From assembly GCA_026874595.1 (NCBI GenBank), contig CM049308.1:94963624-95027623 (forward strand): a stretch of DNA of 64,000 nt. The letters are read 5' to 3'. This stretch comes from Sipunculus nudus. Taxonomy: Eukaryota > Annelida > Sipuncula > Golfingiida > Sipunculidae. Below are positions 1 to 64,000 of the stretch, one piece after another; the stretch's first letter is position 1; each line of letters begins with the position of its first letter. Both the position numbers and the translations under genes were made by a program. The notes beneath the pieces are model-generated. The model had not been told where the DNA came from. It searched no databases and was given only the letters and a program-made list of their open reading frames with translations.

Positions 1-428
1 CCCCCTGGATAATAATAATGTGTGTGAGAAATAAGGAAAAACCCTCATTCAATATGTGTTTTATTCAACTAACTGAACTAACAAAGGTAAACCAGTTTTT
101 ATTCAAGAATATTAGTCATGGTCCACTTTTTTTTTTTTTTATAAATTTCACGTCATAAAACATTCCTTATCACAAAATGAAAACTGCTCAATTGTTTACA
201 GTGAAGACAGCTTGATACATGTATTTTTAAAAATATTCATGGTCTTTTGTGTATTCATGTAAAAGTGTTTTCAAGTTATAAAAATAAGATCTAACTTTAA
301 AGCACCAAATAGTATTTGCCACATTACATCACCTCACAGCACATATTATTAATCAAAAATTTATGTACAACTACTCAACAGGTATTTTTTAAACATGTTG
401 CGTTCTTTTCAGTCCTGTGTTTACTAAT
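1..428. other. AT-rich sequence with no gene seen
   Basis: No exon-like sequence is visible. It lies beyond the 3' end of the hAT transposase remnant. I looked for the second terminal inverted repeat of that element here and did not find it. A poly-T run is at about 127-140. Confidence 0.5.
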
Positions 429-890
429 TCAAAGATTTATATCTCCCAGTCTACTTCTTCTGTTCCTCTCAAATGCCCTATAACATGTCACAAGTTTAGT
501 GGCTTTGTCTATGCCCAGCCTGTTTCTCAGTTTCTTCTGTACAACTCTGAAGTTTGAGAAGATGCGTTCAACTGATGCTGAGCTGGCATGCAGGGTTGAG
601 AGTTTGGAGGCGCTTGGGTGTCTCAACACATTTCCACCAAGTAGCTGGTTTCATTCCTGTAATTGTACTTGAGTGAGTCAGGGTACTTGGGAGAAGTCCT
701 TCTTCCACTTGAAATTTGCACAATTCAGGGATCAGCTCAGGGTCCTTATTCATCAAATACTGCTGGGCAGCTTCTGTGTAGTCAGGGGAGTGCTGTTTCC
801 TAATATACCAAGGATGGAGAATATTAGCCAGGAAGTGGACAGGTGTCATGGCCCCTTCAAATCTCTTCTTTACTTTGTTCCTTTGTGGTT
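429..890 (-). pseudogene. hAT-family transposase, C-terminal fragment (frameshifted)
   Basis: Read from 890 down to 429, this encodes the last part of a hAT DNA-transposon transposase. The first part carries the pattern RFEGAM..VHFLANILHPWY, followed by an A-rich stretch typical of the helical region. After a frame change near 630 the frame continues with SSASVERIFSNFR and KKLRNRLG, the hAT dimerisation signature (S-S-x-S-x-E-R-x-F-S). The N-terminal BED finger and most of the catalytic core are absent. An in-frame stop lies just upstream, near 904. It is a dead remnant, probably an internally deleted copy; cysteines or acidic catalytic residues of an active enzyme cannot be seen. Family assignment is strong; the exact hAT subfamily (for example ZMYM- or SCAND3-like) is unknown. 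Confidence 0.82.
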
Positions 891-1011
891 GAAGTATTTC
901 ACATTCTTAGAGGGAACACCGCTCCTCACAAGCGTCTGGTATCAGACTGAAGTGCATCTAATTAAGAAATGTGTGACTCAATTCCTATAATCCCTTTATT
1001 TCCCAGTATTT

Positions 1012-1036
1012 CCCGGAAAATTAACAACCCTGGAAC
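1012..1036 (-). repeat. Possible 5' end of the hAT element
   Basis: On the minus strand the sequence CAGGGTTGTTAATTTTCC starts near 1036, in front of the transposase remnant. It looks like a hAT terminal inverted repeat beginning CAGGG. The matching opposite end and an 8-bp target duplication were not found, so the call is tentative. Confidence 0.3.
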
Positions 1037-1039
1037 TTG

Positions 1040-2740
1040 GTTATAAAGCAACAAATATTTGTTGTTGTTGTTGGTGCAAATTCAAGGCGAAAGTTTTTTT
1101 AAAGTTATTGTAAATGTTCAATGTCCATTGAATTTATTAATGTTGGTTTGAAAAATTTATGTTTTGCTGATAATTTTCATGTAAAAGCTGGCAATGTCAA
1201 TTTAATTTAAACAGAAGAAATTCAAGAAAATGAGACATCAGTTATAACACTGTTATGATATCACTTACTTTTATACAGGCTAGAAAACACTTCAACTAAG
1301 AAATGGCACACTTAGGAACTTACTCATGTCAAATCTTTGAGATATGTTAGACAAGTTCTATAGGAAAAACACTGTCCTAAATCACAGGATTTTCCAGGCA
1401 AAACATTTACAGATATCAGCCCTGTTAGTCTGTTAATAACCAATCTTCCAACTTGGACAAACTGTGCTTTATCAAATGGGCAATAAGACAAAACTACTCA
1501 TGAATTCACTATTCCATGATACTAGTGAAGTTTTTATTCATCTGTTCACCTATGATAAAATTTTAAAAAGTTAGTACTCCTGAGTTACAGAGTTGAGTGA
1601 TCTTTTTTCAAACTGTGCCCACCCCTCTGTACAACTGTACCCTCAATTAAACAGGTCACCTGGGGTCAAGTAATAAACAAGTAAAGAAACAACCTTGGGC
1701 CTCCAGAAATGTGACAATCTGTAGTGTAGGAATGCCTGCCTTTGATGTTCACCAGATTGAAACATCTATCAACCCCAGAAGTTCCCTCCAACTTGAGGCA
1801 GAACCAAACCAATTTCTTCAGTGGTCAGACTTAAGTGTATCCTCTCACCCGTTACAATGTGTGACAAAAGGACAGACTGGAGGGTGCATGCTTCATCAAA
1901 GAGCCCGACACCTGATGCCCAATGATTCTATTAAAGGCATTTTAGAGGCCATATTTCATACATCATTCTACCTCTTACTTTCATCCTCTGACAACTCCCA
2001 TTCAAAACTGAAATATAATCACCTCAACTGAATGGGAAGTTTGCTTCATAGCTATATATCCAGGCTAACTTCAGCACATTCTAATTAAACCACTGAAAAC
2101 TAGCTAAGAGTGTACTTAGACTAGATCTGTACTTTCTTCTCAACTTTAATGAAATCTTCTCTAAAATATCAACCCCACAAACCCTTTTCATCAGATATTT
2201 TTGGTCAAAGAGTAAAAACCAATATTGATTTAGTATGTAAACATGAATATAAATTACACTGACATTTCAAATAATCCAGGCTATTATGTCTCATAATATA
2301 TCATGTTGAAAAATGTTATAATTGAATAAATTTATTTATATATAAATCCACTGCAAATTACTTAGTACAAAATTCAGTATTATCACACTTGTTGAAACTG
2401 AGAAAATTTGATGCAGTGAAATTTTGTTCCACTGAGGATTTTTTGCTTTCTACTTTATTTTTTTTACAGGCTTTCTTGTAAACAACATGAAAATGACTGA
2501 GTCTGCCAGTTGGTACTGATAACAAATGGGTGTGATTCTTTGTAATTATATTCTTACCACAGCCAAAACTGAGCCTAATCAAAACATCATCGAGCAATTA
2601 GAATTTAGATATGTCCTTTACTGGACTAATGTATCACTGTGGTAGTGCACAGATATATTAAATGTATTATTCATCAAATGATGCCAAACTTTAGTTTCAA
2701 AAGTCCAAAGTCTGCTGGGTGTTTGTAAAATTTCCGAGAA
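1040..2740. other. No recognisable gene
   Basis: AT-rich sequence. A 106-codon open frame at 1711-2031 (+) and a 79-codon one at 2358-2597 (-) show no domain, no repeated motif and no convincing splice context. Confidence 0.45.
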
Positions 2741-2744
2741 CTGG

Positions 2745-3205
2745 TAACAAGGCCTACAGGCCTAATATGTACTGTTATAGGATATATATACATTGGGTAT
2801 AATGCTTCCATGCTGGACCATTACTTTTCAAGTACATGTGTGACATGTATTATTACAAAGTAAGTACTAAACATTTTGAAGAGAGTATAAGGACCAATTT
2901 CCCAAAGGCAATTCCTGGAAAATTGCCTGGAGGTACACAGCACAAAATGATTGTATGAGTATGCCATCTTGTGTATGAGAAAGCCATCGAAGATGAGTAT
3001 GCCATCTTGTGTATGAGAAAGCCATCGAAGATGTATGGACATGCAAAATTTCAGGCAGATACCTCAAACCACTCTTTGGCTATGTGCACAGATGCATCAT
3101 GCATGAACCTAAGAACAATTGTAGGTGGCACCACAAGTCTTGCATCAAACTATCCGAGATATATAGACATGCACAATATCAGGCTGATATGTCAAATAAC
3201 TCCTG
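2745..3205 (+). repeat. Dispersed repeat, GTGGCGCCAC family (copy A)
   Basis: Begins with 'aggcctacaggcctaat' and matches 62535-63125 along its length: shared 'ttacttttcaagtac', 'catgcaaaatttcaggcag' and 'gtgcacagatgcat' blocks. In this copy the central palindrome has decayed to GGTGGCACCAC. It contains a tandem duplication of about 38 bp at 2965-3035 ('gtatgagaaagccatcg' twice). It is non-coding and unclassified. Confidence 0.7.
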
Positions 3206-3224
3206 AGAAATAAGCAGGAGCATA

Positions 3225-4752
3225 AAAAAACAAGGGACCCATGGGTCACAAAGCTCAGCTGATCATGATTGGAGTATAAATGTTCCTCCATTGTGATACT
3301 ATATCGACTCGATAAAGGTTATGAATATAATGGACATGTTTGGCTTTTATAAAGGAATGTAATGTGATATGTGAGAAATGATAAATGAAATTACCTGACT
3401 GATGGATTAATAGAGTAAAATATAGTGGTTTATTTTTTATCTATTTAGGAGGGGTTGAAAATTTGATATATTTGAGCAAATATGAATGCAATTACAGCAG
3501 TAATAAGCAGTAGTAGAATTATGATAAGGCTATTTGTTGAAGAATCTATAGTGTATGGAAGTCTGCAAGATTTCAATTTGACAGATATGATATTATGATT
3601 TACTATGCTGACGAGGGGATTTATGAATTTGTGACTGTATGACACAATATCTCTTCAGTCTTGACAAGGTACATTATTTTGATGCCCACTATGTCTACAC
3701 ATTACACATTATTGACATAATTTCTGGCATGTACATAGGTACCTATGGACGAATAGTTATACAAAATATTCAAATATGAATAAATCTTATTCATCTTGTT
3801 TTTGTTTACTGAAGCTGACATTGGGATGGGGTTCGGAGAAGGGAATAGGGAGGGCAGCAACAAGGTGGATGTAGAGAGAAAAGGAGAGAGAGAGGACGGA
3901 GCGTTGAACACTATTTAAATACTTGGAAGGTTAAAATCTGAAATATTATGAAAAGTAGATAATGTCTGATCGGAAAAGGTAATCTTGGCCGTGGTTGGTT
4001 GATATGATTGAAGAAATTGTTGCAAATAATATTATGAGATCGACCATGTGTTTCCATTGGTTACCTTTTTGATAAGCTGTTGACAGTTCAACAGTTTACA
4101 CATTTGTCTAATGAGATCCAATTATTTTAATAAACCTATTTATTTTATCATATGTATACATTAGCCATAAAGTCCCCATTTAACAGGTGGAAGGATTGAC
4201 AGGGGGAGGGGGTTATGATGGTAGTTACAACAACTCAGTCTCTCTGTATATATTATCTTTAATAATTAAATTTTATGGAATACCAATAGAACTATTGTAC
4301 ACAGTGCCAAAGTGCAAGGACTCTATGGGGAGGGGGAAGGGGATGGTGGGAGTTACAGCACCCTTGCATATTCATACAGGATATGAAATTTAATTCAAGT
4401 GCTTACAGGGAAAAATGTTTATTCATAATTATTAAATATTTACGCAGACAGAAAGGTGCAGAAACAAAGCAAATCATTTTAATTCCCATTCTACTGAGCC
4501 AGGAAAAATTAACAATATTTGCCTTAATTCCTTTTTTTCAATAGATTATTTTTTCCAAGTTAAAAAATGTAATTTCATATTTAAAGTATAACATATATAT
4601 ATATATATATATATGAATATTTCAGTTGATTCACATTTCTAAATTGCTTCAACATTCATAGCTAATTAATCTGGTTTAAAGTACCTGTCAACAGTCAGGC
4701 TAAGGAGTGAGAGAGAATGGTAGAGAAAGAGAGAGAGAGCTAGCTAGACTGT

Positions 4753-4793
<41 letters not shown>

Positions 4794-5450
4794 CTAGACT
4801 GCCAGAGAGAGAGAGGCTCTCTGGTAATTACTGCCTGACCAAGACAATCACAGAGGCAGTAGCTAGGTCAGAAGTTGAACCAGGTTATGTAACACTTCTT
4901 CAGGAGCACACATTTCACTGACTTGATGAAAACAATCAGGACATGGTGCTTGAAAACTTGAATGACATCTACAGTTTTTGATCAATTGGTTTCCAATTTC
5001 AGATTTTAACAGCTGAAATGCTTATGTGTACATACTGTGAAAATAAATCCACAGCACTAACACTAGTAACAGTAAATAAATGTTCACTGTAAGTCATGTT
5101 CATTATCATGCATGCTTTTACAAAGGAGTTAACTGTTATTCAATAATTACAGGTTGCCCATAGCCAAAAAACCACTAACACAAATGATATGAGATTTAAA
5201 CTATTCATAAAAATTAATTGGAATTATTGGGCAAAATATAATTTTAATTAAAAAATATTACAAATGACATCTGAAAAGATTTCTATGAATAGTATAATTG
5301 AAATAAATGATGATTAAAATAGTATTATAAAATATATTCATGAATGCATTAATGAATACATTTTGAAAGTATTTGCACTCAAATTCGACCCCAACCCTCA
5401 TTACAACCTTAGGAATTAAGTTTATTCTTTTTTTCTTTCCATGAGTAACA
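3225..5450 (+). repeat. Dispersed repeat family with AAGGGACCCATGGGTCAC end, fragments
   Basis: The 5' hallmark acaagggacccatgggtcac followed by agctcagctga is at 3228. Segments inside match other copies: 3650-3870 matches 37255-37475 ('cttgacaaggtacattat', 'tacataggtacctatggac'), and 5090-5400 matches 45760-46060. Small G-rich stretches (4200, 4325) lie at positions where other copies carry long G tracts. No coding region is seen. Confidence 0.65.
4590..4815. repeat. AT and GA microsatellites
   Basis: (AT)n at about 4590-4615, then interrupted (GA)n from about 4710 to 4815, with a 'gctagact' motif between the runs. Confidence 0.9.
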
Positions 5451-6140
5451 GATCGTTTTATCCAAATTAACCCTTCTATGGGTCGGCAACACGAAATACA
5501 TAATAAAAGATCACGGTCAGTGGCTAGGGTCTGGGGTATCCGGGCTTCCCCACTAAGCAGGGGAACCTTGTGTATAATTTTGCTGTTCTAGTATAAAATG
5601 GTTCCAAATTTACTCAAACTATGGCACTTCACGCTTAGCTAGTTCACATATATCAGTGGACTGCTAAAACTCTGTTGTCATTGTCACATGTCTAGTTCAT
5701 AATTCTCAATGCCCCTACTAGAACATTAAACTAGGACATTCATGAGGGGATTCATACCATGTTCAGCTGTTTACAAGTGGACCTGAAAACACCACCACTG
5801 GCACTATTAAATCATTCAGTAAAAGCCTAGCACACAGCTGTGTCATCAATAATTGTTAATACTAGCAATAGATTAGTATAGGACCCATTATCAGATTATA
5901 ACAAGAGCTAAAGTCGTCCACACGTCGGTTGTACAAGAGTCCAGCCCAAGGAGGCCGCATCCCAAAATCGATTGGTGTCAAATCACGGCGACCCTCTGCC
6001 TAAGTTCTCACGAATACACCACCAGCAATAACATTATACTCACAAATTCCTCATTCTAGCACACTGTGTGTAAGTTACCAAGTATCCTGGCAGGTATATG
6101 CGATAGTTTTACAAAATTAGACCGTTGTTTATGAAGGAGG
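5450..6140. other. No recognisable gene
   Basis: Unique-looking sequence downstream (for the minus strand) of the possible first exons at 6.1-6.5 kb. I could not identify a following exon here. Confidence 0.4.
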
Positions 6141-6148
6141 TCACTCAC

Positions 6149-6250
6149 CATGCCGGGACCACGCGACTCTGCCTGGCGCCGCCGACTGCCCGGATCCGCG
6201 GGAAACAATGGACATGGGCGCCATTTAACAATAAACACAGATCGGATCTC
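6149..6250 (-). CDS. Possible alternative first or second exon, product unknown
   Basis: A CpG-rich block ends at a good donor, GGCATG|GTGAGTGACC (exon end at about 6149). It can be read in two ways. One is a first exon starting ATGGCGCCCATG with the frame MAPMSIVSRGSG and so on. The other is an exon after a very short 44-nt intron, with acceptor AAAACAG at about 6245, continuing the frame of the upstream exon with EIRSVFIVKWRPC. Both are open to the donor. No domain is recognised. Which reading is right, or whether it is only promoter CpG sequence, cannot be decided here. Confidence 0.3.
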
Positions 6251-6288
6251 CTGTTTTTTTGTTATGTCTTAATAATATTTTAAGCCTC

Positions 6289-6513
6289 ACTTACTCTGTT
6301 GCCTACATGAACTCCGTGGCCTTCTACATCAGTCCTTTGTCTTTTGGAAGCGTGCCCATCAAATGCTGACGCCATTTTCCTCTTTTCTCGATTCGACCAA
6401 TCGTTATTTGGACTGGTATCTGCCTCAATCTTTGGCGCGTGTAGACTGGTATCTTCTAACATACGTTGTGACTCTCGAGGAGACGTCGACTGCCGACTCT
6501 CGACTTTAACCAT
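6289..6513 (-). CDS. Possible first coding exon of a nuclear protein
   Basis: From an ATG at 6513 the minus strand stays open for 75 codons and ends at GGCAACAGA|GTAAGTGAG, a near-consensus splice donor at 6289/6288 (phase 0). The peptide is hydrophilic, rich in S, R, E and K, and contains two basic clusters (REKRK and SKRQR) spaced like a bipartite nuclear localisation signal. The block is clearly richer in CpG than its surroundings, as expected at an invertebrate promoter. I do not recognise the family, and no downstream exon could be matched. Infer: N-terminal exon of a nuclear regulator transcribed toward the window start. A chance open frame is possible. Confidence 0.45.
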
Positions 6514-6824
6514 TTTATACTTGCCGGTTCACAGCCAAATGAAAGTGAAGTGACCGTATCAAAGATTTCGTCCTTGAACTTGAGTTTATTAAGCCGTGTA
6601 ATCGTCACGGGTGTTTACAAGTCTATTCAAGGGCGCCAGCTGGCACCACTCATGAATATCATTAACACCATGTCCCGGACTGGACGCAAATCGATGCCCT
6701 TACCTATATACTATATAAATATATAGGGGAATCACGGTTTTACAACAATATTGTTTTAGAATTCACAAAAGGAGCCGACTGAAATATGCTTTATACAATT
6801 GTGAAGTCATACTGTTTACCATAT

Positions 6825-7032
6825 CAGAGGCGGATCCAGGATTTAGGAAAAGGGGGGTCCAACCCAGGAGGACTCATGAAAACCCTAAAAAAGGTCCCCA
6901 GGTCAGGAAAAGGGGGGGGGGGGTCCAAGCCGCAAAATTTTGTCTAAAGCCCTTAAAAACTTCGTTTTTGATGAAAAAGGGGGGTCCAGACCCCCTTGAC
7001 CCCCCCCCCCCCCCCACTTGATCCGCTTCTGC
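6825..7032 (+). mobile_element. MITE with TIR CAGARGCGGATC
   Basis: A 208-bp non-autonomous DNA element. It starts CAGAGGCGGATCC and ends GGATC(C)GCTTCTG, i.e. near-perfect terminal inverted repeats, and is flanked by CATAT on both sides (possible target duplication). Inside are repeated 'aaaaggggggtcca' blocks and a long C tract. A second copy, split by another transposon, lies at 43896-43939 plus 46730-46896 in reverse orientation. Confidence 0.75.
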
Positions 7033-8100
7033 ATATGGTGGCCTGCATACCTGGTTGAGCTGAACACTTTATTGCAACATATATATGGCGTCCCTGGCCC
7101 AGTTTTTATTGAATTTAAATCTATTTTGGAAATAAATAAAATGGAAATTTTATCTTTTATTAAATGTTCAAAGGCAAAGCACTAAAGCTAGAAGATATTT
7201 TATATCACTTATTCAAACCAGTTGATTTGCACATTTTAAAATTATGAACGTTTACATGTGTTCAACACATAATAATAATAACAACAATAATAATAATAGG
7301 CTAATAATAATAGTACTAACAACAACAAAAAATCATGCACTCACAAAAAAAATAATAATGATGATGATTATTAATAATTTTACTACAAAACCTTTTATTT
7401 AACAAATTTATAATTTTGTCTTTATTTATTCACAAAGACAATAGATCTATGAAGCTCCCATTCTTTCATTTTAAGTGGTTGCGGGTGAGGTAGGCGATTG
7501 CGACAAGGTCAATTTTAAGCGGCCGCGGATAAAATATAGGCCTAAGCTGATCCTGGATTACCTGGACAAGTAATTGTTTTAAAGCATATTTAAATTATTT
7601 TGGTTAATTCTTTCATTTTTCAGCGGAGAACAGTTTCCCCTTGATCGTTTCACATGTAACGTACCAAGGCACACACCTTGTATATATCATGATGTATGCA
7701 ATTATAAATAGACGGGACATCTTTTGCAAATTATTAAATGAGCGCGGGCCGGGTGAGGGTGCATGGGGGTGGTCCGTTATCTTACGTTGATCTTCGGTTC
7801 AAAGTGATAACCAAAGAGGTCTATTACTGTAAGAATGGCTTTGTCTTGCGATTGTTGAGCAGAGTTATAGGGCAATTACGACAGAGATTCAGCCGATAAA
7901 TATATATGTGAATGAAGATTTCGAGGAGAATAATTGTAACTAGGCTGTAGTTAATTATTGTATTCTAATTCGTATATGTTCCATTTTAGATCAACCGTTT
8001 AATATGCATTACTTTGACAAAACAGGTTGTACACGCAGTATTAATGCGGATTTCGGCCTTGATCTTCAAAGCATCCCATTGGAAAAGGTGTAGGCCGGCA
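7033..8100. other. No recognisable gene
   Basis: AT-rich; interrupted AAT-type simple repeats at 7268-7380. A short CG-rich patch lies at 7735-7760. Confidence 0.4.
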
Positions 8101-8520
8101 CGATTCCATTGGTCGCGGGCGGGACGTGTTTCCACACGCAATCGCACACGCAATCGTTTGCAAAACATATTGTATACTTAAAGCTGACTGACTGCAGATG
8201 TTTTTTCGCTTTGTTGAGCAGCTACAGGTTGCTTTGGTCAAGACCCGAGCCCTGTGAGCTCCTTAAGCATAATTTTAAGAGCCAAGAGACGTGATGCACC
8301 AAGCCAAGCAGGACGCCGCGTATCGGTGACTTTGAGGAAAGCCACAACACCCATGCATTGCCACAAAGGCAAAAGCAGCATACATTCCCTCCACCGATCT
8401 CAGCAGCGGAGACCTAGCCAATCGAGAGCCGAATTCGATCAATGCAACGAAAAAAATTTGGAGACGAATGCCATCTATACTTGCAGTTTCTGTCATTTAG
8501 ACAACGTTAGCAAGTGACTT
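8100..8520. other. CpG-bearing block, possible exon or promoter, unassigned
   Basis: GC and CpG content rise here relative to the flanks. Open frames exist on both strands (8254-8517 + and 8275-8496 -), but neither shows a family signature or convincing splice sites. It may be an untranslated first exon or promoter; undecided. Confidence 0.25.
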
Positions 8521-8771
8521 CTGGCTTAATCGGAGTATTTATAAATGAAGTGTAACTTATTGCTGTTCCTGTGACCCCCTCTGTGACGGACCTTTGCGAA
8601 ACGTTTGACTTGCCGGCATTTCTTTGTTGAATGGGTTTGGATTAGTTTGGGCGCCCACATTTATAAACACGATATGAAGCGAACAGCCTGAGTGCGACGG
8701 GGTTGGTGTTTTCAAATAACGATATTTATTTCATGCAAAAATATGCAGCAATTGTACACCAAGATTTGTCC

Positions 8772-8986
8772 TACAGAGCCCGGGAGACGACATGGTAAAA
8801 AATATTGATAAATTACTAGGTGTGAAAAATATATTTCCAAGGTTGAAAAAATATTTACGAATTACTGATCCGTGCGCACGAATTAATAACTATTTTTTCC
8901 ACCTAAGAAATATATTTTCCACACCAAGTAATTCGTGCGCACGAATTAATAAATATATTTCACTATGTCGTCTCCCGGGCTCTGTA
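8772..8986. mobile_element. Palindromic foldback MITE, TA target duplication
   Basis: The block starts TACAGAGCCCGGGAGACGAC and ends with its reverse complement GTCGTCTCCCGGGCTCTGTA. The two halves pair over most of the length. A TA at each edge fits a Tc1/mariner-type target. Two copies of the inner palindrome CGTGCGCACG (near 8874 and 8936) lie inside. It is too short to code for a transposase. Confidence 0.78.
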
Positions 8987-9049
8987 CTTGTCCCTATTGT
9001 TTTAATAAATTAAAGGCGTTAATCATGTTGTGCAACTGGCTTGCGCAAT

Positions 9050-11350
9050 ATATATATATATAGGTCCCAATGACCTAACTGCATGGGCCAAAATAGTATT
9101 TCGTGGATACTATATTTCAGTCTGACTGGAGAACTAATAAGAACCCTTCATAGAATTTTCAGAAATTTGGCATCCTTGTAGGGTCACATGTACCATTTCG
9201 TTTTGGACTGACCTCTGACTTCCGAACGTCTATTTGGATGAAAATAACATGAATGATCGGATGTATTAATCTGAAATTTGGCAAGTACATAGTACTTGGA
9301 TAGCTTCATCTCATATAAAGGACTGGTGGCACCACCTACAAGTTTTCTCCGAGTAGCTCAAGTTTTGCCCGTCTCAGGTGCGGTTGGATGTATATTGGCC
9401 TGGGAATTTGCATGTCCATGGACCTTGGACATCTTTATCTAGTACGGTAGCACTACCTCCATTTTTCTTTGCGTGGTGTCCATCAGTGCGTCAGAAGTGG
9501 CTGAAACATTTGCCATGCCCGTTTGTTTTGAGTAAATTTTTTTTTCTTGTACGCAAGACTATACCTACATCGCATGGGTTTTACGGTTCCAAATGTGCGT
9601 CTATTTTTGTAAAATCACAAATCTAAGGGGTGGTTGGATGTATTGGCCTGAAAATTTCATGTCCATAACTTGGTTAGCTTTGTCTCGTACAAAAGCGGTG
9701 ATGGCCTAGTTATAACTTAAACTATATATGTACTAACTAATGACCCCTGTGTCTTGACGCTCAGCTAAATGTGTCTATAAGGATATGTTTTTGAGCCTGT
9801 TCAGAATATGGGTCCTGTGATCAGAAGCCAACCTGACTACCCAAACTGAAGTTATCATCCATAAACTAATTTTTGAATGGATGGATCCTGTGACCTTGCC
9901 GTTTGACCTAGTGACCCCAAAACTTACCCTATCGGCAGGTGCGCCACACAGGGAAGACGGAAGGTTTGCGATGAAAAAGTATGGCTAAAATGCATTCACA
10001 ATCTTTCTAAACAACCCGGAATCAACAGAGTTCCTATTCTAGTGGTGGGCGATAAACAAGTCAAGTTTGAATCCAATATTTCAATCCAAACTGGTGTTAC
10101 CATCTGGAACTAATATGTTGATAGATGGCCCCGTGACCTTGACCTTTGACCTTGAGACCCAAAAATCCGTTTCTTACACTTTTTGCAGGGGGGGGGGGGG
10201 GGGGGGGGGGGGGGAGGTGGAATGAAGGGATTAAAGTTTAACATCTGAAATATAACACGACTGGATATATAAGTTGCTTTCAAATTTCAGACTTTCATAA
10301 AGCTGATCACTTTATTTTCCATTCTCCTGATGTTACAATCAGATCTTAATGTATTCTAATCTAATTATTTTTTAAATTAAATAAATTTTACACATTTGCA
10401 ATAAAAACTAATGTCCAAGTGCACAGGTGCAAAGGAATCAATGGCATCGGGGGGGGGGGGGGGGGGGGATGGTGATCGAGATTAACAACACTTCTGCATA
10501 TACATACAGGGCAAACAAAGCCTGATCTTCAACTCTGATGAGGCGGGAAAATAATGTATTAAATTGTATTAGATCCTCATTTTATTATCACATCATTTTT
10601 CTTATATTTTAAGTTTATATGTCTATACATTTCTAATATAATATATATCTGAATATAAAAGTTGATTCTTACTTCTAAATTGCATCATCATAAATTTCAA
10701 TCAGATAACTCCACACCATACATTCAAATGTATATATATTTTTTCCACAAAAATATATCTTTTAAATTTTGCAAGACAAATAATATCTATAAATTATACT
10801 TGATTCAGATTACACAATTTTTAATTGTGCCTTTATTTATCCATAATTTGCTTCATATTTTATAAATTTATGCATACTGGTGGGTTTAATTATATTCTAA
10901 TTTGCTAAAATCATTTTAAAAAAACGGTTTTACTTAAATATGCTACATTATCACAACGTTGGCATCTTCTGGATAACTCCTTGAATTAGATTCGAGGAAA
11001 GTTTTGTATATTGGAGTGGAAACAGCAATACAATAAAGGAAATACAATTACAATTACTCCATAACACTTGGTGGGTTGGGTTTGCGGGGGGGGGGGCATT
11101 GGGGTGGTGATATGAGAATAACTGTACACCTTTCACAGCAGGGGATCTCCCCCAACGACTGTAACAAATCAGGGTCCCTGGCATAGCTGACTTCCAGTGA
11201 TTCCAAATTTTGGATTCGTAGGTCTAATCGTTTCCAAACGTGCCAGTCTAACGAACAGACGGACGGACGGCTAGACAGACGGATGGACGGACAATGGACA
11301 ATGGACCACGACTTTAGCTCAGATGACTTATAGTCAGGTGAGCTAAAAAT
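9050..11350 (+). repeat. Dispersed repeats with G tracts and a copy of the AAGGGACCC-family 3' end
   Basis: 9090-10180 holds diverged direct repeats built on phrases like 'gaccttgacctttgacc' and 'tggtgg..accacc'. From about 10190 the sequence follows the large dispersed family: long G runs (10190-10214, 10450-10468, 11085-11095), 'acatgctgcatcttctggat'-like blocks, and the family 3' end at 11260-11348 ('gacggacgg...ggaccacgactttagctcag...gtgagctaaaa'). No gene is seen. Confidence 0.6.
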
Positions 11351-11363
11351 GCATAAAAATTTG

Positions 11364-12055
11364 AAACAAGGGACCCATGGGTCACGGTGCTCAGCTGAAG
11401 TTTGAAAATTTTAGCAAAAGCAAAAGATGCTGATTTCTATTGTCATTTTTTTCATATGTATAAGCATATGGAAGCTAAGAGGAAATGGCTCTCCCACTTG
11501 GTTATAGTAAAGTTCTAATTATATGACTGCAAAACTAATACTCTGAGAAGACTGTCATAAAGAAAAACAGTAAATTATTTAGATATTGTGATGCATACAA
11601 AAAATTTACAGGTGGACAGGCAAGTGGACAGAATGGACTGATACCTTTATTTTACTTTCAGGGGAATAATGCATTCAAGTTAATATTAAAACCTATTCTT
11701 TTTTAGCATATCCACTTTTTCCATTAATAGTTTTTATCAGATTAATTTTTTTTAATTTACAAGTTTCATCAATTTGTAATTAATAAAATCTATAAAACAT
11801 ATGTTAAAACATCAGAATTGTAAGTTGCATCATTTTTTATCCACAGTATAGCTTACATCAGGTCGTTTTATGCATACACATATATTTTAATATTTTAAAT
11901 CACAAATGTTTAAACTGAATTTAAAAGAAAATACTGCTAAATCTTCAAGATCATTCCTTAAATCATTATTAAAAAGTTTTGTACATTGAAATTTTCAGTA
12001 CATGCTTCATTTTATTCACTGATATAAATGATTCGGTAAATTTGATAAAATAATA
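11364..12055 (+). repeat. AAGGGACCC-family dispersed repeat, 5' part
   Basis: Starts with acaagggacccatgggtcac and 'ggtgctcagctgaag', only about 15 bp after the end of the previous copy, so copies are arranged head to tail. The internal sequence matches 26130-26680 and 37500-38220 ('gatgcatacaaaaaatttacaggtgg', 'cacatatattttaatatttt'). Confidence 0.65.
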
Positions 12056-13180
12056 AGGCCTACAGGCCTAATGCGAACCTGTGCTAAGTTTGGGAGTATG
12101 AATGGAGGTTTATTTTTTAAATTTAATATTGATCCTCTTGTGTCCTGCATATCTTCCTTAGTCAATATGATTTCAGCAAAATTAACGTTTCGGACCTGTA
12201 AGTTTCGGACTAGGACATTTTAAAACTAGAATACGGGTAGTCGACAAGCGACTACGTGTATCCGCCGAAACCAGAGAGGGACGGGTGAAGTGAGGCATGG
12301 ATTGAGTGGCAAGGGGAAATAGAAGGATGCGTGTTGCATATAAGCATGGATGTCTACAGCTGAAATGTGTATGTAGGTGGCGCCAAGTGCCACAGAATCC
12401 GGAAAGTTATCAAAGTTGTATACTATTGCAAGATTTTAGGCAGATAAGTCAAACCACTGCCGCGATATGAGTGATTTTATCCCACGGCAAACAAACAGAC
12501 GGACGCTGTGCAGAAATGGTTGCAGATGGCACCACCAGTTTTGCGTATGATAAAGAGCTTTATGAGATCTATACACATGCAAAATTTTAGGAGGATATGT
12601 CAAGCCAGTCCTGAAATATAAGCTTAGATGTCCGCAGCCTGAACGGGAAAGTAGGTGGCGCCACCTGCCATAAAATCAAGAAAGCTATCCAAGATGTATA
12701 TACATGCAAAATTTTAGGCAGATAAGTCAAACCACTGCCGAAATATGAGTGAATTTATCCTACAGCAGACAAACAGACGCTGTGCAGAAATAGTTGCACG
12801 TGGCGCCACCAGTTTTGCGTATGATAAAGAGCTATGTGAGATCTAAACACATGCAAAATGTCAGGAGGATATGTCAAACCAGTCCTGAGATATAAGTTTG
12901 GATGTCTGCAGCCTGAACGGGTGAGTAGGTGGCGCCACCTGCCACAAAATCGAGTTTAAAAGTAAAGTTTAAACCAATCAGCTTAACAGTTTATCATAAA
13001 TCAGTGTATAAGCTAGAAGAGTAAAAAATTACATTTTCGCTTGTAAAAAACATCAATGTAGGTGGGTCCACCAATACCTCAAATTCAGATATGACATATG
13101 TGACAAACATTGGTATAAAATTTGGTGATTATAGCTCTAGCCGTTTCTGAGATTTTAATTTTAGTGTGCCTGCAATCAGG
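12055..13180 (+). repeat. Dispersed repeat, GTGGCGCCAC family (copy B)
   Basis: Opens with 'aaggcctacaggcctaatgcgaacct' and closes with 'gatttTaattttagtgtgcctgcaatcagg', matching copy C at 62535-63125. It carries an internal duplication of about 275 bp: 'gtaggtggcgcca' recurs near 12375, 12650 and 12925. The palindrome GGTGGCGCCACC occurs several times. Non-coding. Confidence 0.7.
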
Positions 13181-13282
13181 TAATCAAAACGTTCATGTAA
13201 TTCTGAGTTTTGAGGTGATGTACACTTTTCTAGTTATTACAGAACAGTGTGGATTGTCTTTCCTACTTCAAATGTATATTTA

Positions 13283-13797
13283 TTCAGCCTTTTGTATGTG
13301 TGTTTGGTGTATGATGGTTTTTCTTGGACATGTTTATTCATTCAGCCCATTGTATGTGTGTTTAGTGTATGATGGTTTTTCTTGGACATGTTTATTCATT
13401 CAGCCTGTAGTATGTGTGTTTGGTGTATGATGGTTTTTCTTGGACATGTTTATTCATTCAGCCTGTTGTATGTGTTTGGTGTATGATGTTTTTTCTTGGA
13501 CATGTTTATTCATTCAGCCTATTGTATGTGAGTTTAGTGTATGATGGTTTTTCTTGGACATGTTTATTCATTCAGCCTGTATAGTATGTGTGTTTGGTGT
13601 ATGATGGTTTTTCTTGGACATGTTTATTCATTCAGCCTGTTGTGTGTTTGGTGTACGATGGTTTTTCTTGGACATGTTTATTCATTCAGCCTGTTGTATG
13701 TGTTTGGGGTATGATGGTTTTTCTTGAACATGTTTATTCATTCAGCCTGTTGTATGTGTGTTTGGTGTATGGTGGTTTTTCTTTGACATGTTTACTG
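13283..13797. repeat. Minisatellite, ~58-bp unit, about 9 copies
   Basis: Units begin 'ttcagcctgttgtatgtg' and end 'cttggacatgtttattca'; spacing ranges from 54 to 60 bp. Each unit contains AATAAA on the minus strand (within GAATGAATAAACATG). The array lies downstream of the MBIP stop codon, so the motif could act as a repeated polyadenylation signal. That is inference. Open frames across the array are a by-product. Confidence 0.9.
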
Positions 13798-14460
13798 TTG
13801 TCTCTTGTGTGAGTGTGGCTGAGTATTTAGATGAAAGTCACAGCCATAGGAATTTAACCATGTTAACCTGAACAGTAGGAGGCACACTTTGTAGTTAGAT
13901 CTAACAAGTTCATCTTGAAATCCAGATAGGTCTTTGAGAAGAACAACTAAAATATGGGCATTCAAAAAGTGTCTATTGTGCACCGCGCCACAAAATCGGT
14001 GACACTGGGTTATCACTGGGTTCATGTAATTTACATATCTGTTGATATAATGTTCATGATATCTGCTGGCTGTGTCAGATCTGTACAGGTACTGTAGTCA
14101 CAACTATTCTCTGGACATTTTCTCCTTGTCTGAAGTACAGCATTCACATAAAGATATTTGGATATGATGCAACAGAAAGCATAATACAACACAAAATCTG
14201 AGCTTCCCCACTTTTTTTAATGTGTTGAAATACAATCACATGATTATGATGCAAGGTGAGTTCATCGTGGAATATACAAATAAATACTACCATGATATAT
14301 ATTTATATAAAACATGTATTGGAAAGACCATTCCACTTACCCAAAGATATATGTACATGTATGTATACACACAAACACATTTCTGATAAATATATGTCTC
14401 ATTTTGAATCATATTTCTCAATCTTTGTCTACAATACTATGTTCCTCCAGACTGGACACG
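13798..14460. other. No recognisable gene
   Basis: Spacer between two minisatellites; no domain or splice-bounded exon seen. Confidence 0.4.
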
Positions 14461-14464
14461 TGCC

Positions 14465-15205
14465 ACACTCTGCTCCGGCCATTCTACAGTGTACACATAT
14501 CACTGGCACTCTGCTCTGGCCATTCTACAGTGTACCCATATCACTGGCACTCTGCTCTGGCCATTCTACAGTGTACCCATATCACTGGCACTCTGCTCTG
14601 GCCATTCTACAGTGTACCCATATCACCGGCACTCTGCTCTGGCCATTCTACAGTGTACCCATATCACCGGCACTCTGCTCTGGCCATTCTACAGTGTACC
14701 CATATCACCGGCACTCTGCTCAGGCCATTCTACAGTGTACCCACATCACCGGCACTCTGCTCTGGCCATTCTACAGTGTACCCATATCACCGGCACTCTG
14801 CTCAGGCCATTCAAGTGTACCCACATCACCGGCACTCTGCTCAGGCCATTCTACAGTGTACCAATATCACCGACACTCTGCTCAGACCATTCTACAGTGT
14901 ACCCACATCACTGGCACTCTGCTCTGGCCATTCTATAGTGTACCCATATAACCAACACTCTGCTCAGGCCATTCTACAGTGTACCCACATCACCGGCACT
15001 CTGCTCAGGCCATTCTACAGTGTACCCACATCACCAGCACTCTGCTCAGGCTATTCTACAGTGTACCCATATCACCGACACTCTGCTCAGGCCATTCTAC
15101 AGTGTACCCACATCACTGGCACTCTGCTCTGGCCATTCTTTAGTGTACCCATATTACCGACACTCTGCTCAGGCCATTCTACAGTGTACCCATATCACCA
15201 GCAAA
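14465..15205. repeat. Minisatellite, 41-bp unit, about 18 copies
   Basis: Unit: 'ccattctacagtgtaccc' + 'atatcaccggcactctgctctgg'. Variants alternate cat/cac and tctgg/tcagg. Because 41 is not a multiple of 3, the same unit is read in all three frames, which explains the several long overlapping open frames here. No protein is inferred. Confidence 0.93.
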
Positions 15206-15870
15206 ATTACAAACTATCTTGACAGTTTCCACATCTCAGGGGGTCACCTTATCATAAACTGGTTAAGTTTCCCGATTAATGGGATTAACCTCTTTCAACA
15301 TTATTGTGATTAAATTTAGCTGTGATGTCATATGTACCAATTTATATATTACAAAGTGGGCAGGGTATTTCATCAGGATTACCAATTGAGCAACCTTATG
15401 TCAAATCAGCAACCCCAAGCTACATGTGTTTTTTGGCTGTCACTCTCAAATAAGCAGGGACAGACTGATTGAGGGGAAGGGGGGGGGGGGGTAGGGTGTT
15501 CAAGGGAATTCAATAACACCCCCTTACTTGGAGAAATTACCTCTTTTACAGTATTTGCCCTGAATCTTTAAGGCTGAATCCCCCATCCCACTTGTGGACC
15601 TTTCTCAGGTTTCAGTTCATTGGTGTAAAAGGTCAACCATTCCCTTCCCAGAATGCTGAGCCTGCCCTTGTATTGGATGGTCTATGTGCAACCAATCGGT
15701 TAACCCAGGGCTGCTGAGTTCATGTTTTTTTGTGTGAGCATTTTCTGACTCCGGATGTTCTATAAATCTTGGCTGGCTATGACAACCTTCCATGATTGTA
15801 CTGTGTGGTTGGTATTGATGCCCTGCAGGTTGACATTCTTGTATGTTCCTGCTTCTGTAATATGACACGT
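15206..15870 (-). other. Probable 3' untranslated region of MBIP
   Basis: Sequence immediately after the MBIP stop codon on the minus strand. An 83-codon minus-strand frame at 15617-15868 has no recognisable domain. No AATAAA is evident right after the stop. The nearest strong AATAAA motifs on this strand are in the 13.3-13.8 kb array. Confidence 0.35.
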
Positions 15871-15957
15871 TCAGCTCTGGACTGTGGAGGACTCTTTCTG
15901 TTTCAGCGACTGCTTCAGCGCTGAGATCCTGCTGTTGATATCAGTCAGGCTCATGTT
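15871..15957 (-). CDS. MBIP: MBIP terminal coding exon
   Basis: Acceptor TTTTTCATACAG|AACATG, then NMSLTDINSRISALKQSLKQ and KESSTVQS followed by TGA at 15873-15871. The heptad pattern with ISALKQSL matches the C-terminal coiled coil of the family. Confidence 0.9.
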   Translation of the reverse strand, partial: NMSLTDINSRISALKQSLKQKESSTVQS

Positions 15958-18900
15958 CTGTATGAAAAATAGAAGACATTAACACATTGTATTAATAAAA
16001 TTATAATTTTTATTGCTAAATAATACCGAAAGTGTATAACAAAACTGATGTTATGTTTATTAAGATATGAAGGACAGTACACAACTGTAAGTTATGTGTA
16101 GCAGGAAAAACAATTCTGTAACTTGTAATAGTTAATCAATATTATGAATACACTGACAGAATGTTGACTATAACAGGACAGAAATCCTGCTGCTCGTAAT
16201 GACTGATCTTGTTATACCTGAGATCATTCATAGGATGAATGATACACTAGAAAATATCCAGATTACCTAGGCCTCTGGATAAATAGAATATGGTAAATTT
16301 GTCCTTCACCTTGAAATAAGAATAACAAAAAACAAGAAGATAAACCTATACCTTATAAATTAAAAAATTAAAAATTTTGTGAAAAAATCCCAAAATGAAC
16401 TGAATGTAGCAAAAACCTAATCAGGTAAGTAGACAAATAAGATAACTAGATCTCTTTATTAGATATGGATATGGATAATGGTTTTGAGATATTGTGTTGC
16501 ATATGAACTATTAAATTGAAGATTTACTTTTTTAACAAATCCAAAATCAACCAAGTGAAGTGTGTGACCAAGACTTAATCAGGGGGAGAGACCTGTAAGA
16601 TACACCTGCAATCTCATGGATAAACGTTACAGTTTTTGAGATATCACTTGTATATGAATTGTTCATAGATGGACAAACTAAAGGTTGGAGCTGATGAATA
16701 TATCTCCTAGGTCAGGGAATATATCAGGTGGTTCAGAAAAAATGTCCCGAACTTTAGGGCCTAATAATTTTATAAATACTGTAAGTCACTGATAGTTGGT
16801 GTGTGGAAAGATGTATTTCATTTGAATTTGTCTTTAAAATTTCATTGCTTCAGGAGTTCAACTTCCTGATTTGTGATAAGAATAAATTTGCATAGTTGAA
16901 TTTGCAATAACCAGTGCTGAGTACTGAGTTTGCATCTGCATGGTGGTCAGTGTCAAGTGTCATCTGAGTAAAGTAAAAGGACATTTAGTTCATGGTGGTC
17001 AGTGTCAAGTGTCATCTGAGTAAAGTAAAAGGACATTTAGTTCATGGTGGTCAGTGTCAAGTGTCATCTGAGTAAAGTAAAAGGACATTTAGTTCATGGT
17101 GGTCAGTGTCAAGTGTCATCTGAGTAAAGTAAAAGGACATTTAGTTCATGGTGGTCAGTGTCAAGTGTCATCTGAGTAAAGTAAAAGGACATTTAGTTCA
17201 TGGTGGTCAGTGTCAAGTGTCATCTGAGTAAAGTAAAAGGACATTTAGTTCATGGTGGTCAGTGTCAAGTGTCATCTGAGTAAAGTAAAAGGACATTTAG
17301 TTCATGGTGGTCAGTGTCAAGTGTCATCTGAGTAAAGTAAAAGGACATTTAGTTCATGGTGGTCAGTGTCAAGTGTCATCTGAGTAAAGTAAAAGGACAT
17401 TTAGTTCATGGTGGTCAGTGTCAAGTGTCATCTGAGTAAAGTAAAAGGACATTTAGTTCATGGTGGTCAGTGTCAAGTGTCATCTGGGTAAAGTAAAAGG
17501 ACATTTAGTTCATGGTGGTCAGTGTCAAGTGTCATCTGAGTAAAGTAAAAGGACATTTAGTTCATGGTGGTCAGTGTCAAGTGTCATCTGGGTAAAGTAA
17601 AAGGACATTTAGTTCATGGTGGTCAGTGTCAAGTGTCATCTGAGTAAAGTAAAAGGACATTTAGTTCATGGTGGTCAGTGTCAAGTGTCATCTGAGTAAA
17701 GTAAAAGGACATTTAGTTCATGGTGGTCAGTGTCAAGTGTCATCTGAGTAAAGTAAAAGGACATTTAGTTCATGGTGGTCAGTGTCAAGTGTCATCTGAG
17801 TAAAGTAAAAGGACATTTAGTTCATGGTGGTCAGTGTCAAGTGTCATCTGAGTAAAGTAAAAGGACATTTAGTTCATGGTGGTCAGTGTCAAGTGTCATC
17901 TGAGTAAAGTAAAAGGACATTTAGTTCATGGTGGTCAGTGTCAAGTGTCATCTGAGTAAAGTAAAAGGACATTTAGTTCATGGTGGTCAGTGTCAAGTGT
18001 CATCTGAGTAAAGTAAAAGGACATTTAGTTCATGGTGGTCAGTGTCAAGTGTCATCTGAGTAAAGTAAAAGGACATTTAGTTCATGGTGGTCAGTGTCAA
18101 GTGTCATCTGAGTAAAGTAAAAGGACATTTAGTTCATGGTGGTCAGTGTCAAGTGTCATCTGAGTAAAGTAAAAGGACATTTAGTTCATGGTGGTCAGTG
18201 TCAAGTGTCATCTGAGTAAAGTAAAAGGACATTTAGTTCATGGTGGTCAGTGTCAAGTGTCATCTGAGTAAAGTAAAAGGACATTTAGTTCATGGTGGTC
18301 AGTGTCAAGTGTCATCTGAGTAAAGTAAAAGGACATTTAGTTCATGGTGGTCAGTGTCAAGTGTCATCTGAGTAAAGTAAAAGGACATTTAGTTCATGGT
18401 GGTCAGTGTCAAGTGTCATCTGAGTAAAGTAAAAGGACATTTAGTTCATGGTGGTCAGTGTCAAGTGTCATCTGAGTAAAGTAAAAGGACATTTAGTTCA
18501 TGGTGGTCAGTGTCAAGTGTCATCTGAGTAAAGTAAAAGGACATTTAGTTCATGGTGGTCAGTGTCAAGTGTCATCTGAGTAAAGTAAAAGGACATTTAG
18601 TTCATGGTGGTCAGTGTCAAGTGTCATCTGAGTAAAGTAAAAGGACATTTAGTTCATGGTGGTCAGTGTCAAGTGTCATCTGAGTAAAGTAAAAGGACAT
18701 TTAGTTCATGGTGGTCAGTGTCAAGTGTCATCTGAGTAAAGTAAAAGGACATTTAGTTCATGGTGGTCAGTGTCAAGTGTCATCTGAGTAAAGTAAAAGG
18801 ACATTTAGTTCATGGTGGTCAGTGTCAAGTGTCATCTGAGTAAAGTAAAAGGACATTTAGTTCATGGTGGTCAGTGTCAAGTGTCATCTGAGTAAAGTAA

Positions 18901-21900
18901 AAGGACATTTAGTTCATGGTGGTCAGTGTCAAGTGTCATCTGAGTAAAGTAAAAGGACATTTAGTTCATGGTGGTCAGTGTCAAGTGTCATCTGAGTAAA
19001 GTAAAAGGACATTTAGTTCATGGTGGTCAGTGTCAAGTGTCATCTGAGTAAAGTAAAAGGACATTTAGTTCATGGTGGTCAGTGTCAAGTGTCATCTGAG
19101 TAAAGTAAAAGGACATTTAGTTCATGGTGGTCAGTGTCAAGTGTCATCTGAGTAAAGTAAAAGGACATTTAGTTCATGGTGGTCAGTGTCAAGTGTCATC
19201 TGAGTAAAGTAAAAGGACATTTAGTTCATGGTGGTCAGTGTCAAGTGTCATCTGAGTAAAGTAAAAGGACATTTAGTTCATGGTGGTCAGTGTCAAGTGT
19301 CATCTGAGTAAAGTAAAAGGACATTTAGTTCATGGTGGTCAGTGTCAAGTGTCATCTGAGTAAAGTAAAAGGACATTTAGTTCATGGTGGTCAGTGTCAA
19401 GTGTCATCTGAGTAAAGTAAAAGGACATTTAGTTCATGGTGGTCAGTGTCAAGTGTCATCTGAGTAAAGTAAAAGGACATTTAGTTCATGGTGGTCAGTG
19501 TCAAGTGTCATCTGAGTAAAGTAAAAGGACATTTAGTTCATGGTGGTCAGTGTCAAGTGTCATCTGAGTAAAGTAAAAGGACATTTAGTTCATGGTGGTC
19601 AGTGTCAAGTGTCATCTGAGTAAAGTAAAAGGACATTTAGTTCATGGTGGTCAGTGTCAAGTGTCATCTGAGTAAAGTAAAAGGACATTTAGTTCATGGT
19701 GGTCAGTGTCAAGTGTCATCTGAGTAAAGTAAAAGGACATTTAGTTCATGGTGGTCAGTGTCAAGTGTCATCTGAGTAAAGTAAAAGGACATTTAGTTCA
19801 TTAATGATGACCTTTTGCTCCAGGGTGTTATGTTCAGTTAAGTTGGATACTTTGCTGTTTACAGAATGGTTTTTAGCTCCATCAGTTAGGAACTGATAAA
19901 GTGATGCTTTGTGGAGAAGGGATGGAGAGGGGCAGGCTTTGCAAGAAAAATTTTCAGGGTAAGGTTGGAATCTACATTCTGTAAATAGGGTGATCAAACT
20001 TGGACTGCAAAAACTGAGGTGAACAAAAATTACACTGGAGAGAACACTCTTTCTCAAGAGGACAATCTGGGTACACAAGTTCCAGAGGAAAATTGCCAGT
20101 AACTTGGGAATACAGATTGACAAAGGATCTTAAAATAAAAAACTGTAATTGACAAATTTAATCACAAATCATACCTGTAAGTCCATCACACCTGTACCCA
20201 ATGACAGTATGGGATGACACTTGATACCGACTACCAGGTGCAACATGCAGTACCCAGCATTGGATATAACAAATTTCACAATGCAAAATTATTCTTCTCA
20301 TAAATCAGGAAACTGAACTGCTGGACCAATGAAATTTTAGAAACATATTCAAAATATACACATCCTTCTACACTCCAACCACCAATTACATACATGTAAT
20401 ATTTATAAAATAATTAACCCCTTAAGTTTGGGACGTTTTTTCTGAATCACCCGATATAGTCTGATTCTTTAGAATTCATGAGAAGGTGGAAATCAAGAAA
20501 ACAATCTATCAGTACATACCGTTATCTCAGAGTCGGTGGTATGAGAGGCTGACTTTTCCTCATGAATTCTGGGTAAATTCTGAAAATATTTTGCGATATA
20601 TGTGTCACATATTTTGACCATAAAATAATGGTCCGATGATAAATGATGATTCAAATATAAGAATTTAAAAGAGGTTATAACATTACCAGAAATGCCAAGT
20701 TATGTCATATGATACAATATGCCCGGACCTTAGAAGAACCCACTGTTAAATAGGCTAAATCCTTGTCTCCATATCTACTGACAGTATTAAAACATTAGCC
20801 CATCACTCATTTTGGTATTTCCTTCTACTTATTTTAATGTACAATAAAATTTCACAGGAAAAAAATGATGTTTTGCCTGATATACTCCATAAAATAGGTT
20901 AATAAATGGTCAAAATCACTCAAAATCACTCAGTTTCACTATTATCTATGCACACATTTATTTCATTTTTTTTTTTGCTTTTGAGGAATAACTGTGGCAG
21001 CACTGCCAAATGAAACCATTATCAACCTATCTTGCACAGGTACATCAGCTGCTATTTCTGCCCCAAAGGTGGGCATGTTTCCAGTCATGTTATTTGTATA
21101 GATGTATCTTTGCTCTGGTGGGCATGTTTCCAGCCATGTTATTAGTATGATGTATCTTTGCACTGGTGGGCATGTTTCCAGTCATGTTCATATGTATTGA
21201 TATATTTTTGCTCTGGTGGGCATGATTCCAGCCATGTTATTTGTTTGGATGTATCTTTGCTCTTGTGGCCATGTTTCCAGTCATGTTCATTTGTCTGGAT
21301 GTATCTTTGCTCTGGTAGGCATGTTTCCAGTCATGTTATTTGTATAGATGTATCTTTGCTCTGGTGGGCATGTTTCCAGCCATGTTATTAGTATGGATGT
21401 ATCTTTGCTCTGGTGGGCATGTTTCCAGTCATGTTCATATGTATTGATATATCTTTGCTCTGGTGGGCATGATTCCAGCCATGTTATTTGTTTGGATGTA
21501 TCTTTGCTCTTGTGGCCATGTTTCCAGTCAAGTTCATTTGTCTGGATGTATCTTTGCTCTGGTGGGCATGTTTCCAGTCATGTTCATATGTATTGATATA
21601 TCTTTGCTCTGGTGGGCAAGATTCCAGTCATGTTCATTTGTATGGACGTATCTTTGCCCTGGTGGGCATGTTTCCAGTCATGTTCATTTGTATGGATGTA
21701 TCTTTGCTCTGGTAGGCATGTTTCCAGTCATGTTCATTTGTTTGGATGTATTTTTGCTCTGGTGGGCAAGATACCAGTCATGTTCATTTGTATGGATGTA
21801 TCTTTGCTCTGGTAGGCATGTTTCCAGTCATGTTCATTTGTATGGATGTATCTTCTCTCTGGTAGGCATGTTTCCAGTCATGTTCATTTGTATGGATGTA

Positions 21901-24900
21901 TGTTTGCCCTGGCGGGCAAGATACCAGTCATGTTCATTTGTATGGATGTATCTTTGCCCTTGTGGGCATGTTTCCAGTCATGTCAATTTGGGTTGATGTA
22001 TCTTTGCTCTGGAGGGCATGTTTCCAGTCATGTTCACTTGTAAGGATGTCTCTTTGCTCTGGTGGGCATGTTTCCAGTCATGTTCATTTGTATACATGTC
22101 TCTTTGCTATGGTGGGCATGTTTCCAGTCATGTTCATTTGTATGGAGGTATTTTTGCCATGAGGATATTCTCACTTGACCTAAGATTATTGCTTCAAAAA
22201 CATATGCCTCTGACTGAAATGTCAGTAAATCCTGGGCCCTTCCTGAAAGCTGCATGGTTGGTTCAGTCAACATAAGTGGTTCACTGATATACCTTTCAAA
22301 AATTCTAAATGCAAATTAAGTGTACATACAGCAATCCCAGGCATTTTGGTCTGTTTTGGGCAAAACAATTTGAATCCAGCTAAGGAGGTGGTTTAAAACT
22401 GTTTCCAATGCAAATCAAATTATCCACTCAGTTAAAGTGCAGCGTTAATGCTAAATCCACACTAAAAATGGTTTAGACCTAATCTGAAGCTGCAACTGGG
22501 TCACAGCACAAATGTGAAAACTTGTGGAATTAGGTTGTTTTAGTGTTTCACATAAAATATACATCTCAGGCATTGGTGCTAGATGTCCAAGTGAAAGCAC
22601 AATACAGTCTGAAACTATTAAATTTAGTATACCTCATTTCTAAAAATGTTTAAAACCGTTCTGTGTTTTTACCTCAGTTCAAAACCCAGTACTGGTGATC
22701 TGTTTAAAATAAATAACCACAATGTTTATTAAGGTTGCATGAGGGTGATTGAGTTGACACTTCTTCTCTGTTTACATTTCTGTTTCTTAAATGATTTCAG
22801 TGGAGGGCTTCTGTGAAAGTAGCTCCAGCATTCATGTGCGATAAGTACTTTTTTACCTGCCTGAGTATAGATATTCTGGCCCTGATACTTACATGCTTGT
22901 TAAAGTATTCTGGTGACAGACTTTCAAGGTACAAAATTCTCTCCTCCAGGTCTTTTAATCTGCTGTACACATTAGCAGGGACTGGCTTCACTGGAATATA
23001 CAGAGATCGACTAATCAACATCACTAACACTGAAGTAACCAGTCAACATCACTGACACAAAGTGACCAACCAACATCACTGACACAAAGTGAGTAATCAA
23101 CATCACTGACACTGAAGTAACCAGTCAACATCACTGATACAGAGTAACCAATCAACATCACTGACACAAAGTGAGTAATCAACATCACTGATACAAAGTA
23201 ACCAATCAATGTCACTTACACAAAGTAACCAGTCAACATCACTGACACAAAGTAACCAACCAACATCACTGACACAAAGTGAGTAATCAACATCACTGAT
23301 AGAAAGTAACCAATAAACGTCACTTACACAAAGTAACCAGTCAACATCACTGACACAAAGTAACCAATCAACATAACTGTCACAAAGTTACCAATGAATA
23401 TCATAGTTACAAAGTAACCAATCAACATCACTGACACAAAGTAAATAATCCACATTACTGTTACCAAGCAACCAATCTGCATCACAGTTACAAAGTAACC
23501 AAAAAGCTTTTATTAAGCTTATATAAACTTATAAGCAGCACATATAATATAAGAGTTAAACTATTTATTAAAATTTAATAACAAAATTGTGCCAATATAA
23601 TTTTTATTAAAAAAAAACAAGGGACCCATGGGTCACATAGCTCAGCTGAATTTTGGAAAATATTAGTAACTGCAAAATATTTTGATTTCTTTTGGTTTTT
23701 CATGCATATTTTCATTAGAAAAGCTATCAGAAAATGGCCCAGCTAAAATGAAACTCTGTAAATTATAGAATAATGGACATGAGCTAAACCATTTAGTGAT
23801 GCACCAAGGGAACAAATAGGCCTACGGTAAGTGTTATATAATAGTAACATTTCATAAACAAATAATGTGTGAAGGTAATTAAGTTTTCAAAAGTTAAATA
23901 TATGGCCATATAAGTTAAAAATTAATCCCACAAAGTTTGACCAATATTCCTAATTTTAATACTAAGTTAACAGTGTTATTCACACCTAGGCCCCGCCAAC
24001 TTTAAGAGATATGAATGAAATGCTACAAAGTATTTATGTTTTCTTAAATCTTGTAAGTTAGTACTTACATTAGATCCTAATATTTTATCACATTTGAATA
24101 TTAGGATTAAATTCCTGAAATTGTTTTCTTTAAAAAAATCAAAATTGTCAAAGTCTCATCAAAAAGAATTTATTTAACATTAAAATTATAAGATTCATCT
24201 TGTTTATTAGTCCTGTGTATTGAAGGGGTGGGTGGGGGAGGGGGTCTTTGTTGTTACTGCTCGTTGCTGAAAAAAATGTTAATTTTAAGATTTATCTACT
24301 TCAAAGTACAGGTCTGTCAACAGAATGGGGTCGGGGGGGAGGGGGGGGGGGGGAGAAAAAGGCTCCCTGTGGTATGGTATTAACTGCAGACAGCCTGATC
24401 AAGCTCAACTCAGCGGAGAGAGGGCTTGCCCTAGTGATGGAATTGCATAACATTATGCCAACAGCCTGGGGAGCATAGAGAGCTGCACTGAAGTGGACTG
24501 CTTGACAATGTAAGGGAATACAACAAGAGCCTCCAAAAAAAATTCAATAACTAGCCTAATTTTGCAGTGGCCAAAGTTGGGCAAAATTTAAGGTACCAAT
24601 TTTTTATTTTTGCTAATAATTTAAAGATTAAAAAAGATTTTGATCTAATTTTGGGTATACAATTTAATTTTGATTAATTAAAGTTAAATTACTGGAAAAA
24701 AGTCCTTAGCTTTAACATGTTTTGTGTTAAGTGATCAAATATCTTTCCTGATTTTTTATAAAATGCATTATGTTTGAGCCCATGACTTTTTTTAAATTAT
24801 ATAATACAGACCTTTTCTGGCATGTATATAGGAACTATAAAGAGGAATATTTATGCTCAATATGAGGAAAAACAGATGAGTGGTTTTGATATTAGGCAGT

Positions 24901-27900
24901 CCTGAAGTGTAAAAATAGGTGTTTAATAAAAAATTGAGGTTTTCTCTTAATTTCTAAAAGGAACAAAGGAGCTTGGTAGGAGATCTTGGGGACATCTAAC
25001 ATTATGCCCAATTTGGATTCCTAGGTCTTACGGTTTCAAAACGTGCCATATCTACGGACAGACAGACGGATGGACAGACTGATGGACGACGGACAATGGA
25101 CCACGACTATAGCTCAGATGAGCTAAAAACAGGCAGGAGATTGTAAACAAAGAAAATCAATCTAATTCCAATTCTACTGAGACAGGAAAATACTGAACAA
25201 ATGTTTACATTAGATCCTCCTTTTTTTATTACATCAGATTTTTTTATCAAGTTTATTAAATTTACTATACATTAACAGCATATCAGATATATCTGAATAT
25301 TTCAGCTGATTCACAATTCTTAATTTTTTCAACATTTATAGCTAATTTGGTAAGGTCACATCACATTATGCACACAGATGTATTAATTTTTTATTTTTAT
25401 AAAATATATTTTTTTTTTGCAAAACAATATATATATCTGAAAATAACACTTGATTCAGAATCACAATTCTAAATTGCACCTTTATTTTTCCATGATTTGG
25501 TTCATATATTATCAAATTATGCCTACTGATGGGTCTAATTATAATTTATTTCTCTTAAATTAGTTGAAAGGAAATTATATTCTTTAACAAGGGACCCATG
25601 GGTCACGGCGCTCAGCTGTTATATATGATAAAAAATATGATTTGGGAAAGAGGCATATGCTGGTTTTGTGTGGTAATAAATATAAGCTTTATTATGAGTT
25701 GTTGGTGTTTAGCTTATGTATGATTTTGATAGTATTTTTGGAGACGGGGAAGAGGATTGATTTCATTTATTTTATTAACAAATGGAGTGCTATTGTCACA
25801 CAGATTTTGACCTGGCCATATAACTTATAAGCAGCACATAAAATAAAAGAGTTTAACTATTTATTAAAATTTAATAACAAATGTTGTGCCAATATAATAT
25901 TTATTAAAAATAATAAGAGAATCATATAATTTTTTTAATAAAATATAACTGAACTAATTATTAAAATAATATTATAGAATATATGCATTCATGAATACAT
26001 TTTGAAAGTATTTGCACTGGTATTCAAATACTTTCATTTTTACCTGAATTCCCATTTTTATGCAAGAAATTTTATAATGGAGTACATATTCATATTCATA
26101 TTCATATACATTTGCAAAGTATTTGCACCATGTCTTATCATGAAGAAAAACAGTAAAAGTTTTGAGATACTGTGATGCATATGAAAAATTTACAGATGGA
26201 CAGGCAAATGGACAGAATGGACTAATACCTTCATTTCACTTTCAAAGGAATAATGCATTTAAGTTTATATATAAGCCTATTTTTTTAGCATATCCACTTT
26301 TTTCATTAATAGTTTTTATCTGATTCATTTTTTTTTATTTACAAGTGTTATAAATTTGTAATATAAAAGTGAAAATATAAGTTAAAATATTAGAATTCTA
26401 AGTTGCAATCATTATATTTCCAGATTGTAGCTCACATTGGGTCATATTATGCATACACATATATTTTATTATTTTTAAATCAAATGTTTAAACTGAATGT
26501 AAAAGAAAATAATGCCACAACATGGCATCTACAAAATTATTCCTTGAATTCCTATTAAAAAGTTTTGCACATTGGAGTTTTCAGGACAAGCTTAATTTTA
26601 TTCACCAAAATAAAATAAAAGATTCAGTAAATTTGATAAAATAAAAACATCTTTTCAAATAAAGTATACACACTCTTGGTTGAATGAGGGACAAACAATA
26701 TCATTATGCTAATTACAATCTAAGCTATAATTAATAACTGGAATTAATAGTCAATTTCACACCTGGTGAAGTTTTACTCTTCTGAAGTAAAGCATTACTT
26801 ATCTGATGAACATCCATACTTTCATAGCAATACATCACTTTGTGGACACAATTAAATGTGCACTTTAATCATTGTAACCCTGGTGGTACAATCCAAAATC
26901 TAAAATGTAGCATGTCCAAGAATAAAACCAAATACAGAAAATTATAACATTCATCTAGTTTATGCACCAGCTGGGGGGGGGGGGGTTGAGTGCAGGGCAG
27001 AGGAGAAGCCTGCTAGTAGTGGCCAAGCTGGGTCAAGGCAAGCTGCCTGGGGTGGGTTACATAATGCAAGCGAAGGCTGTACTACTAGGTGGGCCAGATA
27101 TAAACAACACTTGACATGGTGTATGAAAACTTGAATAAAAGCTACTCTTTTCAAACAATTTCTTTGAAATTTCAGATTTTAAAAGAATAAATCCTTATGT
27201 ATATATGCTGTGAAAATTAAATCAACAGTGCTCACAGGGAAAAAACGTGCCACTGCCAAAGTTGGACAAAATTTAAGGTATTAATTTTTTATTTATGCTA
27301 ATAACTTGAAAAATTTGCAAAATTCAGATCTAATTTTGGGCAAACAATTGAATCTTGATTAAATAAAGTTATATTCCTGAAAAAAAGTCTTCAGCTTCAG
27401 CAATTCTCATGTTAAGTGAGCAAATATATTTCCTGATTTTTAAAAAATTGCATTATATTTGGGCCTATAACTTCAAAATAATACCCAATACTGACCTAAT
27501 TTTTGGTATGTGCATAGAAAATATATGGAAGAATATGAATACTAAATATGATCAAAAACAGATCAGTGGTTTTGATATATAGGACTTGAAGTGTAACAAT
27601 TGCTTTTTTATGGAAAACGGAGGTTTTTCCTTAATATCTCGAAGGAACAAAGTTCTAATGACCCAATTTTCGGTATGGTAGGAGATTTTGGGGACATCTA
27701 ATGGTATGCAGAATTTTGGATTCGTAGGTCCAACGATTTTAAAACGTGCCCTGTTAACGGCCGGACGGACGGACGACGGACAAAGGACCACGACTATAGC
27801 TCAGATGACTTACATACAGCTGAGCTAAAAATGACAATAACCAAAACATGGCTTCTTCTGGATTACTCCTTAAATTACTATTTCAAGATAAATTTTGTAC

Positions 27901-30900
27901 ATTGGAGTGGTAACAGCTTTACAATTAAAGAAATACAGTTCAAACAATAACAATTTTCGCAATTCAATTGGTGGTTGGGGAGGGGGGGGGGGGGTTGGAG
28001 TTGACATAAAAATAAATGTACACTTGTGACAGCAGGGGTGCTCAACTAGTGTTGCATCACTAATAAGGTCACCAAGGCAGGGCTGTAGTGACCAGAAGTG
28101 GATGGCCTGGAGGTTGATAATGCAAATAAAAACATTAGAGCTTTTAAAAAAAAAAACTTCAATAACTAGCCGAACTTTTTAGCTTTTATTTTCAAATTTC
28201 AAAACTTAACAGATTAAATCCTAATGTATATATGTTGTGAAAATTAAATCAACAGTGCTTACAGGGAAAAAATGTGATGTGGCAAAAGTTGGACAAAATT
28301 TAAGGTATTGATTTTTTATTTATGCTAATAACTTATAAATTTACAAAATTCAGATCTAATTTTTGGTATACGATTGAATCTTAATTAAACTAAGTTTATA
28401 CTTGGAAAACAAGTCTCTAGCTTAAAAAATGTTCATGTTAAGTGAGCAAATATTTTTCCTGACTTTTTACAAGGTCCAATATGTTCAAACCCACACCTTA
28501 TAGAAATTACACTTAACAGTCTTATTCTCTGGCATGTATATAGGAAATATATAGGAGAATACTCCTGGTAAATATTATGAAAAACAGAAAAGTGGTTTTG
28601 ATATTAGGCAGTTCTAAAGTGTGATAATAGGTTTTTTAATGGAAAATTGAGGTTTTTCCTAATTTTCTTGAAAGTACATAGTGGCAGTGACCCAGTTTTG
28701 GGGTTGGTAGGAGATCTTTGGGACATCTAACAGTGAGCCAAATTTTGGATTAGAAGGTCTAATGGTTTCAAAACAGGACAGTATAACTGACGGATGGATA
28801 GATGGACAGACGATGGACAATGGACCATAACTATAGCTCAGCTGATAATATGATTACCTTTAATCCCCAGGTGAGCCTCAGCAGCAGCTAGTCTGGCCTG
28901 AACAGCCTCAGATGAGTGAGCAGCCTCCCTGGCTGACAAGGCCCTGCCGCCTGATGACTGGTCCACACTGTGACGGGTCTGTGGGCCATAAACATTGTGC
29001 ACTCTTCTTACTGTAACACATGAACAGACAGGAGTTTTGTCATTGCATTAAGGTCTGACAAGTAACAGCTGTACTTATCACTGTGGAAGAAATGTGTGAG
29101 GTAAAATATGAATGAAAAATAAAAATATGATAAGACATGATTTAGAGGTGTGTTACAGATTCATCCTATACACCAGATACTGATATCAGCATATACCATT
29201 CTTTAAACTATGGTTTAGGATTTATCCAGAGATCTTTATTTCTGTAAATTACAAGCTGAACATAGAATGAAGGTCAATGCTACAATCATATTGCTGTATT
29301 GATTATACCTTTAAACATAAACTAAATCAGTCAATTTTACCAATAAGCACACAGGTATTAAATTTTGTATTAAACTATTTAAAACATTCCAACTGTAATT
29401 GACCAAGAAGAGCAAGGAAATTCTTATTTGTGACCTGTCTTAATCTAACGCCAAGGTTAACAAGGTGTTATTTATGACTTGCCTGGGCAGTGATCACCTT
29501 GAGCTGTACGAGATATGAACACAGCATTGGTCCTGGCACAACCATCTACAAACAAAAACCATCTACAAACATGAATACAGCATCAGTCCTTGCACACCCA
29601 TCTACAAACATGAACTCAGCAGTAGACCTGGCACAACTATCTACAAACATGAACAAAATGTTAGTCCTGGCACAACCATCTACAAACATGATCACAGCAT
29701 CAGTCCTTGCATAACCATCTCCAAAATGAAAACAGCATCAGTCCTTGCACACCCATCTACAAACATGAATACAGCATCAGTCCTTGCACAACCATCTACA
29801 AACATGAATACAGCATCAGTCCTGGCACAAATATCTACAAACATGAATACTGAATCAGTCCTTGCACAACCATCTACAAACATGATTACAGCTTCAGTCC
29901 TTGCACAACCATCTCCAAAATGAAAACAGCATCAGTCCTTGCACACCCATCTACAAACAAGAATACAGTATCAGTCCTTGCACAACCATCTACAAACATG
30001 AATACAGCATCAGTCCTGGCACAAATATCTACAAACATGAATACGGCATCAGTCCTTGCACAACCATCTACAAACATGATTACAGCTTCAGTCCTTGCAC
30101 ACCCATCTACAAACATGAATACAGCATCAGTCCTTGCGCAACCATCTACAAACATGATTACAGCATCAGTCCTTGCACACCCATCTACAAACATGAATAC
30201 AGCATCAGTCCTTGCACACCCATCTACAAACATGATTACAGCATCAGTCCTTGCACACCCATCTACAAACATGAATACAGCATCAGTCCTGGCACAAATA
30301 TCTACAAACATGAATACAGCATCAGTCCTTGCACATCCATCTACAAACATGATCACAGCATCAGTCCTTGCACACCCATCTACAAACATGAATACAGCAT
30401 TAGTCCTTGCACAACCATCTACAAACATGAATACAGCATTAGTCCTTGCACAACCATCTACAAACATGAATACAGCATCAGTCCTTGCACAACCATCTAC
30501 AAACATGAATACAGCATCAGTCCTTGCACAACCATCTACAAACATAAATACAACATCAGTCCTTGCACAACCATCTACAAACATGAATACAGCATCAGTC
30601 CTGGCACAAATATCTACAAACATGAATACAGCATCAGTCCTTGCACACCCATTTACAAACATGAATACAGCAGTTGTCCTTGCACAACCATCTACAAACA
30701 TGAATACAGCATCAGTCCTTGCACAACCATCTCCAAAATGAAAACAGCATCAGTCCTTGCACACCCATCTACAAACATGAATACAGCATCAGTCCTTGCA
30801 CAACCATCTACAAACATGAATACAGCATCAGTCCTGGCACAAATATCTACAAACATGAATACGGCATCAGTCCTTGCAAAACCATCTACAAAAATGATTA

Positions 30901-33900
30901 CAGCTTCAGTCCTTGCACACCCATCTACAAACATGAATACAGCATCAGTCCTTGCACAACCATCTACAAACATGATTACAGCATCAGTCCTTGCACACCC
31001 ATCTACAAACATGAATACAGCGTCAGTCCTTGCACACCCATCTACAAACATGAATACAGCATCAGTCCTTGCACACAAATCTACAAACATGTATACAGCA
31101 TCAGTCCTTGCACACCCAACTTCAAACATGAATACAGCATCAGTCCTTGCACAACCATCTACAAACATGATCACAGCATCAGTCCTTGCACAGCCATCTA
31201 CAAACATGAATACAGCATCAGTCCTTGCACAGCCATCTACAAACATGAATACAGCATTAGTCCTTGCACAACCATCTACAAACATGAATACAGCATCAGT
31301 CTTTGCACATCCATCTACAAACATGACCACAGCATTAGTCCTTGCACAACCATCTACAAACATGAATACAGCATTAGTCCTTGCACAACCATCTACAAAC
31401 ATGAATACAGCATTAGTCCTTGCACAACCATCTACAAACATGAATACAGCATCAGTCCTTGCACAACCATCTACAAACATAAATACAACATCAGTCCTTG
31501 CACAACCATCTACAAACATGAATACAGCATCAGTCCTGGCACAAATATCTACAAACATGAATACAGCATCAGTCCTTGCACACCCATTTACAAACATGAA
31601 TACAGCAATTGTCCTTGCACAACCATCTACAAACATGAATACAGCATCAGTTCTTGTACACCCATCTACAAACATGACCACAGCATTAGTCCTTGCACAA
31701 CCATCTACAAACATGAATACAGCATTAGTCCTTGCACAACCATCTACAAACATGAATACAGCATTAGTCCTTGCACAACCATCTACAAACAAGAATACAG
31801 CATTTGTCCTTGTAAAATCAAATACAGCAGTCTATAAGCATGAAGCAACATGATATTATATAACACAGCATTAAAGGCAATAATACATTTAATCAGTTCC
31901 ATGAATATATCTGTCAGCTCTGGTTGACAATGTCTTCCAATGGTTGTCCCCTTATCAGTTTCTGTTATGAGACTATGGGGATGAATTAGACTAGTTTGTT
32001 TGAGAGTAAGTAGTTTGTATGTGTAGTCTACATTTGTACTCTGTATACACCCTGCTGCTTTTGTTCCCTGGGCTATTTCTATTCTTCAGTATGTGTTATG
32101 ACATATTGCCAAGAGGGATAATAAACATGTATCAATTTTTATTTTCAACTTGAGTTTTCCCTGTGTTGTTGAAACAATGTCAACCTTTAATTGGAATTAA
32201 TATTTTGTGTATCAGTCTGTCATGAAACTTTTCTTATTAGATACCAAATGTGTTTGCTCAATGTTTGAGGCCTTAACAACATAGTCACGTACAAAATACA
32301 ACCAGGAAAATTTTCTAAATTATTATCAATAATATTCATTGTTTAAATTGATCCTTTTTGCTAAACTTGTGAAAAGTAAAATGATTATAAGGGAAAATGG
32401 TTTACAAAAAACTTTAGAGATAAAGTACCAATAAACATGGAGTATGGACATATTTACTTCAAAGAAACACACTGTATGTATATGGAGGAGTATGGATACA
32501 GACAACTAACTTATGGATAATCAGCTTTAGTTTGCAGCACCCTCTCATGATAATTAGTTTGTGTTAGGATCCCCGTTTCTGGTCACAAGGCATTGTGCTC
32601 ATTTAAAGTCCATCCAGATCATTAGACATGACCACCCTGACCTTCGTACATGATGTTGCTGGCTCTAGGTTTCTCTGGGGACATAATGTAACTTAAGTAA
32701 GTGTAAGTGTTGTGTTCCATGAATACTTCATGACGAGGTACATGGTATTTGGCACTATCTCACTCAGGTCAGCATCTGAAGAGAATGACCACTTACAAAT
32801 TTTATTCCTACTTTTATTTTTACTTGTAAAAGAGACAGTCCATGTAAAACCAAACATTTTATTAAAAGATTTCTAATAGAAAGTGTCAATTTTGCCAAGT
32901 GATATCTACAGTGGGATCTAAGAGTGAACAGTATGTTCATGGTCATGAGTTTACTGTAAGATCCCTGTACCTGTTTCTTCATTTGGATCCATCAGTCAAC
33001 AAATTTAATTTCTTATGGTAATTAGTTTACTATAAGATCCCTTTACCTGTTTCTTCACTCGGATCCATCAGTCAACAAATTTAATTTTAGATTTGTCACG
33101 CATAATCAAAACATAAGTGTAAGTGAGTCTGAAATGATGGTCGCTCTGTCTAAACTGAAATCCAGAAAGTCCTATGACCAAGATGGTTTAGGAGCAGAAC
33201 AGTACATTCATGCGAAGGACGCACCCATTATGTTCACTGTTCACTTCACTCCTCATACATGGTTATATGCCTGAACATATGATGAGTAGTATAATAGTGC
33301 CAGTACTTAAGAATAAAACACAGAGTATAACTGATAAAGCCAATTACAGGCCCATAGCACTGTCCACTATAATGTCTAAACTCTTTGAGTTTGTGATTTA
33401 TGAGAAAATTAAACACTTTGTTAATGTAACTGATCATCAGTTTGGATACAAAACGGGTCATGGCACAGAGCTTTGTGTAGGGTTGCTAAAAGAGATTCTT
33501 CGATTTTACCAGAAGATGGGATCACGTATGTTTGTGTGTTTTCTCGATGCATCATCGGCTTTTGACAGAGTTTGTCACACAACTTTATTCTACAAGCTTT
33601 TAAGGAACGGTGTCCCTTTATACCTTGTCAGAATCGTGTATTACTGGTATATGCACCAAAGAATCTCTGTAAGATGGAACCCGATCAGGTCGGACTATTT
33701 CACAGCCACTAATGGTGTTCGACAAGGAGGGGTGTTGTCTCCACTCATGTTCAATATTACATGAACGATTTGAGCTCTAAATTAAACACACACACAATTG
33801 GTTGTTGTATTGACAAAAATATCATCAATCATCTTATGTACGCTGATGATATAGTGGTTTTTGCTCCGTCGGTCAAAGGTCTGCAAAAACTAATAAATCT

Positions 33901-36729
33901 TGCCGATGACTATGGCATTTGGCATAATATCAAATTTAATATGACAAAATCTGTGTATATGCACATAATGGGAAAAGATAAAACTTGGGCTACATCTGAC
34001 CCATGTCTCAAAATGGGACAAATGCTTTTATCCCCTGTCCAGCAGTACAAATATTTAGGTTGCATTATCAACAGCAAACTGCAAGATGATGATGACATAT
34101 TGCGACAAATGCGCCTACTGTACATACGGGCTAATATGTTAAAACAAAAATTCAAACTTTGCTCGGAAACAGTTAAAATATTATTATTTAAAATGTTTTG
34201 TTACACTTTGTATTGTGCCAGTCTCAGGAGTAAATATAGAGTCCAGCACAGAAAAGGTGAAAGTGGCGTACAATAATGCTTTTAGGATATTTCTTGGCTT
34301 TCCAAAACATTGCAGCATCAGCAAAGAATTAATAAGTCGTAACATTATCACTTTTGACGCACTAATGCGCAAACAGATCTTTTCACTGAAAATGAGAATA
34401 ACAGAATCTGATAACCTGTATGTCAGAACTTTGTATGAATCTGATTTATATTTACAGTCAGACTTGTTTAATGTTCATAACCAGAAGATGTTTGTTATTA
34501 GATTATAAGTAATAATGCAGCTAGTCTAAATGCTGTGTTATTTGCTTTCTACTGTTTTTTTTTCTTTCTATTCTCATTTCCTTTATTGTTTGTATATGGA
34601 CCATGAGTCTGTTATAAAACTTTATTATTATTATTAATTTCAAATGGTAATTAGTTTACTGTAATGTCCCTGTACCTGTTTCTTCACTCGGTTGCATCAG
34701 TCAAAAAATTTAATTTCTAATGGTAATTAGTTTACTGTAAGATCCCTGTACCTGTTTATTCACTGGGATCCATTGGTCAACAAATTTAATTTCTAATGCA
34801 TGGTAATTAGTTTACTGTATGATCCCAGTACCTGTTTCCACATTGGGATCCATCAGTCCACAGTATTCCCTCCTGTTGTTTTGGTCCACTTCATTTTGTT
34901 TTCTTTCAATGAAAGCAGCAATCCTTCTGTCTATCTACAAAAATAAGTAAACCGGGTGAAGATTTGTAATTTAATCAATCAATAAGTTATCAGAATTTTT
35001 TTCAGCCATTCAGTCTGTCAATCATTCTCCACATTAAGTTCCCACCACAGCTCTCCACTGACTCCTCCAGCAACGCTGTGGTCCTGCCCTTCCTGCTGGG
35101 ATTCAGCAGAATAAAGAATCTGAGTTTAAAACCTCAGCATTTGAGAATGCAAGGTCTGCTTTTGTAATCTCATACATTGTGCTGTTTTATATTCAAATGA
35201 CTGAGTAAAATCAAATGTTTTGAGGTATAATTAAAGATTAATTAACAAACTGACTAGAAAAGGGGGAGGTCTGTAGAAGCAGATGATAATAAAACATTTG
35301 TGGTATAGTATTTCCAGTACTACAAGAAAACAAATTACCTTACTGGATTTTGATGAAATTTTGTGGACACTTATAGTGGAACAATCATGATATCAAGATC
35401 ATTGTAATTCACTTGTATTGGGGAAATTTTAAGTGTTCATTTCTGAAAAGGGTAAAACTTGCAATGGTATGTAATGTGCATCGATCATCTAATTTAGGAA
35501 CTGCTTTTGTTCTGGCAGGCAGTGCCGACCGACCAGTGATGAAAGCATGGAGCTGATGAACTGTGACACATTTCTCTCTTGGCTAGGATACATATATATT
35601 TCCTGCTTTTAAAACACACATCCATGTTTGATCAGGATTCTGGTAACATTCTTGATCTGGTGATCTAGGTGTGTTGGCTAGGATAGTTTCTGAGTGTGTA
35701 CAAGTTTTTAAATGCATAATACTGATATGACTGGAAAACAAAGCATGACGTGACTTGATCACAAGGAGCAGTTCTCTATATACCTTACATTTCATTTTAA
35801 TGGGTTAGGAAAATGATGGACACACATGGTTTGAGACTTGATTTGAGGGCTAGAGGTATTAAAATATGGTATACAAACTCTTTACAGAATCCTTCAATCC
35901 AAGACAACATTCCTGAGTAAGCTGTTATCAGTAGGTGATGTACACTTTACACACTGCCTGATGTACACCATGTGTTTCAAAAAGTGCAGTTTGTTTTAAC
36001 TTGGTTTCCTGGGTTTGTCCAAAAGAAGTTTACATAAAATGTTAGGCCAATCAGATTATATATGACACAAAGGCAAGGTTAGCACTACATGCTCTGTAAT
36101 TGGTTGAACTGAAGTAAATACAGCTGTGCCCACTTTATCTCATGAGGTATTGTATTTCATTATGGAGCGTGGGGAACTGAAGACCTGTATGAGGATCATT
36201 GTCTAGCAAAAAGACTGCATATTCCTCTAGAAGGTATACTCTACAGGGAGTGGCACATCATCTCACCTTGAACGCTGGGAATAAACATCCTGTTTTTAAA
36301 TCAGTTTTGTGCTCTACCTGATATCCATGTGCACTCATTAAGCCCTTAAAGATCTGGATTCCTGCAAATGGAGCGAACATTGAGTCATAGCCATTATTCT
36401 GATACTGTGGGATATCTCTGGCAGGATTCCCACAAATTCTGAGACCTTTTATAATGCTTTGCTTCTCTTCATGGGAAACAGACAGCAAACAGAGTGAAAA
36501 TTCAAAATTCATTTTTTAAAAGCTCTACAAAGGCCTTAAAAATATACATATAGTATTTTCTAGCATTTGCACATGAGAACCCTGTCAAAAACACAGGAAA
36601 AATTCTGAAATTTGCTATGACAGCATTCTACTCTGAGCCACTCACCTCATTCTTACTGGCAGTGATTTGTACGAGGGATGGATTTATAACGGGAGTTGTA
36701 TTCTCTGTTCTTTCACTGATGTCAGCCAT
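15871..36729 (-). CDS. MBIP: MBIP, MAP3K12-binding inhibitory protein (ATAC complex subunit), 7 coding exons
   Basis: Joined exons on the minus strand: 36729-36646, 34934-34832, 29545-29498, 29010-28858, 22990-22893, 20579-20520, 15957-15871. The total is 633 nt, a 210-residue protein plus stop. Every intron is GT-AG and every phase matches. Diagnostic segments in order: EIDRRIAAFIERKQ, GCARTNAVF, NVYGPQTR, RILYLESLSPEYF, ISALKQSLKQK. These line up in order with vertebrate MBIP as I remember it. In the family, MBIP binds and inhibits the kinase MAP3K12/DLK in the JNK pathway and is a subunit of the nuclear ATAC histone acetyltransferase. The C-terminal half is leucine-rich coiled coil. Vertebrate MBIP is near 340 residues; here about 150 N-terminal residues are missing, and an in-frame stop precedes the start codon. 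Introns carry five tandem arrays. Confidence 0.9.
15958..16938. other. MBIP last intron, unique part
   Basis: AT-rich intronic sequence between the terminal exon and the 52-bp array; nothing else seen. Confidence 0.5.
16939..19800. repeat. Minisatellite, 52-bp unit, ~55 near-identical copies
   Basis: Unit starts 'catggtggtcagtgtcaagt' and ends 'aaaaggacatttagtt'. About 55 exact 52-bp periods fill 2.86 kb. The only variation I see is 'ctgggtaaag' instead of 'ctgagtaaag' in two units (near 17485 and 17590). It lies in the last MBIP intron. Stops in every frame make it non-coding. Such uniformity means very recent expansion or active homogenisation. Confidence 0.97.
19801..20519. other. MBIP last intron, unique part
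   Basis: A 120-codon minus-strand frame (19761-20123) shows no domain and overlaps the array edge; treated as chance. Nothing else is recognised. Confidence 0.4.
20520..20579 (-). CDS. MBIP: MBIP coding exon 6 (60-nt symmetric exon)
   Basis: 60 nt, phase 0 on both sides, no stop. Acceptor AAATATTTTCAG|AATTTA, donor ATAACG|GTATGT. Encodes NLPRIHEEKSASHTTDSEIT, a polar linker between SPEYF and the last coiled coil, where vertebrate MBIP has a linker of similar length. Symmetric phase means it could be skipped without frame loss. A 12-bp inverted repeat (AGAATTCATGAG) links its start to the intron beyond its donor. Confidence 0.72.
21070..22160. repeat. Minisatellite, ~50-bp unit, about 22 copies, with higher-order pattern
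   Basis: Unit 'tgtttccagtcatgttcatt' + 'tgtatggatgtatctttgctctggtgggca'. A block of five units (21076-21320) recurs almost exactly at 21325-21570, with the same variants in order ('gttattagtatg', 'catatgtattgata', 'cttgtggcc'). It lies in the intron between MBIP exons 5 and 6. Long open frames are by-products of the period. Confidence 0.93.
22161..22892. other. MBIP intron, no feature seen
   Basis: Unique AT-rich intronic sequence between the 50-bp array and exon 5. Confidence 0.5.
22893..22990 (-). CDS. MBIP: MBIP coding exon 5
   Basis: 98 nt. Acceptor GTATATTCCAG|TGAAG, donor AACAAGCAT|GTAAGT (phase 0). Encodes KPVPANVYSRLKDLEERILY and LESLSPEYFNKH, the most distinctive MBIP signature (R-I-L-x-L-E-x-x-S-P-E-Y-F). 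A 27-bp tandem array starts about 30 bp upstream of the acceptor. Confidence 0.92.
23020..23500. repeat. Minisatellite, 27-bp unit, about 17 copies, abutting an MBIP acceptor
   Basis: Unit 'accagtcaacatcactgac' + 'acaaagta'. On the transcribed (minus) strand it reads TTACTTTGTGTCAGTGATG + TTGATT. The final unit lies about 30 bp before the exon-5 acceptor, in the region where the branch point is expected. Units decay away from the exon. Confidence 0.9.
23625..25130 (+). repeat. AAGGGACCC-family dispersed repeat, full-length-looking copy (1.5 kb)
   Basis: Starts acaagggacccatgggtcac + 'atagctcagctga' and ends 'ggaccacgactatagctcag' + 'atgagctaaaaa'. The start holds the perfect palindrome GACCCATGGGTC. 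The two ends carry AGCTCAG and CTGAGCT in inverted orientation. A long G tract lies at 24330-24355. No coding region; inserted in an MBIP intron. Confidence 0.72.
25588..27830 (+). repeat. AAGGGACCC-family dispersed repeat (2.2 kb copy)
   Basis: Starts acaagggacccatgggtcac + 'ggcgctcagctg' and ends 'ggaccacgactatagctcag' + 'atgacttacatacagctgagctaaaaa'. Its 26130-27830 part is highly similar to 37630-39400, including the block around the G tract ('ttatgcaccagctggggg') and the 'gacggacggacgacgg' run near the 3' end. A minus-strand frame at 27552-27791 has a homologue at 39119-39451 only because the repeats are homologous. Confidence 0.75.
27835..28850 (+). repeat. AAGGGACCC-family dispersed repeat, 3' part
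   Basis: Begins inside the family ('catggcttcttctggattac', G tract at 27975-27992) and ends 'ggaccataactatagctcag' + 'ctgataatatg', only a few bases before the donor of MBIP exon 4. Confidence 0.65.
28858..29010 (-). CDS. MBIP: MBIP coding exon 4
   Basis: 153 nt. Acceptor GTGTTACAG|TAAG, donor ATTAAAG|GTAATC (phase 1). Begins RRVHNVYGPQTRHS, matching the conserved VNTYGPQTR block, then a Ser/Ala-rich linker and QARLAAAEAHLGIK, a start of coiled coil. The donor lies a few bases from the end of a dispersed repeat (27835-28850). Confidence 0.9.
29011..29497. other. Short MBIP intron, no feature seen
   Basis: Unique intronic sequence between coding exons 3 and 4 (487 bp). Confidence 0.6.
29498..29545 (-). 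CDS. MBIP: MBIP coding exon 3 (micro-exon, source of the 39-bp array)
   Basis: 48 nt. Acceptor TTTTTGTTTGTAG|ATGG, donor CTCAAG|GTGATC; phase 1 to phase 1. With the flanking bases it encodes DGCARTNAVFISRTAQV. GCARTNAVF corresponds to the conserved CARTDAIF block of vertebrate MBIP. The acceptor and the first ~27 exon bases are the unit of the tandem array directly upstream (29546-31830). Confidence 0.88.
29546..31830 (-). repeat. 39-bp tandem array of an MBIP splice acceptor plus exon start, ~58 copies
   Basis: On the minus strand each unit reads TGTTTGTAGATGGTTGTGC followed by AAGGACTGATGCTGTATTCA, i.e. the 3' splice site of MBIP exon 3 and its first ~27 bases, encoding GCARTDAVF with FMFVD between units. 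39 is a multiple of 3, so the frame is open through long stretches on both strands. Three units with a 1-bp deletion and altered acceptor (near 29718, 29911, 30729) mark an 818-bp higher-order duplication (21 units). Entering from any unit near the real exon, the frame ends in TAG, whose AG is the true exon-3 acceptor. Confidence 0.93.
31831..32935. other. MBIP intron, no feature seen
   Basis: AT-rich unique sequence between the 39-bp and 76-bp arrays. Confidence 0.5.
32938..33087 (-). repeat. 76-bp array of an MBIP splice donor, two units left of a LINE
   Basis: Two units of the donor-bearing repeat. On the minus strand each has CTGATGGATCC, then GAAGAAACAG|GTACAGGG or GTGAAGAAACAG|GTAAAGGG, homologous to the end of MBIP exon 2 (CTGATGGATCC..GAAACAG|GTACTGGG). 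The array continues beyond the inserted LINE at 34635. Confidence 0.88.
33088..34634 (+). pseudogene. 5'-truncated non-LTR retrotransposon, reverse transcriptase remnant
   Basis: The plus strand encodes most of a reverse transcriptase in at least four frames: KLKSRKSYDQDGLGAEQ, then ANYRPIALSTIMSKLFE, FLDASSAFDRV, GVRQGGVLSPLMFNI, then after a 1-base loss near 33760 NHLMYADDIVVFAP and QYKYLGCIINSKLQDDDDI, and after another shift near 34240 the thumb and C-terminal part to 34508. The YADD catalytic motif is intact, but the gene is dead. The endonuclease is missing (5' truncation). It ends in a (TTA)n tail. 'taattt' borders both ends and the element splits a 76-bp repeat unit, so the insertion is clear. 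The clade (CR1/L2-like?) is not resolved. Confidence 0.9.
34635..34831 (-). repeat. 76-bp array of an MBIP splice donor, units right of the LINE
   Basis: Two more units ('tggtaattagtttactgtaa' + 'g/tgtccctgtacctgtttctt' ...) directly next to MBIP exon 2, whose own 3' edge is the fifth unit. The AAACAG|GTAC donor is retained in each. Confidence 0.88.
34832..34934 (-). CDS. MBIP: MBIP coding exon 2
   Basis: Acceptor CTTATTTTTGTAG|ATAGAC; donor GAAACAG|GTACTG (phase 1). Encodes IDRRIAAFIERKQNEVDQNN and 14 further residues to VET. This is the best-conserved part of the family. The 3' edge of this exon with its donor is duplicated four more times in the following intron (34640-34800 and 32940-33087). 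Confidence 0.9.
34935..36645. other. MBIP first coding intron
   Basis: No further exon fits here: open frames at 35583-35795 and 36258-36512 (minus) lack frame-preserving splice pairs. A GC-richer patch at 35040-35110 is unexplained. Confidence 0.4.
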
Positions 36730-36776
36730 GCCACACTGCTATCAGCTATTCATCTTTACGAAGACCTTGTGTTAGT
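36646..36776 (-). CDS. MBIP: MBIP coding exon 1 (start codon exon)
   Basis: Acceptor TTTATTTTCAG|ACTAAC puts the exon start at 36776, so a further untranslated exon lies upstream. The start ATG is at 36729, with an in-frame TAG a few codons before it. It encodes MADISERTENTT and so on to ITASKNE (28 codons), and ends at AATGAG|GTGAGTGG, phase 0. The last codons lead into the conserved IDRR motif of the next exon. Confidence 0.85.
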
Positions 36777-36799
36777 CTGAAAATAAACAACAAGCCTCC

Positions 36800-39405
36800 A
36801 TCAACAAACCATACAATATTCATTCCTAGAAATAATCTGAAATTTATGATATGTCATTTTATCAGAAGTGAATACCAGTGAGGATATTATATACTGTATG
36901 ACATATGAAATATTTACAGAGGGACAAACAGGTGGACAAACCGAATTGACCACTTTATTTACCAATCTACTGAGGCAGGGTAATAATGATTCAAAGTTTG
37001 TAATGAACCCTTATTCTTTTTGGCATATAATTTTAAAAATTTATTTATAAATCATAAATTTGTAATATGAAAATTAATCTGACAATTATATTATATTGAA
37101 TATCAAATATTTATAGATGGACAGACGGTCATAGTTTATCACTTATACAAGGTTTATATTTTTCCTGAATCCTGTAGGTGATGATGTACATCATGTGAAG
37201 AAATGAAATCTCATTGAAGAAATTGGATATTCTTGGCATTTTACTTCATGGCAGTGTATGACACAATATCTCTTTAGTCTTGACAAGGTACATTATTGTG
37301 ATGCCCACTATGTCTACATATTACACAATATTGACATAATTTCTGGCATGTACATAGGTACCTATGGACGAATAGTTATACAAATATTAAAGTATGAATA
37401 TATCCGATTCATCTTTTCTTGTTTACTGAGGCTGTCTTTGGGATGGGGTTCGGAGAAGGGAAAAGTGAGGGCATTACGAAGGTGGATGTAGAAATATTCT
37501 ATTTTAATATTTTCCATTTATATAAGAATATGAGAAGCTAAGAGGAAAGGGGCCCTCCTACTTGGTTATAGTAAAGTTTTAAACATATGATTGCAAACTA
37601 ATACTCTGACAAGACTGTCATGAAGAAAAACAGTAAAAGTTTTGAGATACTGTGATGCAATATGAAAATTTACAGATGGACAGGCAAATGGACAGAATGG
37701 AGTAATACCTTTATTTCACTTTTAAGGGAATAATGCATTTAAGTTTATACATAAGCCTAATTTTTAGCATATCCACTTTTTCCATTAAGAAGGTTTTCTC
37801 TGAATCATTTTTTTTATTTACAAGTTTTATAAATTTTTAATATAAAAAAACTGAAAATATAAGTTAAAATGTTAGAATTGTTGCAAAAGTTGCAATCATT
37901 ATATATACAGAGTAAAAAAAAACTGAAAATATAAGTTATAATATTAGAATTGTTGCAAAAGTTGCAAACATTATATATCCAGAGTGTAGCTCATTTTGGG
38001 TCATATTATGCATACACATATATTTTATTATTTTTAAATCACAAATGTTTAAACTGAATTTAAAAGAACATAATCCCACAACATGGCATCTACAAGAATA
38101 TTCCTTGAATCACTATTAAAAAGTTTTGCACATTGGAGTTTTCAGTACATGCTTAATTTTATTCACCAAAATAAAATAAAAGATCCAGTAAATTTGATAA
38201 AATAAAACATCTTTTCAAATAAAGTATACACACTCTTGGTTGAATGAGGGACAAACAATATCATTGTGCTAATTACTATCCAAGCTTTAATTTATTACTG
38301 GAATTAATAGTCAATTTCACACCTGGTGAAGTTTTTACTCTTCTGAAGTAAGGAATTACTTATCTGATGAACATCCACACTTTCATAGCAATACACCACT
38401 TTGTGGACACAATTAAATGTGCTCTTTAATCATTGTAACCATGGTGGTACGATACAAAATCTAAAATGTAGCATAGCCTTGAATAAGAATGAATCAAATA
38501 CAGAAAATAATAACATTCATCTAGTTTATGCACCATGTGGGGGGGGGGGGGGGAGTGCAGGGCAGAGGGGAAGCCTGCTGGTAGTGGCCAAGCTGAGCCA
38601 AGGCAAACTGCCTGGGGTTGGTTACATAATGCAAGTGAAGGCAGTACTACTAGGTGGGCTAGATGTAAACAACACTTGACATGGTGTATGAAAACTTGAA
38701 TAAAAGCTACTCTTTTCAATCAGTTCCTTTAAAATTTCAGATTTTAAAAGATTAAATCCTTATGTATATATATGCTGTGAAAATTATATCAACAGTGCTT
38801 ACAGGGAAAAAACATGCCATTGCCAAAGTTGGAAAAAATTTAAGGTACTGATTTTTTATTTATGCTAATAACTTGAAAAATTTGCAAAATTCAGATCTTT
38901 ATTTGGGTAAACAATTGAATCTTGATTAAATAAAGTTATATTCCTGAAAAAAAGTCTCTACCTTCAGCAATTCTCATGTTAGGTGAGTAAATATATTTCC
39001 TGATTTTTTAAAAATTGCATTATATTTTAGCCCATAACTTCAAAATAATACCCAACACTGACCTAATTTTTTGTATGTTCATAGAAAATGTATGAAAGAA
39101 TGTGAATACTAAATATGATCAAAAACAGATCAGTGGTTTTGATATTAGGCAGCCTTGAAGTGTAACAAGGGCTTTTTTTATGGAAAACGGAGGTTTTTCC
39201 TTAATATCTTGAAGGAACAAGGTCTCAATGAACCAATTTTCGGTATGAAAGGAGATTTGGGGGACATCTAATGGTATGCAAAATTTTGGAATCTTAGGTT
39301 CAAACGGTTTCAAAACGTGCCCTGTTAACGGACAGACGGCTGGACAACGGAAAAAGGACCACGACAATTGCTCAGATGACTTATAGTCAGCTGAGCTAAA
39401 AACAG
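36800..39405 (+). repeat. AAGGGACCC-family dispersed repeat, large copy lacking the 5' hallmark
   Basis: 37255-37490 matches 3650-3890; 37500-39400 matches 11450-12050 and 26130-27830. A small tandem duplication of 'aaaactgaaaatataagtta' lies at 37845-37975. There is a G tract at 38540-38552. The 3' end reads 'gacaattgctcagatgactt' + 'atagtcagctgagctaaaaa' at about 39360-39402. Confidence 0.7.
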
Positions 39406-39724
39406 GATAATTCCAATCCATGTCTGTTCTACTTAAAATTTGATTTGCCAATAGTTCAAAAGGTACTTGGCCAGATTTTTATAAAAGCCATTGTAATATA
39501 TTGTCAAATTATAAATCAAAACCTCTGTTGATGATTTTTTGAGTTAAGCCCACAACATGAACTACTTTCTCTGCCCTTCTTAGCATAATTTTGGACATTA
39601 TGGTGAAACTAGCTGTTTTGGCTAATTTATTCATGAAAAAATTTGCACAACCTTGCAATGCTATAGGGAATGTAATTGTATGGTAACATCTTGCTGAAAA
39701 TGCCTGGGAACAACCGGTGACAGT

Positions 39725-40530
39725 GTGTCACTGACCTATACCAGCCATGTTTGATCTTTACGATTTTACTGATATAAGCAGTGAAGTGACCCTCTGTCCA
39801 TACTGGTCCAAAATGACATACAAATGCTTGCAGCTTGTTTGTGACATGGTGCTTTCGGTGAATTTCACTGGTCTCATAGAAGTGTAAAACATCAGCAATG
39901 AGTACAGTAGGTGTGCATCATATTTATACCTTTTCAGTAAAACGATAACCGTTCCTGGTAAATTTCAAAAGACTAAAATTTCATTAAATTTCTGATTATT
40001 TGCGCTGCTCCTACAGATTACCGGTAAACTTAAATAGTGTGCCACTATCCCATCAGTACTTGCTTACCAAAAAGATGAAACAAGTCCTTGGATATTATGT
40101 GTGCCTTTAGACCTGTCATCTGGAACTTGAAACGAAAGACAAGGAGAGTCCAGATGGCCTACATCTTTGCTCTTACCACATGTGTGACACTGCTTTAACT
40201 ATCAGAGTAGTTGTTATCTTTACCCCACTAGATCTTAATATGTCCTCCAGAAAGGTTGTTAAAAAATCATTAGCATCTTGTAAGTGTCCTAATTGCACCC
40301 TGCAAGACATACCATTGCTGAAACAAGGAATAAATAAACTTTCAATAGTCATATATACTTGAACACCAACCTCTGAAATTCCTAAAGAATATTCTCTGGT
40401 GAGAGGACCTGCATGGAGGCCCACATGTAATGGGCACCCTTATACAGCTTCTTCCAAATAATATCCTTCCATTGAAACTTGGAATAAGTCTTCAACAAGA
40501 TTTACTGTGTCGCAAAAATCCCCACCATGA
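39725..40530 (-). pseudogene. Ubiquitin-specific-protease-like catalytic domain, frameshifted
   Basis: Read on the minus strand in N-to-C order, three frames together show the landmarks of a USP/UCH deubiquitinase: GHLQDANDFLTTFLEDI (QDA-box region, ~40280-40240), CHTCGKSKDVGHLDSPCLSF (first Zn-ribbon CxxC and the following strand, ~40190-40130), LPGTVIVLLKRYKYD (the LP..L...LKRF box, ~39950-39910), and AFVCHFGPVWTEGHFTAYIS (histidine box, ~39820-39765). The catalytic cysteine box is not visible upstream. Frame changes near 40195, 39960 and 39890 and in-frame stops break it. Order and spacing fit the family (inference). It could be a retrocopy or part of a mobile element; nothing shows which. 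Confidence 0.72.
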
Positions 40531-43500
40531 CATGGAGCACAATGGGTAAGTTGGTAAATACAATTTAGCCAACAGTTTCAGGAAGGTAGGAGAATAATTA
40601 TTTATTTTTCATAACATGAAATTTTAAGAACATCTTACCTACTACAGTATGTGCGTGTTCAGTTATGCTTGTTACCCATCTTGAAATAATAAATTTGGGC
40701 CTTACATCAAATGTTCTTCCTCCATCAGATTTCATTCTTCCCATCCCCTTTACCCCCCAGTCTCATTCAATTAAAAAAAACAGTACTTTTTGGATTCATC
40801 ATTTGCTGCATCAAACCTCCCAGTCCCAGACCACTATATTTTTCTCATGAATTTTGCAATCTAGCCTTTCAAAACATTTTTGGAATTGTTTGCTTTGGAG
40901 TTCACTCAGTAATAGAAGAGAAAGATCAAAGATGATTTCATCCACCTCCTTAAGAGTTTGACTTGCTGCCAAAAGTCCTATGACATATAATATAAATTGT
41001 ACTTGCTGCAGATATTCCTTCTTTGCTCATTTTGTTCTTTTACTCAATTTTGGAAATGAGCAAGACAAATATGAATCACACTTTTCCCCAACTGAGAATG
41101 TTTGCACACTGGCCTCATCTGTGCTTACAGTCCATCACCATTTTAAATATGAAGCCAAGCAGCCACAGTTGGAAACGTTCAACAAAGCAGAAATTATCAA
41201 CATGGAGAAGTCTATTTAACATAACTGGATGAGATGTACTTTTGTATCCAATAAGTCTTTTTCAGCATGAACAAAATGTGTAAACTATTGTGATATAGAG
41301 TATGTACCCTGATCATCAGTGACCGCTGCTGCAACTGAAAGAGTAGCTTCTCCAGTTCAAGGATTCCTGCACATTAATTCATAAAAAGAAACTTACATCC
41401 CTCAATCTTACAAACAACAGCACTAGTCACATCAATAAAAATAACATCATGTTTACAGAATTTGTGCCAAACATGCACACCATTATGTGTGTGACAGGAA
41501 TCAAACTTGAATAAATCCTTTACCATCATTGTCATTCTTCCTAAAACTTACAAATAAATTATTATCTCTACTCATATAGGCTGAATCTAAAGATCTTTTT
41601 TTGATGTGGTTTTGCCCAAGTTTTAATATTTTATCGGAGTGCTTTTTGACACATTGTCTGCAAGTCTTGGTTACCTCGCTTTGGAAGTCCCAGTTAATAT
41701 AACTATCATGTTTGACAGTCTCAGGTACTGTGATTTGGAAGTCTTTGTTACCATGTGTCACAATTGTATCTCGGGTCAGGGTGTGTCAGCATTGTGTGTC
41801 AATAAACTGCCTTTTTTATATACCTTTATTCTATCAACATTGTGTATATATGGAGCATCTTTCTCTCATGTGTTATGACAACAAAGATTATTAGCATTGA
41901 TTAGTAAACTGAACATAAAGTTTATGTAACAACTTGTGCATTACTACGATATTTCAAATTTCATGGATGGAGTGTCCTGTAAAACAAAAACTGCATATAT
42001 CATTTAGTGGTTGAAGTCTCTTCAACATTGCCGAAGTCAGGCCCTGACAACACTCACAGTTTGTTCTGTTTGTATGTTTTGCATTGTGCCGGATTTGTTC
42101 CTAGACAGTCCACACTCAAGCCACACAACCCAACAATTTTTTAACTGATATCACTAAGTGTCAGATGGCTAGACTAGATAACCTAGCAGTAACAGTAATA
42201 GATACAATAAATCATTCATTTAAACAGGGTGGACAATTATAATTTTCAAAACTACATTTATTTTATCTTATATTGTACGATATATACAAACAGCATATAT
42301 ATATATCTTTATATTTATTCATAGCATATATGACACTGAAGAAATTACTGAAATATCAGTTGCTGCCACCATGGACCCATGCATACACAAGGGATGTGTA
42401 TTTTATTTCAGGATTCATAATAATGACTTATAAGCAGGACACCGCTTCTTAGACCCAGAAATGGTTTGAGCATCCTGTTTCCACAAATTGACATGGTGGG
42501 ACTTTTGATACAGATTTAGTTTTGTCTCCAAATCACAAAAAGATGGAAATTCATCACCAAAAGAGATGTTGACTGCCAAGGTGCTGACAAGCCACTATTA
42601 AATATCCTGGATTTAATCCCTTGAATATGTTTAGCCCTGATAGGCTACCACATGTTATTTTATTACATTCATTAATCCCTGACTTATGAGGAAAGTTGCA
42701 AGACCAGCCAATATTCAGTATCTGCTCTCTCATCACTCACCAGGAACTCAGAATCTGCTCTCTCACCATTAGTGGTACAAATTTATGAAATAATTAGTGT
42801 AACTGATTGCCAAACAAGAAGCTAATCAATACCCACAATAACATTCAAAGGGGATCAAAGGGGTCTACTGCATTAATCATCTGACCTGGTTAGTCAATGA
42901 AATGCAAATACCTGCTTATGAAATACCAAAATGGGTGTCGCATAAATTGTTGTTTCCTTACAAAGGCCAATTAATCATATTTTTCTGAAACATTCCCATA
43001 TTTGATTTTGCACATACCTGGAGTTCATTATATTACAGGAGCAGGAGTACAGTGAACCCGGGTTCCCAGCCTGAGTGGGGGTTTGGAGCCACCCCCAACT
43101 TCTGTTGAATTAAGCTGTTCATGTACAAAATGGTCCCCTATTTACTCGATAAATGGTGCATAACTCGGAGCAATGAATCAAAATCACCCCCATTGGCACT
43201 GGTATCTCGTCTTCACGTATCCGCCTGCAGCGACAAAATGTCTTGCACCTTTAACGGAAGACTGTTTCCTCGCCTCCCCATATATAGAGATATGTGGTAT
43301 TTGATCACGATACGATCATATTTTCCGGAAAAGGCAGTTTTATTTTCAGTTTCACGGATGGGGTGACATTAAAACTACTTCACAATGACAAAAGTATCTT
43401 ATTTTCAATAGAACTGCAACATATTGGCAATTCTAAGTGCAACTTTAGTTATTATGTATTTTGGTCTAAGAAGACACAGGTCATACTGCTCATAACCGCC

Positions 43501-43770
43501 ATGACAGAAGCAGTTAGAATTATATGTAGCGGCGACAATGTTTTGTGTACTGGTCCTGTTTTATAAGAGTTATAGACTTAATTAAGCAGGGAATTTATGC
43601 TATTAGCTTATCATAACAGAATTTTGTCTTTAAAAAATTAGATACTCGAGTTACGGAGGGTTTTTCTCACATTTATAGACACAGATCATACAGAGGTTAG
43701 AATCCCAAGTGTATACATGGGGTGGTGACTATAAAAATACTCTTAGATGTATCTAACATTTTATAGTCAT
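40531..43770. other. No secure gene
   Basis: A minus-strand open frame at 41501-41761 contains CRQCVKKHSDK and might be an upstream part of the USP-like remnant, but no family is recognised. The rest is AT-rich. A slightly GC-richer block with a TATATATG motif (minus strand) is at 43100-43300. Confidence 0.35.
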
Positions 43771-43781
43771 CCTTGGTGGCT

Positions 43782-43858
43782 AGTCTTCTCGGCTCAGTCA
43801 GTATAGTGTGGAGGGTTCCTGATCCAGAGATCAAGGTTCCAACCCAGGCGACTTCTAA
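43782..43858 (+). mobile_element. tRNA-derived SINE head (tRNA-like pol III promoter)
   Basis: 'ctcggctcagtcagtatag' resembles a tRNA A box, and 'aaggttccaacccagg' resembles a B box (GGTTCNANNCC), about 45 bp apart as in a tRNA. The acceptor stem does not pair, so it is not a functional tRNA. Most likely the 5' part of a SINE. Confidence 0.5.
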
Positions 43859-43939
43859 TGAGTATGTTCACTGGTAATTCATGTTGGAATGGGTACAGAA
43901 GCAGATCAAGGGGGTCTGGACCCCCCCTCCTTTTTCATT

Positions 43940-46729
43940 CAACAGTACCCAAAGTGCTACCCTGTCCTGTAGTAGTACATTTGTACTACTACAGGACACT
44001 GGGCTGTACCAGTACAGGATACTGTGCTACCCCTTATCTGGCCAATCACAGGGCTTTATGTCTTACTGGGGGTATAGGAGCAGGGCTGCCTGGGCAATTA
44101 GTGTGTCTGGGGCTGGTGCCAGACCTCAAATGATGAGGACACAGTGGTCAGCTGATTATCTGCTTTGTTATAACTGTAGTATTAAGCTGACAACAACAAT
44201 GGTTATCTCTCTCTTACTCTCTCTCTCTCTCATTCTCTCTCTTATTTCCTTTCCCATTCTCTCTCACTCTCTTTTTCTCTCCCTTTTTCCCTCTTCCTCT
44301 CTCACTCTCTACCTCCTCGTTTTTTTTTCTCTCATCCTCTCTTTCCCATTCTCTCTCACTCTCTCTCTCTCCATCTATTGTTTTCTTTTTCTCTCTTTCT
44401 ATCTCCCTCTATATCTCTTTCTCACTTTTCCTTTTTCTCTCTCTTTTTTTAATTGTGCTCCTTTATCTATATTAACAGTATATGAAGATTGTATCTATTG
44501 TGCTACAATATCCATATTAATAGATACATATACCAGTAATATGTATATACAGAATAAATATATTTAAAATATGTAAATATATTTGTGGACATTCAGGCCT
44601 ACATGTTTTATTTTGTATTTATTGTGTATGTAAATAACTGTACATATCAAACACTGAAGTATTTTGTGTGGTGTAATGTGCTTGTCTGTGTAATGGAAAC
44701 ATATGTAAAGTTATTGGATTTGCAGAATAATGGAGTGGTTTTATTCCAAACCGATTGTGGATTCTTTAAATGGATACAAAATATGATGCTACACTTTATG
44801 CTTGATGTCATGCATGATTGGTGTAAAAATAATCGGTACAATTATTGCATCCCTATGTCTATATAGTAATACATCAATGGTTGTATAATAAAAGAGGTTA
44901 TTGCTTTCTTTATTTGAACATTCACAAGAGATTCTTATATGATACTTGTCTTAAATAATGAAAATGTTTAACTGGAATTTAGTACTAAAATTGCTATTTG
45001 ATCTTTATATATCCTTTTATTATATCTAATTATTAAAAAAAAACAACATATTTTTATCATATTTTTACTCATCTATTGTAGAAACAGTACATAGTATCTT
45101 AAACCTTTTATAGAATTCACTTGTACATATTCCCATATATCAAAATGAAAGCATGTTTAATTTTAATGCATCAGAAGCCTCTTGGAAGTCATCTGGAAGT
45201 GACAGATGATGCTCAAAATGCATGAATTCAGAAATCATACAGAGTGCACCGACCAGCAATGACACAGAAAGGGTCGTGCATTAACCAGGATTTTGCATTC
45301 AGGTTATATTTATGTGTTAAAATAATATCATAATGTATATAACTAACATGATGGTATATAAAATTTTGTATAATTATTTATATAATATTACAAAATAAAT
45401 TAAAAATGTTTAAATGTTATTGATGAAATATATAATATAATATATCCATACAAAATATCATTATTTTTATCAATGATGTAATTACTTATTTTCTTATAAC
45501 AAAATAGATTAATATTATATTCATATAAAATATTAAATATTATATAACACTTTATAAATATTATATAAAATGATTTATGAGGATGATGGCGTATAACTTA
45601 ATTTAGGTAAAGATTTTGATAAATTCCTTGGAGAGGGAAGAGGGCTGATGTCATTTATATTATTTAAATTAGGAAAAGGAGTGCTATTTTCACAAAGGTT
45701 GACTTGGCCTAATAACATTATCTACATTGCAGCAGAAGTATTTGAAAAAGAATGTCCACTATAGGTCATATTTATTATCATGCTTTTTACAAAGGAGTTA
45801 ACTGTTATTCAGTAATTACAGGTTACCCATACCCAAGAGTGGCACTAGCACAAATGATATGACAGTTTAACTATTTATTAAAAATTAATTGCAATTATTA
45901 GGCCAAATATAGATTAAATTAAAATATACTTATAGTATCATCTGGAAAGATTTTTTTCAAATAATATGATTGAAATAAATGATCATTAATAATACTATAA
46001 ATGTATTCATAAATGCATTCAAATACTTTCTTTTAAACTGTATTAGTATTTGTATTCATGTTCATGATAGATCAACTGAATATTTGTATTCATATTCAAA
46101 TACAGTTATAAAGTATTCACTCAGTTTCTCATTTTATACAGTTTCAGTCAAGGGTATACAAATTTCACAATTTAAATAACAATCATAAGTACCTGGTTTT
46201 ATGGCTTCAAGACTATAGGCTGAAATTAGGAAGTTAGTTAGAAGAGAGACCAGACAGCGATACTGTGTATGTACAAGTCGAATGGATATGTTATAAACAT
46301 TCATATGAAGAAATACTCTTCTGTGGATTACACTAAGTTTACACCATTACTCATTAACTATAAAATTTGTTTGTTATCTTTAATATTATAATATTAAAAT
46401 ATTATATCGGCTTCCGACTTCCCAGTTTGATCTATTGCCTGATTTGTGCACACAATAAAGGAGGTTCATGACTATTGTTGTTGTTATCTTAATACTACAG
46501 TTATAACAAAACAGATAATCAGCTGTGTATTCATCATTTGAGGTCTGGCACCAGCCCCAGACACACTAATTGCCCTTGTAGCCCTACTTCTCTTAGCCCC
46601 CAGTCAGGCATAAAGCCCTGTGATTGGCCAGATAAGGGGTAGCACAGTGGCCTGTACTGGTACAGCCCAGTGTCTTGTAGTAGTACAAATGTACTACTAC
46701 AGGACAGGGTAGCACTTCGGCCCCTACTC
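43940..46729. mobile_element. Non-autonomous DNA transposon with ~250-bp terminal inverted repeats
   Basis: 43940-44205 is an inverted copy of 46480-46729 (shared 'agtgctaccctgtcctgtag', 'ggccaatcacagggctttat', 'gataatcagctg/cagctgattatc'). Each arm contains a hairpin made of GTAGTAGTAC and GTACTACTAC separated by AAAT or ATTT. TTTTCATT borders both sides (43932-43939 and 46730-46737), an 8-bp duplication as made by hAT-type transposases. The interior holds a CT microsatellite and fragments of the AAGGGACCC family (45600-46150). A 93-codon frame at 44585-44866 is not a transposase. Confidence 0.8.
44207..44455. repeat. Interrupted CT microsatellite
   Basis: Pyrimidine-rich (CT)n with C/T substitutions inside the long-TIR element; the Leu/Ser-rich open frame here is an artefact. 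Confidence 0.9.
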
Positions 46730-47065
46730 TTTTCATTTGCCGCAACCTTTTATAAGGGGTTCAGACAAAATTTTGCCAACTGGACCCCCCCCTTTTCCTG
46801 GAACTGGGGACCTTTTTTTTAAGGGATTTCATTGGTCCTCCTGGGTTGTACCCCCACCCCCCGCCACCCTTTTCCTAAATCCTGGATCCGCCCCTGAGGT
46901 AAATGAATGTATGGACATCTGCTGAATATCTGCTGGAACACTAAGGAGTTTAAAATGAGGAAGTGAGAAGAAATACTTTATATTTATGTTCAAATATGCA
47001 GACCCTTGCTTCATTTATCCCGCTTTCCGGAAATTTAGCTAGTTACGGATTGCCTTCCGTTCAAC

Positions 47066-47722
47066 CACAGGCGCTTGAATCGCTATTTGTGTTGATCTTG
47101 GTTTAAATATTGTTCAATTTACCTTAACAACAATCCCCTACCGTTTAATGAGCTTTAAACCATGTTATATCGTTGGCCGATACTTGTTTATATAATAGAT
47201 ACACAAGGCCGGCATCCAAGTCTGCGGACGAGTCTGTATCCATTAAGCGACGAACAGACAGATTTATCCCAGATTATTATTTCCATCATTATCAACCAAT
47301 CAGGTGTTAGGTTCCAGGGGGGAATCCTTACTGCTGACCAAGATACATGGGGATTTCCTTGTTTGGGGTAACAGCTGCTCAATGGATGCAGACTAGTTAC
47401 AAATAAGAGCTCATTACACGTGGTACACTGTGTGTATTGGAATTGTTGATGCTTTTATAGAAAGAAGAACTGGCCATTTAACCACTGTAAGTTTCTTCCC
47501 TTGAAAATCTTTGAAATATTTGGGAATTTCCATTGATTTCTTGTTTCATCGCCTACCCGTCCGCAGACTTGGATGCCGGCCTTGTGTATCTATTATATAA
47601 ACAAGTACCGGCAAACGATATAACATGGTTTAAAGCTCATTAAACGGTAGGGGATTGTTGTTAAGGTATATTGAACACTATTTAAACCAAGATCAACAAA
47701 AATAGCGATTCAAGCGCCTGTG
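47066..47722. mobile_element. Foldback MITE, arms ~165 bp, 7-bp target duplication
   Basis: Left arm 47066-47232 ('cacaggcgcttgaatcgcta' ... 'ccaagtctgcggacg') pairs with right arm 47568-47722. GTTCAAC flanks both sides (47059-47065 and 47723-47729). The middle has no coding capacity. Confidence 0.85.
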
Positions 47723-47747
47723 GTTCAACTTACCAAGCTTAGCGTAC

Positions 47748-47835
47748 CTGCAGTCCTCTAATATCGCTCAGGTGTCAGAAGAATGTTGCCTTCGTTCACT
47801 TTTCCCTTGGAATAAAGTCGTTCCCGCCAAAATAG
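47748..47835 (-). other. MBIP: Candidate untranslated first exon and promoter of MBIP
   Basis: On the minus strand a CpG-bearing, ATG-free block containing GGCGGGAACG leads to a good donor GACTGCAG|GTACGC (exon end 47748). MBIP coding exon 1 begins with an acceptor and in-frame upstream stops, so an untranslated exon must exist upstream. This is the best candidate I see on that strand, about 11 kb away. Only RNA data can join the two. Confidence 0.38.
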
Positions 47836-48560
47836 ACTGGATTCTGCTCCCCAGTTTTTTTTTTTTTTTTTTTTTTTGGGGGGGGGGCACAATCAAACAT
47901 GCTGTGCAGATTTACCCACGCATAATTAGCCGTTTCAAACTTCTACCACTAGGCGGCGTGCATGTTGGCGAAGATCGCTTCAGTGTTAGAATGAGTATTT
48001 ATCTTAATTAATCAAAGTTTTTTCATCAAACTGTTACATTTAATGATGTCCTGAGTGGTTATTTACATGAAATGACCAGTAAGAGATCGTTACTAGCGAA
48101 AACAATTGAAGAATTCAACCCTTGTTCATGACGCCGCTTCATGTCAGAGTTGGCATGTCAGCATCAACAAGCTTCATTTCACTGATTAAAAACAGCCAAT
48201 CCCGGTCACATCAGGACAAAAAGTATAAATAATCGTATTCTACAAGTGTTGCCCTTCACACTAGTATATGTAAATAGGTTGCCCATTGTTATTTTTTAAT
48301 TATTTTTGTATGATTTATATAGCTTAACTAGGGTTTTGTCAATCATTAATTGTGCAGGGTACCAGTCTAGTCCTGCTATATCTACAGAGATTTAAGGGCT
48401 TTTTAGTTACATTTTCACATTTCATGTTCATTAAATTCAGGCTTTTCAATACTTATGCATATAAACACATCAGAGTATATATGTAATGGTATATACAGTA
48501 TTTTAATTCTTATATTATACTATATTATATTATTTTTTTATTATATTGTTATGAAATATT
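47836..48560. other. No recognisable gene
   Basis: A poly-T/poly-G run at 47855-47886, followed by AT-rich sequence. Confidence 0.4.
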
Positions 48561-48571
48561 AATGTATAATA

Positions 48572-48626
<55 letters not shown>

Positions 48627-48713
48627 TGCATATATATATATAATATGTAACTTTAATATGTCAAAAATAAAAAAATAACATACAATTTATATGTAAACAA
48701 TATATGTCTGTAA

Positions 48714-48764
<51 letters not shown>

Positions 48765-48894
48765 TTAAAAATCATATATAGATGTAAATGTGCTTTATGT
48801 TATTCAAAATTCAGTGTGTGTGTGTTGTGTGTAAACATACTTTGGTTCTATACAGACAAATTTTACAGTATGCAATCCCAGGCAATAACATGTC

Positions 48895-49647
48895 TGATCC
48901 ACTTGAGGGTGGTGGTTACATGGTGGCCAACCTCATTAGCAGCTAGTTAAAATAGCACCAAGTCTAGAGCTATGGCAGACATCAAAGTATCAATGAGGGG
49001 TCAGTCAGTCATGTATAATGTAACAACAGATGTCTGGGCAGGTAGGTGACCAGCTTTTGCTCTATGTTTGCTGCCTCATCATTAGGTCAATAATTGCCAA
49101 AACTGAAGATGGTTGTACACCACTCAGCTTTGTTAGGCCTGGTCAGTTTATAAATGTGAGATGAATCTCCAATCATGAGTGATATCTTCTGTGACTGAAG
49201 CAGCAACATCAACTTGAAAAGCAAGCATTGAAGCAATACTTGGCTGAAAATTCAACATGACCCTTACATAAGAAGAAAAAAAAGGTAAATGAATTTATTG
49301 TCTTATATAACTTTATTTGTATAATCAATTTTATGTTAATTATTTTCAAAAATAAAGATTACACATAATGTGGTCATATAAAATTATTTAATTATTATAT
49401 CTTTCATTTGTACACACATAATGAAATTCTAGGGTATTGTAGGATGATACTTAGATTATTTCAAATTCATTACATAAAATGATACTAAAAGATTTGACAT
49501 AAAACTTTTGGTATGAAGAACACTAATGTTTTTATGGGTTTTTAATAGGTGTAGGACTAAAGTACCCCTGGACAAAATGATTCTTTGGGAAAAAGCCACC
49601 TACCTTAATGAAAAAGAGGACAAAAGCCCCCCCCCCCCCCCCCGAAA

Positions 49648-49682
<35 letters not shown>

Positions 49683-50305
49683 ATGTTTTATACATTTTAC
49701 ATTTGTACATATGTGATGTCTTTAACTGCTTAATCCTAAACATTCTTGAAAATCAATTATGCTGAATATGTGTATATTTTGGGTTAGATATCCAAAAGCG
49801 GCATCAAATTTTACATCACATAGTTACATTAACAACAATAATAAAGTTATGAGAAAATTCAGCGTTATGTATTATTATCCGTGAAAATAATAATGTATAT
49901 TAGGTGTTGTTATTTATAATGTTGATATCAGGGGACTCATTAATTATGTAAATATACAATAATTTTTACTATGTTACTTGTGCAGTCTAACAGGTTTTTA
50001 TTTATGATAAAAAAGTTATACGTAAAAATGGATGATTATTTTACATTACAGGTAACCAATTTTAAAACAAGAAAAAGGAAAAAAACTTAAAAAAAACTGT
50101 ACCTGGAGTACCTTGTTCCAGGTACAGGTATTTTAATTCTGGGTATAGGTACAGGTACAAGGTACTTCCTACTCATGACCTGCAGGTACATATACTCTGA
50201 AATGTGTATCTAGGTACAGGTACAAGTACCTGGCCCCAACCCTAATAAATATATATTTATATATACACATATTTATATTGTATATATACATATATATATA
50301 TATAT

Positions 50306-50359
<54 letters not shown>

Positions 50360-50495
50360 TATAGTCGATGTGCAAAATCAGTGAATGTGATTCACTCAGG
50401 CATTTCACAAAATGACTAGCTCTAGACTTGGTGCTATTTTAACTAGCTGCTAATGAGGTTGGCCACCATGTTACCACCACCCTCAAGTGGATCAA
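48895..50495. mobile_element. Inverted repeat pair (78-bp arms), possible foldback element
   Basis: 48895-48972 ('gatccacttgagggtggtgg' ... 'accaagtctagagct') recurs inverted at 50417-50495 with very few differences. The 1.45 kb between is AT-rich and non-coding. It may be the ends of a non-autonomous element; no target duplication was identified. Confidence 0.6.
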
Positions 50496-51357
50496 ACATC
50501 CTAGAGCTGTAGAATGAGTTGTTGAGATTTGCATCTTAGTTGTAGGGTAAAACTGATCATTCATAAAATGCTCTATATTAACACTTATTGAATGTGCATA
50601 TTTCTATGTCAAAACAAGGGAAATCAACCTTAATGAATAGTGCAAGACAATAATTGTAAATATAACAAAGGTGACAGGAGTAATATTGGTTGTTTATTTT
50701 AATATAACACATTCAGCACTATATTCTGGTGTATGTGTGCTTGTTATGTGTGGGTGATCAAGTGTGTGACCATTTAAACTAGTGATCAGTATTTATCACT
50801 TCAATTATATAATACAGGTAAATACTCCTATTTAAATTTAAGTTTTTGATGCACTTCTGAAAACTTACAGAAAGAAAATATTTAAGCTGCATAACCAGAC
50901 AGCCCGCACATATTCCGAGCATGGAATCAACTGGGCCAGTGTTTGCATTTAATAACAAATGGATCCTGGAAACGCCTTAAAAGTTAAAACATATGTTAAG
51001 TATATGAATGGTATAAATAATTGATATAAAAACCTAGATTGATATAAATCAAACATATACATTTCAGCACACACACACCTTTATGTATTTACTCAAGTGT
51101 TACATAACTAAACCAGTTTAATTTAAGAGGTGATTTATAAATATAAAAAAAATAAATTATTAAAAATGCACAACATATTGGCACTCACACACACATGACA
51201 TATGAAATTTGTAAGATATTTAATAATCACACACACAAAACATATGTACACTCATGTGTATTTGGAAAATAATATTGGTTTAGCTGTATGAACCAATAAT
51301 CATTTTAAAATTATTTTACAATTTGCTTAAACCATTAGAAATGTCATTGAAATTATT

Positions 51358-51410
<53 letters not shown>

Positions 51411-51547
51411 AACAAATGAGGTACAAAAGTATCTAGTATTATTATTCTAATACAAATACTTAATAGGCCTACATATCTGAAAGTTAGCTAACATTATCAC
51501 TGGTACATATGGCCATGCATAAAAATTGAAACAATGTATACTTAAAT

Positions 51548-51682
51548 ATTTTCAAAACAAATACGCACGTATAACTGAACCTAATGGTGATTTCAGTCAA
51601 ATAGCTGATATTTGAATAAAGAAAAAAATAAAATATAATTATTATAAAGAATTATATCTCAAAATCACACATTATATATATA

Positions 51683-51726
<44 letters not shown>

Positions 51727-51933
51727 AAATTAAAATATTTGTATATGTGCACTGGAAAACACTTTTAATATAGCAATACATATATATAATTTGAAAGCAT
51801 TTTCAAAACAAATACGCACGTATAACTGAACCTAATGGTGATTTCAGTCAAATAGCTGATATTTGAATAAAGAAAAAAATAAAATATAATTATTATAAAG
51901 AATTATATCTCAAAATCACACATTATATATATA

Positions 51934-51977
<44 letters not shown>

Positions 51978-52049
51978 AAATTAAAATATTTGTATATGTG
52001 CACTGGAAAACACTTTTAATATAGCAATACATATATATAATTTGAAAGC
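51548..52049. repeat. Exact-looking tandem duplication, 2 x 251 bp
   Basis: 51548-51798 and 51799-52049 are the same sequence, including the long (AT)n run and 'gtgcactggaaaacactttt'. A recent duplication, or an assembly artefact at the AT run. Confidence 0.9.
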
Positions 52050-52065
52050 ATGTTTAATTTTTCAA

Positions 52066-52125
<60 letters not shown>

Positions 52126-52128
<3 letters not shown>

Positions 52129-52635
52129 TATTGATACAGGTGTAAATAAACTATGACAATAGATATAGAATTTTCCATATGATACACACAAAGATTATAT
52201 ACCTTAAACATTTTAAAAATATTTTCAAATTCAGTTGAAATTAGTTGTATTTTAAACATAATAAAATAATAAATAAACCCTAAAATAAAACTTATATTAT
52301 AACTTCTTATTAAAATCATTTGAAAAAGTATTTGAAAATATATGTTGTTAGGGTTTTGTGAGGCAATAAGAAGTGTATGAGGGCTTTAGGCCTTTTAATA
52401 TGGGTTAACTTGATGTGTCATGACAGCTAGTGATAAGCTCATGAGCAGGTTACAAGTCTATGAGTGATGTCATTTGTCCTTATCTCCTATTGGTTCTCTG
52501 CTGGGTCATGCCATATTCATGAGCTGATCATGTGATAGGCAAACAAATGCAGCCCCCATAGGAAAGTTTTGTATGTGGGGGGGGGGGGGGGGACATAAGG
52601 AGTGCCAGTTAAAAGTATTCCTCAATGTATACAGT
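52126..52635. other. No recognisable gene
   Basis: AT-rich, then a less AT-rich stretch at 52340-52570 ending in a 14-base G tract. Confidence 0.4.
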
Positions 52636-52639
52636 TAGT

Positions 52640-52812
52640 ATATTCCATTCGCAGATCGGGCCCCCCTCCCCCGGCCCTGCTCTCAACCAACGACCTTTTT
52701 TTTAGACAAATCTTATGCATGACAGGAGGGTTTTTGGGGTCGTGACAATTTTTATGCATGACACCCCTTGACCCCTCCCTGCAAAAAATCCTTGATCCGC
52801 GCCTGATATTCT
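52640..52812 (-). mobile_element. MITE-like element ending GGATCAAGG
   Basis: From 'gcagatcgggccccc' to 'aatccttgatccgcgcctg'. The composition (C/G tracts) and the GGATC-containing ends resemble the CAGARGCGGATC MITE at 6825, but most of the interior differs. Confidence 0.45.
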
Positions 52813-54857
52813 TCTGTACAGGACTGAAATTTAATAGACTACCCGGCCGGGGGCCCTCCCCATATACACCGTTACCCCATATAAAATTTACTTGTAAGTG
52901 CGTAGACTTACGTACACCTAAACACACGCACACACACCCTCACACATATTTATATGTATATGTCTACTATATCCCCCTCCAATTGATATTTAGCTTCGAC
53001 GCCAATCATATCAATAATTTCGTTGACAGAACATTTTACGGCACACAGATCGAGAAAATTCACTATTTAAATTCAGTAGAATTTGTCAATGTAAATTGGA
53101 AGATCTTTCTGACTTCAAACAATTGCTGAAATGTTGAATCAAGCGTTCTATACGATTGTTGCTTTAGTGCAGGACCTAATAAAAAAAAACAGCTTATGCT
53201 GAATAGGTTATAGGCTTAGTGGCGAAATGTCCTTAATAAATAGATAAATGAGTACATATTCATTACGAAAATAATATTTCGTTGTAGGATATTCCATATG
53301 CTCTAAATAGATAACCCCACCCCCACACTATAAGTGGGCTCATCCATGAGTGTCCTGATAATGAATTACATCCAGTTATGGGGTAGGGGAAAGGATTCAG
53401 TCACTATAGTTAGCGGGCCTGCGTGGAGGTCAGCCCTCCAGGGCCCGCAGGTAAGTCCCTTAGGGAATAGCTGGGGTCCCTACGTATATGTTTAAGGAAA
53501 TGAAGTTCGTGAAGCCAATGGTGAAGTTGAGTAACCGGTCACCCTTCAGATCTTTGAAGCGTACACCCGAAGCAAACTCTCCGTATCTATATTAAAGCGT
53601 ACACCTTATGCACTGACTGACAGTATACTGTTTTGGCATTTCAGTAATAATTAAGCATTCCAAATTCGGAAAGTTTATCTATTGGTGATGTTAAACTTAA
53701 ATTCCTGTGTTGTTTTCTATTATCTGTGGGGAAAAACCCTACACCCTAACTATAAAAAATATCATTACACTGCAGGATAACACATGCAATGTGATAACTT
53801 TTTTATTGTACACAAGAATTATGACTGACTTTAAACGCTCCTTGTAAGACTTTATTTGGTAAGTGACGATTTATTTTGTTTAAAAAACTGCACATATGAT
53901 CTAAATACTCACTTAAATATAATCCAACCACTTGTTATCGCATAAGGCAGCAGCTATACACAAAACATAGCTCTCTGATGGCGCAGCAGCCAGCAAGCCA
54001 CTTTTTACTCCACAAACAAATGGTAATTTCATTAGCTGTAAGTGTGCAAGGTATATGTTTAATGTTTCACATAACAATAAAATGTTTGCATAAACATCAT
54101 CCTCGTAGTAAAAATCATTCAGAGCTACATCAATTTAATTTTGGAATAAGTAATTATACATGTGAATTTTGCACAATTTTATTTTAGAACTAATGAAATT
54201 ATTTGTGCTTTTTTATATTAAATTTCGATTAATCAAGGATGGCATGCTTGAAATGATTTGACAAATATAGACAACAGTTGCTTGTAGGTAGCATATAATA
54301 ACTTTGGACGCTTAATAACATAACAGTACATTTATAAATATATTTTTATTTCAGTTTTGAATTAACTCATGTATATAAATATATATATATATATTTGTGA
54401 AATCAGCATTAGAAATTCATTAATTCAAAACTTGAACATGAAATAAATTCATATTATTGATCAATTTTCCCTGACATATATTTTGCATGATACTAAAAAT
54501 ACAAAAGTACTCTCTGTTATATTTTTTTCATAGATTTTATCCTATTTTCACAAAGGCACAGTGATGAAAACGGATTTCTATTGCTACTGCATCTGCCAAG
54601 AGAGACCATTTGTGTGGTCCAGTTGCCTAGCCGATAATCCTGCACGTCTGCATATACGCACGCAATAAAAAGTCTGAGGTATTTTACTTAAATTGTACCT
54701 AAATGTATGCCCAACTGTCTTCTGTAAACAGCCTTTTAATGAAATACTTGAAATTAATAAAAAATATTTTCAAATCTGGAAACTACCATTCAGTGTTGAA
54801 CAATAATTCTCATCTTTGGTTACGTGTCAAGGATTCCCGGTCAGTGGTTTGTAAAAT

Positions 54858-54919
<62 letters not shown>

Positions 54920-55095
54920 TCTTCTATATATAATTAATACGGAGTTGGTTTTTTTCTAGACCACGGTTTACCTGCTTCCGCTCTGATTTGACTCTCCAAA
55001 TTCGGCAGACGTATCAGTGGTCTTCTAGGACAACTTTGTTTTATTTAGAGGGATTATGCCCTATTAGCTGAATTATTAATAATGTTAATATTTCC
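52813..55095. other. No recognisable gene; (TAA)n microsatellite
   Basis: (AAT)n at 54857-54917. A less AT-rich patch at 53395-53475 contains a short hairpin-forming stretch ('gcgggcctgcg...gggcccgcag') but has no tRNA features. Confidence 0.45.
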
Positions 55096-55099
55096 CCAT

Positions 55100-56600
55100 T
55101 AGGTGCCCCTATTTCTTTTGTGCTGCAAGGTCCTCCACGCCTGTGACGCTTTTTCAGGAGGCGCCTCGGGGATTTTCACTGGCCTTTTAAGACCGAGGCC
55201 AGAGCGCATTTCCTGCCCAAAAGGCATTTCTGTGCAATACGCGGTCACGCGGGTCCACTATAATCCCCATTGATCCCCAATATCCATTGTAACGCCTCTA
55301 AAGGAATGTTCTCTCTCAAAAGAAGCAAAGGTGTTTAATCTAAAGACCACATGACTCTGCTTTCAATGCGAGGGCTTTTCAGTTTGGTCATCACTGGGCA
55401 CTGAGTCCAGTGATGTGACTACCGTTTGACAATTTTTTTTTATAATGGGTAACAGGTATGTTTATTTTTTATACATTCAATTATACTTTTCCATTATAAC
55501 CATGGTTTCAAAAGTTCGGCCAAGTCATGTGTGTTTTGAAGTTTTTTTTTTTGCAAAAAGAAGCCCCACGACTTAATTATCATTCGGGTTGGGTGGGGTG
55601 TGGGGGTTGGGGGTGTTCACATATATTTGTTAAGATCCGTTATCTGTCGGGGCGGTGAAACATGAAAAAAATATCACGTGTATGCGTTTCAAGTGTTAAC
55701 ACTGTCATGCTTCAATAACACGAGTTCACCTTGCGAGTGGCAGATCAAATATATACGAATGGGTGGCTTCCACACGGGGACAAAGGAATGGTCCTTTGTC
55801 ATAATGGTTTATGAGAAAATGTATATTGTGGTGATTCTTATTACCTCCAAAATGAAATGGACTGTTGATATGTCCTTACCCTTACCCTCTACAAATGTTC
55901 AGCAAAACATTTTTCGTCTGTTTCAGGAGGCGACCTGTAATCCCCACTAAACCCAATTTCCATTATATCGCCTGTTAAGGAATTTTACTATGTCAAAAAG
56001 AAGTAAAGATTTTAAATTCAAGCGCGGAACAAATGTCCACATGAATCTTTAATAGGTAGCACTTTTCTGTTCAGTGGACACAAAGAGCTGAGACCCTTTA
56101 CACGATCACCGTTTTATAGGTTTCCAGATATGTTGATTTTTATACATTCAGAAGTATCTTTCCATGATAACCATGGTTTTAAGTTCGGCCGATTTATGGG
56201 TTGAATGAAAAAAGTCTTTTTTTTCAAAAGGAAGCCCGGGGGGATGGCACTCACTGCTAAGGGTCTTCAATGTCTTGGAATCTACTAATCAGTCGTTCGT
56301 TCATACGTTCACGTTTCATGTATAAAACATTGTCATGGTTCAGGAACACGGGCTCACCAGGCGAGTGGCAGAACAACCGTATACGAATTGGCGGTTTCTA
56401 CTCGGGGGACAAAGGAATAGCCCCTTATAATTATTCCTTTCTGGAATTGTGACTATGGTACTTAAGAAAAAATATATTATGGTTATTCCGATTACCTCCA
56501 AAAATGTGCTGGATTATGGATGCAGTTTTACTCTACCCCTCTACAAATTTTCAGCAAAATCTGTATATTACATTTGCGTTAATTTGCTGAAAGACAATGC
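55100..56600 (+). repeat. Diverged tandem duplication of ~700 bp
   Basis: Blocks recur in order: 'tttttcaggaggcgcct' (55150) and 'ctgtttcaggaggcgacctg' (55918); 'ataaccatggtttcaaaagt' (55497) and 'ataaccatggttttaagttc' (56168); 'cttgcgagtggcagatcaaa' (55730) and 'caggcgagtggcagaacaac' (56358). Open frames in the two copies share SP.EWQ...IR.GGF, which reflects the duplication; no family is recognised. Confidence 0.7.
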
Positions 56601-57345
56601 AACGAACCAAGGTTGAAGTGGTTTTTCTGCTAAATACTTTCATCGAAATATATCAACCTGCTTTCTTTTTATCCAGGAGAGTTGTCAATTTTGCATCAGA
56701 CCTACTTATTCCCTGACAATTTACAGTACTTAAATTAAAAACTTAATACCGTTGGAATATATTTTTCTGGGCCTATCTTTTTCAAATTGGCAGCCTTACG
56801 TTTCCCGTACAAGACATATGCATGTGTATACAAATAACACATGTGCCTGTTAACATGCCTTAAAATTCGTACACCCTAATAATTTTTTTGGTGTGATTTC
56901 GGGAATAGAATAATTTTTCTTCCAGCTGAATTCTAGCAGAAGTAATCTTTATATCATACAAGTGAAACACATGACAAAAGTTCCTGCAAAAACCTTAGGA
57001 TTAAAATATGCATCGTTTAGTTCCTATCAGCTCATTACAAAATATGCATTAGATAGAGCCGAGGAGTTTCCACGGGTGCAGCTAGTAATAATAATAATAA
57101 TAAGTACTTACGTATCATGGGACTTCACGTGTAGGTGTCAACGCTTAGTCATAGAATGTGCAGGTAAAATGAATATGTCACTATACCTGCTCACGTAGCG
57201 TCCAGGACTTGTGTTTATATGGAACAAGCTTTCATTTTGGAGAGTGTGTATATATATATTAATAAAGGCCGCCAAGAATTCGGTTATCTTCTACACATTA
57301 AAAGAATAATAAGAGTAATAAGAACATTTATCTCAAAACTTGCTA
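56601..57345. other. No recognisable gene
   Basis: AT-rich; a short (AAT)n at 57087-57102. Confidence 0.4.
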
Positions 57346-57354
57346 TATCAATAT

Positions 57355-58060
57355 GATTTTAGTTATTCTTAAATTCTATCAGATCATCAATCTCCATTAA
57401 GAATTTTGGTACACTGTTCCAAATTTAGTTGCGGGCCGGCTTTACACTAAACGATCGAGCTACGAATGTCTTGTGTTTTACAAGATGTTTTCACCAGATA
57501 TTTTATATATCTGATCCAAGGCCATCACTAGTTGGTTTACGTATATTGATAGTTTGTCTGTAAGATAACTTGGAGCCTGGTCATGCATACTAAATTCTAA
57601 GATGAATGGAAAGCAAGTTCAGGTAGCGCTTTAAGAGCTTCTGTAGCGCGCTCGTACTTGCTTCGTGTTGTTATAACATTTGCGGCAATATTCTGGACCA
57701 TTGTATTATGGCTATAATTTGCATAATCCATGCAGATGAGAAAGTATTAAGCCACACGCTATGGTCTTGATGGTCTTGAAGGAATTTATCGATCGTGAGT
57801 GTAGTTCTGATCTGCTTTAATTTTTGGATAATGCTCATGGCAACTCAACACTTTATCATCTTCGTTATGGATAATCTCTCATCTATGGTAGCACCTAAAT
57901 ATTGATGTCACGTGTTCTCGGAGTTTGGATACCATTAATCTTAATGTTTTTTTTTTGTTTTTGTTTTTTTTTTGGTTTTTTTTTTGCAGTTGCTGCAGCA
58001 TATCTGGCACAGATGATTATATAAAATGTCTTTTCATCGTTCATCTTAGATTCGGCTCGA
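57355..58060 (-). pseudogene. Non-LTR retrotransposon, 3' end of the polymerase ORF (degenerate)
   Basis: On the minus strand, fragments in shifted frames match the end of LINE polyproteins: an ITTRSKYERATEALKALPEL-like region, APSYLTDKLSIYV (the 'APSYL..L...Y' box), VARSFSVK, and after a stop IWNSVPKFLMEIDDLIEFKN (the 'WN.LP..L.....L..FK' tail). Stops and frameshifts are frequent. The reverse transcriptase core is not seen. The lineage may be CR1-like (inference). Confidence 0.7.
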
Positions 58061-58834
58061 GAAATGAAAATTAAGGATCCTTTAAATCCGAATATCTTTT
58101 TATAGACACTTCAGCAGCAAAATTCACGCCCAGTGTTAGTGGTATAATATTATAGCCAGAAGATACCTAGCTGAGAGAGATAAACATGGTGATGATGCAC
58201 GTAATTTTGATCTTTTGAAACTGTGTCAGTCCCTTGTTCGCAGAATACGAAAGGAATTTATTTGCTTCAAGGGCTGACTGAATTTCAATTAATGTCAAAT
58301 TCAGTGGACGTTACAACGAAATTATTTAACTATATACATGCATGTAAATGTATTTCAAAATATGTGTGTGTGTGTGTGTGTGTGTGAGGGGAGGAGAGAG
58401 AGAAATGTAAGCGTGTGTGACAGTGGGATTACATGAGAAACAGACGATGTATACTTCACTATATATATATACATGGACAGTGTTCAGTATATCTTTATAT
58501 TCCCACATACATTTATTGAAATAATAACCATAATTATATGTGCAGTTCTCCGGTAATTATGCAGAACTGCAACATCGTATTGCCAATAAATCAGCTAAAC
58601 AGAAGAACTGCGATATTGTTATTTTTTTGTTGTAGACTACAATGACTTGTTGGCGTATACAGTAATGGCGTTGTTATTTATCATAATTCTACATGCTGGT
58701 GTCCGCCTCACAGTCACCTAGCTCCGGCTCGAAGGTTTAGTAAACCCTGTATGCATGCAGTGCAGTCAATTTTACAATAGGATATTTACAGAAAACGGCG
58801 GGTAAAAGTAGGGCAAGGCCCGAAGACAATCACC

Positions 58835-58932
58835 ATGTTACGTCACAAGGCTTGTACTGTGATTACTGTCCTGCTGTCCATTTGTTTACTTGTCTTTTCA
58901 AAACATGTAAACGAACTTGGAGAAGAAACACG
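58835..58932 (+). CDS. VWC gene exon 1 (signal peptide)
   Basis: 32 codons plus 2 bases. Hydrophobic core VITVLLSICLLVF. Donor ACACG|GTGAGT, phase 2. Confidence 0.8.
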
Positions 58933-59504
58933 GTGAGTTTTTAATTATTTTTCTTTCTTTGCCGTTGTTATTATTTTACGTCCATTGTTTCTTTATCAGC
59001 TTACTTCCACAACTGTTTGTTTTTGCTCTTTTAAATATAGGCCTACTTATTAATTGTTGTTCTGAGACGGCGTTTGATTAACGTTTTGATTTTGTCTCTG
59101 TTTGGTTGTCCTTCATTCAGAGGGATATAGCAGAGCGCTTGTAACTCATTTTACTGTTATTGGACTACCGCTGGTATTGCGAGAGAGTATTTGACCTCAA
59201 AATCATACACACCCAGCCTTCCTAAATTCACTTGCGTGTCCTTGTCAATAAACGAAACTATACTACCTCGGATTCTCTGACATGAGAGAAAACGTTTTAT
59301 ATCTTGAAATTCTCTAATACAATAATGGAGATGCGGGTCCTTTAGGTTCATATTTCGTATATTATTCCTTGGCAGTGGCGTCATTTTATCTTCCAGAGTG
59401 GGGGCGGGGGGGGGGGGGGTTGACTCGTAGACAGACAGACAGACACACACACACACACACACATATATTCATGTATACCTTTTTAGTGCCTGTATGACAC
59501 ATTT

Positions 59505-59583
<79 letters not shown>

Positions 59584-61706
59584 TACTTAATCACATGTCA
59601 AATATATTTCAATGAGGTATACGGTGTTAGAAATTAAGGTATTATGTTTCCAGTACCTGTTAAGTCTCAACCAGGTTTAGATATAATATTTCATAGTTAA
59701 CTCATACATGGAAGCAAATTAAGTCTATATTTAAAAAAAATTTTTTTTGCTATATTTCATTTGCAATATATAAATAATGTTCTCTGAAAAGTGGGGGGGG
59801 GGATTGACCATTCCCCCGCCCCCCCCCCCCCCCTTGTCACAAATTTCGGAGGGGGGATATATACCCCAATCCCCCCACCCCCCTATATTGAGGCCCCCCT
59901 TCCTTGGACTTTATTGACTGTCTTTCCTGTTTCCTTTCCTGTTTCAGTATGTTACAGAAGGCCTATCAGTTTTTTTAACATGTGACAACCTCCTGGTTGT
60001 ACTCTTGTTTGTACAGCTCGGGGTGCGTGGACGCGCGGAATGGAGACATCTACCCTCTGTGGCAGACGATGCCGGGACCAGACTCGTGTACTCAGTGCGT
60101 CTGTCTGCCGTGGGGGACCAGCTGCTCTGACGTCACGTGTCCTCTCCCGGACTGCGCCGACTTCGTCAAGTTGCCGGGAGACTGCTGTTTTTCCTGCCCA
60201 AATGGCAAGTCTAGTTAAGAATCGCTCTTATTGGTAAAGAATGGACGTTATTTTAGGATAAGGATGCTATTACGTAAAACAATTGACATATTGGCTTCCT
60301 TTATTATATACCTATAGGTCTACCTTCGGGATGGAGGGTTAGCCCGTCGCTGCTGCCATTTAATTTGCGCCGCCGCCAGCCACGTTAAGATCAAGCCGAG
60401 CCGAGCCAAGTTTATCAGGAGGCGCTGCTGATATTTCATTAAGCCGAAGTTAGCCGATTTTGTGCAGTTTAGTTCGGCTTGAGTAAAATTCATGCAAAAA
60501 GATAAATCTTTTAAATTAAAAAATGATCGAAACTTATACAGACTAATTCAAATTTAGTTTTGTTGAATTTGATACAAACAGACAAAGTTGAAGTTCCCCA
60601 CATTATAATACATAGTACGTCAAGCCTGACACCCCTAAAAATAAAGGGGTCACACGTAATATAGATAATTTGTTTGAATATAATGGGTACTTTGTAACAT
60701 CAAATGAATGGCTTTCAGATCAGTTAAAGCTAGCCGATATTTTGTAAGCCGAGTCGAACCACGCAACCCGGGTTACTACTAAAGTCGGCCGTCTTTTTGT
60801 CTAATGCAAGCCACATTTGTGTGGACCACACGGCTCCGGGCTCTAACCTGATATCTAAATCTGCTATCACTGCCGCATTCATTACGCTTCGGCTTTTTTA
60901 AATCAGTCCGGCTATTAAAGTCAAACTAATTTCAAATGGCCGAAGCGTAGTGAATGTCACAGCCGTAGACGTAACGCAAACATAGCGTTCTGTGTACACG
61001 ATGTCACAATGAGGGCACGTCTGAGCAACATGTAGACAACCCCCGCTTTTCGTTCATCAATCTATCTCCGCTACGTTCAGAAAATGTTGAACATGTTCTG
61101 ACTTTTGCGTCTGCGTTATGACCCATGAAAATGCAGCGTAATAGACCTTTCCCTCCTCGATTGCGCCATCTGTCGGCGATATATCACTCAGAGGGTTCGA
61201 GTCTGTTATAGTGTTATATTGACCAAAAAAGATATTTTGTTATATTTCGAATACTAAATGTTGTGATTCAAACACCTGTCTAACGCCCCGTCTCATATTA
61301 CATTTCGTTTTACAAAGCTCACAATGCTGACAAATAGGACCCGAACACAGCAGACAACCATTAAGCGCAGTTAATGCGCATGCTCGAAGAAAAGGTCAAT
61401 AAGGTGAACATATAACGTTACGTATGCGTTTCCATTGAAACGCAGGCGTTTCACATACGTTTTGTAACGTGGGCTGTTAAAAATACGTGAGCAAGTTAAA
61501 AAATAAACTGTTTGTTTTATATGTGATAATGCTAATTATTTTTATTGACACTAGGCCACACGACATGCCAGGCAGACGAGGTGGAGATTCAACCAAACTC
61601 CATGCATATGCGATGGAAAGAAGACGGCTGCCTAGAAACATGCACGTGTGGTTACCCTGTGAGCAGCCGAACTGGGAGGTGCAAGTCTCAATGCTTCAGT
61701 AAATGA
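58835..61706 (+). CDS. Secreted VWC-domain protein, 3 exons, 145 residues
   Basis: Joined exons 58835-58932, 60017-60204 and 61555-61706. Phases match at both junctions. Residues 1-22 form a signal peptide (MLRHKACTVITVLLSICLLV...). Residues 36-93 are a von Willebrand factor type C domain with all ten cysteines (36, 57, 60, 62, 69, 74, 79, 89, 90, 93), including CTQCVC and CCFSC. Residues 100-142 form a second module with six cysteines (C-x20-C-x3-C-x-C-x10-C-x3-C), like the N-terminal half of a VWC. The protein ends 3 residues later. The ATG has a good context (CACCATG) and AATAAA follows 60 bp after the stop. VWC proteins often bind BMP-type ligands or matrix; the role here is unknown. No transmembrane segment is present after the signal peptide. 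Confidence 0.82.
59395..59900. repeat. Simple repeats and G/C tracts in the first VWC intron
   Basis: G tract at 59403-59420, (CA)n at 59443-59462 and 59504-59518, (TA)n at 59519-59579, G run at 59791-59800, C run at 59818-59834 and a further C-rich stretch to 59882. The G/C parts look like remains of MITEs related to the 6825 type. Confidence 0.8.
60017..60204 (+). CDS. VWC gene exon 2 (VWC domain)
   Basis: Acceptor TTTGTACAG|CTCGGGG completes the split Arg codon. The whole VWC domain lies in this exon. It ends CCAAATG|GCAAGT: a GC donor (GC-AG intron) with otherwise perfect consensus. Clearly more GC-rich than the neighbouring introns. Confidence 0.85.
60514..60828 (+). repeat. Direct repeat, copy 1 (~312 bp) in the second VWC intron
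   Basis: Nearly identical to 63143-63455 (about a dozen or fewer differences). Contains 'taaaaataaaggggtcacac' and 'aaagtcggccgtctttttgt'. Non-coding; probably two insertions of one short element. Confidence 0.88.
61555..61706 (+). CDS. VWC gene exon 3 (second Cys-rich module and stop)
   Basis: Acceptor TTGACACTAG|GCCACA; encodes HTTCQADEVEIQPN and on to CKSQCFSK, then TGA at 61704-61706. Confidence 0.78.
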
Positions 61707-61765
61707 TACGTACCGAGATGGGTTATCATAATATCAATCCACGGTCCAGGAAATTTCAAAATCTA

Positions 61766-61771
61766 AATAAA
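61766..61771 (+). terminator. Polyadenylation signal AATAAA of the VWC gene
   Basis: AATAAA 60 bp after the stop codon in 'atctaaataaaactt'. Confidence 0.6.
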
Positions 61772-62534
61772 ACTTGCTGCTTATATAGCTCCTGGATCAG
61801 TTATATTTTGTGGAAATTTTAATTCGCATTTATATACCATGATTTTGCCTGAGCTTCTCTTGTTTTGTGTCTGTTTTTCGCACTTTGGATAATTCTTTGT
61901 AGGCGGACAGTGCTGTTACGCCATCCTATATAAGCGGTACTTACTTGCGTGCAAAATTCAATTAGGATAATACGGGGTTCCAACGGGATTCCTTGCTAAT
62001 GAATTAGCATCAGTCTAAAAGGTATCATACCAATTAAATAATACAATTCATGATCGAAATTATGATGAATACTCAAGTTAATGCTTATAAAATACTTCAA
62101 TCGTACCAACATATAAAACATTGTACAAACACAGAGAGACTGACCATGCAGTGACAGAATGTGTTTGTGAGATGATTGAGTTACCACAGTTGTGGCAAGT
62201 TGTAGCATCGACCCGATTATCAGCTAACAAACGAACAGAGGGTCAGTCTAATGAGTGCTATTACAATCACATACAATTTCTGGTGTTATACACCGTGTCA
62301 AGGCAGTACCAAATGATTAAGTTGGCCTGGCCCGGAACTCACACCGCGTCTCTGATTTTTGAATCACACGAGTACACTTAAGAATTCTGAGAGTATAAGA
62401 AATTCGACCAGAGGTTTTTAAGGTTAAAGGTCACACTCAAACGTCGTTGTTATATAAATGTATAACTGTTACAATACCTCATTGATGCGCAAATTAAATA
62501 TGAGAACATCATTAAAATATCAGGCCTTGCACGT

Positions 62535-63125
62535 TTAACAAGGTCTACAGGCCTAATGTGAACCTTGGTAATTGGATATACGTCAGCTATAATGCCTCCA
62601 TGCCGAACCGTTACTTTTCAAGTACATTTGTGACATGTATATGTACAATGCAAGTACTATACATTTTGAACCCGAGTATAAGCACTAATTACACAAACGT
62701 CACTCCTGAAATACTGGCTTGGATGTACAAAACACAATATGATTGTAGGTGGCGCCACCAATCTTGTGTACGAGAAAGATATCGAATATGTATGGACATG
62801 CAAAATTTCAGGCAGCTACTTTAAATCTCTCTACAGCCACGTGCACAGATGCATGAAACCCAAAAATAATTGTAGGTGGCGCCACTTGTCTTGTAACAAA
62901 ACTATCCGAGACGTAGGGACATGCATAATTTCAGGATGATATGCCAGGTCACTCCTGAGAAATAAGCTTTGCCAAATGACACCCGTACAAAAAAAGTTCG
63001 ATGCAGGTGGCGCCACCAATACCTAAATTTCAAATATGGCTCATGTGACCAACATTTGCAAAACATTTGGTGATGATAGCTCGAACCGTTTCTTAGATTG
63101 TAATTTTAGTATAATTCAGGGAAAA
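62535..63125 (+). repeat. Dispersed repeat, GTGGCGCCAC family (copy C)
   Basis: Starts 'aaggtctacaggcctaatgt', ends 'gattgtaattttagtataat' + 'tcagg'. Has three GGTGGCGCCAC(C/T) motifs, near 62748, 62876 and 63008, about 130 bp apart. It is the best-preserved copy in the window. Confidence 0.75.
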
Positions 63126-63142
63126 AGATCATTTTTTTTTTA

Positions 63143-63455
63143 CAATTAAAAATGATCGAAACTTATACAGACTAATTCAAATTTAGTTTTGTTGAATTTG
63201 ATACAAACAGACAAAGTTGAAGTTCCCCACATTATAATACATAGTACGTCAAGCCTGACACCCCTAAAAATAAAGGGGTCACACGTAATATAGATAATTT
63301 GTTTGAATATTATGGGTACTTTGTAACATCAAATGAATGGCTTTCAGATCAGTTTAAGCCAGCCGATATTTTGTAAGCCGAGTTGAACCACGCAACCCGG
63401 CTTACTACTAAAGTCGGCCGTCTTTTTGTCTAATGCCAGCCACATTTGCGTGGAT
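63143..63455 (+). repeat. Direct repeat, copy 2
   Basis: Second copy of 60514-60828, inserted immediately after copy C of the GTGGCGCCAC family. Confidence 0.88.
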
Positions 63456-63459
63456 CACA

Positions 63460-64000
63460 AGTTTGACATGTGACTGATTTTCCCGCAAAATTTGGCGCTA
63501 CTAGCTCTGACGGTTTTTCATATAGCATAGGGTAACATAAGGCGGACGCCGCGCCATCGCATACTAGTAAGCTCACAGGTTGACTTACAGGGGCCCAATC
63601 AACTATCTGACATTTATAAACTAAAGGTAATCCCTTTTATCAAAATAGGCCGGAAAAAGTAGATAACACCGCACACAGGCTGCTTGTTTTGTTTATATCA
63701 ATGTGTTTATAATATGTTGGGACCCACCAAAAAAAAAAAAAAAAAACAAACAAAGCAAATTCAACAAGGGCTTCTGGCAGCAAGTCAGATCAGCTAGAGC
63801 TTTGCAAAACGCGTTTTGAAACAAGTAACCTTTTTACCTCTGCATAAATACAACCTATCACCTTAGGTAACATGTTTTTCCCGTTTGTCAACATTGCTTT
63901 ATTTACAACATGTTGTTGATAAACATGTTCATACATCCTTCACGGAGGTTTAAGAACTTTTCATAACCAGAATTACCCTTAGATCATTAATATACTAGTA
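63460..64000. other. No recognisable gene
   Basis: Unique sequence with a poly-A run at 63729-63746. Confidence 0.4.

Follow-up and report, generated by a model that had tools for sequence, protein, structure and literature searches.

Repeated splice sites in other genomes

The closest described relatives of the structures considered here are the mirages of lancelets, minisatellite-like duplications of exon-intron boundaries in globin, Adh, troponin C and PGBD5 genes (PMC3087553, PMC3902484). Mirages are reported or presumed to leave splicing intact, and the units at the border of an array tend to escape homogenisation. Human ABCA7 offers a second case: as described for intron 18, the unit of a 25-bp VNTR begins with the donor dinucleotide, one unit is retained at 2 +/- 1%, and with greater array length the exon that follows is skipped more often, a 3.2-fold difference when extreme combinations of lengths are compared and a 4.1-fold one between the alleles of one person (PMC5954066). 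In UBC and other genes with dual-specific splice-site arrays, the units are coding, AGGT serves as both donor and acceptor, and isoforms vary in the number of monomers (PMC10809524). The published literature searched held no many-copy boundary mirages outside lancelets.

The window, a stretch of 64,000 nucleotides from Sipunculus nudus (CM049308.1, 94,963,624 to 95,027,623), contains an MBIP-like gene in which both ends of one intron are repeated, one of the two arrays being split by a LINE-like insert; in these two respects it departs from the lancelet cases. As far as the descriptions of BflGb6/BflGb9, Adh3, troponin C and PGBD5 go, lancelet and MBIP arrays both span the boundary with intron and exon sequence, donor and acceptor sides are both open to duplication, AG or GT signals are present in many of the units though not in every one, and the authentic boundary (in MBIP, by frame and homology) is the terminal copy. 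Copy number differs: the BflGb6 haplotypes described have 3 and 6, against 58 acceptors in MBIP and at least 44 donors in a kinase gene discussed below. With the ABCA7 VNTR the MBIP arrays share an exon-adjoining intronic repeat with a splice signal in its unit, although ABCA7, as described, concerns the donor side only and is the case in which the link between length and splicing was measured. UBC-type arrays likewise have a splice site in every tandem unit, but the MBIP decoys read AG|AT and none preserves the protein. Single tandem duplications carrying splice sites have reportedly made new introns in potato RdRp and in Drosophila, whereas MBIP shows long arrays at an existing boundary.

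A single, intact MBIP-like gene

The gene lies on the minus strand and consists of seven coding exons (215 codons) in one uninterrupted frame. Exon 1, the first found, starts at the ATG (36646-36729); it is followed by exon 2 (34832-34934), exon 3 (29483-29545, placed by frame and alignment), exon 4 (28858-29010), exon 5 (22893-22990), exon 6 (20520-20579) and exon 7 (15871-15957), which contains the stop. The product is 43% identical over 195 amino acids to a stretch of human MBIP, and homology over the conserved part is present (EIDRRI..FIERKQ, CARTDAIF, YGPQTR, SPEYF, ISALKQ), which supports the identity first proposed for the locus. Pfam and PDB searches with the product gave no matches, and the N-terminal part of vertebrate MBIP was not recognised by eye among upstream minus-strand frames of at least 30 residues, up to 50 kb.

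The initial annotation had named an MBIP homologue elsewhere in the genome, with this locus a pseudogene, as one finding that would overturn its reading. A search of the 1.43-Gb assembly at E values up to 10 matched only the seven exons in the window. This result and the intact frame across all seven exons argue against a broken copy, and make it highly improbable that the locus is a pseudogene or that its array was made during assembly; arrays do assemble poorly, and the copy number may be wrong, but the units bear many point differences in a block pattern (see below). The intact frame and the undisturbed splicing reported for similar structures in lancelets likewise speak against the proposal that the array is damaging.

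Exon 3 has two in-frame donors: AAG|GTGATC ends it at 29498 (48 nt), and the GC donor CAG|GCAAGT ends it at 29483 (63 nt). The start originally assigned, 29545, stands; the assigned end, 29498, is only one of the two. The 63-nt form would be the preferable one, because its alignment with human MBIP, which covered this form alone, is nearly gapless: one residue is missing ahead of CARTDA, and the stretch from CARTDA to YGPQTR aligns without a break. With either donor the exon is flanked by phase-1 introns on both sides, and its omission keeps the frame to the normal stop; for the 63-nt form this removes 21 residues, among them the conserved CARTDA motif.

The acceptor array at exon 3

The 39-bp array before exon 3 (29557-31826, minus strand) was confirmed by two methods. 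TRF called it at 29557-31812, with a period of 39, 57.9 copies and 90% matches; wrap-around alignment resolved 58 complete units from 31826 to 29557, 55 of 39 bp and three of 38 bp. Each unit joins the final 8 bases of the intron, resembling GTTTGTAG, to the 31 bases with which coding exon 3 opens. This supports the exon-3 acceptor as the source of the array, as had been proposed, with an exonic part of 31 rather than about 27 bases. The unit core TTTGTAGATGGTTGTGC has 25 exact occurrences in the assembly, all within the array including the true exon. The true exon-3 start forms the exon-side end of the array, but what stands directly before it is not a full unit, as had been thought: it is a truncated last unit of 17 bp (29546-29562, minus strand) with a run of five T, which throws the nearest decoys into a TAG. 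The complete units end in TTTGTAG (52 of 58), TTTGGAG (three), TTTGTAA (two) and TTTGAAG (one).

The units are not uniform copies; they carry many distinct point differences with an internal block pattern. Over the 31 exonic positions the first unit differs from the consensus at 7, the last three at 7, 7 and 1, and the 54 inner units at 1.8 on average. The divergence of the border units is thus partly as described for lancelet mirages, the very last unit, with its single difference, not fitting. True exon 3 itself differs at 4 of the 31 positions, and its closest relatives, with three differences each, are units 3-5, 12-14, 16, 37 and 38, not those adjoining it. To call the array recently expanded is only partly apt: its inner units average 1.8 differences in 31 positions, against two substitutions in the 2863 bp of a neighbouring 52-bp array.

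The donor array at exon 2

The exon-2 donor had been placed at 34832 (CAG|GTACTG), correctly, and it proved to be repeated itself, heading five 76-bp copies on the minus strand that were traced by TRF, alignment and genome search. Copies 1-3 occupy 34634-34862, the first of them comprising the true donor and the 31 nt of exon 2 that lead up to it; copies 4 and 5 (32939-33090) lie beyond a LINE-like element on the plus strand, recognised by eye from RT-like open frames and an ATT-rich tail (33091-34637, limits approximate). A genome search with the donor copy gave five matches in the assembly, all in this array. Use of any of the four downstream copies leads to a stop after residue 68.

Decoys, site strength and the reading of the array

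Among the 122 AGs between 31880 and exon 3, the true acceptor alone yields the full-length protein. None of the other 121 reaches the MBIP stop, and the earlier statement that decoy use truncates the protein holds for every decoy. It had also been stated that decoys end in a TAG containing the real acceptor's AG; this is correct for the closest four TTTGTAG decoys (29562, 29601, 29640 and 29679), whereas those farther upstream terminate at different stops. One frame of the array does read FVDGCARTDAVFM, stop-free over long stretches, and a protein with DGCARTDAVFMFV repeats could be imagined if an upstream acceptor were in use; such a coding role is barely conceivable, given the failure of all other AGs to reach the stop and a frame broken by the 17-bp spacer as well as by three units of 38 bp.

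Under a rough matrix of consensus values, the true acceptor scores 1.3 bits against a decoy mean of 1.34, with 38 of the 52 TTTGTAG decoys ahead of exon 3 equal or higher; by the same kind of matrix the true exon-2 donor, at 0.9, is the lowest of the five copies, the others scoring 1.1-3.6. Since the true sites are no stronger than their copies, it must be position, or elements that the matrix does not score, that decides between them. The T-run at the true acceptor is longer than at nearly all decoys.

We consider it likely that this is a mirage: a minisatellite that expanded passively, with selection preserving the copy on the exon side and exon definition singling it out. It would have started with a short duplication of 8 intron and 31 exon bases over the boundary between intron 2 and exon 3, and unequal exchange inside the intron would then have enlarged it. 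The exon-side copy would stay selected because only that copy gives the full-length protein. Exon definition would most likely pick out the true acceptor, which is nearest to the exon-3 donor and hence gives the shortest exon, and which also has the longer T-run; most decoys would be ignored, and nonsense-mediated decay should clear the occasional decoy transcripts with early stops. The exon-2 donor array would be the mirror case, its true donor being exon-side and closest to the exon-2 acceptor. Simple scanning from a branch point farther upstream would favour the decoy 17 nt before the true acceptor, which counts against this explanation.

Alternatively, the array might act as a splicing rheostat, its length governing the skipping of exon 3 or the use of decoys and so tuning the amount or form of MBIP. 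The in-frame skipped form, the presence of 52 TTTGTAG decoys before the exon and the link described between ABCA7 VNTR length and skipping of the next exon all speak for it, whereas lancelet mirages are reported without disturbance of splicing and unit retention in ABCA7 is described as constant across lengths (PMC5954066); we regard this as possible but doubtful. An extended version, in which the two intron-2 arrays jointly form a length-variable rheostat, more copies holding more U2AF and U1 in the intron and causing more exon-3 skipping, seems rather unlikely. If true, it would yield in-frame MBIP without CARTDA, and length mutations would alter a subunit of the ATAC complex fast within populations.

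Arrays and splice sites elsewhere

Arrays occupy 33% of positions 12000-36800. A 27-bp array of about 18 copies (23010-23502, minus strand; TRF and alignment) stops about 20 bp short of the exon-5 acceptor; most of its units end in AG, and none contains exon sequence, so it was classed as merely adjacent rather than as a boundary mirage. The 52-bp array already mentioned, 55 copies in intron 6 (16939-19801, minus strand; TRF and alignment), has an acceptor-like CTTTTACTTTACTCAG in each unit (CCCAG in two); as it lies about 1 kb away from the exon that follows and was not traced to any exon, it was taken for an ordinary minisatellite. No clear splice signal was seen by eye in a 50-bp array in intron 5.

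Could minisatellites in this genome arise preferentially at splice sites, through a process coupled to splicing, to its signals or to R-loops? Three MBIP arrays each reach a splice site, namely the donor of exon 2 and the acceptors of exons 3 and 5; a kinase gene has a donor array of at least 44 copies, with the true donor included at the exon side and the array continuing beyond the DNA examined; and two further kinase loci (L082 and L085) have weaker acceptor-side duplications. However, because arrays cover a third of the MBIP region, chance alone would put about four of the model's 12 splice sites in contact with an array (0.33 x 12), against the three observed. Moreover, when 70 of 138 kinase matches were compared with same-length flank segments of their loci, arrays overlapped one of the 70 coding matches and 10 of the 140 flank segments (Fisher p 0.10), which is not an enrichment and, if anything, the reverse. 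Neither the array share in MBIP nor the 70 kinase exons gave a sign of arrays seeking out splice sites, and preferential birth appears improbable.

By eye, simple or AT-rich repeats account for the self-matches at kinase loci L051 and L070, and a 120-bp doublet within an intron for that at L069. A myosin gene on C2, one segment of which is matched repeatedly, at first resembled a further mirage; the three matches in the DNA examined proved to be copies of an entire exon-like stretch with GT after each, and the boundary-mirage reading was rejected. A muscle myosin exon matches squid and scallop chains in PDB slightly better than mammalian ones (193 and 191 against 190 bits), at most a faint pointer to a mollusc or a relative. 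A search for the molluscan hemocyanin beta domain gave no match, but its control gave none either, so this does not count as evidence of absence.

Implications

Judged by sequence, the MBIP and kinase arrays would be of the mirage kind already described in lancelets. Lancelet genomes are smaller than the 1.43-Gb assembly searched here, and our results suggest that long boundary mirages, which in the literature searched came from lancelets only, have a place in a far larger genome as well, and more than once. Arrays of 58 acceptors and at least 44 donors are natural experiments in which strength varies little and position a lot, and with their closely similar sites they probe to what extent splice-site choice is settled by proximity and exon definition alone. 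Long mirages are also candidates for the material from which new introns, or length-dependent splicing of the ABCA7 type, could arise.

The MBIP gene and its acceptor array

The window (C3:94963624-95027623 of a 1.43-Gb, 153-contig assembly) carries a minus-strand gene whose model has seven exons in a single open frame of 215 codons, with no internal stop and with GT/AG splice sites, one possible GC donor excepted. Its protein is 43% identical over 195 residues to a stretch of human MBIP, and this alignment, which takes in the CARTNAVF segment (read as CARTDAVF in the initial annotation), bears out the identity proposed there. The ATAC acetyltransferase complex counts MBIP among its subunits. 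A protein search of the whole assembly (E up to 10) returned seven matches, exactly the seven exons of the model, and thus no second MBIP copy was found. Exon 3 ends in a GT donor (29498) and a GC donor (29483), 15 nt apart and both in frame; either or both may serve.

Wrap-around alignment places 58 complete units ahead of exon 3 (31826-29557; 57.9 copies according to TRF), 55 of them 39 bp long and the other three 38 bp, followed by a 17-bp truncated unit immediately upstream of the true acceptor. The initial annotation was right to see tandem copies of an acceptor here and nearly right about the unit: splice site and exon start are indeed both included, with the 8 final intron bases (GTTTGTAG) and the 31 initial bases of exon 3, where about 27 exon bases had been proposed. 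We take exon 3 to be the source of the units, since the CARTDA reading is common to this exon and human MBIP and the unit core is absent from the rest of the assembly.

The array contains block duplications: units 31-35 repeat units 7-11 with one change, and units 46-50 repeat units 25-29 with few changes. The most diverged units are the first and two of the last three (7 differences over 31 bases each); the very last shows a single difference, and the 54 inner units a mean of 1.8. None of the units closest to exon 3 in sequence (3 differences) adjoins the exon; they occupy the distal and middle parts of the array, so that position in the array is no longer a record of its history.

Choice of the acceptor and consequences for the message

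By a rough matrix of consensus frequencies, the decoys (the other TTTGTAG acceptors) average 1.34 bits and the true acceptor reaches 1.3 bits, a score that 38 of the 52 decoys equal or exceed. The scored feature that sets it apart is a run of five Ts, matched by 1 of 57 decoy units. Since the true acceptor is no stronger than the decoys by this matrix, the likely criterion is position: it is the acceptor closest to the exon-3 donor and would be chosen as such.

Exon 2 was joined in silico to every AG between 31880 and the true acceptor (122 sites, the true one included), and each product was translated through exons 3-7; the full protein was obtained from the true acceptor only. Fifty-two of the 53 TTTGTAG acceptors are decoys. 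From the four nearest, reading runs into the TAG that contains the true AG, as had been predicted for nearby decoys; from those farther upstream, among those listed, it stops just past a 38-bp unit. Skipping of exon 3, translated in silico, preserves the frame at the cost of 21 residues, including the CARTDA motif.

A donor array at the other end of intron 2

The exon-2 donor (34832) stands at the head of an array with a 76-bp unit, composed of the last 31 exon bases, CAG|GTACTG and intron sequence. There are five copies, the first three separated from the other two by an inserted LINE-like element, and these are the only five matches to the unit's pattern in the assembly at up to 3 mismatches. 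Here too the authentic site is the exon-side copy, yet the rough matrix used above gives it the lowest score of the five. In-silico use of copies 2-5 leads to a stop after residue 68 in all four cases.

Minisatellites across the window

Arrays whose unit measures 20-300 bp and is repeated at least 2.8 times make up 33% of positions 12000-36800, versus 0.6% and 0.2% of the parts of the window on either side; nearly all the long minisatellites of the window are concentrated in this interval, which corresponds to MBIP together with its 3' flank. In one of them (16939-19801) a 52-bp unit is repeated 55 times with just 2 substitutions over 2863 bp, each copy bearing a strong acceptor-like sequence on the gene's sense strand; this unit was not found elsewhere in the assembly. 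Downstream of MBIP, a 274-bp repeat with GTGGCGCCAC motifs is present in about two copies (12373-12951). On the plus strand, a cysteine-rich open frame (59979-60218) resembles, by eye, a von Willebrand C-type domain exon.

Boundary arrays elsewhere in the genome

Generality was sampled with 70 of 138 kinase-domain matches (the 30 best-scoring loci and 40 short exons), a small sample of a single protein family, each exon being compared, with 60 bases on either side, with its own locus. Self-matches occurred at six of the 70 loci (L051, L056, L069, L070, L082 and L085), overlapping coding sequence in three. L056 is a clear mirage, that is, a minisatellite-like tandem duplication of an exon-intron boundary: a kinase exon with the end sequence ...SEPYSTK has 44 tandem copies of its donor, counting the true one, most of them 65 bp apart. 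In the region analysed around it (L056/L091, G000:C4:93858700-93862946) the array runs past the limits, making the donor copies at least 44. At L082 the acceptor and the start of the exon have one decayed duplicate (83% over 30 bases); at L085 a degenerate array lies on the acceptor side, and its match includes 3 coding bases. TRF arrays overlap 1 of the 70 coding matches versus 10 of 140 flank segments of equal length at the same loci (Fisher p 0.10); exon borders therefore do not look favoured by arrays. In a muscle-type myosin gene (L093, G000:C2:44849200-44851600), one segment occurs within the region analysed in three exon-like copies with a GT after each, likely alternative exons.

Relation to known systems

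Mirages have been reported in lancelet PGBD5, with Adh and troponin C cited as further cases (PMC3902484). The MBIP acceptor array shares their anatomical features and agrees only in part in the divergence of its border units. The open-access literature searched, which is not all print, yielded no many-copy boundary mirage outside lancelets. Single tandem duplications with splice sites are reported for potato (PMC4974935) and Drosophila (PMC2891723). In humans, the intron VNTR of ABCA7 offers a parallel whose effects have been measured (PMC5954066). The MBIP array is an unusually large case of an already known structure. A passive origin is favoured; the one bold reading compatible with the data is that exon-3 skipping may depend on array length. 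In this minisatellite-rich genome, mirages look like a tolerated edge.
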